Source: a virus. From it: DNA of 64,000 nt. A program made the translations under genes and the position numbers. The stretch is from IMG/VR virus record IMGVR_UViG_3300037225_001468, positions 53,742 through 117,741 of that record, one strand, 5' to 3'. A model generated the notes under the pieces. It was not told the origin of the DNA. It was given only the letters and a program-made list of their open reading frames with translations, and made no database searches. Of this stretch, positions 1 through 64,000 are shown in pieces; within the stretch, counting starts at the first letter, position 1, and each line of letters begins with the position of its first letter.

Positions 1-1
1 T

Positions 2-280
2 CAAGAAATAGAGGGTCCAGCTTATAGTGAGAGTTTTGCTATTACCAAAGACGATGCCTGGAAGTTGGTATTAGATGTTTTAAGGGGGTTATGTGATATG
101 GGAGAGCCTTTGGCTGAAAAATTTATGAGTGATTATTTCAAAGAAAAACAAGAAGAAAGAAAAAAAAAGACTAACATTAAAAAGAAAAGAAAGAAAAAGA
201 AAGATTTTCCAAAAAACGATCAGGGATATCCAGAGAACAATGAAACTGAAGATGGAGGAGAGGACATAAGAACGGATTAA
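2..280 (+). CDS. Hypothetical protein, 5' end outside window
   Basis: The frame is open from the first bases of the window, so the gene starts upstream and only its C-terminal 92 codons are seen. A TTG at 65 is the first possible start inside the window but is probably internal. The visible part begins with an ordinary alpha-helical-looking stretch and ends in a lysine/arginine-rich segment (about residues 50-66) followed by an acidic tail. The basic block could bind nucleic acid, but this is inference. I do not recognise a family. Confidence 0.6.
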   Translation, partial: QEIEGPAYSESFAITKDDAWKLVLDVLRGLCDMGEPLAEKFMSDYFKEKQEERKKKTNIKKKRKKKKDFPKNDQGYPENNETEDGGEDIRTD

Positions 281-285
281 ATGTT

Positions 286-714
286 ATGAATACGATAGAA
301 TGTCTTCATGTTTGTATTCCTTCTCCTAAAGATTATATAACTATATCTGAAAATAGTAATAGAATAAATATAAATGAGATAGAAAAGATATCTATTGATA
401 TGGGAAGGAGAAATGTTGAACTTGTATTTTGGCTTTCTACAACTGTTGTGATGCTTATTCCGGTTTTTTATAAGGGAGCAATAGAGACAAGTCCAATAGA
501 GTGTAATGTTTCTGGAAAATTCTATAATACAAAAACTAATACAATTATATCTTTTCCTTGCGAAATAATTTTGGTAGCTTATAATTCACAGAGACATGCG
601 TATATGGTAAAATGTAAAATAGATATATCTCCTATCATTAAAGAAGTAAAACTTCAAGATTTTAAAAATCTTAAAAAAGAAGATAGTCAGTTCAAATTTA
701 TCGAGGTTGAATAA
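286..714 (+). CDS. Hypothetical protein (142 aa)
   Basis: Complete 142-residue frame with phage-like composition. It has a beta-rich pattern and one short hydrophobic stretch (around residues 46-62, VELVFWLSTTVVMLIPVF) that could be a buried strand or a single membrane segment. Its TAA stop overlaps the ATG of the next gene (stop 712-714, start 714), suggesting translational coupling. The Shine-Dalgarno sequence upstream is weak. No family recognised. Confidence 0.6.
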   Translation: MNTIECLHVCIPSPKDYITISENSNRININEIEKISIDMGRRNVELVFWLSTTVVMLIPVFYKGAIETSPIECNVSGKFYNTKTNTIISFPCEIILVAYNSQRHAYMVKCKIDISPIIKEVKLQDFKNLKKEDSQFKFIEVE

Positions 715-1463
715 TGAGAATAAAAGACTTACAAGATAAATATAAAGGGAAGATGGGATTTGTTGTAGGTTCTGGTCCATCTTTACACTTTCAGGATGTT
801 TCAAAAATGATGAATTATCCTGTTATTTGTGTAAATTCATCTATATTAAAATTTGCGCAAAAAAATAAAGATTTGTATTTTTTGGCAGATGATTGGTCTG
901 TGAAAACTTGGAGCTACTTTTATGAATTGTCAAACATAAATTGTATAAACTTATTGTATAAAGAAAAATTAGAAAAATATTCAAAACATTTAGATGAAAA
1001 CAAAATTATTTGGTTTAACCATAAAACTTGGTATAATGTAGAAAAGAGAGAATATCCTAAAGATGGGTTATTTCTAACTAAAGATGTTGAACTTCCAATA
1101 ATAGGAGCGAGAACTGCTGTGGGGTCAGCAATTCATTTTGCATATATTATGGGATATGATCCAATTGTTGTGACGGGAATAGACTGTTCGTATCGAGATG
1201 GTAAAAAATATTACTGGCAGTATAATAATGAACCACAAGTTTATTTAATGGAAAATAAAAATAGTAAAATTATTTGTAATAGTATAAATAATCAAGATGT
1301 TCATACTTTAGAGTTTATTAAATATTTTATTCAATTATCAGAACAAACTAAAAAGCAAAATATAAATATTATAGATGTTTCTGGTGGTGTTTTGAAGTGC
1401 TTTAATAAGATGAAATATGATGAAGTTTTTGAAAGATATGGAGAAAAAAATGAAAAGTGTTAA
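714..1463 (+). CDS. MptE-like / DUF115 Rossmann-fold protein, possible glycosyltransferase
   Basis: 249 aa. Seen: a glycine-rich first strand and loop, VVGSGPSL, near residue 19; a conserved-looking IGARTAVG segment near residue 130; and VTGIDCSY near residue 153. Together these match the pattern of the MptE-like/DUF115 family (PF01973), whose fold relates to sialyltransferases and which often sits in surface-glycan or flagellin-glycosylation loci. The CMP-sugar synthetase gene lies two genes downstream, so a role in transferring or handling a nonulosonic acid is a reasonable inference. Substrate unknown. An alternative is a housekeeping pterin kinase-like role, less likely in this context. 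Confidence 0.55.
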   Translation: MRIKDLQDKYKGKMGFVVGSGPSLHFQDVSKMMNYPVICVNSSILKFAQKNKDLYFLADDWSVKTWSYFYELSNINCINLLYKEKLEKYSKHLDENKIIWFNHKTWYNVEKREYPKDGLFLTKDVELPIIGARTAVGSAIHFAYIMGYDPIVVTGIDCSYRDGKKYYWQYNNEPQVYLMENKNSKIICNSINNQDVHTLEFIKYFIQLSEQTKKQNINIIDVSGGVLKCFNKMKYDEVFERYGEKNEKC

Positions 1464-1833
1464 ATGTATTATTTGCGAAAAAGAATTAGAAAAAGATGTT
1501 ACTCTTGGTGATGTAAAACCAACAGATATAATTGAACCTATTTATGATGGATTATCTTGTCGTTCTTATGGAAACTATGGAAGTCAAGTTTATGACCCTA
1601 TGGCTGATGGACAATTTTTGTTATTTTATATTTGTGATGATTGTATGGTTAAAAAGGGAGATTTGGTGACATATGTTAGATATATTAAAAAATCTATAAA
1701 TTTAGATGAAAAAACTTTTTCTCAAAAAATAAAAGAAGATCAAGAAAATGAGAAAAAATATAAAAAAAGTGATTTATCAAAAAAATTTGACGATATGAAC
1801 AGGTCTTTAAGAAAAAATATATCAAGGAGATAA
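1450..1833 (+). CDS. Small putative zinc-binding protein
   Basis: 127 aa from ATG 1450, chosen because GGAGA lies 6 nt upstream; an earlier in-frame ATG at 1417 sits deep inside the preceding gene. It overlaps that gene by 14 nt. Two Cys pairs, CIIC near the N-terminus and CDDC near residue 70, could make a four-cysteine zinc site. The C-terminal half is lysine-rich and probably helical. No named family; phage hypothetical. Confidence 0.6.
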   Translation: MKSVKCIICEKELEKDVTLGDVKPTDIIEPIYDGLSCRSYGNYGSQVYDPMADGQFLLFYICDDCMVKKGDLVTYVRYIKKSINLDEKTFSQKIKEDQENEKKYKKSDLSKKFDDMNRSLRKNISRR

Positions 1834-1836
1834 GGG

Positions 1837-2571
1837 ATGCTCGATGGAAAAAAGATACTCGCAATCATTTTGGCTCGAAAAAATAGTGTCGGCCTTCCGG
1901 GTAAAAATTATAGAAAACTATGTGGTAAACCTCTTTTTATATGGTCGGTTATCGCTGCTATAAATAGTAAATATGTAGATGCTGTTGTAGTGTCGAGTTG
2001 TTGCACTGTAGTTAAAAAGGATTTTTTTAATTATGTAAATAATTTGTATGGAAATAATAAAGTAATTGAGTTTATAGATAGAGATGAGAAGCTAAATGGT
2101 CCTCAAGTTAAAAATGAACCTGTGATGATAGATGCTTATGATAAAATGGTAAAGATAAATAGTTTTTATGCTGATATTATTGTATCTTTACAGCCAACTT
2201 CTCCAGTTAGAACAAATAATTTAATAGATCAATGTTTGGAAAAATACAAGTTAGATAAAGCTGATAGTTTGGTGACGGTATCTAAAAATTATCCTTTTAT
2301 ATTTCATCAACACGATGAAAGGGCTACTTGTCCAAATATGTATTTCACAGACAGACCTATGAGACAAGAAATTAGAGATTGGCAATTTGCTCTAATAGAT
2401 AATGGTAATGTTTATATAACAAAGAAAGATATATTATTAAACCATAATAATAGGTTAGGAGGACGCATAACAACTTATGTGACAGATAAATATCAGAGTT
2501 TACAGATAGATGATCTTGAAGATTTTAATCTAATAGAAAAAATGGCTGAGATATATCAAGAAATTATTTAA
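1837..2571 (+). CDS. neuA: Acylneuraminate cytidylyltransferase-like (CMP-sugar synthetase)
   Basis: 244 aa. It would activate a nonulosonic acid (sialic, pseudaminic or similar) with CTP. Seen: the N-terminal nucleotide-binding loop LARKNSVGLPGKN (R/K-rich, ending PGKN as in NeuA/PseF), LQPTSPVR near residue 111, NGNVYI near residue 190 and IDDLEDF near the C-terminus. These are the usual landmarks of the cytidylyltransferase 3 family (PF02348), and the length is normal for a single-domain enzyme. A NeuB-like synthase and a KdsC-type phosphatase lie nearby and complete a synthesis-activation module. Which nonulosonic acid is used cannot be told from sequence alone. Confidence 0.85.
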   Translation: MLDGKKILAIILARKNSVGLPGKNYRKLCGKPLFIWSVIAAINSKYVDAVVVSSCCTVVKKDFFNYVNNLYGNNKVIEFIDRDEKLNGPQVKNEPVMIDAYDKMVKINSFYADIIVSLQPTSPVRTNNLIDQCLEKYKLDKADSLVTVSKNYPFIFHQHDERATCPNMYFTDRPMRQEIRDWQFALIDNGNVYITKKDILLNHNNRLGGRITTYVTDKYQSLQIDDLEDFNLIEKMAEIYQEII

Positions 2572-2579
2572 TTATTTTT

Positions 2580-3068
2580 ATGCGCAATAAATATAAAACA
2601 GAAAGTGAAGAATTGTTTAACTACTTACAAGAAGTTTTGCCGGGGGACTGGAAGGTAATAGAAAATAGTTCTAATAAAATAAGTAGCGTCTTAACTGAAG
2701 CGGGAGTGAATATTCCGCATAGTAAAATGGGAGGTAGTTATGCTATTTATTTTTATGATTTTGCTTATTTTGTTTTAGGGAAATATGATAGATTTCAGGT
2801 TTTTATTGTAAGAGATAAAGAGAGAAGTGAAAACAAATATAAGTATAATCTTTTTATCTTATATTATGACGAATTAGATCCGATTTTTACTCATAAATCA
2901 AAAGACTATAAAGAATGTGTGGATTTTTTATTTGTATTTTCTATTAGGGCAAGAACATTTTTTGGTGAAATACTGAAAAATTCGCATAAAAAGGATATGA
3001 ATGAAATAATAAACTCGCCAAATGAAAAAGCAGAAAGAAACTTTTCGTTTTTAGAGATTAAGGAATAA
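2580..3068 (+). CDS. Hypothetical protein (162 aa)
   Basis: 162-residue mixed alpha/beta protein with no recognised domain. There is no clear Shine-Dalgarno before ATG 2580. Its last 11 nt overlap the 3' end of the convergent neuB-like gene. Aromatic-rich middle (YAIYFYDFAYFV). It breaks the nonulosonic acid genes and looks like a generic phage gene. Confidence 0.55.
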   Translation: MRNKYKTESEELFNYLQEVLPGDWKVIENSSNKISSVLTEAGVNIPHSKMGGSYAIYFYDFAYFVLGKYDRFQVFIVRDKERSENKYKYNLFILYYDELDPIFTHKSKDYKECVDFLFVFSIRARTFFGEILKNSHKKDMNEIINSPNEKAERNFSFLEIKE

Positions 3069-3942
3069 CTCTTAGTTTCTTTCTATTTTTTATTTCTCCT
3101 TCAGTTAAATCTATGTTTTTATATTGAAGTGCTTTGTGTGTTGCTTTTAGATCTCTTACAAGTTTATACAAACCATCTCTTTCTAGAGAAGCACTGTGAT
3201 CATTTCCTTTAGCCGTTCGATCTAATGTAAAGTGTCGTTCAAACCAAGAGCAGCCTAAAGTGTAAGCAGCTATATCGACTGCTATACCAAGATTATGTCC
3301 GCTAAAGCCTTTAGTAAAAGAATTAGGTATTTGTGATATTTCTAAAAGAAACAAATCTTCAAATTTAACAGGATAGTCTGATGTTGTCCAATATAAAACT
3401 ATTCTTTTTCTAAAATCATAAAGAAAGCCATAAAGTTTATTTAACTCTTCTTTAGTTGACATTCCTAATGAAATATGTATATCTCCATTATATTTATTTA
3501 ATAGAGTTTTTATTAGATCGTAGTTGTTATTACAGGCAGAAGGAACTTTAATATAATCAGGATTTAATGAAATTATTTCTTCTGCTGAGGGTATATCCCA
3601 AACCGAACAAGAGTATTTTATTCCTATTTCATCACAATATTTTTTTAGTTCTTTATGAGTTTCTATATTAAACTCTAAAAACTTACGATGTTGAAGGTAG
3701 GTTTCGCCAAAAGAGTGCATTGGACAGGAGTGAGGCTGATTTTGAATTTCTTTTGGAACACAAATTTCAGGAACTCTTTTTTGAAACTTTACATAGTCGG
3801 CATTACATAATTTTGCCATTTTAATAAGTTCTTTTGCTGTTTCCGGATTGCCTTGATGATTTGCGCATAGTTCAGCGATGGTTTTTGGACTTTTATATTC
3901 CATTTTTTTGCTTTCTGAAAAATTGAGGATATAATATTTCAT
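3058..3942 (-). CDS. neuB: N-acetylneuraminate synthase-like (NeuB/PseI/LegI family), SAF domain absent
   Basis: 294 aa. The family condenses phosphoenolpyruvate with an N-acylated hexosamine to form a nonulosonic acid. Seen: IAELCANHQGN at the start of the TIM barrel, VKFQKR, ISLGMST near residue 156, GFSGHNLG near 215, and the metal/substrate-binding run ERHFTLDRTAKGNDH near 236. Typical NeuB proteins have about 340-350 residues and end in a SAF (antifreeze-like) domain; this one stops shortly after the barrel, so that domain is missing. Start could also be the internal ATG at 3903, which gives a more usual N-terminus. It is one of two genes on the - strand, and an open remnant frame lies at its 5' side, suggesting separate acquisition. 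Confidence 0.85.
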   Translation of the reverse strand: MKYYILNFSESKKMEYKSPKTIAELCANHQGNPETAKELIKMAKLCNADYVKFQKRVPEICVPKEIQNQPHSCPMHSFGETYLQHRKFLEFNIETHKELKKYCDEIGIKYSCSVWDIPSAEEIISLNPDYIKVPSACNNNYDLIKTLLNKYNGDIHISLGMSTKEELNKLYGFLYDFRKRIVLYWTTSDYPVKFEDLFLLEISQIPNSFTKGFSGHNLGIAVDIAAYTLGCSWFERHFTLDRTAKGNDHSASLERDGLYKLVRDLKATHKALQYKNIDLTEGEIKNRKKLRVIP

Positions 3943-4158
3943 CGGCAGAAAAGTGGCGAAAAGGTAAATAGAATATGTGGAGCAGTAAGATTTTGTTCTA
4001 ATGGATTACCATCATTGGTAAAATGTATGTTTGAAAACCTTTTAGACGCACATAGAATGGCAGAAAAAGATTATGAAAAAAATATAAAGGTAGGTAATAT
4101 TAAAGTCGATAAAAACTTTTATAACTCGTTAATAGTAAAAGATAGCATATACATGTGA
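3919..4158 (+). pseudogene. Gene remnant or start-less short frame
   Basis: A frame stays open for 80 codons to TGA at 4156-4158 and reads like real protein, with a Cys-containing stretch (RICGAVRFCSNGLPSLV) followed by a charged helix. There is no ATG or GTG until 4027, which would leave only 43 residues. The 5' part runs under the start of the oppositely oriented neuB-like gene. Most likely this is the 3' end of a gene truncated when neuB arrived; a genuine 43-aa gene from ATG 4027 is possible. Family unknown. Confidence 0.4.
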
Positions 4159-4171
4159 ATAGGAGAAAAAT

Positions 4172-4909
4172 ATGGAAATAATATATGATAATGCTGATGA
4201 TGCTCACTATGTCTACTTTGATAATATATCGGTATATGTGATATATCATCCTAAAATAGATAATAAACAGATTGATAAATGGGTGGTATATAGGGAGCAA
4301 TACGATGCTGGTCATTTAGTCTATAATAAAAATAAACAAGTAAAGTTAATTGTTTCAATGTGGGGCGATGAGTTTTGGGAAACATTACCACTTAATATAC
4401 AATATTTCTTTAATACAATAAAAGAAGCAACAAATATAGCAAGTAGAGATTATTGTGAAAATATAGAAACTGGAATATACAAAAATAAACAAGATTATTA
4501 TGTTCCTTTTGCGCAAAAAATAAAAGATGAAAAAATTCATAAAATATTAGATATGATGAAGTATTTAGATATGACTAGTGTAGAGATGGGTGCTAAAAAA
4601 GAATGGTTTCCCAGAAATGCGGTAGCAGATGATGCGAACTTGTGTCTTGGTGTGTGTTTCAATACAACATGTCCAAAAAAAATACATTTAACGTGTTATT
4701 ATGTGACATGGGATAAGACGAGTAAATCTTATCATGACAAACTAGAAAGTATATCATTATTTAATATAACAGAAGACATTAAGGATGGCATAATAGATCA
4801 TCTAAAAGAAAAATGTATAAAATTCGCACAAAAGAAAGCATTAGAGAAAATAACGAAAGAAGAACTTAATAACAATAATCTCTCATATTGCCTTAAGGAA
4901 CAAAAATGA
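4172..4909 (+). CDS. Hypothetical protein (245 aa)
   Basis: 245 residues from ATG 4172, preceded by AGGAGAAAAAT, a good ribosome binding site. The N-terminal third looks beta-rich, the middle charged and helical. No catalytic motif recognised. The stop overlaps the next gene by 4 nt (ATGA). It contains one copy of the TTGCGCAA palindrome described in the findings (4509-4516). Confidence 0.6.
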   Translation: MEIIYDNADDAHYVYFDNISVYVIYHPKIDNKQIDKWVVYREQYDAGHLVYNKNKQVKLIVSMWGDEFWETLPLNIQYFFNTIKEATNIASRDYCENIETGIYKNKQDYYVPFAQKIKDEKIHKILDMMKYLDMTSVEMGAKKEWFPRNAVADDANLCLGVCFNTTCPKKIHLTCYYVTWDKTSKSYHDKLESISLFNITEDIKDGIIDHLKEKCIKFAQKKALEKITKEELNNNNLSYCLKEQK

Positions 4910-5421
4910 TAAAAGTTTTGATAGTTGATGTAGATGGCGTATTGAGCGATGGAAAGTATTATATCTCATCGTCCGGCGAAGTGATGAAGTCTTTTTACAC
5001 AAGAGATTTTGATGCTTTAAGAAGGATACAAGAACTTGGGGTTATTGTTGTTATTTTAAGCCAAGCTAAAGATGATTGTATGTGGCAAAAGTTTTGGCAA
5101 CTTAATTTAGAGAGTAAAAAGAAAATGTATGTTTTTAGTGAGGTAAAAAATAAATTAGAAAAAGTTGAAAATATTCTTGAAAATTGGGACCTAAAATGGG
5201 AGAATGTTGCGTATGTTGGTGATGCCGAAAACGATTTAGAATGTATGAAAAAAGCATTTTTGTCATTTTGTCCTAATGATGCTATAGAGAAAGTTAAAGA
5301 GGAAGCTAATTTAATATCTAATAAAGATGGTGGGTGTGGTGTAGTGTATGATATATTTTGTAGAACATGCGATGAGAATTATGGTGCCTTTTGTGATTAT
5401 GGAGATATGACAAATGATTAA
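4906..5421 (+). CDS. KdsC-type HAD phosphatase
   Basis: 171 aa, the length of a KdsC-like enzyme. Seen: the nucleophile motif DVDGVLSDG at residues 8-16, a Ser/Thr motif near ILSQ, and the Mg-binding motif VGDAENDLE near residue 105. Family members remove phosphate from 3-deoxy-octulosonate 8-phosphate or N-acylneuraminate 9-phosphate. Next to neuA/neuB-like genes the second role is the better inference. It also resembles the phosphatase domain fused to some NeuA proteins. The C-terminus has a Cys-containing tail (CRTCDENYGAFC) not typical of the family. It overlaps the next gene by 8 nt. Confidence 0.8.
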   Translation: MIKVLIVDVDGVLSDGKYYISSSGEVMKSFYTRDFDALRRIQELGVIVVILSQAKDDCMWQKFWQLNLESKKKMYVFSEVKNKLEKVENILENWDLKWENVAYVGDAENDLECMKKAFLSFCPNDAIEKVKEEANLISNKDGGCGVVYDIFCRTCDENYGAFCDYGDMTND

Positions 5422-5932
5422 ATTGAGAGATTGGCAGAAGGTTGTTCTTGATGAAATAGATAAACATGATGAAATAGTTGATTCTGAACTTTATTCTTCT
5501 ATGTCTGATTTAGAAATAAATAATAGAACAAGTATAAAGGTTAAGTTTCCTAAAGGTGCAGGTCATACTTTTTTAACAGCATATTTAGCAAGTCAAAAAT
5601 ATAATACTTTATTTATTTATTCTGATACAGATCATCTAAAAGAAATTCAACACTATAAAGAAGACATTCGTTCTAGCAGAAGTAAGGAAGAGATGAGTTC
5701 TGCTATTAAAGAGGTTGTAAATGATGGTTTATCTTTGTATGAAATATATTATGCTGTAAATCATGCTAATATGGTTAATCCCACAGAGAAACCAATAGTC
5801 ACATTAGCTTCTGTGAAGGCGAAAATATCAGGAAAAGATATCATTGTAATTGATAAGACTTCTTCGTTGCCTACTATTGTAGAAAGTTTTATTTTCAATG
5901 TAGCAACAGGAACTATTGTTCTTTTAGGTTAA
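5414..5932 (+). CDS. Degenerate P-loop ATPase-like protein
   Basis: 172 aa. The start (RDWQKVVLDEI) resembles the N-terminus of helicases and terminases. FPKGAGHTF near residue 45 has the shape of a Walker A loop but with His where the P-loop lysine should be, and DIIVID near residue 141 resembles Walker B. It may be an inactive NTPase relative or a small family in which this change is fixed. Length is far short of a full helicase or terminase. Function unknown. Confidence 0.45.
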   Translation: MIKLRDWQKVVLDEIDKHDEIVDSELYSSMSDLEINNRTSIKVKFPKGAGHTFLTAYLASQKYNTLFIYSDTDHLKEIQHYKEDIRSSRSKEEMSSAIKEVVNDGLSLYEIYYAVNHANMVNPTEKPIVTLASVKAKISGKDIIVIDKTSSLPTIVESFIFNVATGTIVLLG

Positions 5933-5946
5933 ATAGAGAAACAAAA

Positions 5947-6195
5947 ATGACTAATGATGAATTTGAAAAAGATTGGAGAAGTTATTCTATTGAATGTGAT
6001 GATGGAGTAATAATTTGTTTGAAGGATAAGATGATGATTTGTTGGGGAACTGTTGAGGACGGATTATTTTTTGATACTGGAGGAGAACAGGGGAGTCCCG
6101 CCTACCTCCTTAAAGTTGAAGGTAATGATCTTTTTCAAAAAGATAATGATGAAAAATGGGAAAAACTTGGCAAACTAGTGAAAACCAGCATATAA
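5947..6195 (+). CDS. Small hypothetical protein (82 aa)
   Basis: 82-residue acidic protein, probably beta-rich, starting 14 nt after the preceding stop; upstream GAGAAACAAAA is a modest ribosome binding site. Not recognised. A sigma-70-like promoter overlaps its 3' end. Confidence 0.55.
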   Translation: MTNDEFEKDWRSYSIECDDGVIICLKDKMMICWGTVEDGLFFDTGGEQGSPAYLLKVEGNDLFQKDNDEKWEKLGKLVKTSI

Positions 6196-6196
6196 T
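6167..6196 (+). promoter_or_regulatory. Sigma-70-like promoter
   Basis: TTGGCA at 6167-6172, an 18-nt spacer, then a perfect TATAAT at 6191-6196. It sits just before the first direct repeat and the homing endonuclease. It may originally have driven the DUF1257 gene. Seen in sequence; activity is inferred. Confidence 0.5.
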
Positions 6197-6200
6197 ATAC

Positions 6201-6250
6201 AAAATGCTATTTAAGGAAAGAGAGGTGGCAAATTTCAGAATTCACCGTTG
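6201..6250 (+). repeat. Imperfect direct repeat, left copy
   Basis: 50 bp that match 7127-7176 at 43 of 50 positions. The two copies bracket the homing endonuclease gene. The right copy contains the 5' end of the DUF1257 gene, so the left copy appears to be a duplicate of the target gene's start and leader left on the other side of the insertion. Confidence 0.75.
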
Positions 6251-6314
6251 GTCGCGCGAAATATTTAATGATTTAGTAAATAAAAGAAGGACTTGTCATG
6301 TAGTTGAAGTATAA
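6204..6314 (+). CDS. Possible 36-aa peptide beginning in the left repeat
   Basis: ATG 6204 to TAA 6312-6314 gives 36 residues, the first part encoded by the direct repeat and the rest by the flank of the endonuclease insertion. It follows a sigma-70-like promoter but lacks a convincing ribosome binding site. It may be only a scar of the insertion. Confidence 0.2.
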   Translation: MLFKEREVANFRIHRWSREIFNDLVNKRRTCHVVEV

Positions 6315-6321
6315 GTAGAAT

Positions 6322-7140
6322 ATGAATATGAAAAAGTTTAATAAAAGTAAAAAGTGGCTAGAAAAAGAATATTGTATTAAAAGAAATAAACTTGAGGATA
6401 TCGCTGAAAAAATAGGAGTAGATAGAACAACTATTTTTAATTGGACAAAAACATTTGGTCTTAAAAGACAAAAAATAGTTCCAGAAGTGGCAAATAGTAG
6501 AAAATATTCTGTAAATGAAGAATACTTTAATAAAATAGATACTGAAGAAAAAGCTTATTGGTTAGGATTTATTGCGGCAGATGGATGTGTTCAGTGTAGA
6601 AAAAGTAAAACTCTTCTTTCTGTAGAATTAGCAAAAAAGGATGAAGATCACTTGATAAAACTAAAAAACGCTATAGAATATACCGGTCCTCTTCATCAGA
6701 GAAAGGCAAAAAACGGCAAGGGATCAAGCTGTTGCTTACAGGTATCAAGTATGAAAATGGTTCCTGATTTAATGAGACACGGAATAGTTGAAAGAAAATC
6801 TAAAATCTTACAACCTCCCTTTATGATAAATAAAGAGTTTTATAGACATTGGATTAGGGGATTTTTTGATGGAGATGGGTCCATAAGTTTATGTAAAGAT
6901 GGTAGAATTAAAGGTGAATTCTTTTCAGGGTCAAAAAATATTATTGAGTTTATAGTTAAAGAATTTTTCCCGTTAAATATTTTTTTGACATTAGATATTT
7001 ATACGTCAAAAAATTGTCTTGGATTTCATAAAAGTTTTTCTGGAAAATATAGAATAAATCAACTACATAAGACAATGTATGATAATGCAACTGTTTATTT
7101 AGATAGAAAAAAGAAAATATTTGAACAAAATGTTATTTAA
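6322..7140 (+). mobile_element. Free-standing LAGLIDADG homing endonuclease gene
   Basis: 272 aa. Seen: an N-terminal helix-turn-helix-like segment (about residues 12-45), then two LAGLIDADG-type helices, YWLGFIAADGCV near residue 79 and WIRGFFDGDGSI near residue 175, each ending in the catalytic acidic residue. This is a monomeric two-motif endonuclease that would cut a long DNA target and spread its own gene. It is not inside an intein or a recognisable intron; it is bounded by 50-bp imperfect direct repeats. Its last base (7140) is also the A of the ATG of the downstream DUF1257 gene, so the endonuclease supplies that gene's present start region. Confidence 0.85.
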
Positions 7141-7176
7141 TGAAAGAGAGGTGGACAATTAGTGAATTCACCGTTG
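7127..7176 (+). repeat. Imperfect direct repeat, right copy
   Basis: Right partner of 6201-6250 (43/50 identical, mismatches clustered around the expected start codon of the DUF1257 gene). It contains the endonuclease stop codon and the first codons of DUF1257, and keeps the AGGTGG Shine-Dalgarno-like sequence at 7149-7154. Confidence 0.75.
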
Positions 7177-7559
7177 TAAATATAGAGTTAGACGACCAGG
7201 AGTGTCTTGTAAAATCTCTTGAAGAAATGGGATATAAGCCAGAAATTCATGAAGAGGCAAAAAACCTTTACGGATATCATGGAGATAAAAGAGTGCAAAA
7301 GGCTCATGTTATTGTTCCAAGATCACAAGTAGGTTCAGCCTCTAATGATGTTGGTTTTGAAAAAAATAATAATGGCAAGTTTACTATGCACCTTTCAGAA
7401 TATGATCGTCATGTTTTTAAGACAGATAAATTAAAGCAATTATATGCCAAGCATAGAGTAAATCAGTTTGTGAAAAAAAATGCCGGTAAGTATTCTCATA
7501 AAACTACCAAAGTAGATAAAGATGGAACTATTAGAATTCGTTTAACTAGATTTGGATAA
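7140..7559 (+). CDS. DUF1257 (Ycf35-like) protein
   Basis: 139 aa. The N-terminal part (SEFTVVNIELDD, LEEMGYKPE, DVGFEKNNNG) follows the DUF1257 pattern (PF06868), known from cyanobacteria and plastids as Ycf35 and from many phages; function unresolved. The usual family N-terminus is MSxF, which corresponds to ISEF at residues 7-10 here: an ATG seems to have become ATT, and the upstream ATG at 7140, at the endonuclease junction, now adds six residues. A DUF2997 gene, the usual partner of DUF1257, is at 49420-49617. The C-terminal third is lysine/arginine-rich. Confidence 0.75.
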   Translation: MKERWTISEFTVVNIELDDQECLVKSLEEMGYKPEIHEEAKNLYGYHGDKRVQKAHVIVPRSQVGSASNDVGFEKNNNGKFTMHLSEYDRHVFKTDKLKQLYAKHRVNQFVKKNAGKYSHKTTKVDKDGTIRIRLTRFG

Positions 7560-7567
7560 GGATAAAT

Positions 7568-8173
7568 ATGCCAAAAACAAAAGATCAAAAAAGAAATACA
7601 TTAAAAAGGGCAAAAGACTTTCAAAAAAGGCACTATTTTAATGAACTAAAAAATAGTATTTTAACTTTTAATAATCCTATTTTATCTCAGGTGTCACAAG
7701 ATGTGGCAAAAGAAGATAATTTAGATTTTATTGAAAAAATGAAAAAGGTATTATTTGTTAGTGAGAAAGGGGTGGGTTTAGCTGCTCCGCAGATAGGTGT
7801 ATTAAAGAAAGTTATTGTTTTAGACCCGAAAAAAGAAAATAAAATTAAAGTAATGATAAATCCAAGAATAACAGAAATATCTCAAGAGACCAATAATGTT
7901 TCTGAAGGATGTTTATCTTATCCTGATATTTATGTTCCAGTTGATAGAGCGAATAAAATTAAAGTAGAATATTTTACTACTTTATTTGAGAAGAAAGAAG
8001 AAGAGTTTATTGGGTTTGAAGCAAGAATAATTCAGCATGAAGTTGATCACTTGATAGGGGTTTGCTTGGTAGGGGAAGTGTGGAAAGAAAGTAAAGAAAA
8101 AGGTTTGCCAGTAGAAGAAATAATTAGAATAAGAAAAGAAGAAATAGAAAAAGCCGAATTAAGTATGAAATAA
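7568..8173 (+). CDS. def: Peptide deformylase
   Basis: 201 aa. It removes the formyl group from N-terminal methionine of new proteins. All three family motifs are present: GVGLAAPQIG (residues 68-77), EGCLSYP near 117 and HEVDH (HExxH) near 158, giving the metal ligands Cys and two His and the catalytic Glu. An extra basic segment of about 30 residues precedes the catalytic domain. Phage-encoded deformylases are known; they are thought to keep up formyl removal during rapid phage protein synthesis. A good AAGGA site precedes ATG 7568. Confidence 0.92.
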   Translation: MPKTKDQKRNTLKRAKDFQKRHYFNELKNSILTFNNPILSQVSQDVAKEDNLDFIEKMKKVLFVSEKGVGLAAPQIGVLKKVIVLDPKKENKIKVMINPRITEISQETNNVSEGCLSYPDIYVPVDRANKIKVEYFTTLFEKKEEEFIGFEARIIQHEVDHLIGVCLVGEVWKESKEKGLPVEEIIRIRKEEIEKAELSMK

Positions 8174-8184
8174 GGAGAAAAAAG

Positions 8185-8376
8185 ATGAAGAAACAAGTGT
8201 TTATTAGTGTTCATGGATTATCTAAAAGCTTTGAGAGAGATGTTGCGTTTGATTTTGTTCGTGGTATTTTAGATTTAGAAGAAAAATATGAAGTATATTT
8301 TAATATAAGTTTTCCAGAGATGTCTAAACAAGAAATTTATGATATGGCAGATGAAATGCCTATTGATATCTATTAG
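8185..8376 (+). CDS. Small hypothetical protein (63 aa)
   Basis: 63 residues after a strong AAGGAGAAAAAAG site; ends with TAG, which shows TAG is a stop here. It shares the opening MKKQ with the next gene. Charged, probably alpha/beta. Not recognised. Confidence 0.55.
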   Translation: MKKQVFISVHGLSKSFERDVAFDFVRGILDLEEKYEVYFNISFPEMSKQEIYDMADEMPIDIY

Positions 8377-8391
8377 CAAAAGGAGAAGAAA

Positions 8392-8715
8392 ATGAAGAAA
8401 CAAATGTTATTAAAAGGAAATTATATACATCAAGATGAAGATTTTTTAACGCAAACAAATATTGTGACGCAAGTTCAGATAGAAGATGAAGAAGGTATGT
8501 GTTTAGTGAATACTAAAGCAATTGGCGAGATAGGTTTTAGTCCTAATTGGAGCTCTGAGAGTTTGCGCGGATATCATCAAAGTTCTGGTGTTCCAGATGG
8601 AATGACATTATCTATGGATAATGCTAAGAAAATGTGGAGTTGTCGGCTTCCTGAGAATGGAGCAATTTTCTTTTTTGAAACTAAACAAGAAAGAGATGAT
8701 TTTATCGGAGAATAA
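8392..8715 (+). CDS. Hypothetical protein (107 aa)
   Basis: 107 residues after AAAAGGAGAAGAAA, one of the best ribosome binding sites in the window, suggesting high expression. Acidic, with aromatic residues in the second half. No domain recognised. Confidence 0.6.
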   Translation: MKKQMLLKGNYIHQDEDFLTQTNIVTQVQIEDEEGMCLVNTKAIGEIGFSPNWSSESLRGYHQSSGVPDGMTLSMDNAKKMWSCRLPENGAIFFFETKQERDDFIGE

Positions 8716-8720
8716 AAGGT

Positions 8721-9392
8721 ATGGTAGAACTTCCTAAAACACCATTAGATCTATATAATTTATTTCTTGCGCAAAAAAATAAATTATATGATTATTCTTG
8801 GCTCTATGAAACTATCCGGCCACACTGTAAGTTTAAGAAAATACCAGGTCTTCAGCATTGTGGACCAAGAAGAATAATTCAAGTTCCATCTGAATTTACT
8901 AAGTTTTTATTGTGGATGAATGATAAAAAAATAAAGAGTTATTTAGAAATAGGTATATCTACAGGTGGTTCTTTTTTTACGACAGACGCTTATTTAAGAA
9001 ATGTAAATGAAGAATATCAGTATTCTTATGGTCTTGATATAAGAGAAAAATGCGGAGGCTATATTGAATATAATTCAAAGTTTTCTACCTGTCAATTCGT
9101 AAAAGGAACAAGCCAAGAAGTAAAACATATAGATTTCTTTTTTGATTTATGTTTTATTGATGCTAATCATACGGAAAAATGTTCTTTAGAAGATTTTGAT
9201 ATCGTTAAAGAAAGATGTAAATATGTTGCTTTTCATGATATTGTTTTAGATATTGATGAAAAGTATTTTGGTAAAAGAAAAAGTTCGACTGTGTTTAAGA
9301 CTTGGAATAAATTAAAAGAAAAGTATAATTTTGTTGAGTTTATTGATAAAAGTTTGCCAGAAACTTGTGGTATCGGTATAATAGAGATGTGA
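8721..9392 (+). CDS. Class I SAM-dependent methyltransferase-like protein
   Basis: 223 aa. Seen: YLEIGISTGGSFF near residue 74 (the SAM-binding motif I in the Methyltransf_24/CmcI style), YGLDIRE near 103, and DLCFIDANH near 147 followed by FHDIV near 173. This arrangement is typical of small methyltransferases in glycan clusters, but the acceptor is not known. One TTGCGCAA palindrome lies near its start (8767-8774). Confidence 0.7.
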   Translation: MVELPKTPLDLYNLFLAQKNKLYDYSWLYETIRPHCKFKKIPGLQHCGPRRIIQVPSEFTKFLLWMNDKKIKSYLEIGISTGGSFFTTDAYLRNVNEEYQYSYGLDIREKCGGYIEYNSKFSTCQFVKGTSQEVKHIDFFFDLCFIDANHTEKCSLEDFDIVKERCKYVAFHDIVLDIDEKYFGKRKSSTVFKTWNKLKEKYNFVEFIDKSLPETCGIGIIEM

Positions 9393-9403
9393 AAGGAATA
9401 AAA

Positions 9404-9727
9404 ATGACCATATTTACTGAAGGAAAAGAAGTGTCAGAACCTAAAGTGGGAGAGTATTTAATTGAAGCAGAGCATAGACATTGTAATAGTATATGTGTTC
9501 AGGTTACGGAAGTAAATGGAAAAAACTTTAAGGGCAAATTGCTTGATATTTATGATCCTCATTTTGAACAATACGTGACAATAGGAAAAACCTATAGCTT
9601 TAATAGGTGGAAAGATGGAGATAATATTTGGCATGTTCCAGATAAAGAACTAAATAGGGGTTGTGGTCCGTCTCAGCTTTTATTATATTCATGGCCAGAA
9701 GGCTATTCTTTTGATTTGGATTGTTGA
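9404..9727 (+). CDS. Hypothetical protein (107 aa)
   Basis: Start set at ATG 9404 because AAAGGA lies 7 nt upstream; an in-frame ATG at 9365 is inside the previous gene. Contains a Cys/His-containing early segment (EHRHCNSICVQV) and WKDGDNIWHVP later. Beta-rich, no family recognised. Confidence 0.55.
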   Translation: MTIFTEGKEVSEPKVGEYLIEAEHRHCNSICVQVTEVNGKNFKGKLLDIYDPHFEQYVTIGKTYSFNRWKDGDNIWHVPDKELNRGCGPSQLLLYSWPEGYSFDLDC

Positions 9728-9738
9728 GAATACATTTT

Positions 9739-10020
9739 ATGGATAAGATCTCTGATTGCGTAATAGCGTGGTATGTTTCTTCTGAGAGGTTTCGTTTTTC
9801 TTATAGTAAAGATGAGTGGACAGAATTAGTATATAATATGTTAGTGGAGAATAAAACTATTCAAGAACTTTGGGATTGTCTTAAACTGGAGGCCAAGGCT
9901 ACGCAGAAAGATTTAGATGAGATAGATATAAATAATAATCCTAAAGATTTGTTTGTAAAAGCATATGGTTTATCACTTGATGTTTATCTTAAAGAAGGAA
10001 TATCTCTATGTCACAAATAA
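9739..10020 (+). CDS. Hypothetical protein (93 aa)
   Basis: The first ATG is at 9739; a TTG at 9721 overlapping the previous stop is the alternative and would add six residues. Neither has a clear Shine-Dalgarno. Helical, slightly acidic. It overlaps the next gene by 13 nt. Not recognised. Confidence 0.5.
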   Translation: MDKISDCVIAWYVSSERFRFSYSKDEWTELVYNMLVENKTIQELWDCLKLEAKATQKDLDEIDINNNPKDLFVKAYGLSLDVYLKEGISLCHK

Positions 10021-10259
10021 CTGGATTATATCGAGATATTGTTAGTGGTAAAAGTTATTTTGTTTTTGCTACGGCAAGACATACAGAAACAGGTGAAGAT
10101 TTGGTTGCATACAAGGACGAATATGAACAATATTATGTTCAACCTAAAAAAATATTTAATGAAGATATTTGCTATAATGGAAAGTGGAGTAAAAGATTTG
10201 AATTATTTAAGATAGTCAGAGAAGGACATATTTCTTTCAAAGATATGATGGCTGATTAA
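10008..10259 (+). CDS. DUF1653-like protein
   Basis: 83 aa. The pattern GLYRDIVSGKSYFVFATARH, TGEDLVAYK, YYVQPKKIF and RFELFK follows DUF1653 (PF07866), a small beta-rich domain widespread in bacteria and phages with no firm function. The length fits a stand-alone domain. Confidence 0.65.
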   Translation: MSQITGLYRDIVSGKSYFVFATARHTETGEDLVAYKDEYEQYYVQPKKIFNEDICYNGKWSKRFELFKIVREGHISFKDMMAD

Positions 10260-10277
10260 AGAGAAAAGGAGATAAAA

Positions 10278-10670
10278 ATGGAAACATTTAGGAAACTTAT
10301 TGAAGATGATGAACTGCCTAGAGGTTATTTGCACGGTTATTATTGTGATGTTATGGCAGAAGCAGTTGCTCGTGGCTATAAGCTGATAAGTGAAAAAGAG
10401 TATTGGGCTGAAGATACCAAGCGGTGCGAAAAAGAAAATAGAGAAAATCCCATAACGGCTAATGAAAACATAAAAATAAGTGAATATATTACTATAAATA
10501 TATTTAGAAGGAAAAATGATATAGAACCAAGAGTTTATTTAGAAGATAAGGATCCTCATGCTGGTGGTCCATCTGACAGTACTCTTGCTTCAGCAAAGGC
10601 ATATATTAGTCTTTTTGGATATAAGGATATGATATCTAAAGTAGATGATGCGTATAATAGAGCAAAATAA
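10278..10670 (+). CDS. Hypothetical protein (130 aa)
   Basis: 130 residues after AAAAGGAGATAAAA, a good site. Helical N-terminus, charged middle and a Gly/Pro-containing loop (DKDPHAGGPSDST). Not recognised. It ends 2 nt before the radical SAM gene. Confidence 0.55.
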   Translation: METFRKLIEDDELPRGYLHGYYCDVMAEAVARGYKLISEKEYWAEDTKRCEKENRENPITANENIKISEYITINIFRRKNDIEPRVYLEDKDPHAGGPSDSTLASAKAYISLFGYKDMISKVDDAYNRAK

Positions 10671-10672
10671 AA

Positions 10673-11620
10673 ATGAATAATATATGTCAGCTTTGTCCTC
10701 ATAAATGTTCTTTATCTGTTGGAGAATATGGAAAGTGCAAAGTTAGAAAGTTTGATGGAAATAATTTTGTTTTAGATTATTATGGCAAAATAACTACAAT
10801 AGCAGTTGAGCCAATTGAAAAGAAACCAATTTATCATTTTAAGCCAAATTCTAAAGTTTTGTCTGTTGGAGGTTTCTCTTGTAATATGTCTTGTGATTTT
10901 TGTCAAAATTATTTAATTTCTCAAGCAAATAAAATAAATAAATATAAAACTTTAATGCCAGATGATGTTATTTCTTTAGCAAAAGAAAAAGAATGTTCTG
11001 GTATTTGCGTTACTTTTAACGAACCTACGATTTATTATGAGTATTTATTTGATTTAGCAAAAGAGGCACACAATAATGGTTTATTTTTCATTATTAAAAC
11101 TAATGGCTACTTGTGTGAAGACCCTTGGTTTAGCCTTCTTTCTGTTGTAGATGCTGTTAATATTGATTATAAGGGAAATGAATGGTATTATGAGAAGGTG
11201 GCAGGTATAAGTTCTAATACTTATCCAACTATATTAGATAATATAAAAAAAGCATTAACACAGACACATGTTGAGATAAGTATTCCTATTCATTATGATT
11301 ATAAACTGGAAGATTATAATGATGTTTTTAATATTTTAGAAGAAAAGAAAGAAACTCCTATTCATTTATTAAAGATTTTTTCTGTTAATAAGAATTTTGA
11401 TCCAATTGTTCAAGATGATGTTATTTTTGATATGAGAAATGAGTTATTAAAAACATTTCCTTTTGTTTATGTGCAAAATATTTTTTCGCAAAAAGGAAAA
11501 GATGCCAGAAAAACCTATGATCCTATTACTAAAGAGGTTTTAATAAATAGAGAAGCATTAAAATCGGAGATTTTGGTAGGAGAAGACGATAATAATATAG
11601 AGAAATACTTCACAATGTGA
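10673..11620 (+). CDS. AmrS-like radical SAM enzyme
   Basis: 315 aa. Seen: an N-terminal four-Cys start, CQLCPHKC at residues 5-12, then EPIEKKPIYHFKP near 46, and the radical SAM cluster motif CNMSCDFC (Cys 70, 74, 77). This layout matches the AmmeMemoRadiSam-system radical SAM enzyme, related to pyruvate formate-lyase activases. The usual partners Memo and AMMECR1 are not in the window. It directly precedes a run of glycosyltransferases, so a role in sugar or protein modification is possible but unproven. Confidence 0.75.
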   Translation: MNNICQLCPHKCSLSVGEYGKCKVRKFDGNNFVLDYYGKITTIAVEPIEKKPIYHFKPNSKVLSVGGFSCNMSCDFCQNYLISQANKINKYKTLMPDDVISLAKEKECSGICVTFNEPTIYYEYLFDLAKEAHNNGLFFIIKTNGYLCEDPWFSLLSVVDAVNIDYKGNEWYYEKVAGISSNTYPTILDNIKKALTQTHVEISIPIHYDYKLEDYNDVFNILEEKKETPIHLLKIFSVNKNFDPIVQDDVIFDMRNELLKTFPFVYVQNIFSQKGKDARKTYDPITKEVLINREALKSEILVGEDDNNIEKYFTM

Positions 11621-11628
11621 GTTTGAAT

Positions 11629-12285
11629 ATGATATCTTTAGAGTTTTGCACAACTGCTACTTTTCGTCCTGAAATAATAGATCGAACATATAAGTCTTTT
11701 ACTGATAATCTTTTAGGAATAGATTTTAAGATATCTACACTATATTTAAATGTAGATCCTATTCCAGTAGGAAACACTAAAGAAGTTATAGATGTTGCTA
11801 AAAAGTATTTTGGAAATGTTGTTTATAATATTCCAGAAGAACCTAATTTTACAAAGGCAATAAAATGGTGCTGGTCTCAAGTAAAAAATGAATATTTTTT
11901 TAATTTAGAAGATGATTGGGAACTTTTGACTAGAGTAAAAATAGATGATTTAATTTTTAAGTTAAACAGAGACAAACAGTGTATTGCTATAAACTTGAGA
12001 GCGTATTCTCATATAAGAGATGGAAGAGTTTGTTTATCTCCTGGTTTATTTCTTTCTTCTTGGGGAAAAAAGTTTGCTTCTGCTCTTGATCCAAGGTTTA
12101 ATCCTGAAAAACAAATTAGATATGGATCAGGAGTAGAAATACAATTTTTACTTAAAAGTATTTCTAAACAACATCCAACTAATACCGATGTATTTATTAG
12201 AGATATAGGTAGAGACTGGTTAAATAATAGACAAGACTATGGTAGAGGTGCGGGAAATTCTTTTACTACTTGGACTAAAAAATGA
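11629..12285 (+). CDS. Glycosyltransferase-like protein (GT-A fold)
   Basis: 218 aa from ATG 11629; GTG at 11617, overlapping the previous stop, is an alternative. Seen: a first strand ISLEFCTTATFRPE, and NLEDDWEL near residue 98, a DxD-like acidic cluster where GT-A enzymes bind the metal and sugar nucleotide. ATGA overlap with the next gene. Sugar and acceptor unknown. Confidence 0.55.
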   Translation: MISLEFCTTATFRPEIIDRTYKSFTDNLLGIDFKISTLYLNVDPIPVGNTKEVIDVAKKYFGNVVYNIPEEPNFTKAIKWCWSQVKNEYFFNLEDDWELLTRVKIDDLIFKLNRDKQCIAINLRAYSHIRDGRVCLSPGLFLSSWGKKFASALDPRFNPEKQIRYGSGVEIQFLLKSISKQHPTNTDVFIRDIGRDWLNNRQDYGRGAGNSFTTWTKK

Positions 12286-12821
12286 TTTTTTCAATTTTAA
12301 TATGCTCTTTAGAAAAAAGAGCAAATTCATTAAAGAGATTGATGGATGTATTAATTCCTCAATTAAATGATGAAGTAGAAGTTTTGGTTGAGATAGATAA
12401 TGGACAAAAAACAATTGGAAAAAAAAGAAATAATTTACTAGAAAAATCAATTGGAACTTTTTTGGCATACATAGACGATGATGATGTTCCATCTGTTGAT
12501 TACGTCTCAAAAATATTAAATGCTCTAAAAGAAGAACCTGATTGTTGTGGAATAGAGGGGATAATAACTACTAACGGAATAAATCCTAAAAAATTTATCC
12601 ATTCTATAAAATATACAACGTGGTTTCAGAAAGATAATATATATTATCGTTGTCCTAATCATATCAATCCAATAAGAAGAGATTTGGCTATACAAATAAA
12701 ATTTCCCGAAATAAACAAAAGTGAAGATAGGGGGTTTTCTTTAGGAATATTACATTTATTAAAAAAAGAAGTTTATATTAGTGGACCAATATATAATTAT
12801 TTATATATAACAAGAAAGTGA
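12282..12821 (+). CDS. Family 2-like glycosyltransferase, probably frameshifted at its 3' end
   Basis: 179 aa. Seen: FSILICSLEKRANSLKRL at the start, GKKRNNLLEKS near 45 and YIDDDDVP near 67, the usual family 2 glycosyltransferase order with an acidic DDDD cluster. The frame ends at TGA 12819-12821, but a second long frame without its own start codon is open from 12811, so this is probably the N-terminal domain of a larger two-domain enzyme. See the linked entry at 12811-13731. Confidence 0.65.
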   Translation: MIFSILICSLEKRANSLKRLMDVLIPQLNDEVEVLVEIDNGQKTIGKKRNNLLEKSIGTFLAYIDDDDVPSVDYVSKILNALKEEPDCCGIEGIITTNGINPKKFIHSIKYTTWFQKDNIYYRCPNHINPIRRDLAIQIKFPEINKSEDRGFSLGILHLLKKEVYISGPIYNYLYITRK

Positions 12822-13731
12822 TAAAGATATAGAAAATAAAAATGTTATATCTTGTGTTCTTTTTGGAAACGACGATAGATATTGGAGTTGTTTACCATTA
12901 GTTATTTTAACTAATTATTTTTTTCATAAAGAGTTTTATTTAAGATTTTTTATACATAAAGAATGTGAAAATAATATTGTTTTTCCTTTTTTAAAAGAAA
13001 TATCAGAAAAATATGATAAAATAGAAATAAAGATTATTGATAAAACTTATCAAAATACAGAACCAACAACTTGGAGAATGATGCCATTATGGGATAATGA
13101 TATAGAATATCTTTTCTGTCGAGATATTGACTCAATCCCTTGCTCGTTAGAAGCTAGGGCAGTTAGGACATTTATTAACCATAAAGAATTTTATATTAGT
13201 AGTATTAGAAGTCATCCATTACATACTATTTCTTTAATGGCTGGTCTTTGTGGATTTTATGTTCCTAAAATAAAAAATATTTTACCATCTAATTTTGATG
13301 ATTATATTAGTTTTGGTAAAAAAAATTGTCCATATTGTTCTGATTGGAGATGGGGATGTGATCAGGAACTTTTAGATAGATTTTTTGTTAAAACAAGAGA
13401 TAATAATTTTATAAAACACATTTTAGATATTCCTGTTCAAAACAGTATTGGAGAAGTAAAAAGTATGAGAAGCATTGGTTCTTCTATTTTGCCAAAAAAT
13501 ATTTATAACACTTGTGATTTATCTAATATAAATGAAAAAGTTTTATATTTATGTGATAGTAATTATGGAAAGTTTGTAGGAATGCCATTAGAAGAATCCT
13601 GGGGATATAAAAAGGAAAACAAGATATATTTGTTAAATGAAATATTATCTATTAATGCCGATATAACTAATATGATGAAAGAGTTTTTTGATAAATATAA
13701 AAATATTAAAGAATATTTTGGAGTGATATAA
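12811..13731 (+). pseudogene. Start-less glycosyltransferase domain, likely frameshifted continuation
   Basis: The frame is open from 12811 to 13731. The first ATG is 13078, but codons upstream of it read as well-formed protein (NVISCVLFGNDDRYWSC) with no ATG, GTG or TTG. Near residue 103 of the open frame is CRDIDS, a DxD-like motif. The simplest reading is that this is the second domain of the 12282 gene, separated by a +1 shift between 12808 and 12821. A sequencing error, a real mutation or translation from 13078 only (217 aa) are the alternatives. Confidence 0.55.
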
Positions 13732-13735
13732 TTAT

Positions 13736-14347
13736 ATGGAACTTGACTTTGACATAGTAGTGGTGGCTAATCATCATAGGAAGGCTTTGATTTTAGATCA
13801 TTTAAAAGATATTCCACATCAGGTAAGTTATACTCCTGATTATGAATTTAGTAAAAGTTTTAAACCTCAATATGATCAATGGGTAAAAAGTTTTACAGGA
13901 CATCAAGGGGCTTTTAGATGTTTACATGGGCACCAGGATGCCCTTAAACTTTCTAAAAAAAATAGAGTTTTAGTTATTGAAGATGATGCTATTCCTAATA
14001 GAAGTGATTGGATAAATGTGATTATAGACATTTTGCCATTTATGACACAATATGACATTATATCTTTACACGGAAGAAATATAGATATAAGAGAATGTAG
14101 TAGGCTTTTACATTTAGATAAATCTATTTTATATGGATATACTAATAAAAAATTTAATTATGTTTTAGGTTCTTTGTGCTATATGATAGATCGTAGAGTG
14201 ATATCTAGAATAATGGATTATTCTTATGTTGGTCTTCCTATGGATTTATTTATTGCTAATAATTTTAGTTTTGCACTTGTTGATCCGAGTCCGTTTTTAC
14301 ATGATCGTTCACAAGGAAGTTTAATAGATATTGGAGTGACATCATAA
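13736..14347 (+). CDS. Family 25-like glycosyltransferase
   Basis: 203 aa. Seen: GHQGAFRCLHGHQDAL near residue 55, then VLVIEDDAIP near 80, the acidic motif of GT25 lipopolysaccharide-type galactosyltransferases (PF01755), and a later GSLCYMIDR segment resembling the family's LxTGAYxI site. Length is close to the domain itself. Probable role in surface-glycan assembly. It ends on the first base of the next gene's ATG. Confidence 0.65.
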   Translation: MELDFDIVVVANHHRKALILDHLKDIPHQVSYTPDYEFSKSFKPQYDQWVKSFTGHQGAFRCLHGHQDALKLSKKNRVLVIEDDAIPNRSDWINVIIDILPFMTQYDIISLHGRNIDIRECSRLLHLDKSILYGYTNKKFNYVLGSLCYMIDRRVISRIMDYSYVGLPMDLFIANNFSFALVDPSPFLHDRSQGSLIDIGVTS

Positions 14348-15105
14348 TGTCAATAGTGCAGTTTTCAATGTTGGGAAAGTTTGGTAGGTTTGGAAATTCA
14401 CTTTTTCAGTATGTATTTGCTAGAAGTTATGCTGAAAGCATTGGAGCAGAATTGGAGATCCCTCAAGATTGGGTTGGAAGAAGAATATTTAAGGATATTA
14501 ATGAAAGATCTATTAGTCGTTCTTTGCCTAAAACTGAATTAGACAAGATACCAGGCAGACGATGTGATATAGATTTGTTTGGATATTTTCAATATATAGA
14601 GGCATTTAAATTTTTATCTCTTAATAAAATAAAAGCCTGGTTAAAATTTCAAGATCGGTGGGAAAATCTTTTTTTATCATCAGAAAAATATATTGCTGCT
14701 CATCTTCGTAGAGGAGATTATGTATCAACTTTTTCTAATATATTCTGTATTGTTTCTGATATGTCTTATAAGAATGCTTGTCATAAGTTTTCATTAAACT
14801 ATAATGAAATAGTTTGGGTATCGGACGAACGTTCTCGATATAATGAAATGGCATCGGCAGAAGGAATTGATTTTTTGCCGGACTTTTTTATATTAAAGAA
14901 TTCTACTCATTTGCTTAGATCTAATTCTACTTTTAGCTGGTGGGCTGGAACTTTAGGTAATGCTAAAATATATAGTCCTCTTGTTGAAGACAAAGTGGGA
15001 CATTGTGATGTAGATTTTGTAGAAGGAAATTGGCCTCGTTTAATTGATAAAAAAAACAATCATCCTAAACACGGAGAACCTGGAGATTTTCATATACCAG
15101 AATGA
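14347..15105 (+). CDS. Alpha-1,2-fucosyltransferase-like (GT11)
   Basis: 252 aa. The GT11 hallmarks are clear: GRFGNSLFQYVFAR near residue 12, the GDP-fucose-binding motif AAHLRRGDY with His119-Tyr125, and SNSTFSWWAG near 197. The family transfers fucose, or a related 6-deoxyhexose, from a GDP-sugar in alpha-1,2 linkage. No GDP-fucose synthesis genes are visible here, so donor would come from host or elsewhere in the phage. Confidence 0.88.
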   Translation: MSIVQFSMLGKFGRFGNSLFQYVFARSYAESIGAELEIPQDWVGRRIFKDINERSISRSLPKTELDKIPGRRCDIDLFGYFQYIEAFKFLSLNKIKAWLKFQDRWENLFLSSEKYIAAHLRRGDYVSTFSNIFCIVSDMSYKNACHKFSLNYNEIVWVSDERSRYNEMASAEGIDFLPDFFILKNSTHLLRSNSTFSWWAGTLGNAKIYSPLVEDKVGHCDVDFVEGNWPRLIDKKNNHPKHGEPGDFHIPE

Positions 15106-16034
15106 TTTTTTTAGGTAAAAATAATTTTGCGCAAACAAAAAAAGTAGCTGTCATCTCTACGGATAGTAATGATATGTATTTCTTTTTTATGCCGATTACT
15201 TCATACCTGTGGACACAAATGGGTTATCAGCCATTTTGTTTTGTTGTAGGAGATAATAATTCGTTGTTACATAAAATGGTTATAGAAGAGACTGTGAAAA
15301 TGGGTGGACAGATAGGTATGTTAACTAATGACATGATGAACGCTCATGGTATTCTTAGGGGATATAATGCGTCATTAATATCTCAAATATCTAGGTTATG
15401 TATTTGTTCTTTGAGGGAATATGAAGATGATACAACTTTTATAGTTGGTGACATAGATATGTTTCCTCTTAATAAGACATATTTTAATACTTATAATCAA
15501 AATAGCGTATTTACTATTTTTCACGGAAATGCTTATGATCATACTAGATATCCAATGTGTTACTTGTGTGGTAAAAAAAATATTTGGCGAGATATCATGG
15601 GTATAGACCAGACATCTATATATGGTTGTTTGAAATTTAATATATTAAGTTATTTGAGAATGAGATCTGATACATCAACTCAAAGGAACTTTGATGAGAT
15701 TTTTTTCTTTAAAAGAATAAAACATTGGAATAAATATGGACTAGTAGAGTTTCTTAATAGGAATATAATAGTAAATCCTGGTTTTAATAATTTGCCATCA
15801 GAGATTGGTTTAGTGCCAAATTTTTCCCCCTCTGATAGATTGGAAAGGTCTTATTGGGTTATACCTGATAATATATCTACTTACGTTGATGCTCATTGCC
15901 CTAGACCTGGTTTTAGTGAAGAAAACTGGAATAAAATACTTGCATTGCTTAGTCTATTTGTTAGTAAAGAAATTTTAAATTGGGCAGTAGAATATAAAAA
16001 TAATTTTGTTAATTTGTTAAATAGAGGATTGTAG
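15102..16034 (+). CDS. Glycosyltransferase-like protein
   Basis: 310 aa. VAVISTDSNDMYFFF near residue 15 and VGDIDMFPL near 113 form a GT-A-type first strand and DxD motif; HGNAYDHTRYPMCYL follows. Family not assigned. ATGA overlap with the GT11 gene places it in the same transcript. Contains the TTGCGCAA palindrome at 15127-15134. Confidence 0.6.
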   Translation: MIFLGKNNFAQTKKVAVISTDSNDMYFFFMPITSYLWTQMGYQPFCFVVGDNNSLLHKMVIEETVKMGGQIGMLTNDMMNAHGILRGYNASLISQISRLCICSLREYEDDTTFIVGDIDMFPLNKTYFNTYNQNSVFTIFHGNAYDHTRYPMCYLCGKKNIWRDIMGIDQTSIYGCLKFNILSYLRMRSDTSTQRNFDEIFFFKRIKHWNKYGLVEFLNRNIIVNPGFNNLPSEIGLVPNFSPSDRLERSYWVIPDNISTYVDAHCPRPGFSEENWNKILALLSLFVSKEILNWAVEYKNNFVNLLNRGL

Positions 16035-16035
16035 T

Positions 16036-16866
16036 ATGTTTTATCCAGATTTATATTTTCACGATGGTTGTCCCTGGATGTATCCAGATCATTTATCTTT
16101 ATTAAAAAAAATAGAAATATATTCTAATATGTTGAATGTGAAAGAAAATGATTTACCTAAAGTTCTTTGTCTTGTAGCGGAATCTAGATATATGAGACCT
16201 CACGCAGAAAATCATAATGTTATTATTAATAAAGATAAGTTTAAGTTAATATTGACTCACGATGAAGAAATATTGAGCCAATGTAATAATGCTATTTTTA
16301 TGCCATTTGGAACAACTTGGATCAGTAAAGATGATTGGCATGGAAATATGCTAAAAGAATATGGAGTTTCTTTTTTGTGTGGAAATAAATTATTATTAGA
16401 AGGTCACTATTTAAGACATAGTATTTGGAAAAATCAAAAAGATATTAAAATGCCAAAGTATTTTTTTAATAGTTCTAGTATCCCCATGCCTAATAGTAAT
16501 AATCCTATGCTATCTAGCTGTCCTACTTCTAAAATTGAATTAATGAAATGTCAATTTCATATTGCTATTGAAAACTGTCAGATTAATAATTATTTTACGG
16601 AAAAGATTATTGATTGTTTTATTACAAAAACCATTCCTGTATATCGAGGATGTCCTAATATAAAAGATTTTTTTAATATAAAAGGTATGTTTTTATTTCA
16701 GGATGAAAATGATTTACTAGATATATTAAATAGACAGATTAAAGACACAACATATGAGAGCATGGCAGAGTGTGTAGAAGAAAATTATAATTTATGTAAG
16801 CAGTATTGTGTTTCTATACAAAAGAGGTTAGAAGAGATTATTAATAAAAATATAGATAGATTATGA
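16036..16866 (+). CDS. GT10-like (alpha-1,3-fucosyltransferase family) protein
   Basis: 276 aa. The C-terminal half carries the GT10 donor-binding signature: FHIAIENCQINNYFTEKI near residue 174, then TIPVYRGCPNIKDFF, matching the family pattern of E-N, T-E-K and P-V-Y. The N-terminal acceptor-binding half is less conserved, as usual. With the GT11 gene nearby, fucosylation of a glycan is a coherent inference, though GT10-like proteins in bacteria can use other sugars. Confidence 0.75.
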   Translation: MFYPDLYFHDGCPWMYPDHLSLLKKIEIYSNMLNVKENDLPKVLCLVAESRYMRPHAENHNVIINKDKFKLILTHDEEILSQCNNAIFMPFGTTWISKDDWHGNMLKEYGVSFLCGNKLLLEGHYLRHSIWKNQKDIKMPKYFFNSSSIPMPNSNNPMLSSCPTSKIELMKCQFHIAIENCQINNYFTEKIIDCFITKTIPVYRGCPNIKDFFNIKGMFLFQDENDLLDILNRQIKDTTYESMAECVEENYNLCKQYCVSIQKRLEEIINKNIDRL

Positions 16867-17537
16867 AAATAACTTTTATATGTTATTCTGATGAAAATTA
16901 TTTTACATATCAAAAAAGATTGGTAGACAATATCTCTACAATGGGATTTAGTGATATTGTAGCCTTTAATAGAAACGATTTAATAAAAACAGAATTTTAC
17001 AAAGAAAACCAAAATATATTAGACAAAAAAAGAGGTGGCGGTTACTGGTTATGGAAACCCTTTTTTATATTAGAAACATTAAAGAAACAAAATGATGGAG
17101 ATATTATTTTTTATATGGACTGTGGAGATCTATGTAGTAAAAATATATTAGATCTAATTCAAGTTAAGATACAAAGTAATGATGGATTTTTTGTTATTAG
17201 ATCTAATAACATAAATAAGCAATGGACTAAAAGAGATTGTTTTGTTTTAATGGATTGTGATAATGAGAGATATCATAATGGAACACAGTTAGAAGCAGGA
17301 TGTTGTGGATTTATGAAAAATAAATTTACTATTGAATTTTTACAAGAATGGTTAAAATTTGCTTTAAATGAAAATATTTTAACTGATGTAAAAAATATTT
17401 GTGGTAAAGAAAATTTTCCTGAATTTATAGATCATAGACACGATCAAAGTATATTATCATTATTAACTATAAAATATAATATAAAAAGCATTTATTCAGA
17501 TGATATTTCATCATATATAGGATATAATGTATTATAA
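16863..17537 (+). CDS. Glycosyltransferase-like protein
   Basis: 224 aa. GGGYWLWKPFFI near residue 57 and IIFYMDCGD near 80 (DxG/D acidic cluster) occur in a family of putative galactosyl- or glucosyltransferases found in capsule loci; HRHDQSILSLL near 195 is the typical downstream motif. ATGA overlap with the GT10-like gene. Donor and acceptor unknown. Confidence 0.6.
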   Translation: MKITFICYSDENYFTYQKRLVDNISTMGFSDIVAFNRNDLIKTEFYKENQNILDKKRGGGYWLWKPFFILETLKKQNDGDIIFYMDCGDLCSKNILDLIQVKIQSNDGFFVIRSNNINKQWTKRDCFVLMDCDNERYHNGTQLEAGCCGFMKNKFTIEFLQEWLKFALNENILTDVKNICGKENFPEFIDHRHDQSILSLLTIKYNIKSIYSDDISSYIGYNVL

Positions 17538-17539
17538 AA

Positions 17540-18313
17540 ATGTATTCAAAAAATTTATCATTTGTAGTCCAGGGACCAATTATTGATAAAGATAATTGCA
17601 CTATTAGGTGCCTGTCGTCGATAAGAAAGTATTTTCCTCAGTCAGAAATTATTTTATCTACATGGCCTAATTATGATGTAAAAAATATATCTTATGATAA
17701 ACTGGTTGTTTCATATAACGATCCTGGAGATCATTATATGAATTTAAATAGACAGATAATTACCACACAAAGAGGGTTAGAAAAAGCTTCTAATGATACA
17801 TCTATAAAGATACGAACAGATATCATATTTAGTAACGATAATATTTTACAATATTATGGAAAATGGAATATAAAGAATATAATGCCGGTTTTTGATGATA
17901 TTATTATGGTATCTAATATGCAAACTATAGATCCAGAAAATAATGTAGAAATGAAAAGTTGGCACAGATGTTTTAATCCAAGCGACTGGGCTATTATGGG
18001 AGCAACTTCTGATCTGGGATTTTTATTTGATATTCCTCTGATAGATAATAGTGTAGAGTTCACCATTAGTCCTGAACAATATATTTGGTTACACACTATA
18101 CAAAAAAAATATCCAGAAATAAAATTAAAAAACATGACAGAAGTTAATAGTGACTTGATAGAAAAAACTTTGATTTTTTATGCTTGTAATTTAACTATTT
18201 TGAATATATATAGTCAATTTGGAATATATTCAGAAAAATATAAGTATCAAAATGAGTTGGACAATCATTTTATGCAACATCAAAAATGGTTAGATTATAG
18301 AGAAAAACTATGA
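17540..18313 (+). CDS. WavE-like lipopolysaccharide synthesis protein
   Basis: 257 aa. Seen: LSFVVQGPI at residues 6-14, CLSSIRKYFP, IILSTWPNYDV, NLNRQIITTQRGL and IKIRTDIIF, in the order of the WavE family (PF07507), first linked to Vibrio cholerae core-oligosaccharide synthesis and thought to be a glycosyltransferase. Length is slightly short but the whole domain is present. Confidence 0.75.
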   Translation: MYSKNLSFVVQGPIIDKDNCTIRCLSSIRKYFPQSEIILSTWPNYDVKNISYDKLVVSYNDPGDHYMNLNRQIITTQRGLEKASNDTSIKIRTDIIFSNDNILQYYGKWNIKNIMPVFDDIIMVSNMQTIDPENNVEMKSWHRCFNPSDWAIMGATSDLGFLFDIPLIDNSVEFTISPEQYIWLHTIQKKYPEIKLKNMTEVNSDLIEKTLIFYACNLTILNIYSQFGIYSEKYKYQNELDNHFMQHQKWLDYREKL

Positions 18314-19125
18314 ATATTATATATTTTATTACACATAAAACTTTAACTAAAGAAAACGCAAGAATGTCTTTGTTGTCTTTAAAAAATCAAAATTTTGATT
18401 TTCATTGGAATGCTTTATGTATATATAATTCTCATCAAGAAGATATTAATAATAGTGAGATTAAAAATATTATTGATCAATTTGGATTAAAATATGATCT
18501 CATAGATTTTCTTTCTGAAACAAATACTAAAACTCTCGCACAAGATATTCATCATATATCCTGTCACGCAAAAAAAAATGTTTCTGATAATGATAAAATT
18601 CTTTTATTAAAATCAGATTATTATTTATCTGTAAATTTTAACAAAAGTATCAATTCTATTTTAGATAATAATTTTATTTTTTCTTTACCTATCTATAATG
18701 CTAAAGAGTGGGTATTAAGTGATGATATAATAAAAAAATCTTTAGAAATAGACTTTAAGTATGTAGATAACGAAACATATTATAGAGGATCAGATATTTT
18801 TGAGCCTAAAGAAGAATTCGGATTACATTTAAACATTAAAGATACTGATGATAAAATTAAGTTTGTTTCTCATTGTGTAAAAGGAGATTTTAATTGTCAT
18901 GTTCTTGATGGTTGTGCTATAAAAAACTTAAATATTGAGAAAAATGATATGGAGGCAAGTTGGGGAGGAATGGGAAATTCTATTAATTCTCTTAGAGAAT
19001 TTAGAGTTAAATTTTTGAATAATTTAGATTGTTTTGCTATTCATATGTTTCATGATATTATTTCTAAAAATAGAAAAGAAGTTAGAAAAGATGATAGAAA
19101 AAACTTTTTAGGACAAAGGTATTAA
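18310..19125 (+). CDS. Putative glycosyltransferase of unassigned family
   Basis: 271 aa. The opening NIIYFITHKTLTKENARMS resembles the first strand and helix of GT-A enzymes, and DKILLLKSDYYLS near 97 occupies the DxD position but lacks a full acidic pair. ATGA overlap with the WavE-like gene. Assigned mainly by context. Confidence 0.45.
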   Translation: MNIIYFITHKTLTKENARMSLLSLKNQNFDFHWNALCIYNSHQEDINNSEIKNIIDQFGLKYDLIDFLSETNTKTLAQDIHHISCHAKKNVSDNDKILLLKSDYYLSVNFNKSINSILDNNFIFSLPIYNAKEWVLSDDIIKKSLEIDFKYVDNETYYRGSDIFEPKEEFGLHLNIKDTDDKIKFVSHCVKGDFNCHVLDGCAIKNLNIEKNDMEASWGGMGNSINSLREFRVKFLNNLDCFAIHMFHDIISKNRKEVRKDDRKNFLGQRY

Positions 19126-19127
19126 GG

Positions 19128-19820
19128 ATGAAAACAAAAGAAGATTATGCAAATATGCAAAAATTTTGGTATGATAAAAACGTAAAATGGATGGACGATA
19201 CCGGTAATCACAGAGAACATGATAAGAATAATGATTATTGGGAGATATTACTTAAGCCAATGTTTGAAAATCATTTTGATTATGTTCTAGATTTTGGATG
19301 TGGACATGGTAGGAATATATCTAATATTTTAAAGAATAGTAGTTGTTTAAGATGTGATGGAGTGGACATTTCAAGTGAAAATATAAAATATACTGAAAAA
19401 AATTTAAATAAAGAGATTGAAGATAAGAACAGATATAAACTTTATGTTAATAATGGAATAGATATTAAAATAATAGATAATGATAGTTATAATTTTATTG
19501 TTTCAACAATTGTTTTTCAACATATTTGTGTTTATGAAATAAGATATAATTTATTAAAAGATATTTATAGGATTTTAAAACAAGATGGTATATTTTCATT
19601 TCAGATGGGATTCGGTTTTGGACACAAGGCTGCTGCCGATTATTATGATAATATATATGATGCAGAAGGTACAAATTCTTTATATGATGTTAGAGTGGAA
19701 AAATCAGAATATATAGAAAATGATTTAAAAAATATTGGATATAAAAATATATCATATATTATATCAAAATCATATTTAGACAGTCATGAAAATTGGATTT
19801 ATTTTAAGGCTAAAAAATGA
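19128..19820 (+). CDS. Class I SAM-dependent methyltransferase
   Basis: 230 aa. VLDFGCGHGRNI near residue 49 is motif I, GVDISSENI the acidic-loop motif, and FSFQMGFGFG a post-motif strand. The first 20 residues (TKEDYANMQKFWYD) match the start of the oppositely oriented methyltransferase at 21175-21909, so the two are paralogues. Probably methylates a sugar or lipid-linked intermediate; the substrate is not evident. Confidence 0.75.
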   Translation: MKTKEDYANMQKFWYDKNVKWMDDTGNHREHDKNNDYWEILLKPMFENHFDYVLDFGCGHGRNISNILKNSSCLRCDGVDISSENIKYTEKNLNKEIEDKNRYKLYVNNGIDIKIIDNDSYNFIVSTIVFQHICVYEIRYNLLKDIYRILKQDGIFSFQMGFGFGHKAAADYYDNIYDAEGTNSLYDVRVEKSEYIENDLKNIGYKNISYIISKSYLDSHENWIYFKAKK

Positions 19821-20554
19821 AAATAGCATTATGTTTATCTGGTTTCTTGAGGAATTTTGATAAAACTTTTTCTTTTTGGAAAAAATATTTATTTGATATA
19901 TATAATGTGGATATTTTTATAGATACATGGAATACAATAGATTATAATAGTGACGTTGCCTCTCAAGATGTGTTATCTGCATTTCAAAAAAACATTAAGA
20001 ATATTAATATAGAAAAAAGGATTATAAATTTTAATAAAAATATAATGTTGTCACATTTTAGACAGGCTACAAATGGGAATATTAATAATCCTATTTCTAT
20101 GTTTTATAAAATAAAGTCTTGTTATCTTTTATGTAAACAGTCGAGTGTTAATTATGATATAATTATTAGAGCAAGACCTGATTTATTTATTATTTCTCCT
20201 TTTATATTTGAGGAAGATTATAATCAATATATTTATGTTCCTACTCATGATTTTCATAATGACTTTGATAAAATAGGAAGAGTAGAATATAAAGATTATT
20301 TATTAAAAAAGTATGTAGATTTTCAAAAAGATGAATTGCAGGGAAATGGGTTAATAAAAGAACAAGGATTATTAGATCATTTAGCGTATTCTTCTGTGAA
20401 TAATATGGAAGCATATTCTGGGGTTTATGATAATTATGAAAAGTATTATCAAGAAGGATGTAATGTAAGGCCGGAGATTATATTGGCTTATCATCTTTTA
20501 AATAACAATATTAAAACAAAAAGTTTTCTTTGTAATTTTAGGATAAATTTATGA
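19817..20554 (+). CDS. Glycosyltransferase-like protein
   Basis: 245 aa. Begins IALCLSGFLRNFDKTF, a start seen in putative glycosyltransferases of surface-polysaccharide loci, and has YDIIIRARPDLFI near 117, resembling the RxRxD motif of those proteins. Overlaps both neighbours by 4 nt. Function inferred from these motifs and context. Confidence 0.5.
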   Translation: MKIALCLSGFLRNFDKTFSFWKKYLFDIYNVDIFIDTWNTIDYNSDVASQDVLSAFQKNIKNINIEKRIINFNKNIMLSHFRQATNGNINNPISMFYKIKSCYLLCKQSSVNYDIIIRARPDLFIISPFIFEEDYNQYIYVPTHDFHNDFDKIGRVEYKDYLLKKYVDFQKDELQGNGLIKEQGLLDHLAYSSVNNMEAYSGVYDNYEKYYQEGCNVRPEIILAYHLLNNNIKTKSFLCNFRINL

Positions 20555-21168
20555 AATGGACATTTGGAATTGTTACTGCTGGAGGACAAGAAGATAGAAT
20601 CATGTTGATGATAGAATCTATAGAAAAACAAAATATTCCTATTAACGATTATGAAATAATTATAGTAGGAAATTGTAAAATACAAAGAAATAATTTAAAA
20701 AATTTAGATTTTAATGAAAACATAAAACCTGGATGGATTACTCGTAAAAAAAACATGATATCTCAAGTGTCTTTTTTTAATAATGTTTGTCTTATGCACG
20801 ATTATATTATATTATTAGATGATTGGTATAAAAATTTTGTTAATTTTGGAGAAGATTGGGATGTATGTATGAATAGAATAGAAAGAATGGATGGTAAGAG
20901 ATATAGAGATTGGACATTATGGATGCCAGATAATATACCATATGAAGATCATTCTAGAATTAAAGACATGTATGTTTCTGGGGCTTATTTTTGTGCAAAA
21001 AAACAATTTTTATTACAATATCCCTTTGACGAAAATAGAGTGTGGGGCAGAGGAGAAGACCTGGAGTGGTCTATGCGAGTTAGGGGACATTGGAATTATA
21101 AGTGTAATTCTAATTCAATAGTGAGATTGTTAAAAAAGCCAGTATGCACTACAGGTTGTCATGATTGA
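20551..21168 (+). CDS. Family 2-like glycosyltransferase
   Basis: 205 aa. WTFGIVTAGGQEDRI at the start, ITRKKNMIS near 66, a DYIILLDDW acidic motif near 90 and WGRGEDLEWSMRVR near 170, the usual ED acid-base region of family 2 enzymes. Last + strand gene before the convergent methyltransferase. Confidence 0.65.
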   Translation: MKWTFGIVTAGGQEDRIMLMIESIEKQNIPINDYEIIIVGNCKIQRNNLKNLDFNENIKPGWITRKKNMISQVSFFNNVCLMHDYIILLDDWYKNFVNFGEDWDVCMNRIERMDGKRYRDWTLWMPDNIPYEDHSRIKDMYVSGAYFCAKKQFLLQYPFDENRVWGRGEDLEWSMRVRGHWNYKCNSNSIVRLLKKPVCTTGCHD

Positions 21169-21174
21169 AAAATA

Positions 21175-21909
21175 TTATAATTTTTTGCATATAATAAATA
21201 TCCAGTGTGAAGGCCAATATTGAGAATGTGAAAAACCATTAAAATTATTATATTTATCACTTACTTGAAAAAAAGATATTTTTACATCTGAAAACAATGA
21301 TGCAAAGTCTTCTTTCATTAAATTAATACAATTATCATTTACTATTACATCGCATCCTGCATTAGTTTTTTCGGCATCGAATTTATCTATATCCCAAGTG
21401 ACATGTGGTTTTTCATTAAAAGTTGAATGATATGCAAGTTGTATGGAAATAAATCCATTTGGTTTTAATGCTCTTGACATACTTTCAAGTATCATCTTTC
21501 TGATAGTTCTGGAGGCTATGTGTTGCATACAGATTGAACTATAAATAAGATCGTAGCTCTCTAGTGAGACTGGTCCAACATCGCCTCCATTAGTTAAATA
21601 GAATTGAGAGTTTGGATATTTTGTTTTGGCGATGTTAATTAGTCTTATAGATATATCTGCTCCATCTACTCTTTGAAATAGTGGAGACATTCGATTGATC
21701 ATTCTACCTGGTCCACAACCAAAGTCTAATGCTATTTTATCTTTAGTTGTTTGGAACAGAGGACGATTAATATCACCATCATAATGTAATAAATATTTTT
21801 CATATGGAAATTGTTCGTGCCACCCCCAATGACCGACAATATCTTCTGGACTGTCTAGTCCATCGTAGTATGTTCTTTGCATGTCTATATAATTTTGTTT
21901 TGTAGTCAT
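21175..21909 (-). CDS. Class I SAM-dependent methyltransferase
   Basis: 244 aa. Motif I is ALDFGCGPGRMI near residue 79, followed by GADISIRLI and YDLIYSSICMQH. Its start (TKQNYIDMQRTYYDG) is shared with the + strand methyltransferase at 19128, so the pair probably arose by duplication with inversion. Its start codon lies inside a 21-bp inverted repeat shared with the divergent HAD gene at 21979, and its TATAAT-like sequence is only 4 nt from the ATG. Confidence 0.78.
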   Translation of the reverse strand: MTTKQNYIDMQRTYYDGLDSPEDIVGHWGWHEQFPYEKYLLHYDGDINRPLFQTTKDKIALDFGCGPGRMINRMSPLFQRVDGADISIRLINIAKTKYPNSQFYLTNGGDVGPVSLESYDLIYSSICMQHIASRTIRKMILESMSRALKPNGFISIQLAYHSTFNEKPHVTWDIDKFDAEKTNAGCDVIVNDNCINLMKEDFASLFSDVKISFFQVSDKYNNFNGFSHSQYWPSHWIFIICKKL

Positions 21910-21981
21910 AGTGATTATATCGGAATAAAAGGTAAAAAATTTTAAACAATTTTTAAAAAATATTCCGATATAAACATTATG
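21907..21981. promoter_or_regulatory. Symmetrical divergent promoter/operator with 21-bp inverted repeat
   Basis: Between divergent genes, 21907-21927 and 21961-21981 are inverted copies matching at 19 of 21 positions, each reading TATTCCGATATAA then CA(T/C)TATG with the ATG being the start codon. The inner 12 bp (TATTCCGATATA) match perfectly. The 33-bp centre is almost pure A/T. Each arm holds a -10-like TATAA(T/A) 4 nt before the ATG, so transcripts could be leaderless; alternatively the arms are operator half-sites. Confidence 0.55.
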
Positions 21982-22599
21982 ATTAAGGCAATATTGTATG
22001 ATCTTGATGGTGTTTTAGTTGACGCCTGTGATTGGCATTATGAATCATTGAATTTAGCGCTTAAAAGGGTTGCTAATTATGAGATATCAAGACAAAAACA
22101 CTTAGATACTTTTAATGGTATTCCTACAAAAAGAAAACTAGAGATATTGAAAGAAATGAAAGTTCTTCGTGAAGACCAGTTTGATAAGGTTTGGAAATTA
22201 AAACAGGAATATACTATAGATGTTATAAAACAAAAAGCTCATTTTGATGGTTATAAAATAAAACTTCATAAATATACAAAAGGCATAGGTATTGTGTCGG
22301 CATGTGTGACTAATTCTATTGCAAAAACTGCCAGTTTAATGCTGGAATATACTGGACAGCTTTCATATATGGAATTTGTTGTTTCAAATGAAGATGTAAA
22401 AGAATCGAAACCTAGTCCAATGCCATACATATATGCTACACATAAACTGGGGTTAATGGCCAAAGATATTTTAGTAGTAGAAGATTCACCAAAAGGTATA
22501 GAGTCGGCTTATGCTTCTGGATGTCAAGTTTTAGAAGTAAAAGGTTGTTATGATGTTATTGAAGAAATAATAGAAAAAGTTATTAAGGAGAAAATCTAA
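21979..22599 (+). CDS. HAD-family sugar phosphatase or phosphomutase
   Basis: 206 aa. YDLDGVLVDACDWHYESL at the N-terminus has the nucleophile Asp and the cap-domain entry typical of beta-phosphoglucomutase/phosphoglycolate-phosphatase-like HADs. ESKPSPMPY near 132 gives the conserved Lys, and VVEDSPKGIESA near 158 the metal-binding acids. It precedes a sugar nucleotidyltransferase by one base, so preparation of a sugar phosphate is likely. Substrate unknown. Confidence 0.78.
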   Translation: MIKAILYDLDGVLVDACDWHYESLNLALKRVANYEISRQKHLDTFNGIPTKRKLEILKEMKVLREDQFDKVWKLKQEYTIDVIKQKAHFDGYKIKLHKYTKGIGIVSACVTNSIAKTASLMLEYTGQLSYMEFVVSNEDVKESKPSPMPYIYATHKLGLMAKDILVVEDSPKGIESAYASGCQVLEVKGCYDVIEEIIEKVIKEKI

Positions 22600-23334
22600 A
22601 TGGTAAATATAGTTATTCCAATGGCGGGTCGTGGAAAAAGATTTACTGAAGCAGGATATGCTTGTCCTAAACCTTTTATTGATGTTAATGGTAAACCTAT
22701 GATTATTAGAGTTGTTGAAAACTTAAAGATTAGTGATACATGTTGTTTTATTTTTATTTGTCTTCAAGAGTTTATTGATAAATTTGGAAGCACATTTGAG
22801 AAAATGATACGTGATTGTATTGGTAATAATTTTAAGATAGTTATTGTAAACCAGGTTACAGAGGGAGCGGCTTGCACAGTCCTTTTAACAGAGAAATATA
22901 TTAACAATGATGATGAGTTAGTTATAGCTAATTGTGACCAGTTGGTTTTAGATAATGATTTTAATCAAAAATCTATTGATTATTATAGAAAACATAAAGT
23001 AGATGGAGGAATACTTTGTTTTTTAAATGATTCACCCAAGTGGAGTTATGTAAAATTATCTAACAGTAAAATAGTAGAAGTAGTTGAAAAACAGGTAGTA
23101 AGTAATTTAGCAACAGTCGGCATTTATTATTTTAGTAAAGGCAAAACCTTTGTTGATTGTGCTAAAAGTATGATATTAAACAATATGCGTGTAAATGGAG
23201 AGTTTTATGTAGCTCCAGTGTTTAATGGCATGATTATTCGTGGATTAAGTGTTTTACCATTTTTAGTTAATGAAATGGTTGGACTTGGTGTTCCAGAAGA
23301 TTTAGAAAGATATGAGAATGGAGATTATATTTGA
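22600..23334 (+). CDS. Sugar-phosphate nucleotidyltransferase
   Basis: 244 aa. PMAGRGKRFTEAGYACPKPF near residue 7 is the nucleotide-binding loop of the NTP_transferase family (PF00483), with the catalytic-type PKP lysine; ANCDQLV near 110 is the metal-binding Asp. It would activate a hexose phosphate for the neighbouring glycosyltransferases. AAGGAG upstream. The nucleotide (CTP, UTP, GTP or dTTP) cannot be assigned. Confidence 0.78.
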   Translation: MVNIVIPMAGRGKRFTEAGYACPKPFIDVNGKPMIIRVVENLKISDTCCFIFICLQEFIDKFGSTFEKMIRDCIGNNFKIVIVNQVTEGAACTVLLTEKYINNDDELVIANCDQLVLDNDFNQKSIDYYRKHKVDGGILCFLNDSPKWSYVKLSNSKIVEVVEKQVVSNLATVGIYYFSKGKTFVDCAKSMILNNMRVNGEFYVAPVFNGMIIRGLSVLPFLVNEMVGLGVPEDLERYENGDYI

Positions 23335-23984
23335 TAGGCTTTTTTCATATAGCAACTATTGGTAATTATAAATCTGTTATAGAGGAAATTTTTAATTCTA
23401 TATGTGAAAGTGGTATTTTATTAGAAATAAACCAGTTAAATATATGTATTGTTGGTAATGGAGATGTAAATATAAAGAATAATGAAAAAATTATTATTCA
23501 TAGATTAGGGGACATAGGGCTTTATGAGTTTCCAACATTACAGATTTTAGAAAATACAGCACAGATCTCTGATGATAATTTATTTTATATACATACTAAA
23601 GGTGTTGGAACAGAAAATAATGAATGTATAGATGATTGGCGAAAATACATGATTTATTTTATTATTAAAAAATATAAAAAGTGTAATGAAGAACTTGATA
23701 AGGGATTCGATGTTGTAGGTGTGGACTGGAGAAATGAACCAGTAGGACATTTTTCAGGAAATTTTTGGTGGACTAAAAGTTCTTATATAAAAAGTTTGCC
23801 AAAAATAAAAGATATATCTCAAGAAAACTATCCAAGAGTTTTAACATTAAGACATAATGCTGAGTTTTGGATAGGAATGAATAAGGAAGCAAAAATAAAA
23901 TCCTTATGGGATTGTGGAATAAACCAATATCAAAGACACTTACATAGATATGAAAGTTTTAATTATATTAATAAGGACTTTTAG
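23331..23984 (+). CDS. Putative glycosyltransferase with HTKG motif
   Basis: 217 aa from a TTG start that overlaps the previous stop (TTGA). FYIHTKGVG near residue 85 and FSGNFWWTKSSYI near 141 are found together in a family of predicted polysaccharide glycosyltransferases. DVVGVDWRN lies between. Evidence for sugar transfer is indirect. Confidence 0.55.
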   Translation: MIGFFHIATIGNYKSVIEEIFNSICESGILLEINQLNICIVGNGDVNIKNNEKIIIHRLGDIGLYEFPTLQILENTAQISDDNLFYIHTKGVGTENNECIDDWRKYMIYFIIKKYKKCNEELDKGFDVVGVDWRNEPVGHFSGNFWWTKSSYIKSLPKIKDISQENYPRVLTLRHNAEFWIGMNKEAKIKSLWDCGINQYQRHLHRYESFNYINKDF

Positions 23985-24000
23985 AAAAGATAAAATTACT

Positions 24001-24633
24001 ATGAAAACATTAGATCAAATAAAAGAATATGTTGTGAATGTAGGTTCTAATAGTGTAGGAGTTTTTGGTGGAAATTTTGAAGGAGGATATGAACTTCAGC
24101 AAGATATAGTTGAAGTTAGTGAATTTATTATGGATCACCAAACTGCTAATATACAAAACTATATTGAAATAGGGTGTGCCGCTGGTGGATTTACAAGGTT
24201 ATTTTGTGATATTATTAACGTTGAAAATGTTTATACAATAGATCTGGGTAATCATCCTTCGATTGATAATATTAAAAATCCTAAAGCTCTTGATAGGAAT
24301 ATAAAAAACACTCGTCATACAGGAGGATTTGAAAGATTTATAGGAGATAGTCATTCTCAAGAATGTAAAGAATGGATACAAAAACAAAATGTTAAGTTTG
24401 ATTTTGTTTTTATAGATGGAGATCATAGTTATGGGGGAGTTAGACAGGACACAGAACTGGTTTTACCGTATATTAATTTAGGCTGTATTGTTATGTATCA
24501 TGATCATATAGTTGTTAATGATATTGTTGTTTTTGTAAAAGAATTAAAAAATAATCTTTTTCCAGATTTAAGTTTTGTAAAAGAATATAAAGGGTATCTT
24601 GTTAAAGGAATAGCCGTGTTTACTAAGAAATAA
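24001..24633 (+). CDS. Class I SAM methyltransferase-like protein (Methyltransf_24 type)
   Basis: 210 aa from ATG 24001, which follows the preceding stop; an ATG at 23950 lies inside that gene. YIEIGCAAGGFTRLF near residue 58 is motif I, YTIDLGNH the following acidic strand, and FVFIDGDHSYGG near 137 the typical Methyltransf_24 Asp-His motif. Likely a sugar O-methyltransferase, inferred from the cluster. Confidence 0.7.
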   Translation: MKTLDQIKEYVVNVGSNSVGVFGGNFEGGYELQQDIVEVSEFIMDHQTANIQNYIEIGCAAGGFTRLFCDIINVENVYTIDLGNHPSIDNIKNPKALDRNIKNTRHTGGFERFIGDSHSQECKEWIQKQNVKFDFVFIDGDHSYGGVRQDTELVLPYINLGCIVMYHDHIVVNDIVVFVKELKNNLFPDLSFVKEYKGYLVKGIAVFTKK

Positions 24634-24671
24634 TATCGTGTGAGAAAAACTAATTTTTAGGAGATTGTAAT

Positions 24672-25142
24672 ATGTATGAGCATATTAAAGACTTAGATAT
24701 TAAAAAAACTTTAGAAACTTATAAACCTCTTTTAGATTCTTGTAAAAATAAACCACTTGATTTAAGTGGATATAGAGTTGAAAAACATTGGGGATATGAA
24801 ATTTGGCTTGAAGTTAATGAATTTTATGCATACAAGTTAATTCATATGAATCTTGGATGCCGTTGTAGTTTGCAATCTCATGCCATTAAGGTTGAAGCTA
24901 ATTATGTTATAGATGGAGAGGCAGAAGTTCTTTTAGAAAATGATAAAGGAGAAATGGAATCTACTATTTATACCGTGGGACAGGGATGGTGTGTGCCTGC
25001 TGGTAAAAAACATAGAGTTATTGCCAAAACTGCATATACGGCATTAGAGGTCTCAACTCCCCATCTTGATGATATTACAAGATTTGCTGATGACATGAAT
25101 AGGGGAAATGGAAAAATAGAATCAGAACATAAAAAACAATGA
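24672..25142 (+). CDS. Cupin of the mannose-6-phosphate isomerase type II class
   Basis: 156 aa. VEKHWGYEIWL near residue 36, LQSHAIKVEANYVIDGEAEV near 73 and QGWCVPAGKKHRV near 111 give the cupin histidines and match the C-terminal domain of type II phosphomannose isomerases. The stand-alone domain may isomerise or epimerise a sugar phosphate. AGGAGATTGTAAT before ATG. It opens a cluster of sugar-precursor genes. Confidence 0.7.
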   Translation: MYEHIKDLDIKKTLETYKPLLDSCKNKPLDLSGYRVEKHWGYEIWLEVNEFYAYKLIHMNLGCRCSLQSHAIKVEANYVIDGEAEVLLENDKGEMESTIYTVGQGWCVPAGKKHRVIAKTAYTALEVSTPHLDDITRFADDMNRGNGKIESEHKKQ

Positions 25143-26686
25143 ATTATAAACTTTGTATCATGTGTGCTGGAGTAGGATCAAGAGTCCAAATATACTCTAA
25201 TCTTCATAAGGCATTATTACCAATAGGTAATAGGGCAGTTATTTCTAGAATATTAGATAGTTTTCCAAAAGAAGTAGAAATAGTTATAGCATTAGGATAT
25301 ATGGCAGATCAGGTAAGATCTTTTTTAGAATATGCACATTATGATAGAAAATTTACTTTTGTTTATGTAGATAATTATGACAAAGTTGGTTCTGGTCCGG
25401 GTTACAGTTTGCTACAATGTAAAAACTTTTTACAATGTCCTTTTGTTTTTACTTCTGCTGATACTATTGTAGATAAAGAAGAAAATAATCTTATACCTGA
25501 TAAAAATTGGATTGGTATAGGATATATTCCGGAAAATAAATCAGGAGGTTCTTTTTTGCTGTATGATGAGAGAAAAGGTTTATACTATGGTAAGGGGACA
25601 AATGTGTTCGTTGGTATGGCTGGTATATTTGATTTTGAAAAATTCTGGAATGGTCTAGAAAATTCCAAGTTACAATTGGGAGAATATCAGGTAGTTAACG
25701 GTCTTTCTGTTATCAATAATTTTGTTGTGAAAAGATTTAATTCTTGGCAGGACACTGGAAGTGTTGATAATTATAATAATACATTATCTAAATATGGAAA
25801 GATTGTAGAAAATAAAAAAAATGAAGTTATATATATAGAAAACAATAGAGTTATTAAGTTATATTCTAATTCACATAGTATTGATAATAGAATAAAAAGA
25901 TCTAAAATTTTACACGATTTTGTTCCAAGTGTAAAAAAAATAAATGAAAATATGTATGGATATGATTATATTAATGGAAAACTTTTGTCGGATGTTAAAG
26001 ATGAAAAAATTTTTGATGCTTTTTATGATTTTTTGGAAAAGTTTATTATTAAAGCAAATACATTTAATTTAGATGCCTTCAAAAAAGATTGTATTAAAAT
26101 ACATAAAGATAAAACATATGAAAGAGTGAAACAAAATAAATATTTACAAGAGCTTGATGGTATTAAAGAAATTAATGGTATATCTATTAGACCAATAGAT
26201 AAATTATTAGATGAAATTGACTGGATACAAATTATAGATAGTGCTATTCCGATTTATTTTCATGGTGATTTACAGCCAGAAAATATTATATGTAGTGAAA
26301 ATAATTTTATTTTAATAGATTGGAGAGAAGCGTTTGGTGATAGTCTTGAAATAGGTGACCTTTATTATGATTTAGGAAAATTATATCATGCTATTATAGT
26401 AAATGGAGAAGTTATTAGAAGAAAACAATTTTCTATTGACATCATAGATAATAGGGCTTTTATTAATATAAGTGTTAATAATAATTTACTTGTGCTTTTA
26501 AGTAAATTTGTAGATTTTTGTAAAAAGAAACAATATGACTGGAATAAAGTTTTATTGTTAGGAGCACTACAGTACATTAATATATCATCTGTGCATTTTG
26601 GAGATTATTCAAGATTCTTATTTCTATTTGGTAAGTTATGTTTAGAAAAATATTTTCAAAAAGAGATAAAAAATGAAATATTATGA
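25139..26686 (+). CDS. Bifunctional nucleotidyltransferase / APH-type sugar kinase
   Basis: 515 aa. Residues 1-230 are a nucleotidyltransferase: CAGVGSRV and KALLPIGNRAV form the nucleotide loop, TSADTIV the metal site. Residues about 235-480 are an aminoglycoside/choline-kinase-like domain with HGDLQPENII (His375-Asp377) and LIDWREAFGD as catalytic and Mg loops. Such fusions occur in capsule and heptose loci and would phosphorylate a substrate and then activate it with a nucleotide. The order here (transferase first, kinase second) is clear; the substrate is not. Overlaps the next gene by 14 nt. Confidence 0.78.
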   Translation: MNYKLCIMCAGVGSRVQIYSNLHKALLPIGNRAVISRILDSFPKEVEIVIALGYMADQVRSFLEYAHYDRKFTFVYVDNYDKVGSGPGYSLLQCKNFLQCPFVFTSADTIVDKEENNLIPDKNWIGIGYIPENKSGGSFLLYDERKGLYYGKGTNVFVGMAGIFDFEKFWNGLENSKLQLGEYQVVNGLSVINNFVVKRFNSWQDTGSVDNYNNTLSKYGKIVENKKNEVIYIENNRVIKLYSNSHSIDNRIKRSKILHDFVPSVKKINENMYGYDYINGKLLSDVKDEKIFDAFYDFLEKFIIKANTFNLDAFKKDCIKIHKDKTYERVKQNKYLQELDGIKEINGISIRPIDKLLDEIDWIQIIDSAIPIYFHGDLQPENIICSENNFILIDWREAFGDSLEIGDLYYDLGKLYHAIIVNGEVIRRKQFSIDIIDNRAFINISVNNNLLVLLSKFVDFCKKKQYDWNKVLLLGALQYINISSVHFGDYSRFLFLFGKLCLEKYFQKEIKNEIL

Positions 26687-27311
26687 TTTAATTAACTTGT
26701 ATAAAAGTGAATCTTCAAGTGTTTTTAGTAACATTTCTAATGGTGTTATTGATAGTTTTGTCCAGATGGTTATTGATACTTATGATTTAGAAAAGAAAGT
26801 TTTTGTTTGTGGTAATGGTGGTAATGCTTCTTTTGTAGGAAATTTTGTTACAGATTTAAATTTACATCCGTTTATGTCTGAAGATAAATCGAAGCCTATG
26901 AATGTTACTAAAAGAATGTTTGCTATTAATTTAACTGATTCTGCCTCTACTATTACTGGCATATTAAATGACGTTGGAGCAGATTTTATTTTTAGTGAAC
27001 AAATGAAATATTCTGCTAAAACAGGTGATCTTTTTGTAGGACTTAGTGGATCTGGTAATTCTAAAAATATTTTGGAAGCTATGAAACTTGGAAAAACGAT
27101 TGGTATGAAGAATATTTTGATAACAAAATATTCTAAATCTAATTGTGCTCAATATGCCGATCTTATTATAGAAATAGTTGGTAATTCTTTATTTCCAGGT
27201 CAAACAGGTAAGAATAATAATAATTTTCATTTTGAAGACTGTATATCTAAACTTTCTCATATAGCTACTGGTATCTTAAAGGAAAAGGTGAAAAATGAAA
27301 ATCAATCCTAA
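26673..27311 (+). CDS. gmhA: SIS-domain isomerase, phosphoheptose isomerase-like (GmhA-like)
   Basis: 212 aa. VFVCGNGGNASFVGNFVTDL near residue 44 and GLSGSGNSKNILEA near 125 are the phosphosugar-binding loops of SIS proteins, and the overall layout fits GmhA, which converts sedoheptulose 7-phosphate to a heptose 7-phosphate. The following split transketolase could supply sedoheptulose 7-phosphate, supporting this reading. A DiaA-like SIS protein is the alternative. Confidence 0.72.
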   Translation: MKYYDLINLYKSESSSVFSNISNGVIDSFVQMVIDTYDLEKKVFVCGNGGNASFVGNFVTDLNLHPFMSEDKSKPMNVTKRMFAINLTDSASTITGILNDVGADFIFSEQMKYSAKTGDLFVGLSGSGNSKNILEAMKLGKTIGMKNILITKYSKSNCAQYADLIIEIVGNSLFPGQTGKNNNNFHFEDCISKLSHIATGILKEKVKNENQS

Positions 27312-28077
27312 TATTTTAAGAAAACACGTTTTAGATATGGTATATGATAAAAAATCAGGTCACATAGGTGGGAGTTTTTCTATAGCAGACGTAATAGCAT
27401 ATTTGTATTCTAATTTTAATTTAGCAACAATAGATATGCTTTCAGATAAACTTATTTTATCTAAAGGTCATGCAGTTCCTATTTTATATGCGGTATTTTA
27501 TGAACTTCAATTGCTAAACGATAATGATATGAAAAAGTTTAGAGAAATAGATTCTCCACTTCAAGGACATCCAGTGAGAGAAAAATTATCATTATTACAT
27601 GCTACGACTGGATCTTTAGGGCAAGGTCTTAGTATCGCTATTGGTCATGCTTTAGCAATGAAACTTTTGAAACAATCTTATAAGATATTTTGTATATTGG
27701 GTGACGGTGAAGTTCAAGAGGGACAAATATGGGAAGCTTTTATGCTTGCTCCAAAATATAAACTAAACAACCTTATAGTTATGGTTGATATTAATAAGGG
27801 ACAAAGTGAGGGATTTACAAAAGATATTTTAGATATTGAAGATATGGAACAAAAAGTAAAATCATTTAACTGGAATGTTATAAGAATAAACGGTAATGAT
27901 ATGGGACAAATTGATATTGCTGTTAAGTTATGTGTTAACAATAAGGTTTCTCCTAATTGTATATTGTTAGATACCATTAAGGGAAAAGGTGTTTCGTTTA
28001 TGGAGGGTCCAAATTGGCACTCTAGAAATCCTACAGAAGCAGAATATTTTCAAGCCATAAAGGAGTTAAATATATGA
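27295..28077 (+). CDS. Transketolase, N-terminal (thiamine diphosphate-binding) subunit
   Basis: 260 aa. SGHIGGSFS near residue 22, SKGHAVPILYA near 58, GSLGQGL near 103 and the thiamine diphosphate motif GDGEVQEGQ with following D-I-N near 134. This is the N-terminal half of a split transketolase, as found in some archaea and in glycan clusters. It pairs with the next gene, with which it overlaps by ATGA. The enzyme moves two-carbon units between sugar phosphates. Confidence 0.88.
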   Translation: MKINPNILRKHVLDMVYDKKSGHIGGSFSIADVIAYLYSNFNLATIDMLSDKLILSKGHAVPILYAVFYELQLLNDNDMKKFREIDSPLQGHPVREKLSLLHATTGSLGQGLSIAIGHALAMKLLKQSYKIFCILGDGEVQEGQIWEAFMLAPKYKLNNLIVMVDINKGQSEGFTKDILDIEDMEQKVKSFNWNVIRINGNDMGQIDIAVKLCVNNKVSPNCILLDTIKGKGVSFMEGPNWHSRNPTEAEYFQAIKELNI

Positions 28078-28991
28078 TTGCTACTCGTGACGGCTTTGGA
28101 GAACAACTTGCTATTTGTGGAAAAGATAATGAAAAAATAATAGTTTTAGGAGCAGATCTGTCTCATGCTACAAAGTGTTCTGTTTTTCAAGATAAATTTC
28201 CTAATAGATTTTTTGAGATAGGAATAGCAGAAGCTAATTGTATAGGTATTGCTTCTGGATTATCTGAATATGGTTATAGAGTTTTTATTTCTTCTTTTGC
28301 TTCTTTTTTAACTGGTAGATATGATATTATAAGATGTTCTTTGGCATATTCTAATGCTAATGTAGTTGTTGTTGGAACTCATTCTGGTATGGCTATTGGA
28401 AGAGATGGTGTGACACAAATGGGACTAGAAGATGTTAATGTTATGAGAGGTCTTCCGGGAATACAAATATTACAACCAGCTACTCCGTTAGAGGCAAGAT
28501 TAATAACCAAATATTTATGTGAGACAGGGGGTTTGTCTTATTTGAGATTAGGAAGGCAGCCGGTAGAAGAAGTTTTTGATGGAAGTTATAAATTTGTTTT
28601 TGGAAAAGGATCAGTAATAAAGACCGGTAATGATATTGCTATTTTTTCAAGTGGTTGTGTATTAACTGAAGTATTAGATGTCGCAAAGAGACTTGATGCT
28701 AAAGGATTTTATACTTCTGTTATAAATATTTCTGTAATAAAGCCAATAGATAAAGACTTAATATTAGAAACTGCTCAGAATACAGGAATGCTTGTTTCTG
28801 TTGAAGATCATTCAATTATAGGAGGTTTAGGGACTGCCATATCAGAAGTATTAACAGATAATTATCCTAAAAAGCTTTTAAGAATAGGATTAAGTGATAT
28901 TTTTCCTGAATCTGGAAAACCAAATGATTTGTATGAAAAGTATGGACTTTCAGTTGAAAAGATATTTAATAGAATACTAAAAAGTAAATGA
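28074..28991 (+). CDS. Transketolase, C-terminal (pyrimidine-binding) subunit
   Basis: 305 aa. LGADLSHAT near residue 25, FFEIGIAEANCIGIASGLS near 45 with the catalytic-type Glu, SFASFLTGR, and THSGMAIGRDG. This is the Pyr plus C-terminal domains of a split transketolase and completes the N-terminal subunit upstream. Together they could make sedoheptulose 7-phosphate or a related keto sugar locally for the glycan pathway. Confidence 0.88.
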   Translation: MIATRDGFGEQLAICGKDNEKIIVLGADLSHATKCSVFQDKFPNRFFEIGIAEANCIGIASGLSEYGYRVFISSFASFLTGRYDIIRCSLAYSNANVVVVGTHSGMAIGRDGVTQMGLEDVNVMRGLPGIQILQPATPLEARLITKYLCETGGLSYLRLGRQPVEEVFDGSYKFVFGKGSVIKTGNDIAIFSSGCVLTEVLDVAKRLDAKGFYTSVINISVIKPIDKDLILETAQNTGMLVSVEDHSIIGGLGTAISEVLTDNYPKKLLRIGLSDIFPESGKPNDLYEKYGLSVEKIFNRILKSK

Positions 28992-29638
28992 TAGACAAGA
29001 ATACTAAAATATATTGTTCTTTTGCAAAGATGGCAGGTAATTTTGGTTGTAATATTTTTAATAAATCTTTTATCTATCTTAATTTAAATTGTATATATAA
29101 GTCTTTTTCAGTAGAAAATATAAAAAAAGCACTAGAATGTGTAAGGGTTTTAGATATTAAGGGATGTGCAGTTACTATGCCTTATAAGATTGAGTGCTTA
29201 AAATATGTTGATGAAATATCAGAAGAGGTTAAGGAGATAGGCTCTGCTAATACGATATTAAATAATGGGTTTTTAAACGCTTTTAATACTGACTGGTATG
29301 CTGCTTTTTGTGTGCTAAAAGAGTGTAACAATAAAAAAGTTTATATATTAGGTGATGGTGGGTATGCAAAAGCTGTATTATATGCAGCTTTAAAATTGAA
29401 TTTATATTGTGAAAAAATAACTAGACAAAATTGGAACGATATAGGTGACATAAAAGAATCTATAGTATATAATTGTACTCCTGTTGAAAATGTAATAATA
29501 GATAAAACAAATATTTTTATAGATTGTAATATAAAAACTTATACAGGAAAAAAATTAGCATTATTACAGGCAAGTAAACAATTCGAGATGTATACAGGAT
29601 TAAGTTTTCCAATAGATATTTTTAAGGATGTGCAGTAA
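28988..29638 (+). CDS. Shikimate/quinate dehydrogenase-like protein
   Basis: 216 aa, shorter than the usual 270. GCAVTMPYK near residue 59 has the catalytic-type Lys; IGSANTIL near 82 and NAFNTDWYAAF near 93 give the conserved Asn and Asp of shikimate dehydrogenase; ILGDGGYAKAVLYA near 117 is a modified NAD(P)-binding loop. Its setting among transketolase and sugar-activation genes, with no other aromatic-pathway gene, points to a cyclitol, amino-shikimate-like or unusual sugar substrate rather than shikimate. Confidence 0.7.
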   Translation: MIDKNTKIYCSFAKMAGNFGCNIFNKSFIYLNLNCIYKSFSVENIKKALECVRVLDIKGCAVTMPYKIECLKYVDEISEEVKEIGSANTILNNGFLNAFNTDWYAAFCVLKECNNKKVYILGDGGYAKAVLYAALKLNLYCEKITRQNWNDIGDIKESIVYNCTPVENVIIDKTNIFIDCNIKTYTGKKLALLQASKQFEMYTGLSFPIDIFKDVQ

Positions 29639-29994
29639 TGGTAAGACCAAAAACGATATTTATAGATATAGATGGAACTATTTTACATCATTATGGAGAT
29701 TTAAGTCAACAGATTACAAAAATTCCTATTGTTTTAGATGGGGTTAAGGAAAAATTTATAGAATGGGATAAAAAAGGATATATTATTATTTTAACTACAG
29801 GGAGAAAAGAAGCATTAAGAAAGATTACAGAAAAACAGATTGTGGATGTTGGACTTTTTTTTGACCAGTTAATTATGGGTTGTGGTGGTGGTGAAAGAAT
29901 ACTTATTAATGATATGAAGGTTGATTCTGATGTTTTTACAGCTAGTGTTTATTGTCCTAAAAGGAATAATGGCATAAAAATGTTAGATATTTAA
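29638..29994 (+). CDS. Small HAD phosphatase of capsule-cluster type
   Basis: 118 aa. FIDIDGTILHH at the N-terminus is the nucleophile motif, ILTTGRKEA near 60 the second. It is a minimal HAD domain without cap; the last acidic motif is less obvious. Similar short HADs accompany nucleotidyltransferases in capsule loci. The ATG shares a base with the previous stop. Confidence 0.68.
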   Translation: MVRPKTIFIDIDGTILHHYGDLSQQITKIPIVLDGVKEKFIEWDKKGYIIILTTGRKEALRKITEKQIVDVGLFFDQLIMGCGGGERILINDMKVDSDVFTASVYCPKRNNGIKMLDI

Positions 29995-30007
29995 TGTTTA
30001 CATTATT

Positions 30008-31510
30008 ATGAAAAAAGTATTATTAATATTTCCTAATACAGCAAATCGACCTTTTATTACTGCTGCTATACCCATTCTTGCTGGGATAGCAAAAGAAAAA
30101 TGTTGGGAATGTAGTTATTTTGATACTTCTAATTATCAAAAAGAGAGTGACTCTATTGAAGACAAAGAGAAGTTTGGGTTCTTTATGAATCATTCTATTG
30201 ATTTTAGAACAGGGTTTAAGTCATTTTCTGATATTACTAAAGACTTACAATCGCTTATAGATAATTTTAAACCAAATTTAATTGCTATAACTGCGATGAC
30301 GTGTGATTATGAATTTCTTATGACATGGTGGAGAGAGATTGATACTAAGGGGGCCATATCTACTATTGGTGGTTTTCATGCAACTGTTGCTCATACTGAA
30401 ATAGAAAAAGAGAAACTTTTTGATATAATATGTATTGGACAAGGAGAATCTGTATTTTGTGATATATTGGACAACATAGATTCTGGAACGGAATGTTTTT
30501 CAAATATTGATGGTGTTTCTGTATATAATAAAAAAGATAAAATTTATAGTGTTGGTAAAAAAAAGAAGTTACTTTCTCCGGAACTTTTGTGGAAAATTAA
30601 AACCGATTATTCGCTCTTCGATCAGAGTTATTTTCGTTTTCCTTTTGACGGAAAAACTATGAATCTTTTTCAAATAGATGCCGGGAGGGGGTGTCCATAT
30701 AGTTGTTCTTATTGTGGTAATAATAGTTTAAGACAACACTATAAGGGATTAGGTAAATATGTTTGCACTCGTCCTATGGAATCAACCTTTTCTGTTATGA
30801 GACAGATGCTTGTTGACCGTCAGGTTGATATATTTTCTTTTACTGATGAATGTTTTTTAGCGCGATCTTCATCTTGGATTAGGGTTTTTTTTGAAAAATA
30901 TAAAAATGAGATTTGTAAACCATTTATAATGCAAACCCGAGCCGAGACAATCACAAATGAAACACTTGATATACTTTCTTCTGTTGGCGTTATTTTTTTT
31001 CAAATTGGGCTTGGAGTTGAGTCGGGATCAGTTCGTATACTTGAAAAAATATGTAATCGTATGATTAAACCTGATGAGATTATTAGGGCTTATGATCTTA
31101 TGCATACCTATCCTAATATACGCACTAATGCGTATTTTATGTTAGGATTTCCAACAGAAACTAGAGAAGAAATATGGATGACTATAAATTTATGTAAGAG
31201 GATAAAAAGTAAGGTTAATTCAGCTTCGATTTATCAGCCGTTTCCAGGCCAGACTTTGCGTGAAAAATGTATAGAACTTGGGTATATAAAAGGTAATGAA
31301 AGGATGGAAAGCTTTACTGGAAAATCTGTATTAAAGCAGCCTCATATTACTTCAGAAGAGATTAGTGGGTTATGGAGAACTTTTATATTATATGCAAAAT
31401 TACCAGAATCGTTTTATCCTGATATTGAAAAATGTGAGAAAACGTATAATAAAGAAATGTTTGATAAGTTAATTGCATTAAGGTGGAATATAGAAAAGAC
31501 TGGGAGTTAA
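30008..31510 (+). CDS. B12-binding-domain radical SAM protein
   Basis: 500 aa. An N-terminal cobalamin-binding-like Rossmann domain (residues about 1-160, with IAITAMTCD and TIGGFHATVAH) is followed by a radical SAM core with Cys229, Cys233 and Cys236 in GCPYSCSYCGN. Members of this class methylate unreactive carbons or rearrange carbon skeletons in natural products. In this cluster, C-methylation or similar tailoring of a sugar or lipid is a plausible guess only. Confidence 0.8.
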   Translation: MKKVLLIFPNTANRPFITAAIPILAGIAKEKCWECSYFDTSNYQKESDSIEDKEKFGFFMNHSIDFRTGFKSFSDITKDLQSLIDNFKPNLIAITAMTCDYEFLMTWWREIDTKGAISTIGGFHATVAHTEIEKEKLFDIICIGQGESVFCDILDNIDSGTECFSNIDGVSVYNKKDKIYSVGKKKKLLSPELLWKIKTDYSLFDQSYFRFPFDGKTMNLFQIDAGRGCPYSCSYCGNNSLRQHYKGLGKYVCTRPMESTFSVMRQMLVDRQVDIFSFTDECFLARSSSWIRVFFEKYKNEICKPFIMQTRAETITNETLDILSSVGVIFFQIGLGVESGSVRILEKICNRMIKPDEIIRAYDLMHTYPNIRTNAYFMLGFPTETREEIWMTINLCKRIKSKVNSASIYQPFPGQTLREKCIELGYIKGNERMESFTGKSVLKQPHITSEEISGLWRTFILYAKLPESFYPDIEKCEKTYNKEMFDKLIALRWNIEKTGS

Positions 31511-31515
31511 TATTT

Positions 31516-32193
31516 ATGTTTGTGATATCTTGTAAATATTCTCAAAAAAATAATTTTATTTTTAATTTAGTTAAAGATATAAGAAGATTTCACGAAACAG
31601 AGGAGATAGTAGTTGTTGATAGTAGTTCTGAAGATAAAAGTTATTTTGATGAAATTAGAAAAATGAATGTTATTATTGAAGATATAGAAAATAAAAATTA
31701 TGATACTGGAGCTTATTGGTATGCCTTTAAAAAATATTCTGATAGATCATTTTTTTATTTTTTACATGATTCAATAAAAATTAAAGCTAATCTTGATTAT
31801 TTAAAAGAAAAGGATTTAACTATATTGTGTTATTTTGATAGAAATTTAGAAGCATTTAAAAGTTTAAAAAATAAAGTTAACACTTTAACAGAATATAAAT
31901 ATGTTGATGAAGGAAAAGGAGTATTTGGGCCGATATTTTTTTGTAAAAATTCAATTATGAAAAAGTTATATAGTAAAAAGCTGGATGTTATTTTACCTAC
32001 TAATAAACACGAAGCAGCATGTATGGAGGCAATTTTTGGAAATGCTTTTGAGCAAGAGGGATATAATCTTCCGGAATGTTCTTTGTGTGGAGATGTTTTA
32101 GAAAATGAAAGTGTTAGTGGAAAATCTGGAACATGGCCACATAGGACGGGTTGGCAGTTCCCGGTAGAAAAGTTTTATGCTCTTAGACAATAA
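31516..32193 (+). CDS. Glycosyltransferase-like protein
   Basis: 225 aa from ATG 31516, with GGGAG 9 nt upstream; an in-frame ATG at 31483 is inside the radical SAM gene. EIVVVDSSSEDKSY near residue 33, DTGAYWYAF near 65 and FFYFLHDSIKI near 83 follow a GT-A pattern seen in proteins from polysaccharide clusters. Family not assigned. Confidence 0.5.
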   Translation: MFVISCKYSQKNNFIFNLVKDIRRFHETEEIVVVDSSSEDKSYFDEIRKMNVIIEDIENKNYDTGAYWYAFKKYSDRSFFYFLHDSIKIKANLDYLKEKDLTILCYFDRNLEAFKSLKNKVNTLTEYKYVDEGKGVFGPIFFCKNSIMKKLYSKKLDVILPTNKHEAACMEAIFGNAFEQEGYNLPECSLCGDVLENESVSGKSGTWPHRTGWQFPVEKFYALRQ

Positions 32194-32201
32194 AGGTTTT
32201 T

Positions 32202-33185
32202 ATGGAAAAAATACATCAAATAGAAATTAATTTATTATTTTATAGAAGGCCAGTAGCTCTGCCGATTCATGCTTATTTTTTAAGTAAAATTAAAGAAGAA
32301 AATAAGAAAAAAATACAATTGAATATATTGGGACAAAATGGAAACTGGCCTGACTGTGAACCTATTTGTGAATTTCTTAGAACTAATGGTATTGATGCAT
32401 ATTATAATTTTCAATTTGGAAACTATATAGATAAAATAAAATTTGCTGCGAATACTCCATCTCCTCACTGTGTAAAATTAGATGAAGATTGTTTTGTCAG
32501 TAATCATGTTTGGGATTTTATGTTAGATAATGTGAATTTACTAGATAATGAAGATAATCTACTTTTAGCTCCTTGTTTGACAACTGGAATTCCTACTCAT
32601 GATTATGTATGTGAAGATATGTTCTCGTTAGAACAAAATGCTATACTGGATGAGATGAAGCGACAATCGAAATTCAAAAATATTTGGGGTGTAGATTATA
32701 CCTTTTTAGATCAACAAACTATTAATTCTGATAGATGGAGACCAAATGACTTTTATAATTTAGTAAAGACATTACAACATGATTACAAGGGTATACATCC
32801 AATAAGATTACATTCTGAAATAGTAAAGAAAACTAATGAATATTTTTTAGAAAATTTTGAAAAATTTGTAAATAAAACAAATTTATATGTGCAATCCATT
32901 GACTATAATACTAGACCTTATTTTTGTAATTCATTTTTTATTATAAGAACAGATGTTTGGAGAAGTATTATTAATGACAGATCTCTATATGTTGATCCTT
33001 ATGATGAAGTTCCGTTAAATCGCTATAGAGTTAGATATAACAAGAAGTTTTTATTTATTAGGAATTCTAATGGAGTGCATACTCTTTATGGGTGCAACGA
33101 ACCTTATGAACCAGGAATAGAGATTGGTCTTATTAGAGATATAAAAAACAGATTAGGCATTAAATGGGCTCTTTGTAATTACTAA
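32202..33185 (+). CDS. Putative glycosyltransferase (327 aa)
   Basis: INLLFYRRPVALPIHAYFL near the start and CVKLDEDCFV near residue 88 (DED cluster after a hydrophobic strand) suggest a GT-A fold. The C-terminal half (YFCNSFFIIRTDVWRS) is consistent with an acceptor-binding region. No family assigned; inferred from motif and context. Confidence 0.5.
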   Translation: MEKIHQIEINLLFYRRPVALPIHAYFLSKIKEENKKKIQLNILGQNGNWPDCEPICEFLRTNGIDAYYNFQFGNYIDKIKFAANTPSPHCVKLDEDCFVSNHVWDFMLDNVNLLDNEDNLLLAPCLTTGIPTHDYVCEDMFSLEQNAILDEMKRQSKFKNIWGVDYTFLDQQTINSDRWRPNDFYNLVKTLQHDYKGIHPIRLHSEIVKKTNEYFLENFEKFVNKTNLYVQSIDYNTRPYFCNSFFIIRTDVWRSIINDRSLYVDPYDEVPLNRYRVRYNKKFLFIRNSNGVHTLYGCNEPYEPGIEIGLIRDIKNRLGIKWALCNY

Positions 33186-33189
33186 AAAT

Positions 33190-33510
33190 ATGAAAATCAA
33201 TAATCTTAAAAACTTTATACGAGGTTGGTTTATAGGAGATTTTAATCCTACCTTATTAAATACAAAAAATTTTGAAATAGCAGTTAAAAGATATAAAGCA
33301 GGAGACTATGAACCTTATCATGTTCATAAAATAGGAACTGAATATACACTTATTATTTCCGGTGAAGTTGATATGAATAATATTCACTATCAAACTGATG
33401 ATATTATTGTTACAGAACCAGGTGAATATACTGATTTTAGAGCGATCACTGATGCGGTTAATGTTGTTATTAAAGTTCCCTGTATAAAAGGTGATAAATA
33501 TTTATTATGA
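33190..33510 (+). CDS. Small cupin-domain protein
   Basis: 106 aa. YEPYHVHKIGTEYTLIISG near residue 42 gives the His/Glu cupin 1 motif and the second half ends in the matching strand set. A single small beta-barrel that could act as a sugar isomerase/epimerase or a regulator. ATGA overlap with the next gene. Confidence 0.6.
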   Translation: MKINNLKNFIRGWFIGDFNPTLLNTKNFEIAVKRYKAGDYEPYHVHKIGTEYTLIISGEVDMNNIHYQTDDIIVTEPGEYTDFRAITDAVNVVIKVPCIKGDKYLL

Positions 33511-33977
33511 TATTTATATCTCATAGAGGAAATTTATTAGGAAGAAATGAACAATGCGAAAATCGTCCAGATTATATTGAAGTGGCTATTCAAAAAGGAT
33601 TTTATGTAGAAATAGATTTAAGAGTAATAGATAGTAAACTACTATTAGGTCACGATGGCCCTCAGTATGAGATAAATAATGAGTTTTTACAAAATAAAAA
33701 ATTATATATTCACGCTAAAAACGATGAAGCATTACAGTGGCTAAATAAAACTAATTTACATTATTTTTGGCATCAAAATGATGATTATACTTTAACTTCT
33801 AAAAGAATAGTTTGGGTTTATCCTAATAAAAAACTTTTGATAAATTCTATAGTAGTTATGCCAGAAAACGGTCAGTATTCAGAAGAAGATATAAATAAAT
33901 GTTTTGGTATATGCTCTAATGATATAGAAAAGTATTTTTTTAGATTTGCTATAAAAAATGACGATGATATAATATAG
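33507..33977 (+). CDS. Glycerophosphodiester phosphodiesterase-like protein
   Basis: 156 aa. FISHRGNLLGR at the N-terminus, NRPDYIEVAI, VEIDLRV near 34 and LLLGHDGPQY near 47 give the His-Arg, Glu-x-Asp and His residues of the GDPD catalytic site. It is shorter than the usual 240-residue TIM barrel and is a form that occurs in polysaccharide clusters. It could act on a phosphodiester-linked glycan substituent. Confidence 0.62.
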   Translation: MIFISHRGNLLGRNEQCENRPDYIEVAIQKGFYVEIDLRVIDSKLLLGHDGPQYEINNEFLQNKKLYIHAKNDEALQWLNKTNLHYFWHQNDDYTLTSKRIVWVYPNKKLLINSIVVMPENGQYSEEDINKCFGICSNDIEKYFFRFAIKNDDDII

Positions 33978-33996
33978 TGATCTGGAGAGTTAAAGT

Positions 33997-34875
33997 ATGA
34001 CAAATAATAGTATCAAACTTAGTGTATACGGGTGTGGTTTCGTTGGACAGGCAATTATTCGTGGTTTTAATTTATATGCTGACGTAAAAGCATATGATAT
34101 TGATCCAAAAAGATGCGTAAACACATTTGAAGAAACTATTATGTGTGATTTTGTTTTTTTGTGTTTGCCTACTCCTATGGTATCAGTCGAGGGTGGAGAA
34201 TGTAATCTTTCTATTATTTATGATTGTTTTGAAAAGATAAATAGTTTTCATAAAGAACATCCAGAATTATCAAGAGAAATAAATCCTATTTATATTATAA
34301 AATCAACAGTTCCTATTGGAACTACTAGAAAACTTACTGAAAAATATATAAACTTAAATATTATTCATAGTCCTGAGTTTTTAACGGCACGATGTGCTAA
34401 TCTGGATTTTGTTGTTCCGGCAAGAAATATAGTTGGAGGAAACAATTTACAATCAGTAAATAAATTAGCCAATTTGTATAAAGAAAGATTTCCTGGTGTT
34501 TTATGTTTAACTATGTCTTCAGATGAGTCTGAAGCAGTTAAATATGCTGCTAATTGTTTTTTTGCTACAAAAGTAATGTTTTTTAATGAGATGAAACTTA
34601 TATCTGATAAGTTAAAATTAAACTGGAACAATATTATTGAAGGAGTAATGTCCGATGGAAGAATAGCAAAATCACATTATCAAGTTCCGGGACACGATGG
34701 AGATGCGGGTTTCGGTGGACTTTGTTTCAGTAAAGACATAAATGCTTTAATAGCAACATTTTGTGAGAATGGATTAGATCCAAAAGTATTAAAAGCGGTT
34801 TGGGAACAAAATAAAAAAGTGCGTAAAAATTGGGATTGGGCAACAAGCAAATCAGCAGTAATGGAGAAAAAATAA
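33997..34875 (+). CDS. UDP-glucose/GDP-mannose dehydrogenase-like protein, C-terminal domain absent
   Basis: 292 aa. LSVYGCGFVGQAIIRG near residue 7 is the NAD-binding loop; VFLCLPTPM, KSTVPIGTTRKL and HSPEFLTA are family landmarks; GFGGLCFSKDINAL carries the catalytic Cys243. The family oxidises a sugar nucleotide to its uronic acid. Normal members have about 390-450 residues with a C-terminal UDP-binding domain, which is missing here, so activity or substrate may differ. Confidence 0.8.
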   Translation: MTNNSIKLSVYGCGFVGQAIIRGFNLYADVKAYDIDPKRCVNTFEETIMCDFVFLCLPTPMVSVEGGECNLSIIYDCFEKINSFHKEHPELSREINPIYIIKSTVPIGTTRKLTEKYINLNIIHSPEFLTARCANLDFVVPARNIVGGNNLQSVNKLANLYKERFPGVLCLTMSSDESEAVKYAANCFFATKVMFFNEMKLISDKLKLNWNNIIEGVMSDGRIAKSHYQVPGHDGDAGFGGLCFSKDINALIATFCENGLDPKVLKAVWEQNKKVRKNWDWATSKSAVMEKK

Positions 34876-34879
34876 ATAA

Positions 34880-35142
34880 TAGATAAACTGATGAATTGTG
34901 AAAAAATAGTAAGACCATCTAATATGGGAAAGAATACACATTAGAAACAATAAATAAAATAAGATTATGGACAAAAATATAAAGGTATTGTTTTCCATAA
35001 ATTAAATTGTAAGTGGACTGCACATATAACTATAAATAAAAAAGATTGTATTTAGGGATTTTTCTCACAGAAAAAGAGGTTTATAAAAAAAAGATTAAAA
35101 TATATTATTGATAATAATTTAAACAAAAATATATATTTGTAA
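34880..35142 (+). pseudogene. Decayed HNH/AP2-type homing endonuclease
   Basis: This 276-bp gap between two good genes has no intact frame, but reading across several stops and shifts gives an AP2-like segment: KYKGIVFHKLNCKWTAHI from about 34975, a stop at 35053, then GFF and, in another frame, LTEKEVYKK. Upstream, IVRPSNMGKNTH resembles the end of an HNH module. The HNH-then-AP2 order is standard for phage homing endonucleases. The assignment rests on pattern recognition. Confidence 0.5.
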
Positions 35143-35151
35143 AGTGATATT

Positions 35152-35829
35152 ATGGTAGAATTTCTTTTTAAATTTCCAACAAAATCTCGTCCTGTTAAAT
35201 TTAAGAACACTTTAGAGAAATATTATTCTTTTTTGTCTAATAAATATAGTTATAAATTTGTTATTACTATGAATAATAATGATGGAACAATGGATAATAG
35301 AAGTATGATAAATTATTTAGAGTCTAAACCTAATTTAGATTTTTATTATGAAAGAATAATGTCAAAAGTGCAAGCTATAAATGCTAATATAGATAAATAT
35401 AATGATTTTAATATTATTTGCCTATTGAGCGATGATATGATTCCGGTCGTTCCTGGATTTGATGAAATAATATTTGAAAATATGTTAAAGTATTCTAAAG
35501 ATTTTGATATTGCTTTACATTTTAATGATGGAAGAGTTGGACAAAAATTAAATACATTGTCTATTATGGGAAAAAAATTATATGACTATTTTGGATACAT
35601 ATATCACCCAGATTATACATCTTTATGGTGTGATAATGAATTTCATGATGTTACATATGCTATGAATAAGGCTGTTTATATAGATCAAGTCATAATAAAA
35701 CATGAGTGGATAAAATATACAGGCAGAGATATGTTAAATGTAGAAAATGAAAAATTTTACAAAAGAGACAAAGAAATATATTTAAAGCGTAAAGAGATAA
35801 ATTTTAATAAAGATATTAGAATATCATGA
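35152..35829 (+). CDS. Family 2-like glycosyltransferase
   Basis: 225 aa. FLFKFPTKSRPVKFKNTL at the start, FNIICLLSDDMIPVVPGF near residue 84 with an SDDM acidic motif, and later GKKLYDYFGYIYHPDY. Typical of glycosyltransferases in this cluster, of which it is the last. No clear Shine-Dalgarno. Confidence 0.58.
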   Translation: MVEFLFKFPTKSRPVKFKNTLEKYYSFLSNKYSYKFVITMNNNDGTMDNRSMINYLESKPNLDFYYERIMSKVQAINANIDKYNDFNIICLLSDDMIPVVPGFDEIIFENMLKYSKDFDIALHFNDGRVGQKLNTLSIMGKKLYDYFGYIYHPDYTSLWCDNEFHDVTYAMNKAVYIDQVIIKHEWIKYTGRDMLNVENEKFYKRDKEIYLKRKEINFNKDIRIS

Positions 35830-35852
35830 ATAGTGAGTATTTATAATATAAA

Positions 35853-36164
35853 ATGGCAAAATCAAAAAGTAAAATTCGTAAAAAGAGAAAAAATAATATG
35901 CCTATAGTTTTAGATATGGATGATTTATATAAAATATTAAATAAGGTTCAAATTGATAATGAAGAGCAAATTTTTGAGTTAAATGATTTTTCACTAATTC
36001 CTCAAGTAGAAAATATTATTAAGGACTCAACCTTGAGATTTAAGAAAAATATTAAAAAAAGTAAAGTAATATTTTCTATTTCTCCAGGAGAGCATGAGTT
36101 TTGTAAAGAAATAGAACTTGATATATTGGAAGATGAGATTCCAGATGAGAGTTTTCTTTTATAA
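35853..36164 (+). CDS. Hypothetical protein (103 aa)
   Basis: Begins with a strongly basic MAKSKSKIRKKRKNN, then an acidic body, ending before a consensus promoter. No ribosome binding site of note. The basic start could bind nucleic acid. No family recognised. Confidence 0.5.
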   Translation: MAKSKSKIRKKRKNNMPIVLDMDDLYKILNKVQIDNEEQIFELNDFSLIPQVENIIKDSTLRFKKNIKKSKVIFSISPGEHEFCKEIELDILEDEIPDESFLL

Positions 36165-36166
36165 AA

Positions 36167-36195
36167 TTGACATTTTTAATAACTTTTGATATAAT
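36167..36195 (+). promoter_or_regulatory. Consensus sigma-70 promoter
   Basis: TTGACA (36167-36172), 17-nt spacer, TATAAT (36190-36195): both hexamers perfect. A start near 36202 would give a short leader containing AAGGAGAGAATA before ATG 36220. It marks the boundary between the glycan block and the replication block. Confidence 0.75.
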
Positions 36196-36219
36196 AGAGT
36201 AATCCTCAAGGAGAGAATA

Positions 36220-36612
36220 ATGAAATTTGAAGATATTGTAAAAGATATTTGTGGAAATGAGTGGCAAGAAGATATAGACAGTAAAAATGGAGGATATGCT
36301 ATTGCTATGATATTGTCTTTTATGACAGGACAATCTCCTACTTTAAGTGATTTATCAAAAGACATTGGAATTGACAGAGAAGAATTGGATGAAGTTTATC
36401 AGAGGCTTTTGACGACGGGTATGTTTTCTAAAAATTTTGATGCTAAAAGTGATTTAGAATTACTTGGAAAAGATTTTAGTAAAACTTCTAAAATAAATAA
36501 AAATAATAAATTATGGACAAAAAATAGCGCATATCGTAATGCTTGGTGTCATATAGCAGGAATAGGTTCAGGTTATATTGATCGTAATATAGATAAGAAG
36601 AAAATGAAATGA
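36220..36612 (+). CDS. Hypothetical protein, possible helix-turn-helix
   Basis: 130 aa. TLSDLSKDIGIDREELDEVY (residues 46-65) has helix-turn-helix spacing, so a small regulator is possible. Driven by the consensus promoter just upstream, which suggests early expression by host polymerase. The C-terminal third is basic. No family recognised. Confidence 0.55.
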   Translation: MKFEDIVKDICGNEWQEDIDSKNGGYAIAMILSFMTGQSPTLSDLSKDIGIDREELDEVYQRLLTTGMFSKNFDAKSDLELLGKDFSKTSKINKNNKLWTKNSAYRNAWCHIAGIGSGYIDRNIDKKKMK

Positions 36613-36711
36613 ATAAAATAATTATATTCCTAATGAATAATCAAATGTTTTTATGTGAATTTTTAATAAATTTTATTATTATAAATAGTATAAATTGAAA
36701 AGGAGAAAACT

Positions 36712-37023
36712 GTGTTACAAACAGATAAGTCTCATAAATTAGTTCTCGCTACTGAATTTCAATTATACTGGAATGATATTGGACAATTTTTGAATAAATA
36801 CGGAAAATATATTGAAAGTTTTTCAATGAATACTAAAGATTATTTGTGTCATGTAGCTATGTTGGTATATCCAGCCACAAAGAGAAAAACATTTCGAGAA
36901 GAAGTTTTAAGATTAATGGATGAAGTAAATAATGATAAAGATTTGAAACTTGGTATTTTGGGAATGAAGAAAAGAAAAGAAAGAAACAGATATTTTTGGG
37001 ATTTTATTTTGTATATTAAATAA
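36712..37023 (+). CDS. Hypothetical protein (103 aa)
   Basis: Starts at GTG 36712 after AAAGGAGAAAAC. Mixed alpha/beta with a basic C-terminal region (MKKRKERNRYFWD). The 99-nt gap upstream is A/T-rich with TATAAATA at 36680-36687, a sequence like a T4 late promoter but not distinctive at this base composition. Function unknown. Confidence 0.55.
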   Translation: MLQTDKSHKLVLATEFQLYWNDIGQFLNKYGKYIESFSMNTKDYLCHVAMLVYPATKRKTFREEVLRLMDEVNNDKDLKLGILGMKKRKERNRYFWDFILYIK

Positions 37024-37031
37024 GGAAACTT

Positions 37032-39020
37032 ATGGCTAAATATTTAGTAATAATAGAAGCACCTGGTAAAATAAAGAAAATACAATCATTTTTAGGATCC
37101 GAGTTTGAAGTGGTGGCGACGAAGGGCCATATAAAAGATTTGCCAGAAAAAGAACTTGGCATAGATATAAAAAATGATTTTACTCCTACATATGAAGTGT
37201 ATAGCGATAAAAAATCATTAGCAGAAAGTATTACATCTAAAGCAAAGAAAAGTGATATTGTTTATTTATTTACCGACTTAGATCGAGAAGGCGAGCAAAT
37301 TGCTAATTTGGTATCTACACTTTTACCAAAAGGGACTGTCTATAAACGTATAAAATCAAACTCTATTACTAAAGAAGCTGTTCTTAAAGCAATGGATAAT
37401 GCTGGTGATATAGATGAAGATTTAGTAAATGCGGCAGAAACACGTAGATTGATTGATCGTTTAGTTGGCTATAAGTCTTCTTATGTAGTAAAACAATCAA
37501 CTGGAGGTATATCGGCCGGAAGAACACAGAGTGCTGGGTTAAGGATTTTAGCAGAGTTAGAAAAACTAATAAAAGATTTCGTTCCAGTTATTTATTGGCC
37601 TATTGAAGCTGAACTTTTGACAGAGAAAAAAGAAAAGATTATCGCAATAATAAAATCTCCTAAACCTTTAGATATATCAACTAAAGAAGAGGCAGATAAA
37701 ATTATTGCTATATTCAAAAAGGGTCCAATAAAAGTTTCTTCTTATGATGTTAAAAATGTTTCTGTGAAACCATATGGACCTTTTACTACGTCATCTTTAC
37801 AGCAGGCGGCTTCGAGTATATTAGGATTTAGTCCTGATAAAACAATGAGTGTTGCTCAGTCTTTATATCAGGCTGGAACAATAACTTATCACAGAACTGA
37901 CTCAACTAATATAATACCAGAAATGATATCCAATATACGTTCTTATATTAGTGATAACTTTGACAAGAAGTATTTGCCAAATAAGGCAAACATTTATGCT
38001 TCTAAAGTAAAGAATGCTCAAGAAGCTCATGAGGCAATAAGACCAACTGACATTTCGATTAAAGAATGTTCTGGATCGGGATATGATGAAGCAAAACTTT
38101 ACAAATTGATATGGCAAAGAACTATTGCTTATCAAATGAGCAATGCTGAATACGAAAGAAGAAGTGTAGAGTTTTCTTGTGATAAATATGTTTTATCAGC
38201 AAATGGTAGTAAAGAATTGTTTGATGGTTTTAGGAAGGTTTGGGATTACAGTAGCTCAGAAGACAAGTTTTTGCCTGATTTGAAGGTCGGAGATATTGTT
38301 TACGGGTTAGAGTTTAAGACAGAAGAAAGACAAACAAGTCCTCCTTCGAGATATTCTGAAGCTTCTTTTATTAAAGAATTGGAGAATAGAGGAATAGGAA
38401 GACCTGCTACCTTTGCGTCTATTCCAAAAACTCTTAAAGATAGGACTTATATTGATATTAAAAATAAATCTATTTTAGTGACCGATTTAGGAATGAAAGT
38501 GAATGAATTTTTAGTGACTTCTAAGTTTTGTTTTGTAGATTTAGATTTTACACAGCAAATGGAAGAGAAATTAGATGAAATATCTAATGGAAAACTGGCA
38601 AAACTTAGTGTATTGACTGAATTTTGGACAAGATTAAAATCAGATTTAGATAATGCTAAGATAGTGAAGAACCAAGCGAGTATAACTAACTTTGATTGTC
38701 CAAAATGTAAAGCCAAGTTGGTGAAAAAACATTCTAAATTTGGTCCGTTTTTAGGATGTTCGAATTACGGAAACAAAGAGCATCCATGTGATTATGTTGC
38801 CAAAATAGATAAAGAAGGTAATCCGGTAGAAAAAACAGAAGAAAAGAAAGAAGTTGAATATAGTAATTTTAAGTGTGAAAATTGTGATGAAAAATTGATT
38901 GTAAGACAGGGTAAGAAAGGAAAATACTTAGGATGTAAAAACTTTTATAAAGAAAAAAAATGTTGTGGTTTTTATGATGCTACAACTGGTGAAAAATTTG
39001 TTTTCAAAAAGAAAAAATAA
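37032..39020 (+). CDS. topA: DNA topoisomerase I (type IA)
   Basis: 662 aa. It relaxes negative supercoils by single-strand passage. Seen: the Toprim start VIIEAPGKIKKIQ with catalytic Glu, TDLDREGEQ near residue 80, SAGRTQSAGLR near 161, the active-site Tyr286 in TITYHRTDST, and GIGRPATFASI near 456. Two C-terminal zinc ribbons (CPKC...C...C near 556 and CENC...C...CC near 618) match the bacterial TopA tail. Compact relative to bacterial enzymes of 700-860 residues. Opens the replication block. Confidence 0.93.
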   Translation: MAKYLVIIEAPGKIKKIQSFLGSEFEVVATKGHIKDLPEKELGIDIKNDFTPTYEVYSDKKSLAESITSKAKKSDIVYLFTDLDREGEQIANLVSTLLPKGTVYKRIKSNSITKEAVLKAMDNAGDIDEDLVNAAETRRLIDRLVGYKSSYVVKQSTGGISAGRTQSAGLRILAELEKLIKDFVPVIYWPIEAELLTEKKEKIIAIIKSPKPLDISTKEEADKIIAIFKKGPIKVSSYDVKNVSVKPYGPFTTSSLQQAASSILGFSPDKTMSVAQSLYQAGTITYHRTDSTNIIPEMISNIRSYISDNFDKKYLPNKANIYASKVKNAQEAHEAIRPTDISIKECSGSGYDEAKLYKLIWQRTIAYQMSNAEYERRSVEFSCDKYVLSANGSKELFDGFRKVWDYSSSEDKFLPDLKVGDIVYGLEFKTEERQTSPPSRYSEASFIKELENRGIGRPATFASIPKTLKDRTYIDIKNKSILVTDLGMKVNEFLVTSKFCFVDLDFTQQMEEKLDEISNGKLAKLSVLTEFWTRLKSDLDNAKIVKNQASITNFDCPKCKAKLVKKHSKFGPFLGCSNYGNKEHPCDYVAKIDKEGNPVEKTEEKKEVEYSNFKCENCDEKLIVRQGKKGKYLGCKNFYKEKKCCGFYDATTGEKFVFKKKK

Positions 39021-40312
39021 TGGCAGATATAAAATACATAAAAAATGATGAGGAAAAAAGTATTGGATGGACTGCCTATGAACTTTATGATAAAAATATA
39101 ATATCAAATAATACTTTATTGAATGGCTTGGGTATAGATTTTGATAAAGAAATGTCAAAAATGAAAGAAGAACAAAATAACTTAAAAGAGATATCACCTG
39201 TTGATTTAGACTGGGACGATCCAGCTATAAAACAGGTATTGAGCACAAATCCAAGTTTTCAATATGCGAAAAAAGTAGAAGAATGTATGAATGAATTAGT
39301 GAAAATGGGTAAAAATGATATTGAAGAAGAACTTAAAAATGAACTTTTAATAAATGGACCAAATTATAATGGCGATTTATACACTTCTAATCCATATAAT
39401 GTAAAGGTTGTAAATATAGGATCTGTTGGCAATAATAATGGGGGTGATTCTTTTGAGGAAAACCAACAGTCTAAATATTTTACATCAACACACTCTCCTG
39501 TCTCTTCTTGGAACATTGTAAGTCCAGCATTAAAGGATAAGGCTCAAAAGGCTCAGGGAATAAAAGAAAAAAGTAAAGATATTTATATTTACAAAGACGC
39601 TTTAAGTATAATAAAAAATATAAATGATGAATTTTCTTCGGTATCTAAGTGGGCATCTTTATTTATTTTGTCTAAAAATAAAGGCAAACAATATGTATTA
39701 AACTGTCTAAAAAGTTTACCCACTTTTTATATAAGTTTAATGAATAATACTTATGGTAATAATATTGTAGAAATAATGGCAAATTGGAAAAACAATGCTC
39801 CTCTTGTTGATGAAATAAGTCCTGATTTATTAGGAGACGAAAAGAATGCCTCGGAATGCTGGGAAAAAATAAATCAGAAAATTACTAATAATTCTATTTC
39901 TAATTCTTTAGGAAATATTAAATATGAAACTATAAGAGGAGATTATCCTACTAAAATAAGTTTTATACTTATAGATCCTGTTCAAATAAATATGTATGAT
40001 TGGGGTTTTTACATAATTACAGAAACTTTTAATGATGTTATATTTATTAAAGATAAATTTTTAAGAAATCCTTTACCTAATGGACAGTTATATGATAATT
40101 CTCATCTTGATGAAGCTATAAGGAGTTGTTTGGGAAAAGAATTTGAAATACCAGAAGAAATTTCAAGTGTTGAATTTCTAAAATCTATGTGGAGAAAAAA
40201 ACCAGAAAACTTTGAAGAAACAGAAAAAGAAGTAGATAAAATATTGTTTGGAGATTTTGAAGAGAAAGAAGTAGATATAGGACAGAATAAATATAATCAT
40301 TTAGACATATAA
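39020..40312 (+). CDS. Hypothetical protein (430 aa)
   Basis: Starts on the last base of the topA stop. The first 60 residues (ELYDKNIISNNTLLNGLGID) resemble a short motif found in some phage portal C-termini and other virion proteins, but the rest does not support that. Acidic, with an Asn/Gly-rich linker near 135. Unknown function. Confidence 0.5.
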   Translation: MADIKYIKNDEEKSIGWTAYELYDKNIISNNTLLNGLGIDFDKEMSKMKEEQNNLKEISPVDLDWDDPAIKQVLSTNPSFQYAKKVEECMNELVKMGKNDIEEELKNELLINGPNYNGDLYTSNPYNVKVVNIGSVGNNNGGDSFEENQQSKYFTSTHSPVSSWNIVSPALKDKAQKAQGIKEKSKDIYIYKDALSIIKNINDEFSSVSKWASLFILSKNKGKQYVLNCLKSLPTFYISLMNNTYGNNIVEIMANWKNNAPLVDEISPDLLGDEKNASECWEKINQKITNNSISNSLGNIKYETIRGDYPTKISFILIDPVQINMYDWGFYIITETFNDVIFIKDKFLRNPLPNGQLYDNSHLDEAIRSCLGKEFEIPEEISSVEFLKSMWRKKPENFEETEKEVDKILFGDFEEKEVDIGQNKYNHLDI

Positions 40313-40326
40313 AAGAAGTTAAAATT

Positions 40327-40899
40327 ATGAAAAATGTATTGAAGCATTCAATTTGTTATTTAATTGGTCCTATAGATAATGCTAAAGATCAGGGGAAAGA
40401 GTGGAGAAAAGATGTTAAAGAAAATCTTAAAGATTTAGGTATAATTTTTTTAGATCCAACAAATAAATTACAAGGATTGGCTAAAGAGGTAGATAACGAA
40501 CAAAATAAAATAAAAACATATAAAAAATATAAAAAATGGAATATTTTGTCAAAAATGATGAAAAAAGTTGTAAGGGGGGATCTTCGGTCGATAGACTATG
40601 CTGATTTCGTAATAATGTATGTAAATACAGATATACATATGTGTGGTTCTTATCACGAAATGACCGTTGCTATAAATCAAAAAAAACCAGTATTACTTGT
40701 GATAAAAGGAGGGAAAAAGATGGCGTCAAGTTGGCTATTTGGCGTGTGTGACCACAAATATATGTATGATAATTTCGATGAACTGTTTTTATATTTAAAA
40801 AAAATAAATAATGGTAAAGAAAAACTAAATGATAGATGGGTTCTTATTAGAAAACAAATACAAGAAAAAACAGAAGACTTGAAAAGTGGTAGATTTTAG
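40327..40899 (+). CDS. Nucleoside 2-deoxyribosyltransferase-like protein
   Basis: 190 aa. CYLIGPIDNAKDQGKEWR near residue 10, IIFLDPTNKL near 40, RGDLRSIDYADFVIMYV near 80 and CGSYHEMTVA near 104 (with the usual catalytic Glu) form the NDT/SLOG-type Rossmann fold. Such proteins exchange or hydrolyse the base of deoxynucleosides or nucleotides. It fits nucleotide salvage or modified-base metabolism next to replication genes. Confidence 0.68.
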   Translation: MKNVLKHSICYLIGPIDNAKDQGKEWRKDVKENLKDLGIIFLDPTNKLQGLAKEVDNEQNKIKTYKKYKKWNILSKMMKKVVRGDLRSIDYADFVIMYVNTDIHMCGSYHEMTVAINQKKPVLLVIKGGKKMASSWLFGVCDHKYMYDNFDELFLYLKKINNGKEKLNDRWVLIRKQIQEKTEDLKSGRF

Positions 40900-40907
40900 C
40901 ATATAAT
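40879..40907 (+). promoter_or_regulatory. Sigma-70-like promoter
   Basis: TTGAAA (40879-40884), 17-nt spacer, TATAAT (40902-40907) at the 3' end of the preceding gene and just before the next one. Its -10 context (GCATATAATAT) is identical to that of the promoter at 6191. Confidence 0.6.
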
Positions 40908-40939
40908 ATGATAATCTTAAATGAAAGGATGAAATTAAA

Positions 40940-41383
40940 ATGGCTCAGACAAAACCAGAATACGCAGAATGCACTGAATTCGGTAATTATGCTTCTCAGT
41001 TAGTTAGTAAGTTTCCAGAAGTTTTTGGAGCTTTAGATGTTTCTAAGGTAAAATGTGTTGCTATTACAAATAAAGATCGTTCTGAAAAGAAAAATCTTTG
41101 GGAAGTAAAGGCAGTTCCATATCCTATTAGAATGGATTGTCCGTATGCTTATTATGTGGTAATCTTTATGAAAGATTGGACGGAAATGGATGAGTCTCAT
41201 AAGGCAGCATTAGTTGCTGAAACTCTTCATGCCATTCCTTCGTCTGAAGATGAAGAGGGCAAGACAAATCCGTTTGATCTTAAGGATTATGGTAATATGA
41301 TTAGAACACTTGGTGTTGATTATATGGAAAAAGATGGTATTCCTAATCTTATTAAAGATGATGTTAAGTGGGTGTTGAGATAA
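40940..41383 (+). CDS. Phage metallopeptidase-like protein with degenerate active site
   Basis: 147 aa. The layout (a segment with KAALVAETLHAIP followed by FDLKDYGNMIRTLG) resembles the putative phage metallopeptidase family (PF18894-like). Where an HExxH zinc motif would be expected it reads Ala93-Glu-Thr-Leu-His97, so the first His ligand is lost. Probably an inactive relative, if the family assignment is right. Strong promoter and AAAGGATG context upstream. Confidence 0.45.
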   Translation: MAQTKPEYAECTEFGNYASQLVSKFPEVFGALDVSKVKCVAITNKDRSEKKNLWEVKAVPYPIRMDCPYAYYVVIFMKDWTEMDESHKAALVAETLHAIPSSEDEEGKTNPFDLKDYGNMIRTLGVDYMEKDGIPNLIKDDVKWVLR

Positions 41384-41432
41384 TACTTCTTTTTCGCTCA
41401 AAAATAATAAAATATATTAAAAAATGTCGATA

Positions 41433-41452
41433 ATAGTCTTATATTAGACTAT
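41433..41452 (+). promoter_or_regulatory. Perfect 7-bp hairpin next to a ribosome binding site
   Basis: ATAGTCT, a 6-nt loop TATATT, then AGACTAT, followed directly by AAGGAG and the ATG at 41467. It could protect the mRNA 5' end, tune translation or serve as an operator. Confidence 0.4.
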
Positions 41453-41466
41453 AAGGAGAAATAATT

Positions 41467-41928
41467 ATGTTTCAATTAGTATCAGAAGATGAGTATGGCA
41501 CAAGAAATATAGTAGCATCAGGTAAGGATGTTGGTAAATTAGTTCAACAAGCAAAAAAGTTTGTTTGTGAAGCAAATCTTAATAACGCTTTAACGGCAGA
41601 AGAACAAAAGAAAAACTTTGAAGAGTATTTTCCCGTTTTTATTGATGAAGATGGAAAAGAAACAGATCAAGTAGTTTATGCTGGAAAGAAAGGAACAAGC
41701 ACAAGATTAGTTTATGTATTTACAGAAAATACTGAAGGTCAAGAAGTTGAGATTGATAGTGTTGAAGGTGTTGAAATAAGATTTTTTATTGGTGAATTCC
41801 TGAAAGATAAGAAGAAGAACGTTGTAGATACTTATTATGCTGAAGATTATAAGAGTAAAGTTATAGATACTTTTAAGAGTGATTTCATTAAAGATAAAAC
41901 ATCTTATTTTATAAGAAAAAATAAATAA
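41467..41928 (+). CDS. Hypothetical protein (153 aa)
   Basis: Preceded by the hairpin at 41433 and a strong AAGGAGAAATAATT site, suggesting high expression. Acidic in the middle, basic at the C-terminus. No domain recognised. Confidence 0.58.
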   Translation: MFQLVSEDEYGTRNIVASGKDVGKLVQQAKKFVCEANLNNALTAEEQKKNFEEYFPVFIDEDGKETDQVVYAGKKGTSTRLVYVFTENTEGQEVEIDSVEGVEIRFFIGEFLKDKKKNVVDTYYAEDYKSKVIDTFKSDFIKDKTSYFIRKNK

Positions 41929-41949
41929 ACTTATTTTAGGAGTTTAGTT

Positions 41950-42345
41950 GTGAAAAGTAAAACATTTACTGAAGTAAAAAGAAGTAATAATCCAGAACAA
42001 AAGTTTTCAACTGGAGCAAAACGGGATTCTCAAGAAGGAAAGGGAAGATTTGATTTATTACCAGTTCATGCTATAACTCGACTTGCTAAGCATTTTGAGA
42101 ATGGAGCAAAAAGATATGGTGATGATAATTGGCGTAAGGGTATTCCTTTAAGAAGATATCTTGACTCGATGTTGAGACATGCTTTTAAGTTTACTGGTGG
42201 AGCAGACGGGGAAGATCATTTAGCCGCCTGTGCGTGGAACGCTTTATGTCTTTTGGAAACACAGGAGATGATAAAAAGGGGACTACTTCCCAAAGAGTTA
42301 GATAACTTACCAAAGAAAATATACACAGAAAAAGATGATGTATAA
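41950..42345 (+). CDS. dATP/dGTP diphosphohydrolase-like protein (DUF5664/MazZ-type)
   Basis: 131 aa from GTG 41950. FSTGAKRDSQEGKGRFDLLP near residue 19, HFENGAKRYGDDNWRKGIPL near 46, YLDSMLRHAFKF near 71 and GEDHLAACAWNALCLLET near 86 match the all-alpha MazG-like family named dATP/dGTP diphosphohydrolase (PF18909). The conserved Glu/Asp residues for Mg are present. MazZ of phage S-2L is a relative that supplies precursors for a 2-aminoadenine genome. No PurZ is in the window. Confidence 0.78.
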   Translation: MKSKTFTEVKRSNNPEQKFSTGAKRDSQEGKGRFDLLPVHAITRLAKHFENGAKRYGDDNWRKGIPLRRYLDSMLRHAFKFTGGADGEDHLAACAWNALCLLETQEMIKRGLLPKELDNLPKKIYTEKDDV

Positions 42346-42347
42346 AA

Positions 42348-42614
42348 ATGTTAATATTACCATACATAGTTTTATTCGGAAATAAAAATAGATCAGAATA
42401 TATTTCCGGCTTAAAAATTGAAACCAAAAAAGAACTATCATATAAAGATGGCATTATTGAGCAGTCACTAAACACACATGAAGGAAGAGAAGCGATTGCT
42501 AAGGCGATGATTGAGCCTTTTCGTAGGAAACAAGAAACTATTTTAGAAGAAACTATTTTAGAAGAAGAATATAAGGTAGAAAAAATAAAATGTCAACCAT
42601 ACCATTATCTATAA
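42348..42614 (+). CDS. Hypothetical protein (88 aa)
   Basis: 88 residues; its 3' end overlaps the start of dnaX by 25 nt. Contains a repeated ETILEE in its acidic second half. Not recognised. Confidence 0.45.
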   Translation: MLILPYIVLFGNKNRSEYISGLKIETKKELSYKDGIIEQSLNTHEGREAIAKAMIEPFRRKQETILEETILEEEYKVEKIKCQPYHYL

Positions 42615-44797
42615 AATATAGACCTCATAAATTATCTGATGTTATAGGTCAAGAAGTGGCAGTCCAGACTTTAACAAATTCATTTAAGGATAAAAGTTGG
42701 CATCACGCTTATATTTTAAGTGGTAATTTAGGTTGCGGAAAAACGAGTGTGTCCAGGATTATGGCAGCAATGGAAAATTGTGAGAATGGTCCCACGTTAG
42801 ATCCCTGTGGTAAATGTAGAAATTGTCAAGATATATTTGATGGAAAATCTTTTGACGTAAAAGAACTAGATGCTGCTAATAGCAGAAGTATTGATGACGT
42901 AAGAGAAATGAGAAAAGACTCTCAATTTTCTCCAATGAATAGTAGAATTAAATACTTCATAATAGATGAGTGTCTAAGTCATGATACTATGATAGATACA
43001 GATACTGGAAAAATAAATATATCAAAAATAGTACATAAAAAATTAAATGTTAAAGTAAAAAGCTTAAATGAAAAAACAGGAGATATAGAGTTTAAGCCCA
43101 TTATTAATTGGTTCAAAAATTCTGGAAAATATGTATATAAAATGATTTTTAGTTCTAAGGGACATATATATCCATCAGAAGGACATTTAATATCTACCAC
43201 TGATGGATATAAAAGTGTTAAAGATCTGAATATTGGTGATAAGGTTTTAAGATGTGGTAAAAAACTATCAAATTATCAAAAACAATTTTTATATGGGTCT
43301 TTATTAGGTGACTCTTCGATACATAAAAATATTTCTGGCGGTAAAATAATAAAAAATGAATGTAAGCCAAGAATATCATGTGTTCATGGGCAAAAACAAA
43401 AAGACTATTTATTATTTAAGAAAAATATATTAAAAAATTTCGTAAAAACTAATGAAAAAGAAGAGTTTCATTGTTATAGCAAAAAATATAATAACAATAT
43501 ATCAACTTGGAGATTTAATACTATAACTAGTAACTCTTTTATAGATATTTACAATAATGTTTGTAAAAATGGCAAAAAGAATGTTACATTAAAATGGCTA
43601 AATAACATAGATTGGTGTGGAATGGCTTTTTGGTTCATGGATGATGGATCTTGTGTTTTAATAAAGACAAAAAAAGAAAGCTCATATAAAAGATTTATAA
43701 ACATAGCAACACATGGCTTTTCTAAAAAAGAATGTTTACTATTAAGGAAATGGTTAAAAACGAAAGGTATTGAATGCATTTTGATATTAGACAAAAGGTG
43801 TAATAGATATGGGATATCTATAGGAGGAGAAGGATCTAATATATTTTTGAAGAATATATCTAAATATATTCCTGATTGTATGAAATATAAATTAAAAGGA
43901 TTTGAAGGAGATATTTTTGATACTTCTTTGATAGAATATGAGAGTGAAAGTGTAATAGAAGAAAAAATTATATATAAAAAAGTTATGAAATACGAAAGTA
44001 GCACTTATGATTTAGAAATTCAAGATAATCATAATTATTTTGCTAATGGAACTTTAGTTCATAATTGCCACGGCCTTACAGGTGCCGCAGCAGAAGCTAC
44101 ATTAAAGTTTATAGAAGAGCCTCCTCCTAATGTAAGAATTATTTTATGCACTACTGATCCTCAGCTATTAAAGCCAACTATTCATTCAAGATGTATTTCT
44201 TTGAATTTTAGTAAAGTAAACTGGATTGATATTTTTAATCATCTCATAAATATAGCAAAACTAGAGAATATCTCTTATGATGAAGACGCTTTGAAGTTGA
44301 TGGCAAAAACTTCTAAAGGAAGTGTAAGAAATGCCTTACAAAACTTACAAAGTGTAGCAAGTTTTGTCGGAAAAGATAAAATAGATTTAGAAAAAACTCA
44401 AAAAGCATTAGGGATTATTGACGATAATGCTTATTTTGATTTAATTGATAGCATTATTAAAGTAGACGTTCCTTCTGCTATGATTATTATAGATAAATTG
44501 ATAGTAAAAGGTAAAAATGTTGATGTTTTAATAAAAGGATTAAATGGACATTTAAGAAATTTATTATTAGCAAGACTTTGTGAGAAGAAAATGGCAGATT
44601 TTGGCTTTATTGATGATGAGAGTAAGAGGTATGTTCATCAGTCAAAAGACATTTCACCAACACTGGTAGCAAAAATGATGGATGGTTTAATAAATGTTCA
44701 AAAAGCTATAATAGTCAATTTAGAACCACAGTATTTTTTAGAAAAATTTGCGATTGATTCGATAATAGATATGGTAAAGAGTAAAAAAGCAAATTAA
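42590..44797 (+). CDS. dnaX: DNA polymerase III clamp-loader subunit (DnaX-like) containing an intein
   Basis: 735 aa; the mature protein would have 370. The extein has the clamp-loader AAA+ layout: YRPHKLSDVIGQE, Walker A SGNLGCGKTS at residues 44-53, a zinc site (Cys64, 73, 76, 79), Walker B YFIIDE, IEEPPPNV, a sensor 1-like LCTTDP and the arginine-finger motif HSRC. It loads the DnaN-like clamp encoded nearby. An intein of 365 residues splits it right after Walker B, so no active loader can form before splicing. It is a short gamma-type form without the tau C-terminus. Confidence 0.9.
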   Translation: MSTIPLSIKYRPHKLSDVIGQEVAVQTLTNSFKDKSWHHAYILSGNLGCGKTSVSRIMAAMENCENGPTLDPCGKCRNCQDIFDGKSFDVKELDAANSRSIDDVREMRKDSQFSPMNSRIKYFIIDECLSHDTMIDTDTGKINISKIVHKKLNVKVKSLNEKTGDIEFKPIINWFKNSGKYVYKMIFSSKGHIYPSEGHLISTTDGYKSVKDLNIGDKVLRCGKKLSNYQKQFLYGSLLGDSSIHKNISGGKIIKNECKPRISCVHGQKQKDYLLFKKNILKNFVKTNEKEEFHCYSKKYNNNISTWRFNTITSNSFIDIYNNVCKNGKKNVTLKWLNNIDWCGMAFWFMDDGSCVLIKTKKESSYKRFINIATHGFSKKECLLLRKWLKTKGIECILILDKRCNRYGISIGGEGSNIFLKNISKYIPDCMKYKLKGFEGDIFDTSLIEYESESVIEEKIIYKKVMKYESSTYDLEIQDNHNYFANGTLVHNCHGLTGAAAEATLKFIEEPPPNVRIILCTTDPQLLKPTIHSRCISLNFSKVNWIDIFNHLINIAKLENISYDEDALKLMAKTSKGSVRNALQNLQSVASFVGKDKIDLEKTQKALGIIDDNAYFDLIDSIIKVDVPSAMIIIDKLIVKGKNVDVLIKGLNGHLRNLLLARLCEKKMADFGFIDDESKRYVHQSKDISPTLVAKMMDGLINVQKAIIVNLEPQYFLEKFAIDSIIDMVKSKKAN
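42971..44065 (+). mobile_element. Intein with LAGLIDADG endonuclease in DnaX
   Basis: Residues 128-492 of the DnaX product. It begins with Cys (CLSHDTMI), has SEGHLISTTDG as the block B His region, and ends TYDLEIQDNHNYFANGTLVHN-like (blocks F and G; the last residues are His-Asn) followed by the +1 Cys of the extein (CHG). LYGSLLGDSSI and FWFMDDGS are the two endonuclease helices. All residues needed for splicing appear present. Confidence 0.93.
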
Positions 44798-44813
44798 GGA
44801 GTTAAAATAATAT

Positions 44814-45566
44814 ATGACCAGGCAACAAAAAAGCCCGGTCGAGTCTAATGAAAAGAAGAAGAGTCAAACAGAAAAAGAAATATTAGAAAAAGAGCAAAGA
44901 ATGTTAACATTCATTAAGCTCGTTTCTATTGTTAAAGATTCAAAAGACAAAGAAAAAGTAGATGAAGCTTTTAGTGAAATAGTTGAAATGATGAAACAGA
45001 AAATAAAACAATTATCTTATAAAATTAAAATACCAGGATGCGGAATAGATGATTTATATGATGAAGCTTTGTTTGCCTTAAGATATAAGGCAATACAAGA
45101 TTATGACCAAAAAAGGAGCACAAGACAAGAAATATCTCCATTTGATAATTTTGCTGTATTATGTATAAGAAGACATTTATCAACTAAACTTAAGGCTTCT
45201 TTTCAAAGCAAACAAAGAGTATTAAATCACTCAATTAGCCTCGATCAAGATAGATCAAGTTCTGATACTTCTAATGATTCTGTCGTTTTATCTGACATAA
45301 TAACTAAGAATAATGGAACAATTCTTAGTGATTTGAATAAAAAAGAAGATTTTAGGATTTTAGAAAATAGTTTATGGCAGAGGATGTCCTCTTTAGAGAG
45401 AAATGTTTATTTACTTTATAGAGATAACTTGTCTTATGAAGAAATAGCTAAAAGGATATATAATAAAAAAGGTATCACTAAAAGTGATACAAAATCTATA
45501 GATAATTCATTAAGTAGGATTAAGATAAAAGCAAAGTGGATATACCAGCAGTATTTTAAGGAATAA
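44814..45566 (+). CDS. RNA polymerase sigma factor (sigma-70 family)
   Basis: 250 aa. DDLYDEALFALRYKAIQDYD (about residues 78-97) and FDNFAVLCIRRHL form region 2; MSSLERNVYLLYRDNLSYEE near 193 and KSIDNSLSRIKIK form region 4 with its helix-turn-helix. A lysine-rich N-terminus replaces region 1. It sits directly before the clamp gene; in T4 the late sigma works with the clamp, so it may direct middle or late phage genes. AAGGAGTTAAAATAAT before ATG. Confidence 0.85.
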   Translation: MTRQQKSPVESNEKKKSQTEKEILEKEQRMLTFIKLVSIVKDSKDKEKVDEAFSEIVEMMKQKIKQLSYKIKIPGCGIDDLYDEALFALRYKAIQDYDQKRSTRQEISPFDNFAVLCIRRHLSTKLKASFQSKQRVLNHSISLDQDRSSSDTSNDSVVLSDIITKNNGTILSDLNKKEDFRILENSLWQRMSSLERNVYLLYRDNLSYEEIAKRIYNKKGITKSDTKSIDNSLSRIKIKAKWIYQQYFKE

Positions 45567-45579
45567 GAAGGAGAAATTT

Positions 45580-46860
45580 ATGAAATTTTCAGTAAAAGCT
45601 TCAAGTTTATTTAAGGCTATTAGTCCTATTATAGATATCTCTCAAAAAGGAAAATTAAAAGATTTTCAGGGATATAATAAGATAAATATGTCAATAAGAG
45701 AGAAAGAAGATGGATTGGATATATCTTCTTATAATGGAAAAATATCAGTTGTAGGACAATTGACATCGGTATCAGTTGATGATTTGAATTTCGAATTAAA
45801 TGACAAGGGAAGTGTGACTGTTGATGCTAAGTGTTTAGGAGAAGCATTAGAGTCGTTTCCTGTTGAAGAAATTGTGGTTTTTGAACTTAAAGAAAAAGAT
45901 GGAGCAAAAGAGTTATATATTAAAGAAAAAAATGACGAAGATCAATATCAAACTTTAACTTGTTTTGATGAGGCTGTAAAAATGCCAGAAACTCCTAAGA
46001 AATTCGTAAAAGAAGTTTCCGTGCAGAGAGATTGTTTTATATCTTCATTAAATAAAATAAGTTTTGCTTTTGGATATGAATCTGAAAGACATGTTTTTTT
46101 ACATTGGGTATTAAGGGTTAGTCCTAATAAATTACGTTTTGTTTCTGGGACAGGTAAAGTTTTTGCTATTTTAGACATAGAAGACACAAAAGCGGTTAAT
46201 ACTAAAGATACTTTTAATATTTTATTTTTTAATGAATTTAGTCCATCAATAAATAAGATATTGAGTAGTGTTAGTGATAATATGATAAAAATTAAAGAGT
46301 CTGATGTTTCGGATAATTATCAGATTTTGCTTTCTACAAGTAAATTTGAGATTGCTCTTACAGGAATGAATCCTGACATAAAGTGGGTTGATGAAAATTC
46401 TTTATTGAATAAAGATTATGGAATTAAAGTTATTACAAAGAATTCTGATTGGAATTACGCTACTAAGGGGATAGAGGCAACCCATACAGATGAGATGAAA
46501 AAAGAGGGTATTCCTCATAAAGTTGCTTTAGATTTAGATATTAACAAGAAAACTATGTTAATTAAAGCAGAGAATACGTTAAAGTCTTTGAGAAAGATTA
46601 ATATTATTGACTGTGTTTATCCTAAAGATAAGCCTCAATATTCTTGTATGACATATTCTACGATTTTATCTCAGGTTACATCATGTGGAGACAAAGAAGG
46701 ATATATGCAGATGGAGTTCCAGGGAGATGTAGGGAAGCAACCGATTATCATATATTATAATGCTTTAGATAAGATATCTGATGGGAAATCTTTGAATAAA
46801 ACTAATGGAGCAACTGGTTTTGCTGAGAAGTTTGCTGTAATCTTTATTCAGACGGCTTAA
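45580..46860 (+). CDS. dnaN: DNA polymerase sliding clamp (DnaN-like)
   Basis: 426 aa. The start MKFSVKASSLFKAISPI and the alternating strand-helix pattern, with GSVTVDAKCLGEALESFP near residue 87 and further clamp-like repeats, fit a bacterial beta clamp, though identity is low. Longer than the usual 370 residues. Position between the sigma factor and the delta subunit supports the call. It would tether the phage polymerase to DNA. Confidence 0.68.
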   Translation: MKFSVKASSLFKAISPIIDISQKGKLKDFQGYNKINMSIREKEDGLDISSYNGKISVVGQLTSVSVDDLNFELNDKGSVTVDAKCLGEALESFPVEEIVVFELKEKDGAKELYIKEKNDEDQYQTLTCFDEAVKMPETPKKFVKEVSVQRDCFISSLNKISFAFGYESERHVFLHWVLRVSPNKLRFVSGTGKVFAILDIEDTKAVNTKDTFNILFFNEFSPSINKILSSVSDNMIKIKESDVSDNYQILLSTSKFEIALTGMNPDIKWVDENSLLNKDYGIKVITKNSDWNYATKGIEATHTDEMKKEGIPHKVALDLDINKKTMLIKAENTLKSLRKINIIDCVYPKDKPQYSCMTYSTILSQVTSCGDKEGYMQMEFQGDVGKQPIIIYYNALDKISDGKSLNKTNGATGFAEKFAVIFIQTA

Positions 46861-46865
46861 AGAAG

Positions 46866-48011
46866 ATGTCACAAGAAGAAAAAATTAGAATATGCTGGTT
46901 AACTGGCAGCTTTTATCATACCAGGATAATATTAGATAAAATTAAAAAATCTATTGGAGATTATGAATTATATTTATATGATGAAAATAATACTCCAGAG
47001 CATATTGAGATGCAGATATTAGGGAGTGGTTTATTTGCCTCAAATCGGCTTATAATTTTAAGAGGTATTCCTCATTTTGTTGGAACTTCTACAAAATCAA
47101 ATAGTAGATGGACAGAAATATTTTCTAATGTTCCAGAAGATTGTGTGGTTGTTATTGATAATGTAGATGTTAGTAGTAGACAGGTAATATTTAAGCATAT
47201 AAAAAAGATAGGAAAAGTATTTGATCCTCCAAAGGTAATAAAAAAAGATGAAGCTATAAGTTATATTTCTGATCTTTTTTCTGAAAAAAACAAGAATATA
47301 CTTAGAGAAGATATTGATTTAATTGTCAGTAATTCTTTAACTGAAGACGGCAAAGGAATAGACGTAGACAGAGTGACAATGATAGTTAAACAGATTTGTT
47401 ATTTTGTTGGAAATAAAAAGAAGAATATAGAAAAATTAGATTTAATTAGATCTTTAACTGGAAATAATAATTATATTATTTGGGATATGTTTGATGCGAT
47501 AGATAATAGAGATTTTATTAAATGTGAAGAATTATTATATAGTGCTTCAGAAGTATCATCTATAAAAGGGGCAATTGAGGAATTGTTTAGAATGTTGTTG
47601 TGGAGATTTAGATTGATGTTTTTTTTAAAAGAAGGATTATCTTTAGGAAGATCTCAAAAAGAAATATTTGATGGTCTTAAAAATATTCATAAATTTTCAA
47701 GAGAAGGATCAGGATTTTATTCTAAATTTTCAATTGATCTTGATAAGGAAAATAATGAAAAAGTTGTATATTCTGAAAGTGTTGCTAATAATATGATAAA
47801 TGGAATGTTTGGTAAAACACCAGTATTAGATAAGTATAGTAGAACAGAAGTTTTTAAGATAATGCGCATAATTGAAGAATGTTTATTCAAAATAAGGAAT
47901 ATTTCAAACGAAATAGAATACTTAATAGTAGCAGATAGTTTTTTTATGTTTATTTGTGGAACTGTAGATGAAAATCTTTTGAGCAAACTTAGGAGAATAG
48001 CCAATGAGTGA
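46866..48011 (+). CDS. holA: Clamp-loader delta subunit (HolA-like)
   Basis: 381 aa. ICWLTGSFYHTRIILDKI at the start, LGSGLFASNRLIILRG near residue 57, CVVVIDNVD near 97 and the helical C-terminal domain after 200 match HolA. Like other delta subunits it lacks a working Walker A. It would open the clamp in a complex with the DnaX-like protein. Confidence 0.72.
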   Translation: MSQEEKIRICWLTGSFYHTRIILDKIKKSIGDYELYLYDENNTPEHIEMQILGSGLFASNRLIILRGIPHFVGTSTKSNSRWTEIFSNVPEDCVVVIDNVDVSSRQVIFKHIKKIGKVFDPPKVIKKDEAISYISDLFSEKNKNILREDIDLIVSNSLTEDGKGIDVDRVTMIVKQICYFVGNKKKNIEKLDLIRSLTGNNNYIIWDMFDAIDNRDFIKCEELLYSASEVSSIKGAIEELFRMLLWRFRLMFFLKEGLSLGRSQKEIFDGLKNIHKFSREGSGFYSKFSIDLDKENNEKVVYSESVANNMINGMFGKTPVLDKYSRTEVFKIMRIIEECLFKIRNISNEIEYLIVADSFFMFICGTVDENLLSKLRRIANE

Positions 48012-48267
48012 GCCTAATTATATGAAATTGTATAAAAGATTTTTAGAAACCAATGTAGCTCTTTCTGAGTTATATCTTAGTTTGAATGATTTTTTAGAAG
48101 AAAAGAATGAAGAAAACATAAAAGATGTTTCTTCAAAAATAGAATTTCTTAATAGGACTATGGACGCATTAAATAACGGGTTAAAGGTAGCGTTAGAAAG
48201 TTCTGTAGAAATAGAAAGTGATGAAGTTGATGCCGTTCCGACAGAAAATGGTTTTAAGTTAAATTGA
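48004..48267 (+). CDS. Small hypothetical protein (87 aa)
   Basis: Overlaps the holA-like gene by 8 nt. Helical, acidic, probably a coiled coil between residues 5 and 60. Not recognised. Confidence 0.5.
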   Translation: MSEPNYMKLYKRFLETNVALSELYLSLNDFLEEKNEENIKDVSSKIEFLNRTMDALNNGLKVALESSVEIESDEVDAVPTENGFKLN

Positions 48268-48279
48268 CAGGAGGGTTTT

Positions 48280-48594
48280 ATGAAAAATGAATTAAACGGA
48301 AACTCTTTTGAAGATAGTGGATCTAATTTTCCGAAGGATGATGTTGGAATAAGAGAAGAACAAGTTTTAGATATTTGTGATCATATTATAAGTCGTTGTT
48401 GGAGAGAGATTTTTGAAAGTGAAAATAATAAAAAAATATCTTTAGAAGATTTAGAAAAAATATTAAACTTAGCAAATAATTCTTGGGTTTTAGCAACTGA
48501 CATTTTAAGAGACGATAATGAAGAAGAGTTTGTTTTCGATGAAAATGAAGATATTGATAATGAAGACGAAGAAGAGGATGGCGAAGAGGCTTAA
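48280..48594 (+). CDS. Acidic hypothetical protein (104 aa)
   Basis: After AGGAGGGTTTT, close to a perfect ribosome binding site. Ends in an extremely acidic tail (about 25 residues mainly Asp/Glu). Such tails occur in DNA-mimic or polymerase-binding proteins, but function is unknown. Confidence 0.55.
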   Translation: MKNELNGNSFEDSGSNFPKDDVGIREEQVLDICDHIISRCWREIFESENNKKISLEDLEKILNLANNSWVLATDILRDDNEEEFVFDENEDIDNEDEEEDGEEA

Positions 48595-48601
48595 GAAGTG
48601 A

Positions 48602-48607
48602 TATAAT
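48602..48607 (+). promoter_or_regulatory. Extended -10 promoter element
   Basis: TATAAT at 48602-48607 with TG one base upstream (TGATATAAT), an extended -10; the -35 is weak (TGGCGA at a 17-nt spacing). AAGGAGAAAAA and ATG 48632 follow. Confidence 0.4.
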
Positions 48608-48631
48608 GTAGTAGAATAAGAAGGAGAAAAA

Positions 48632-48979
48632 ATGATAGAAAAATTTTACTTTGTTGCTGTGGCTTATTCTGGTGATTTTGATATTAAATATGATGATATC
48701 ATATTGAAAATAGCAGATAAAAATTGTGACGGTTCATTGTGGGGACAGGAAAAAATATTTGGCTATAAAGATAATATAAGATATATTGCTTTTGACTATA
48801 ATAAATTGAAATACGCTAAATCAGTTGCAGAAAAATTAAAGACAAAAAAAAGATTGTTTTCTGTATCTGTTTTTAGAAAAGTATATCTTTGTGAGCCAGA
48901 AATAGTTAAAAACTATAAGGGAGAAATAAGTAATACATTTTTATTGTTTATTAAAAAACATAATCCGATTGATATGTAA
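48632..48979 (+). CDS. Hypothetical protein (115 aa)
   Basis: 115 residues after AAGGAGAAAAA. Alpha/beta pattern with IRYIAFDYNKLKYAKSVAEK in the middle. No family recognised. Confidence 0.52.
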   Translation: MIEKFYFVAVAYSGDFDIKYDDIILKIADKNCDGSLWGQEKIFGYKDNIRYIAFDYNKLKYAKSVAEKLKTKKRLFSVSVFRKVYLCEPEIVKNYKGEISNTFLLFIKKHNPIDM

Positions 48980-48988
48980 TGGAGAAAA

Positions 48989-49183
48989 ATGATGAAAAAA
49001 GTATCAGAAGAAATACTAAAGAGATTTAAGCCGATTTGTCTTGTTGATAGTGGTGATGCTGCTGGTATAGTATGTGCAAAATGTGGTGGTATTCTTCTGG
49101 ATCGTTTTTGTCCTGATACAATATATTATGAAATAAATGAATTTGTTTTAACGGCCATAGATAAGCATAAATGTGAGGAATAA
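48989..49183 (+). CDS. Small putative zinc-ribbon protein (64 aa)
   Basis: Start 48989, or the next codon 48992. Contains CAKCGG and later CP and CEE cysteines, with a His near the end, enough for one zinc site. TGGAGAAAA upstream. Confidence 0.5.
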   Translation: MMKKVSEEILKRFKPICLVDSGDAAGIVCAKCGGILLDRFCPDTIYYEINEFVLTAIDKHKCEE

Positions 49184-49185
49184 AT

Positions 49186-49392
49186 ATGATTAAAAAAGAA
49201 GAAAATAAAATAGTTAAAGAGATAAAAGAATATTCTGCTAAAACGAAAAAACAAGGTAAATGTATTCAGTGTCAACATCCTTGGTATGATGGTTTGTGTG
49301 AGTGTGGTTTAAGCACTGTTAGAGATCAAGGTATAGAGATAGAAATTGTTAAGAAATATTTTTCAATTGGAAAAGATGTTTTTGTAGATTGA
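49186..49392 (+). CDS. Small putative zinc-binding protein (68 aa)
   Basis: CIQCQHPWYDGLCECG (residues 26-41) holds four Cys and one His, a compact zinc knuckle. Lysine-rich N-terminus. Lies 2 nt after another small zinc-type protein. Confidence 0.5.
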   Translation: MIKKEENKIVKEIKEYSAKTKKQGKCIQCQHPWYDGLCECGLSTVRDQGIEIEIVKKYFSIGKDVFVD

Positions 49393-49419
49393 AATAATTT
49401 AATTTTTTGGAGAAAAATA

Positions 49420-49617
49420 ATGGCAACAAAAGAAATAGAAATAGCGATTAGTCCAGAAGGTCATCTCTCTATTGACCAGATCGGTTTTGAAGGTAAAGAG
49501 TGTGCTGGTGCTATAGACGCTCTTATTAAAGCGTTAGGCAAAGAAGTATCAAAAACTCATAATAAAGATTGGTATAAAAAACAGAAGGTTCAATTAAATC
49601 AGCAACTAAGAAATTAA
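49420..49617 (+). CDS. DUF2997 protein
   Basis: 65 aa. IEIAISPEGHLSIDQIGFEG followed by CAGAIDALIKALG follows DUF2997 (PF11211), a small family whose genes usually sit beside DUF1257 in cyanobacteria and phages. Here the DUF1257 gene is 42 kb away at 7140. TTGGAGAAAAATA precedes ATG. Function unresolved. Confidence 0.75.
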   Translation: MATKEIEIAISPEGHLSIDQIGFEGKECAGAIDALIKALGKEVSKTHNKDWYKKQKVQLNQQLRN

Positions 49618-49639
49618 ATTCTTTTAGATGTAATATTTT

Positions 49640-50782
49640 ATGAAAAAAGATCTTTACAAAACTTTAGAAGTTGATAAAAATGTTTCTCCTGATGATATTA
49701 AAAAAGCATATCGGAGATTAGCCAAAAAATATCATCCTGATGTTAATAAGGAAGAAAATGCTGCTGAAAACTTCAAGGAAGTTCAAGAAGCATATGAAGT
49801 TCTTTCTGATACTCAAAAAAGAGAACAATATGATCAATTTGGAACTGTAGATAATAGTTCGTCTCAACATGATCTTTTTGCTAATATTTATCAGCACTTT
49901 AATAATTTTGGTAATTTTAATAACGCTCGACCTCATCCAGAAGAAGGAGATGATGTTCCTTTTCAGGTTAATTTAACTTTAGAAGAAATATGTAGTGGAG
50001 ATAATGAAAAAGAAATAACATATAATAGAATGTTAAGATGTGAAAAATGTAAAGGAAGTGGATTAAAAGAGGCGGCTAAAAAGAATAAATGTAAGAAATG
50101 TAACGGTCAAGGAATTGTGGTTGTCTCGCATCACGTGGGTGGTGGTATGACAATGAGGCATACTATACCTTGTCCTTTCTGTAATGGTGTAGGTTTCACT
50201 ATTAAAAATGAAGATAAATGTGAGAGTTGTAAGGGAGTAGGATTAGTTGAAAAAGAGGCAAATGTTAAAGTAAAAATACCGGCAGGAATGAAATCTGGTC
50301 AAGGGATGCGTATCACTTCAATGGGTAATGAGGGAGAAAATGGTGGACCAAGTGGTAATTTAATAATAAGAATAAATGTTTTAGAGCATGAGGTTTTCAA
50401 AAGAGAAAATGATGATTTAATTATTAAATGTCCTCTAATTTATAGTAAGGCTGTTTTAGGAGGACAGATAGAAATACCAACCATTTATCATACTATAGAA
50501 AAGATTACAATAAAGCCGGGGACACAATGGGGAGAGTATGTGACACTAAATGGTTTTGGAACACCTATATTAAACGATAATGGAAATAAGGGTAATTTAA
50601 TTGTTGCTTTTTATGTTTTATTACCTCAAAAAATTACTAATGAATATAAAAATAAATTAGAAGAGAGCTCGTTATTAGAAGAAAAACAAATATTTGGTGA
50701 CGATAATAATAACAAGAGTAATATAAACAAATATATGGAGAAAATACAAAATGGCCTTCAAAAAGAAAATATCAGCGAATAA
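49640..50782 (+). CDS. dnaJ: DnaJ/Hsp40 co-chaperone
   Basis: 380 aa. J domain at residues 4-68 with the HPD motif (32-34); the Gly/Phe region is short and Asn-rich; four CxxCxGxG zinc repeats span about 134-210; substrate-binding C-terminal domains follow. It would recruit host DnaK for folding or for remodelling replication complexes. No phage DnaK or GrpE is in the window. Confidence 0.92.
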
Positions 50783-50984
50783 CGTAGAAGTTATTAAAAC
50801 TGGAAATAATGATTTTCCGGTTGGAATGAGATTTGTATATGATGGTAAAATATGGCATGTGACAGCATGTATTACTGCTGATAATTCAGAACTAAGAAGA
50901 ATTGTTTCTGACAGTGGAGAAGATACAGTTCTTTCTCTTACTAGTTTAAGAAAAGATGCTAAAAATATAAAGTTTGTTGAATAA
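50751..50984 (+). CDS. Small hypothetical protein (77 aa)
   Basis: Starts inside the 3' end of dnaJ, with GGAGAAAATACAAA as its ribosome binding site, so the 32-nt overlap is likely real. Beta-rich ([15 protein letters not shown]). No family recognised. Confidence 0.52.
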
Positions 50985-51181
50985 TGAAAAAAACTGAATT
51001 AAATCTTGATATTCTTCCTTCTGGAGAAATAAGATTTTGTCGATGTTCACCAGAAAAGAACAAAAAACTCTTAGAAATGTTAAAAGATTTTGGTATTAAA
51101 AACATTAGTGATTTAGAAGAGTTTTTTAATGCCGGAAACTCTATAGAACAGATTTTTGGTGATGAGCAACTCTGCGGATAA
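50984..51181 (+). CDS. Small hypothetical protein (65 aa)
   Basis: ATG shares a base with the previous stop. LNLDILPSGEIRFCRC at the start is slightly like the first strand pair of DUF2997, but the rest differs. Not assigned. Confidence 0.48.
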   Translation: MKKTELNLDILPSGEIRFCRCSPEKNKKLLEMLKDFGIKNISDLEEFFNAGNSIEQIFGDEQLCG

Positions 51182-51290
51182 GAAGAATTATATTAAAATA
51201 AAAAAGACAACTCTTGATATAACAAGATTTGTTCTTAAATGAAACTAATATCGTATGTTTCTCCGATATATTAAATATAAGGAGAAGCAT

Positions 51291-51968
51291 ATGAAAAACA
51301 TAATAATTGGTATTGATTGTGGTTTATCTGGGGCTATTGCTACAATAGAAGATGATATCATGTCTGTGGTTTCTATGCCTGTTAAAAAACAAATAATAAA
51401 TAAAAAGAATAAAAACGTATATGATATTCCTATTATTATATCTTTATTTGAAGGGGTTAGAGGACAATTTGACGGTCATTCAGGAAATAATGTTATTTGT
51501 TTAATAGAAAAACAGGGAGTAAGACCAGGAGAAGGGTCTGTTTCAGCTATGACTATTGGAGATAATTATGGAGTGCTTAAAGGCTTAGCTCTTGGCTTTG
51601 GTTTCGCATTACATATTATTAGACCGATTACTTGGAAAAAAGAGTATCCAGAGTTGACTAATTCTATAGAGGTTATTAAACTTAGGGAAGAAATAAAGAA
51701 ATTAAATACTAAAATTAAGAATATAAAGGATAAAGTAGAAAAAAAGATAATTAAAAAAGAAATAGATAAACAGAAAAGGCAGGTAAAAATTATAGAAAAA
51801 GATGCCGCTAGGGTATTGGCAACAAAACTTTATCCTAATATGGTTTTAGAATTTGAAAGAAAAAAAGATGACGGTAAGGCTGAAGCTGTTCTTATGGCCT
51901 TATATGCTAAAAATAAGCTGTCATATGAAGAGGTAGCTAAAAATACTTTAATGGGAAAATTCTCATAG
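51291..51968 (+). CDS. RuvC-like Holliday-junction resolvase of phage type
   Basis: 225 aa from ATG 51291, chosen for AAGGAGAAGCAT; an in-frame ATG at 51255 lacks a site. IIIGIDCGLSGAIA gives the first catalytic Asp, LIEKQGVRPGEG near residue 79 the Glu, and DDGKAEAVLMALYAKN near 195 the last acidic residues of the RNase H fold. A charged helical insertion of about 50 residues separates the motifs. It would cut branched DNA during replication or before packaging. The 109-nt gap upstream is A/T-rich without a clear promoter. Confidence 0.8.
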   Translation: MKNIIIGIDCGLSGAIATIEDDIMSVVSMPVKKQIINKKNKNVYDIPIIISLFEGVRGQFDGHSGNNVICLIEKQGVRPGEGSVSAMTIGDNYGVLKGLALGFGFALHIIRPITWKKEYPELTNSIEVIKLREEIKKLNTKIKNIKDKVEKKIIKKEIDKQKRQVKIIEKDAARVLATKLYPNMVLEFERKKDDGKAEAVLMALYAKNKLSYEEVAKNTLMGKFS

Positions 51969-51977
51969 GAAAACTAA

Positions 51978-52352
51978 ATGGATTGGTATAAAAAAGCACA
52001 GAATACTTTAGAAACATTTGAAGATCGTAATCGTCTAAATGAGCGTATTAGATTTTTTAAGAAGATGATAGGAACTTTGTTATATATGAAAAAATATGTA
52101 TATCAAAATGCTCCTCATGCTCGAAAGATATTATTAGATTTTTATGAAAATAAAGTAATGTCGTCTTTCCCGGGTATCAGAGACATATTAAAAGAAGCAA
52201 TAGATAGGTCTTTAGATAATTATGGCAATTTTGCTGAAATATGTCAGAAAGCAGTAGATAAATTATACGAGAAAATAAAAGAAATGGAACAAGAAAGAAC
52301 AGATTTTGTTAATAAAAAATTGCCACAAAAATTAAATAAAGGTAAAAAATGA
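51978..52352 (+). CDS. Hypothetical helical protein with MDWYKKAQ start
   Basis: 124 aa, mostly alpha-helical, basic at both ends. The first residues, MDWYKKAQ, match the N-terminal M(N/D)WY tag seen in three other proteins downstream (55833, 57690, 59359). ATGA overlap with the next gene. Confidence 0.55.
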   Translation: MDWYKKAQNTLETFEDRNRLNERIRFFKKMIGTLLYMKKYVYQNAPHARKILLDFYENKVMSSFPGIRDILKEAIDRSLDNYGNFAEICQKAVDKLYEKIKEMEQERTDFVNKKLPQKLNKGKK

Positions 52353-52984
52353 CTGAAATTACTGAAATTAAAAAAGCAGAAAAATTAACACCAATGATAC
52401 AGCACGCAGAAAGTCTGTCGGAAAACGTTATTACTAAATGTAATTGTAAGTTATGTAATTCTCCTTTTAGGATAGAAGCGGAAGAGATATATGAACAGAT
52501 GAATAGCGCTAAATATGTTTGGAAATGGTTGTTGGGTAAGGGAGAAAAAATATGTTATCTTCCTGTTCGAAACCATATTATTCAACACTACTTAAAACAA
52601 GAGCAAAATGTTAAGATTAAAAGTTATTCAGAGCATTTGAAGGTGTGGGTAAATCAAAAAATAGATAAAAAAAGTTCTATAGAAGAAAGAATAGCGATGT
52701 TAAATAATGAACTTATTATTATAGCATCAGAGACAGAAGGACTTTCTTTAGAAGAAAGAAGAAGAAGTTCTGAAGCGATTAGAAAAATAACAGATAGTAT
52801 ATTGATGCACGAAGAGAAACTTGATGCGATGGATAAAAGTATTGAGCCTATTTATGTTGTTATTAATAAGTTAAGAGATATTATTGCTGAAAAAATAAAG
52901 AAATCTTCAAATGAAGAAGTTAAAAAAGAATTAATGTCTTTATTGGAAGAATTATCTGCTAGTTTAGGGGATCTTATGATATGA
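52349..52984 (+). CDS. Hypothetical helical protein with Cys cluster
   Basis: 211 aa. CNCKLCNSPF near residue 32 and HIIQHY later could bind zinc. The C-terminal 120 residues are long helices, probably a coiled coil. The layout is loosely like a phage small terminase or DNA-binding oligomer, but this is a guess. Confidence 0.5.
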   Translation: MTEITEIKKAEKLTPMIQHAESLSENVITKCNCKLCNSPFRIEAEEIYEQMNSAKYVWKWLLGKGEKICYLPVRNHIIQHYLKQEQNVKIKSYSEHLKVWVNQKIDKKSSIEERIAMLNNELIIIASETEGLSLEERRRSSEAIRKITDSILMHEEKLDAMDKSIEPIYVVINKLRDIIAEKIKKSSNEEVKKELMSLLEELSASLGDLMI

Positions 52985-53139
52985 GACTGAACGTAAAACC
53001 TCAATGTTTTAACTTGAGGAGTATGTCAGGCTTCAGAACAGAAATAAAAACTCTGTTATTTCTACTCGAAAGAGTAAAAATGAGATTGAACCTCTTTGTA
53101 AGAGAAAACCAATTTTACGAAAGTTTGATCGTGGAATGA
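52981..53139 (+). CDS. Possible 52-aa peptide with ATGA overlap
   Basis: ATG 52981 overlaps the previous stop as ATGA, common in this genome; the frame runs to TGA 53137-53139. The product is basic and hydrophobic, with MRLN occurring twice (codons at 52981 and 53080). The same DNA holds several hairpins, so this may instead be a non-coding region. Confidence 0.3.
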   Translation: MRLNVKPQCFNLRSMSGFRTEIKTLLFLLERVKMRLNLFVRENQFYESLIVE

Positions 53140-53192
53140 AGAATCCGCTAAACTTTAGTTTGCGGAGTGTCAAGATAGAGAGATAATGTTTA
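52985..53192 (+). other. Region rich in inverted repeats
   Basis: About 208 nt with no strong gene. CCTCAA/TTGAGG (52999-53019 area), TACTC-GAAA-GAGTA with a GNRA-type loop (53062-53075) and CCGCTAAACT/AGTTTGCGG (53145-53165) can fold into hairpins; two are followed by AGT then (AT)GTC. Could be a structured RNA, a recombination site or decayed sequence. Confidence 0.35.
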
Positions 53193-53360
53193 GTGTCTAA
53201 AAAAATTACATCAATGTATATGAGATACAAACAGAGAAAAGAGGAGGCTGTTGCTAAAATTGAACAGTCTCAAAAAGAAATGAAAAATATTTTTCCATTA
53301 ATAAAAAATAATAAAGAAGAAAAAAAACATAGTGGATGTAATTGTTCAAGAAACAAATAA
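53193..53360 (+). CDS. Small hypothetical protein (55 aa)
   Basis: GTG 53193 to TAA 53358-53360, just upstream of the CCA-adding enzyme. Strongly basic and helical, ending GCNCSRNK with a Cys-x-Cys. It occupies most of what would otherwise be a gap and reads as genuine coding sequence. Function unknown. Confidence 0.45.
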   Translation: MSKKITSMYMRYKQRKEEAVAKIEQSQKEMKNIFPLIKNNKEEKKHSGCNCSRNK

Positions 53361-53364
53361 AGTT

Positions 53365-55836
53365 ATGAATAAAAAAGAATATATCAACATAATAAAAGAT
53401 TGTTATAAAGAGTATCAGAGTAAAGAAATGTGTCTTGGTTATGCTCAAATTATCTATGATCATTTAATGTCGTTAAGATATGTTAAAGATGAATTCATGA
53501 GTTATCCTAAAAGTGTTTTAGAAGATCTTTTTAAGGAAGATAATTTATCTAAATTATCATATTATCCTTGTGATGTTATAGAACTAAGATATGTTATTAG
53601 AAGTGAAAAGATTTTAACTATTAATCCTACAATTTATTTTTCTTTTGAATTTTCAAATAAACATTTTCAAGATTATCCTTTACTTTTAGGATTTGAGTGT
53701 GAAAAAAAAGATGATGGTTTTTCTTTGTCTCGAATGAATAAAAATCCTGAATTAAAAAGAGTTTATTTGAGAGAAGAATATATAGAAACAGAAATATGTG
53801 AAACCATTCAAAACATTATTAAAGACGAGAAGGTTTGTGTTGATTTTAATGTTATTTCTGATGTTCCGGGATTAAAAAATAAGAAGTTTGATTTGTCTGT
53901 ATTTAATTTATTGAAATTTTCAGGTGTAGAAGAAATTCAGTTTACAGAAAAGGAAAAAGCTATTTTTGATTTCTTGAGATATGTAAAACAGGTAAATCCT
54001 CAATTTGCCAATGTAGTGTTAAGAGTGGCCGGCGGGTTCGTTCGTGACAAATTACTTGGAATACCAAGTGATGATATAGATATAGCTTTATCTGGTATAA
54101 CTGGAAAACCATTTGTTGAAGCAATAATGAAAGTTGGACAAACAATGAAAGATAGTCCAGTTGGAAAATCTTATTTAGTTGAACAAGATGTAGAAAAGAG
54201 TAAGCATTTAGAAACTGCTGGGGTTGATATTTTCGGGCAAAAAATAGAATTTGTAAATCTTAGAACTGAGATTTATGATCCTGCTTCTCGCATTCCAGTA
54301 ATGGCTATTACAGATGATCCTGCCGCAGATGCCATAAGAAGAGATTTAACCATAAATGCTTTATTTTACAATATAGATACTGGAAAGGTTGAAGATCACG
54401 TAAATGGAAGAGAAGATTTGAAAAATATGAACCTTCGCACTCCATTAGATCCAGTAAAAACATTTACTGATGATCCTTTAAGAATGTTGAGAGTATTAAG
54501 GTTTTATAGTAAATATCCTAATTCTCATATTGATCCTAAAATAGTAGAAGCAATGAAAAATCCAGAAGTTCAACAAAAATATTCTAAATTATCTACCGAA
54601 AGAGCTTCTAAAGAAATTCGCAAAATGATGGAAGGTGACAAAGCTGTTCCTGCCGTTAGAATATTATTAGAAACTGGTTTGTATAAAAAGGTATTTCAAA
54701 TTCCAGAAGACTGGCATGATATTACTATGGATCAAGCTAATGCTCATCATAAATTAAACTTGATGGAACATACTCTTGCTGTTATGGAAAATTATGATAA
54801 AATAGCAAAAGAACAAAATCTTCCTAAAGAAGAAAGAGGTTTAATGAGGATTTCGACACTGATGCACGATTTTGCTAAAATGAGCCCTCAAATAAGAAAA
54901 GAACATCCTAAAAAGCCGGGGCAATATAGATATATTGGACACGATCAGGAATCAGCAAGGTTTGCTGAAAACATTATGACAAGAATGGGATTTGAGCCAA
55001 CAGAGAAAAAGTTTGTTACCACAATAATTTCAAATCACATGAGTCCTCACACTATAAGACCTAATATGGATCCAAAAGCCATTGGTAGGTTTTTGAATAA
55101 AACAACTCAATATTATAAGAGAGTTATGGAACATGCACATGCTGATGAATTAAGTAAGGGTTGGTTTGAAAATGGAGAAGAGGAGACCTTAAAAAAACAA
55201 CACCAAGATGCTATAGCAAAAATAGAAGCATATCGTCAACAGATGGGGGAAAGAGTTTTTAAGCCTGTTATTGATGGCAATAAAATTAAAGCAATAGTTC
55301 AAGAAGTTGCTCCTGAAATGGTAGCTAAAAATGCTATGATAAAAACTAAAGAAGGTATGAAACCGGTTCATTATATGACTTATTTGATTGGGCAACTTAT
55401 GGAACAGCAATGGTCTCAGAGAGTAAATAACGAAGTAGAGGCGGATAAGTTTGTTCGTGGAGCAGTAAAGAACATTTTTAATCTATGGAAAAGCCAACAA
55501 TTAAATAATCCGGTAGATAAAAAAGCAGACGCCTCTTCAAGTGAAGGCCCGGATGGTGGAGACGGATATGAAGGAAATACTTTTAGGGGTAGTAAAGATG
55601 ATATGGTTTTTATGTGGCATTCTTCTCCTACTCGTTTTAGAAAAGGTTCAAAAGTAAGAATGAATACTTCTTTTGGCGGAAAAGGATTGGGTTCTGAACA
55701 AATTGAGGGAAGAGTTGTTTCTCTAAATGAAATTAAAATGATAGTAGAGTGGGAGTCTCCTGAAAAATATAAAGGGAAGAGAACGGGTTATGATTTGACT
55801 GACACCGTTCGATTAGGAAAGTTAAACGTAATATGA
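53365..55836 (+). CDS. tRNA nucleotidyltransferase (CCA-adding) with HD domain
   Basis: 823 aa from ATG 53365; an in-frame GTG at 53332 would overlap the small gene before it. Residues 1-200 are an extra N-terminal domain of unknown type. The polymerase head follows: GGFVRD at 223-228, DDIDIAL with the catalytic Asp pair, RRDLTINAL and DPLRMLRVLRF. An HD domain carries LMHDFAKM (His501-Asp502) and a later HMSPH. A C-terminal SH3-like segment ends the protein. It would repair tRNA CCA ends, with the RNA ligase and kinase downstream forming an RNA-repair set. Much longer than usual enzymes of 400-500 residues. Confidence 0.88.
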   Translation: MNKKEYINIIKDCYKEYQSKEMCLGYAQIIYDHLMSLRYVKDEFMSYPKSVLEDLFKEDNLSKLSYYPCDVIELRYVIRSEKILTINPTIYFSFEFSNKHFQDYPLLLGFECEKKDDGFSLSRMNKNPELKRVYLREEYIETEICETIQNIIKDEKVCVDFNVISDVPGLKNKKFDLSVFNLLKFSGVEEIQFTEKEKAIFDFLRYVKQVNPQFANVVLRVAGGFVRDKLLGIPSDDIDIALSGITGKPFVEAIMKVGQTMKDSPVGKSYLVEQDVEKSKHLETAGVDIFGQKIEFVNLRTEIYDPASRIPVMAITDDPAADAIRRDLTINALFYNIDTGKVEDHVNGREDLKNMNLRTPLDPVKTFTDDPLRMLRVLRFYSKYPNSHIDPKIVEAMKNPEVQQKYSKLSTERASKEIRKMMEGDKAVPAVRILLETGLYKKVFQIPEDWHDITMDQANAHHKLNLMEHTLAVMENYDKIAKEQNLPKEERGLMRISTLMHDFAKMSPQIRKEHPKKPGQYRYIGHDQESARFAENIMTRMGFEPTEKKFVTTIISNHMSPHTIRPNMDPKAIGRFLNKTTQYYKRVMEHAHADELSKGWFENGEEETLKKQHQDAIAKIEAYRQQMGERVFKPVIDGNKIKAIVQEVAPEMVAKNAMIKTKEGMKPVHYMTYLIGQLMEQQWSQRVNNEVEADKFVRGAVKNIFNLWKSQQLNNPVDKKADASSSEGPDGGDGYEGNTFRGSKDDMVFMWHSSPTRFRKGSKVRMNTSFGGKGLGSEQIEGRVVSLNEIKMIVEWESPEKYKGKRTGYDLTDTVRLGKLNVI

Positions 55837-57689
55837 ACTGGTATCGTTTCATAAAGTTTGCTGTAAGTCAGAATATAGCAGATAAATTACAGAAATGGCT
55901 TGAAGCAAATAAATTAGAACAATTTCCTCAACTATTTGGTGAAAATGATAGGATAGTTTTACCATTTGTCAATAAGCCAATGACATTGATAATGAATATG
56001 TTAGAACAAAGGGGTTATTCTATTGATATAAGTAGACAGATGGCCTATAAAAAAGTAAAAACTAACTTTGGAGAAAAGCTTCAACCAATAAAAATATCCA
56101 AAGCAATACAAAAAGAGTTAGGAGAAGACACTCTTAGACTTTGGAATGAAGAAGGTGGATTTTGGTCAATAGTTATATCACGAAAGCCTATAGATGTAGT
56201 TAGAATGAGTGATTTTAAGGGAATACAATCTTGTCATTCTGAAGGTGGAAGTTATTTTAAGTGTGCTGTAGCGGAAGCGCTGGGCTATGGAGCAGTTGCG
56301 TTTTTGGTTCCTACTAAAGATGTAAAATCTGTTCCTGATTTACAGTCAGAAGAGATCTTTGAAGACAGAAAAAGAAAAGTTCCCGGAATAGTTCCTACTT
56401 CAAGAATAAGATTAAGAAGATTTATCAATGAGGATAAGGGATATGATTTAGCTATTCCAGAAAGACATACTTATGGAAATTCCATTGACGATTTTAGGGA
56501 TGAACTGATGAAATTCGTTTGGGAAAAGCAAAAAGAAATGACTGATAATGGAAAAGACCTTTCTGACCTAAATAATTTTCATAGAGCAGGAGGTTCATAT
56601 CAGGATACTGAAAGTAAAAAATTATTTTTTGATTACCTGACATATGGCGGAATAAAAGGTAGTGATATGAAGTTTAAGGGAAATATAGAATATCGCGGAG
56701 AAGACGACTATGAAAGTGTAGTGCAACAATATGAACAAGAAATAGAAGAGTTTAAGGAAGCAATACCATTAAAGTATTCTTATATTGAAGCGAATGTTGA
56801 AATAGAGGGTGATGAAAATAACTTTGTTATGATGTACGTTTTTGGAGGAATAAACTTTGAATATGATTTAGGAAAAGAATTTTCTGATGTTAGCAAAGAT
56901 GACTCTTCTCTTATTCTATTAGAACGTAAATTAGAAGCAAACTATAGAGAAATAAAAAAAGTTATTCATGAAATTCCATCTTCGGGATTATATTCAGACA
57001 TAGATGATATAGGATGGGATTTTAGAAATGGAAAATTAGTTTTTCGTGTTAAATTGTCTTTTGAAATGGAACAAGATACTCCTGACGCATATAAAGCAGA
57101 AAGAATGGATTTGAAAGATTTTGAAGAAAAAAAATATATTTATTTGTATGCTAAAATAGGAGATATATTAGCTTCTTATATTAAACTTCCAATTAAAGAA
57201 CATCCTTATTATCAAGCCCTTAACAAGCAGCTAATATTTAAGTATTTAAGTGTTGAAAATAGTGATTATCACTTACGGATTGAGACTGCTAAAATTTCTT
57301 TAGGAACATCAGAAACTTCTTTTAATGATTATGAGATCGAACTTGCTATTAAACAATTTTTATCATCTGAAATTACAAGAATATATCAGTCAGTTCAGCA
57401 ATCTCAATCTCAACAGATGTATTTTGAATTATTTAGAAAACCAGAAATAAAAAATGTTTCAAATATAGTTCCAGAAATATGGTTTTATAATGTTGACAAA
57501 ACAATACCACAGATTAAAATAGGATTTGAACTAAGCGTAGTAAATAGCATTGAAGATTTTAATAATAAAATGGAGTTTTTGAAAGTTCTTGATGAATATT
57601 TGCCTAAATTGGTTGTAGGAATACAAAATGTTTTTGCGCAAAAAATGAAAGAGACAATAGAAATGAAAAAGAAAATGGGAGTGCAATAA
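55833..57689 (+). CDS. Large hypothetical protein with MNWY tag
   Basis: 618 aa. Starts MNWYRFIKFAVSQN. A striking conserved-looking core, IQSCHSEGGSYFKCAVAEA near residue 131, contains Cys and His in a run that could be catalytic. The remainder is acidic alpha/beta with a Gln-rich patch near 527. ATGA overlap with the CCA enzyme gene. No function recognised. Confidence 0.6.
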   Translation: MNWYRFIKFAVSQNIADKLQKWLEANKLEQFPQLFGENDRIVLPFVNKPMTLIMNMLEQRGYSIDISRQMAYKKVKTNFGEKLQPIKISKAIQKELGEDTLRLWNEEGGFWSIVISRKPIDVVRMSDFKGIQSCHSEGGSYFKCAVAEALGYGAVAFLVPTKDVKSVPDLQSEEIFEDRKRKVPGIVPTSRIRLRRFINEDKGYDLAIPERHTYGNSIDDFRDELMKFVWEKQKEMTDNGKDLSDLNNFHRAGGSYQDTESKKLFFDYLTYGGIKGSDMKFKGNIEYRGEDDYESVVQQYEQEIEEFKEAIPLKYSYIEANVEIEGDENNFVMMYVFGGINFEYDLGKEFSDVSKDDSSLILLERKLEANYREIKKVIHEIPSSGLYSDIDDIGWDFRNGKLVFRVKLSFEMEQDTPDAYKAERMDLKDFEEKKYIYLYAKIGDILASYIKLPIKEHPYYQALNKQLIFKYLSVENSDYHLRIETAKISLGTSETSFNDYEIELAIKQFLSSEITRIYQSVQQSQSQQMYFELFRKPEIKNVSNIVPEIWFYNVDKTIPQIKIGFELSVVNSIEDFNNKMEFLKVLDEYLPKLVVGIQNVFAQKMKETIEMKKKMGVQ

Positions 57690-58406
57690 GTGAACTGGTA
57701 TAGTTTAATAAAACTTTCTAAAAACATAGAACTTCCACAGTCTATCTATAAAGATATAGAAGATTTGGCGAATGTCATTATAAATGATATTCTTGTTGGT
57801 AAAAAGCAAACTTACACAATAGATTACATTGATAAATATACAAATAAAAATAGTATTATTTATTTTAAGACAAAAGATAATGATAATAGTAAAAAAAATA
57901 CTATTGCTATATTTTTAATGGTAAATAAAGATCCTGTAATATGTATATTTCCAGGTCACATGATAACAAATGGTCTTATAAAAAACTTTCGAGATAAAAA
58001 TATTAAAAATATATTGATGTCATATTTAATTCACGAAGTCGTTCATGCTGTCGATATTAAAAGTCAAATGGATAGTTTTAGGGAAAAAAGAGAAAAGTTA
58101 AATAAAAATTTTGATAAGAAAAAATATTATAATTTTCCACCAGAGTTTGACGCATTTAGTAAACAAATGAGTTATGATATAGTTGAGTATATTAAACAAA
58201 AAAATAATGATAGTAATGTAATAAAGTATATTTTTGATTGGCTTCGCAGTAATGCTGTAATCTTGCCATCTATTCTGAAAGATAAATATAGTGGCTTTTT
58301 TAGTAACATAGAAAAAAATAATCTAAAAATATTAAAAATGAGAATATATCATGATATATCTCAAAGTTTAGACAAATTTAAGGACAACAAAAATGGCACT
58401 ACATAA
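57690..58406 (+). CDS. Zincin-type metallopeptidase-like protein, MNWY tag
   Basis: 238 aa from GTG 57690, directly after the previous stop. LIHEVVHAVD holds an HExxH zinc motif (His115, Glu116, His119) and PPEFDAFSKQ supplies Glu152 as a likely third ligand. Starts MNWYSLIKLS. It overlaps a second zincin gene by 14 nt. Substrate unknown; a morphogenesis protease or host-protein-cleaving enzyme are possibilities. Confidence 0.68.
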   Translation: MNWYSLIKLSKNIELPQSIYKDIEDLANVIINDILVGKKQTYTIDYIDKYTNKNSIIYFKTKDNDNSKKNTIAIFLMVNKDPVICIFPGHMITNGLIKNFRDKNIKNILMSYLIHEVVHAVDIKSQMDSFREKREKLNKNFDKKKYYNFPPEFDAFSKQMSYDIVEYIKQKNNDSNVIKYIFDWLRSNAVILPSILKDKYSGFFSNIEKNNLKILKMRIYHDISQSLDKFKDNKNGTT

Positions 58407-59028
58407 AGTTTATCTTACTGAACAGCAAGAGTATGTGATGGATAGATATTTCTATAGCAAGGAAGGAAGCTTACGACTTTCTATTTATATAACAGCAGGT
58501 GATGTAGATACAAATGATAGAGAGGATGAAGAAAAAAGAAAAGAGATAACTGAAAAGTTTGAGAAATACCTAAATAAGCAACTGAAAGATATCATTAAAA
58601 TTCAACCATTTTTCTTGAAAATGTTTGAAAAATTTAACATACCGATTGATATGTTAGATAATTTAACTTTTCAGATTAAAGAATTGAAAAATAGAAATGC
58701 TCAATCTGATAGTAAAACTATTATTTTTGATGAAAAACTATTTGACAAAAAAGATTTTATTAAAGAAAAACTTCATTTTTTAGTTCACGAACTATGTCAT
58801 TGGCTTACTCGTCAAAGAGAAAGAAACTTTTATTTTGCTGATCCTGAAGAAACAGATGCTTTTTCAATAGGAATGGCATATGAGTTATTGAGAGGTAGGA
58901 ATAAAGAAGAAGTATTAAAAATATATTATCCGATTATAGAAAAACATTTTAATGACGGAAGAGATGCTAATAAAATGTTTGTTATATTATTCAATAAAGC
59001 ATTAGATAAAGTGAAAGAATATAAATAA
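58393..59028 (+). CDS. Zincin-type metallopeptidase-like protein
   Basis: 211 aa. LVHELCHWLTRQRE with His132, Glu133, His136 and DPEETDAF with Glu152 or Glu153 as the third ligand. Same spacing of the two motifs as in the gene before, so the two may be diverged paralogues, but this one lacks the MNWY tag. Confidence 0.7.
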   Translation: MALHKVYLTEQQEYVMDRYFYSKEGSLRLSIYITAGDVDTNDREDEEKRKEITEKFEKYLNKQLKDIIKIQPFFLKMFEKFNIPIDMLDNLTFQIKELKNRNAQSDSKTIIFDEKLFDKKDFIKEKLHFLVHELCHWLTRQRERNFYFADPEETDAFSIGMAYELLRGRNKEEVLKIYYPIIEKHFNDGRDANKMFVILFNKALDKVKEYK

Positions 59029-59372
59029 TGTTGATAAAAAATAAATCACTTAAAGTTGATAAAAAGTTTTTTGAAGATATCCTAAGTAGTGCTGATAAGA
59101 AAGATGATAAATGTATATTAAAATCAATAGAGTATTGTTCTTCATTATTTACAGAAACTTCTTTTGTGGAATATAAAATGCTAACAAAAATAAGTAAAGA
59201 AAGAGAAAAAGTAATACGTTTATTATTTAATGAAGGAAAAGTAGAAGAAGGTAGTTTGCCTAACTTTATAGATCCTAACTTTATAGATAAAAATGTTATT
59301 TACTCGATTATTTCCGATATCGCTCAACTTTTAGTTGAAGCAAAAAGAGCAAAACAAAATGAACTGGTATAA
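59028..59372 (+). CDS. Hypothetical helical protein (114 aa)
   Basis: ATG shares a base with the previous stop. Helical, ending IISDIAQLLVEAKR. A near-identical phrase, LQIAQLLIEAYS, occurs in the next gene, suggesting partial duplication. Not recognised. Confidence 0.5.
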   Translation: MLIKNKSLKVDKKFFEDILSSADKKDDKCILKSIEYCSSLFTETSFVEYKMLTKISKEREKVIRLLFNEGKVEEGSLPNFIDPNFIDKNVIYSIISDIAQLLVEAKRAKQNELV

Positions 59373-59883
59373 AATAATAAAAAATAAAATGTTTATAAGA
59401 ATGTCAAAAACAATAAGTAATAAAGAGGCAAAAGATATATTAAATGGATCAATAACTCATCCTAATGCTAAAATAGCAAGATTGATGGCTAAACAATCTG
59501 CTAATGCTTTGGACTCTATTGCTTTACAGATTGCTCAACTTTTAATTGAGGCATATAGCGGAATAAATCAGGCTAGCTTAAGTAAAGTGAGAAACATTGT
59601 TTCTTTTATATCTGATGGACTGTCAGTGGAACAAGCAATTGAGATGGGAACTGCTTTAGCACTAAAATCAACAGGAGCAGAAACATTAAATGAAGGCCAA
59701 CAACAACTTATTCAATTGTTATATGGTGCTTTTTTTGAAAGAAATGGACAAAAGAAAATACAAGAACAATCAAAAGTTCAAAATGAAGATCCACTTTCTC
59801 CGATTGGTGAAGAAAATGTTCCTCAAAACAATACCGCTCAACAATCTCAAGAAAACATTTCAACAGAATTGCCAAAAACTTAA
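59359..59883 (+). CDS. Hypothetical protein with MNWY tag (174 aa)
   Basis: Start at ATG 59359, which gives MNWYKIIKNKM; an in-frame ATG at 59335 would add eight residues but loses the tag position. Helical with IAQLLIEAYSG near 60, then a Gln/Asn/Pro-rich tail after residue 130. Function unknown. Confidence 0.55.
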   Translation: MNWYKIIKNKMFIRMSKTISNKEAKDILNGSITHPNAKIARLMAKQSANALDSIALQIAQLLIEAYSGINQASLSKVRNIVSFISDGLSVEQAIEMGTALALKSTGAETLNEGQQQLIQLLYGAFFERNGQKKIQEQSKVQNEDPLSPIGEENVPQNNTAQQSQENISTELPKT

Positions 59884-59891
59884 ATAAAAAG

Positions 59892-59920
59892 TTGCTTTAT
59901 TTTTTTGCGCGAAATATAAT
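59892..59920 (+). promoter_or_regulatory. Sigma-70-like promoter
   Basis: TTGCTT (59892-59897), 17-nt spacer, TATAAT (59915-59920). It lies between the end of the MNWY gene and the RNA ligase-like gene starting at 59946, and would start a new transcript. Confidence 0.5.
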
Positions 59921-59945
59921 ATGATGTAAAAATGGAGATTGTGTC

Positions 59946-60689
59946 GTGGAAATTGAAATAATAAAATACAAATATAATAGAACGCCTCATCTTCCCTGGA
60001 GTGAGAACGCTGATCTTGATGACATTTTTATTGAAGATATACATCAGTTTGATGGTAAAGAAGTTATAGTTGGAGAAATGGTAGACGGAGAAGGTACCAC
60101 AATTGCTAAAGATTATATTCATGCTCGTTCTTTAGATGGAAGATATCATATTTCTCGGCATTGGGTTAAAAATCTTTGGAATAACATAAGACACGATATC
60201 CCTGATGGTTGGAGAATATGCGGAGAAAATATGTATGCGTGTCATACGGTTATGTATAGAAAATTACCTTCATATTTTTTAGTATTTGGGATTTATAATG
60301 AAAAAAATGAATGTATTTCTTGGGATGATACTTTAGATATATGTGATATGCTTGGTTTAGATATAGTTCCTGAATTATATCGTGGTATTTATGATGAAGA
60401 AAAAGTAAAAGCTTGTTTTACGGGAATATCTAAATTTGATGGAGTTGTAGAAAATCCTGCTTACAATTCTGATCTTTTAGAACAAAAAGAAATAGATGAA
60501 CAAATGCTTGGACATTATTTTTTGCCAGCACAAGAAGGATACGTAGTAAGAAGTGTTGGTTCTTTCCACTATAATGATTTTGCTAAAAATGTTGGAAAGT
60601 TTGTTTCTAAAATGTTTGGCATAAAAATGAGAAAAAATGATAATGTTCACTGGATGACAAAACCCGTAATAAAAAATCTCTTAGGATAA
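59946..60689 (+). CDS. RNA ligase-family protein lacking the catalytic lysine
   Basis: 247 aa from GTG 59946, with GGAG 8 nt upstream. Family landmarks are clear: DGEGTT then IHARSLDGRYHISRHWVK, GWRICGENMYACH (motif III-like), SYFLVFGIYN, EGYVVR at 197-202 (motif IV) and KFVSK (motif V). Motif I should be KxDG with the lysine that takes AMP; here it reads Met45-Val-Asp-Gly48, so the lysine is replaced. It may be inactive, use another lysine or bind RNA only. Confidence 0.8.
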   Translation: MEIEIIKYKYNRTPHLPWSENADLDDIFIEDIHQFDGKEVIVGEMVDGEGTTIAKDYIHARSLDGRYHISRHWVKNLWNNIRHDIPDGWRICGENMYACHTVMYRKLPSYFLVFGIYNEKNECISWDDTLDICDMLGLDIVPELYRGIYDEEKVKACFTGISKFDGVVENPAYNSDLLEQKEIDEQMLGHYFLPAQEGYVVRSVGSFHYNDFAKNVGKFVSKMFGIKMRKNDNVHWMTKPVIKNLLG

Positions 60690-60693
60690 TAAG

Positions 60694-61404
60694 ATGAAAA
60701 TCATTAAAATGACAGCGACAGGAGCAGATAATTCTGTTTCTCCTAAATCTTTATTGGAACTGTCAGAAAGATATCCGTTTGTTGAATGGGGAATACTTTT
60801 TTCTAAAAATAAAGAAAACTCTTTAAGATATTCTTCTCTGTCTTGGATTAAAGACTTTTGTGAAATCATAAAAGATAAAAAAGTAAATACTTCTGGTCAT
60901 ATTTGTGGAAGTTATTGTAGAGAATTATTGCTTGGAAAAGAAAATATATTTCTTGAAAGATCTTTTATATTAAATGCTTTTCAGAGATTCCAGTTAAACT
61001 TTAATGCTGCTTTTTCAAAAATAGATTATTTGAATTTCCCTTTGTTATTGAAAAAGTATAATTTAAGGGATATAATATTTATACTACAAATGAATAGCGA
61101 TAAGAGTTACGGGGTATTGGATGTTGTCAGAAAACAGGTAAAAGTAAATGTTTTTTTTGACAAATCTGGAGGAAAAGGCTTTGTTCCGTTTGCCTGGCCG
61201 ACACTAATAGATGGTGTTTTATGTGGATATGCTGGTGGATTGGGTCCCAACAATATAGAAGAAGAATTAAAGAAAATAGAAAATGTAGTTGGAAATAATG
61301 AGATTTGGATAGATATGGAAAGTGGAGTTAGGTCAGAAGATAATTTAACTTTTGACTTAAATAAAGTCGAATTTTGTTTGAACGCTGTAAAAAAATACAT
61401 TTAA
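60694..61404 (+). CDS. Phosphoribosylanthranilate isomerase-like TIM barrel
   Basis: 236 aa. MTATGADNSVSP, YPFVEWGILFS, DKSGGKGFVPFAWP near residue 155 and CGYAGGLGPNNIEEEL near 176, then WIDMESGVR near 206, follow the beta-strand landmarks of TrpF, including the phosphate-binding GGLGPNN. No other tryptophan gene is present, so the true substrate may differ. Similar TrpF-like proteins occur in other large phages. Confidence 0.65.
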   Translation: MKIIKMTATGADNSVSPKSLLELSERYPFVEWGILFSKNKENSLRYSSLSWIKDFCEIIKDKKVNTSGHICGSYCRELLLGKENIFLERSFILNAFQRFQLNFNAAFSKIDYLNFPLLLKKYNLRDIIFILQMNSDKSYGVLDVVRKQVKVNVFFDKSGGKGFVPFAWPTLIDGVLCGYAGGLGPNNIEEELKKIENVVGNNEIWIDMESGVRSEDNLTFDLNKVEFCLNAVKKYI

Positions 61405-61418
61405 AAAGGAGAAAAAAG

Positions 61419-62027
61419 ATGCCTACAGGATTTACCGATCATTTGTTAGACAAAGATTTAAGTTTTCCTGATTTTGCTAAGATTTGTGCAAGAGCATTTG
61501 GAGCATTAGTAGAGTTTAGAGATGATGCTTTGACTGCCAATATTCCTGAGAATATTCCAATAGATAATTATCATTTACTGCGACTTAAAGACGCAGAAAA
61601 GAAGTTAAAAGAGTTTAAGTTAAAAAATGATAAAGTTTTACGTGATCAATTTGTGAAAGAACAAAAAGAAAGCTTAGAAAGTAATAAAAAATATTTAGAC
61701 AGAGAAAGAGAAGAGAATAAAAAATATGATGATATGAAAAACAAAGTTTTAAGCTGGGAACCTCCTACTTCAGAACATTTTGGTCTTAAAAAGTTTATGT
61801 TAGAACAAATAGATTTATCATATAATAAAACAACATATGCCGAAGAAGAAGAGGCAATAATAAAAGAAAAAACATTTGCACAATGGAAAAAAGACAAATT
61901 AGAAAGTCTTGTGCATGATGTAGATTATCATAAAAAAGAATGGGAAGAAGAAGAACAAAGAAATGCTGAAAAGAATAAGTGGATTAAAGATTTGTTGAAT
62001 AATCTAAAAACTTGTGGCATAAAATAA
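61419..62027 (+). CDS. Phage hypothetical protein with coiled coil (202 aa)
   Basis: Start at ATG 61419 after AAAAGGAGAAAAAAG. The opening MPTGFTDHLLD and CARAFGALVEFRDD are a phrase recurring in phage hypothetical proteins. Residues 60-200 are highly charged helices, probably coiled coil. Function unknown. Confidence 0.62.
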   Translation: MPTGFTDHLLDKDLSFPDFAKICARAFGALVEFRDDALTANIPENIPIDNYHLLRLKDAEKKLKEFKLKNDKVLRDQFVKEQKESLESNKKYLDREREENKKYDDMKNKVLSWEPPTSEHFGLKKFMLEQIDLSYNKTTYAEEEEAIIKEKTFAQWKKDKLESLVHDVDYHKKEWEEEEQRNAEKNKWIKDLLNNLKTCGIK

Positions 62028-62036
62028 GGAGAAAAA

Positions 62037-62348
62037 ATGGAATATCCTACAGACAAAATGATGACAACAGAAGAGATTAAGCCTATTAAAAGAATAACCG
62101 GACAGATTTGTATGGGATCAGGTAATTTTTCTTTAGCAGAAATGGGATATCTTTATTCTCGTCTTTCTGATGCTTTTGATATATTAAGTGGCATTCAACA
62201 ATCTCCTATGGCTACTGATGCGAAAGAGGTTTGGGAAAAATATAAGAAAGAGACATCTGATGGAGAATATGATATAGAAAAAATAGCAAAAGAAATTTAT
62301 CTCGCTTTAACTGGTGAAAAAGTTATTAAAACAGAAAAGGTAAAATAA
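62037..62348 (+). CDS. Hypothetical protein (103 aa)
   Basis: After AAGGAGAAAAA. GQICMGSGNFSLAEMGYLY is the most distinctive stretch; two predicted helices follow. Not recognised. Confidence 0.55.
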   Translation: MEYPTDKMMTTEEIKPIKRITGQICMGSGNFSLAEMGYLYSRLSDAFDILSGIQQSPMATDAKEVWEKYKKETSDGEYDIEKIAKEIYLALTGEKVIKTEKVK

Positions 62349-62349
62349 T

Positions 62350-62637
62350 ATGCCTTATATTAAATCAGAAAAAAGAAAAGATTTTGAAACAGAAATTCAG
62401 TCAATAGTAGATAAATTAGATAAATCTGAAGAAGGTGATAATTCGGCAAAAGGTGAACTAAATTACATTATTTATTCTATTATTAAAAGATATTTGGATA
62501 AGAAGGGTATGAGATATTTTAGAGCACAAGATTTTATTGGTGGAGTTTTAACCTGTTGCCAAATGGAATTGTATAGACGACTGTTGGCTCCTTATGAGGA
62601 CAATGTGGCTATAAAGAAAAATGGGGATGTATTATGA
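62350..62637 (+). CDS. DUF6899-like phage protein
   Basis: 95 aa. MPYIKSEKR at the start, GELNYIIYSIIKRYL in the middle and MELYRRLLAPYEDN near the end match a small family widespread in phages (DUF6899). Function unknown. ATGA overlap with the kinase gene. Confidence 0.72.
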   Translation: MPYIKSEKRKDFETEIQSIVDKLDKSEEGDNSAKGELNYIIYSIIKRYLDKKGMRYFRAQDFIGGVLTCCQMELYRRLLAPYEDNVAIKKNGDVL

Positions 62638-63754
62638 GCGAGAGCGTTGTTTATTTTTTAAGAGGATTACCGGCAAGCGGAAAAAGCACTTATGCTAAAC
62701 AGCTTCTTCAAAAAGATGGCAATGCTATTCGTTTGAATAAAGACGACATTAGAGAAATGTTGGCACAGAAGAAATATACTTTTGAAGGACTATTTGATAT
62801 AAATATTCTTGCTAAGATGTTTTATTGTGACACTATTTGTTCGAAGTTGGATGAAAAGATTAAATGTAGTACGGCACAATATTATTATACTTTTGGTCCA
62901 GGACATAAATGGACTTTTGTTGATAAATGTAAAGAACATCTTGTTAGTGTTTTTAAGAAAGAAAAAGATTTTTTCGCAAAAATAAAAAATGGCAGTTTAA
63001 GTAATATAGAAACTTTAACACTAAAAATAGAAGACGAGTGTATGAAGTTGGTTGTTTTAAGTAATAAAGACATTGTGTTAGATGATACAAATTACAATCC
63101 GAAGCACTTAGGTCGTGTTAAAAAGTATTGTAGTTCTTATACTATAAAAATAATAGATATACATAAAGAGTTAGGGGTGACTTTAGAACAATGTCTTGAA
63201 AGAAACAAAAAGAGAGATAGAGTTGTTCCTGAGTTTGTTATTAGAAAGATGGCAAAACAATATAATGTGTTTTCTGAAAATAGATCAAAAAATCAGAGAT
63301 ATGAGACAAAAAATCTAATAGCCTTATTCGATGTTGACGGAACTTTGGCCAACATAGATCATAGATTACATTTTCTAAAGAGAGGAACTAACGAAAAACC
63401 AGATTGGACTGGATTTTTTGAAGCAATGGATAAAGATATAGTTAGACCTGAAATAAAAAGTATGATTGACGATGTTTATCCTTATCACGATATAGTGTTA
63501 GTCACTGGTCGTCCAGAAAAATATAGAGCAAAAACAGAAACTTGGTTAAAAAACAATAATATAAGATATAATGCTTTACTTATGAGAGAAGATGGGGATC
63601 GAAGATCAGACGATATCACAAAACAAGAGATTTTAGATCTTTATATTGACAAGAAATTGGTGGACATTGTTGTGGATGATAGAAAAAAGTTGTGGAAATG
63701 TGGAGGAAGAATGGATTAAAAGTTTGTGATGTAGGAAATGGTGAAGATTTTTAA
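62634..63754 (+). CDS. pseT: Polynucleotide 5'-kinase/3'-phosphatase, C-terminus in -1 frame
   Basis: Zero-frame product 361 aa (stop at 63717-63719); with a -1 shift, 373 aa ending at 63754. The kinase domain has LRGLPASGKST (P-loop, Gly11-Thr19), NKDDIR and DDTNYNPKH; a phosphatase HAD domain has DVDGT at 233-237, VTGRPEKYR and VVDDR. After VVDDRK the zero frame ends abruptly, but the -1 frame reads VVEMWRKNGLKVCDVGNGED, the expected family C-terminus. The junction is A AAA AAG (63683-63689) in slippery phase. An extra segment of about 65 residues interrupts the kinase between residues 50 and 130. It would heal RNA or DNA ends together with the ligase. Confidence 0.88.
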
Positions 63755-63763
63755 GGAGATAAA

Positions 63764-64000
63764 ATGATTGAAATTTTTACTCAACTTGAGGGTATGATTA
63801 TTACTTCTATTGACACAGGATGTGGTAGAAAAGTTCTTTTAAGTTGTTTTAATGATGCTCATCCTTCTTTTTCTAAATCAAAACTGATATATTCGCAAAA
63901 AGAAGTAGAAGAAGCATTAGATAAACTGATTAAACTTGATTTTGTAAGAGAAATAGATGGTCATTTAACTCTTAGTAATAAAGACATTTTTAAGGTATAA
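63764..64000 (+). CDS. Small hypothetical protein, winged-helix-like (78 aa)
   Basis: Complete frame ending with TAA on the last three bases of the window. YSQKEVEEALDKLIKLDFVR followed by a short beta hairpin (EIDGHLTLS) has winged-helix spacing, so DNA binding is possible. AAGGAGATAAA before ATG. Confidence 0.52.
   Translation: MIEIFTQLEGMIITSIDTGCGRKVLLSCFNDAHPSFSKSKLIYSQKEVEEALDKLIKLDFVREIDGHLTLSNKDIFKV

Follow-up and report, generated by a model that had tools for sequence, protein, structure and literature searches.

A T4-type polynucleotide kinase-phosphatase gene in a viral contig, very probably disrupted where an A run changed length by one base

The polynucleotide kinase-phosphatase (Pnkp) gene described here is, in all probability, an ordinary T4-type pnkp broken by a one-base length change within a run of A's after the catalytic Asp-Asp-Arg. 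It lies in a window of 64,000 nucleotides, positions 53742-117741 of a viral contig of 117,741 bases. The A run would have changed length by one either because the polymerase slipped in the phage or because the deposited sequence contains an error, and our reading covers indels of either origin; two of the explanations weighed below, a sequencing error and a compensated indel, are sub-cases of it, so the confidences overlap in part.

The zero-frame open reading frame at 62634-63719 (forward strand) encodes 361 amino acids, with a P-loop kinase followed by a PNKP-type HAD phosphatase. The preliminary description took this gene for a T4-type Pnkp, and Pfam agrees: the zero frame alone scores 46.6 bits with AAA_33 and 58.6 bits with HAD_PNKP (PF25109), both above the cut-offs, and among solved structures its best match is T4 polynucleotide kinase (PDB 1ltq). 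Identity to the closest Pnkp proteins is about 36% along the full length and 46% within the phosphatase domain. The kinase catalytic motifs are retained, as are the invariant phosphatase columns D233, D235, T237, R293, D326, K330, D349, and R350 and the near-invariant D348. The kinase domain also contains an additional segment of roughly 60-80 amino acids (residues about 45-125) that is absent from the aligned homologues and is modelled with a pLDDT of 65-92, low in part.

The C-terminus of a T4-type Pnkp is not complete in the same frame. The zero frame ends after DDRKKLWKCGGRMD, with LWKCGGRMD in place of the expected residues (DDRKK-LWKCGGRMD; the end runs ...VVDDRKKLWKCGGRMD), and the zero-frame codons at the junction read AGA AAA AAG TTG, the stop codon TAA following at 63717-63719. 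The A run occupies 63683-63688 and, together with the next G, forms the heptamer A AAA AAG at 63683-63689 on the forward strand, where the frame of the conserved protein changes. As had been pointed out before, this heptamer is in the X XXY YYZ phase. The open stretch of the -1 frame starts at 63683, immediately 3' of a TAG at 63680-63682, and the conserved Pnkp C-terminus begins in it directly after the A run: from 63689 there are 21 codons, VVEMWRKNGLKVCDVGNGEDF, and a stop codon TAA at 63752-63754, so that the displaced segment with its stop spans 63689-63754 on the forward strand.

This tail is genuine coding sequence, on the evidence of its codon usage, the profile score of the joined protein, and its alignment with Pnkp C-termini. 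Its codon-usage log-odds of 9.0 exceed those of every 21-codon stretch sampled out of frame in the window, the in-frame median being 7.8. When the two frames are joined, the HAD_PNKP score rises to 89.2 bits over profile positions 4-142 of 143, compared with positions 4-124 for the zero frame only, which upholds the initial proposal that the 21 codons from 63689 encode the Pnkp C-terminus. The tail aligns to the Pnkp C-terminus across all family members, and DDRxxVVxMWRxxGL or a near variant stands at this position in T4 Pnkp and in the majority of the phage homologues aligned. A separate observation concerns one Pnkp homologue (locus L219, GTDB MAG contig CALWLH010000117.1), which has an in-frame TGA at the family's MWR tryptophan; its sequence suggests a phage or host that decodes TGA as Trp.

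We compared the junction with 217 homologous loci from IMG/VR, GTDB genomes, and phage records, defined as those covering the phosphatase core and including some near-duplicates. At 214 of them a single tblastn alignment in one frame continues through residue 358 or beyond. The other three comprise a locus at a contig edge (L215) and two other HAD proteins that are not Pnkp (L004 and L005). Neither A AAA AAG at the junction nor a two-frame arrangement was seen at any of the 217, all of which are distant; the heptamer with two frames conserved among relatives, which the preliminary description had named as the sign of programming, was therefore not found. When phage records were searched by tblastn, 80% or more of the joined domain was found in a single place in 691 of them, and those listed are all in one piece. 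A search of IMG/VR for the junction with any A-run length gave no match, and profile searches returned distant homologues only, from collections that may omit near-identical records. Because the relatives are all distant, the lack of the heptamer elsewhere would be compatible with a programmed site specific to this lineage.

Programmed -1 ribosomal frameshifting of the dnaX kind at A AAA AAG would yield full-length Pnkp together with a product without the last helix. The heptamer has the right phase, the conserved tail is encoded in the -1 frame, and few motifs in E. coli are as efficient as A_AAA_AAG once stimulated (PMC4066793). However, stimulators of both types appear to be missing. No Shine-Dalgarno-like element was found 6-17 nt 5' of the heptamer's second base, the range given by the criteria of PMC4066793, and the sole GGTGG is 21 nt away. 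Downstream, the minimum free energy of -3.4 kcal/mol equals the shuffle mean (z = -0.03) in a folding model that leaves pseudoknots aside; the 63-nt tail contains no C at all. Rfam gave no match and no tRNA was found. The site is also shared with no homologue, and the zero-frame tail deletes part of the domain core, which would hardly make a useful shorter enzyme. Lacking stimulators, and conserved at 0 of the 217 distant loci, programmed frameshifting was set aside, and we consider it very unlikely. Even more doubtful is a variant confined to this lineage of huge-phage pnkp, in which a stimulator-independent -1 frameshift would keep the full enzyme, competent as a phosphatase, at a low ratio to a form with the kinase alone.

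The phase of the heptamer does not discriminate between these explanations. If an A run behind the AGA codon of the conserved DDR changes length by one base, A AAA AAG necessarily falls into slippery phase, so the phase is not independent evidence, and on our reading the slippery heptamer is simply a by-product of the A run. In an AT-rich genome, little weight can be put on a slippery heptamer that is in phase, since one change in A-run length produces both the motif and the break in frame. The open reading frames of the window contain 13 in-phase A_AAA_AAG sites, and the 12 besides the pnkp site have no similar consequences; counting all X_XXY_YYZ with Y = A or T, there are 231 in-phase sites. 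The genome has a GC content of 28.5%; the 64-kb window has 349 runs of at least six A or T, and a slippage lesion is unsurprising given that number. The preliminary description had left the choice between a programmed site and an indel in the six A's. All tests favour the indel, whereas the programmed site has neither a stimulator nor conservation to speak for it and its motif is common. Among the titles and abstracts listed in a literature search, none described frameshifting in phage pnkp.

Translated as it stands, the zero-frame product keeps its kinase domain together with every catalytic residue of the phosphatase, and it lacks the final helix and the edge strand of the HAD phosphatase domain. 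In an AF2 model of one homologue (L013), a helix at 277-286 and an edge strand at 291-293 follow the Asp-Asp-Arg with confidence (block pLDDT 91-93). The model of the window's zero-frame product has neither and ends in 11 residues of lower confidence. Because these elements of the HAD domain are missing, the 3'-phosphatase of the zero-frame product is probably unstable or inactive, and we infer that phosphatase activity would be lost and kinase activity retained. On E. coli-like ribosomes, full-length Pnkp would be made in trace amounts at most: in E. coli, no heptamer without stimulators gave more than about ten times the 0.055% background (PMC4066793), which is a further point against programming. 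In the phage's own host the efficiency could differ. Apart from the break, pnkp looks well preserved, so any loss would be recent or partial.

It is conceivable, if improbable, that the indel is compensated, the run having changed length in the real phage while low-level ribosomal or transcriptional slippage provides enough full-length enzyme. Corrective or 'savior' frameshifting is a described class (PMC5009743), the remaining site is itself slippery, and neither domain has lost its catalytic residues. Yet six A's fall short of the runs of nine described for transcriptional slippage in bacteria (PMC5009743), and the RNA ligase partner has no catalytic Lys. This ligase (PF09414, 79.7 bits; 59946-60689, forward strand) lies 2 kb upstream of pnkp and belongs to a huge-phage clade. 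The nucleotidyl lysine of its motif I (KxDG), which is Lys in 84 of 84 aligned relatives, is Met45 in the window ligase (ATG at 60078-60080); its other motifs appear intact. Huge phages as large as 735 kb carry this type of ligase, and the nearest ligases are about 45% identical. As single-sequence queries, neither this neighbouring ligase nor the topoisomerase-like protein brought up any relatives. No second Pnkp or RNA ligase was found elsewhere on the contig, whose other 53.7 kb were read as three stretches.

The one-base change could also be a sequencing or assembly error, the pnkp of the actual phage being one continuous frame; we regard this as a serious possibility, though one with less than an even chance. 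The break falls exactly at a homopolymer, pnkp is continuous in all relatives, and the contig has a second anomaly, a coding stretch without a start at 12811-13077. That region (12811-13731) has a strong coding signal from near 12823, yet 89 codons pass before a usual start codon appears, at 13078; a second indel, a lost start codon, or a non-canonical start are all possible there. Nevertheless, with 349 A or T runs of at least six in 64 kb, nearly all genes are intact, which argues against a systematic homopolymer problem. Judged by coding signal, the whole 117.7 kb contig has about two frame breaks; such a clean contig makes a high error rate unlikely and is still compatible with a single error. 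The Lys-to-Met change in the ligase, an independent defect, is in keeping with real decay. With the pnkp frame and the ligase lysine both lost from one RNA-repair set, and independently of each other, we somewhat favour a real, decaying set released from selection over an assembly error, although the two defects are not decisive.

A tRNA nucleotidyltransferase-type protein with PolyA_pol and HD domains, encoded by an open frame at 53332-55836 (forward strand), is a possible third member of the RNA-repair set. It has 834 amino acids, with extensions of about 230 residues at the N-terminus and about 200 at the C-terminus. If the lesion in pnkp is real, a broken Pnkp and a ligase without its lysine would suggest that the phage is independent of its RNA-repair set, and a host without anticodon nucleases is a possible reason for RNA repair being dispensable. 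Two other features of the window stand apart from pnkp. At 42590-44797, a clamp-loader (DnaX-like) gene is split by an intein that carries a LAGLIDADG endonuclease domain (matches to Intein_splicing and LAGLIDADG_2, residues about 141-492). Positions 1-35000 hold a long series of glycosyltransferase-like, sugar-nucleotide, and methyltransferase-like genes, as read from the starts of the open reading frames, in a number unusual for a phage contig.

Among known systems, the E. coli dnaX programmed -1 frameshift shares with the pnkp site the A AAA AAG heptamer in X XXY YYZ phase. However, dnaX has a Shine-Dalgarno-like element upstream and a hairpin downstream, neither of which was found at the pnkp site. 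T4 PseT/Pnkp (1ltq) resembles the window protein in its N-terminal P-loop kinase, its C-terminal HAD phosphatase, and its catalytic motifs, and its C-terminus, DDRxxVVEMWRxxG, is matched as well; unlike the T4 enzyme, the window protein has roughly 60-80 extra amino acids in the kinase domain and its C-terminus has moved to the -1 frame. Homopolymer indel pseudogenes and sequencing indels are also alike: as in pnkp, the frame is lost in a mononucleotide run, the conserved protein goes on in the frame beside it, and the relatives are intact. Nothing tested separates pnkp from this class.
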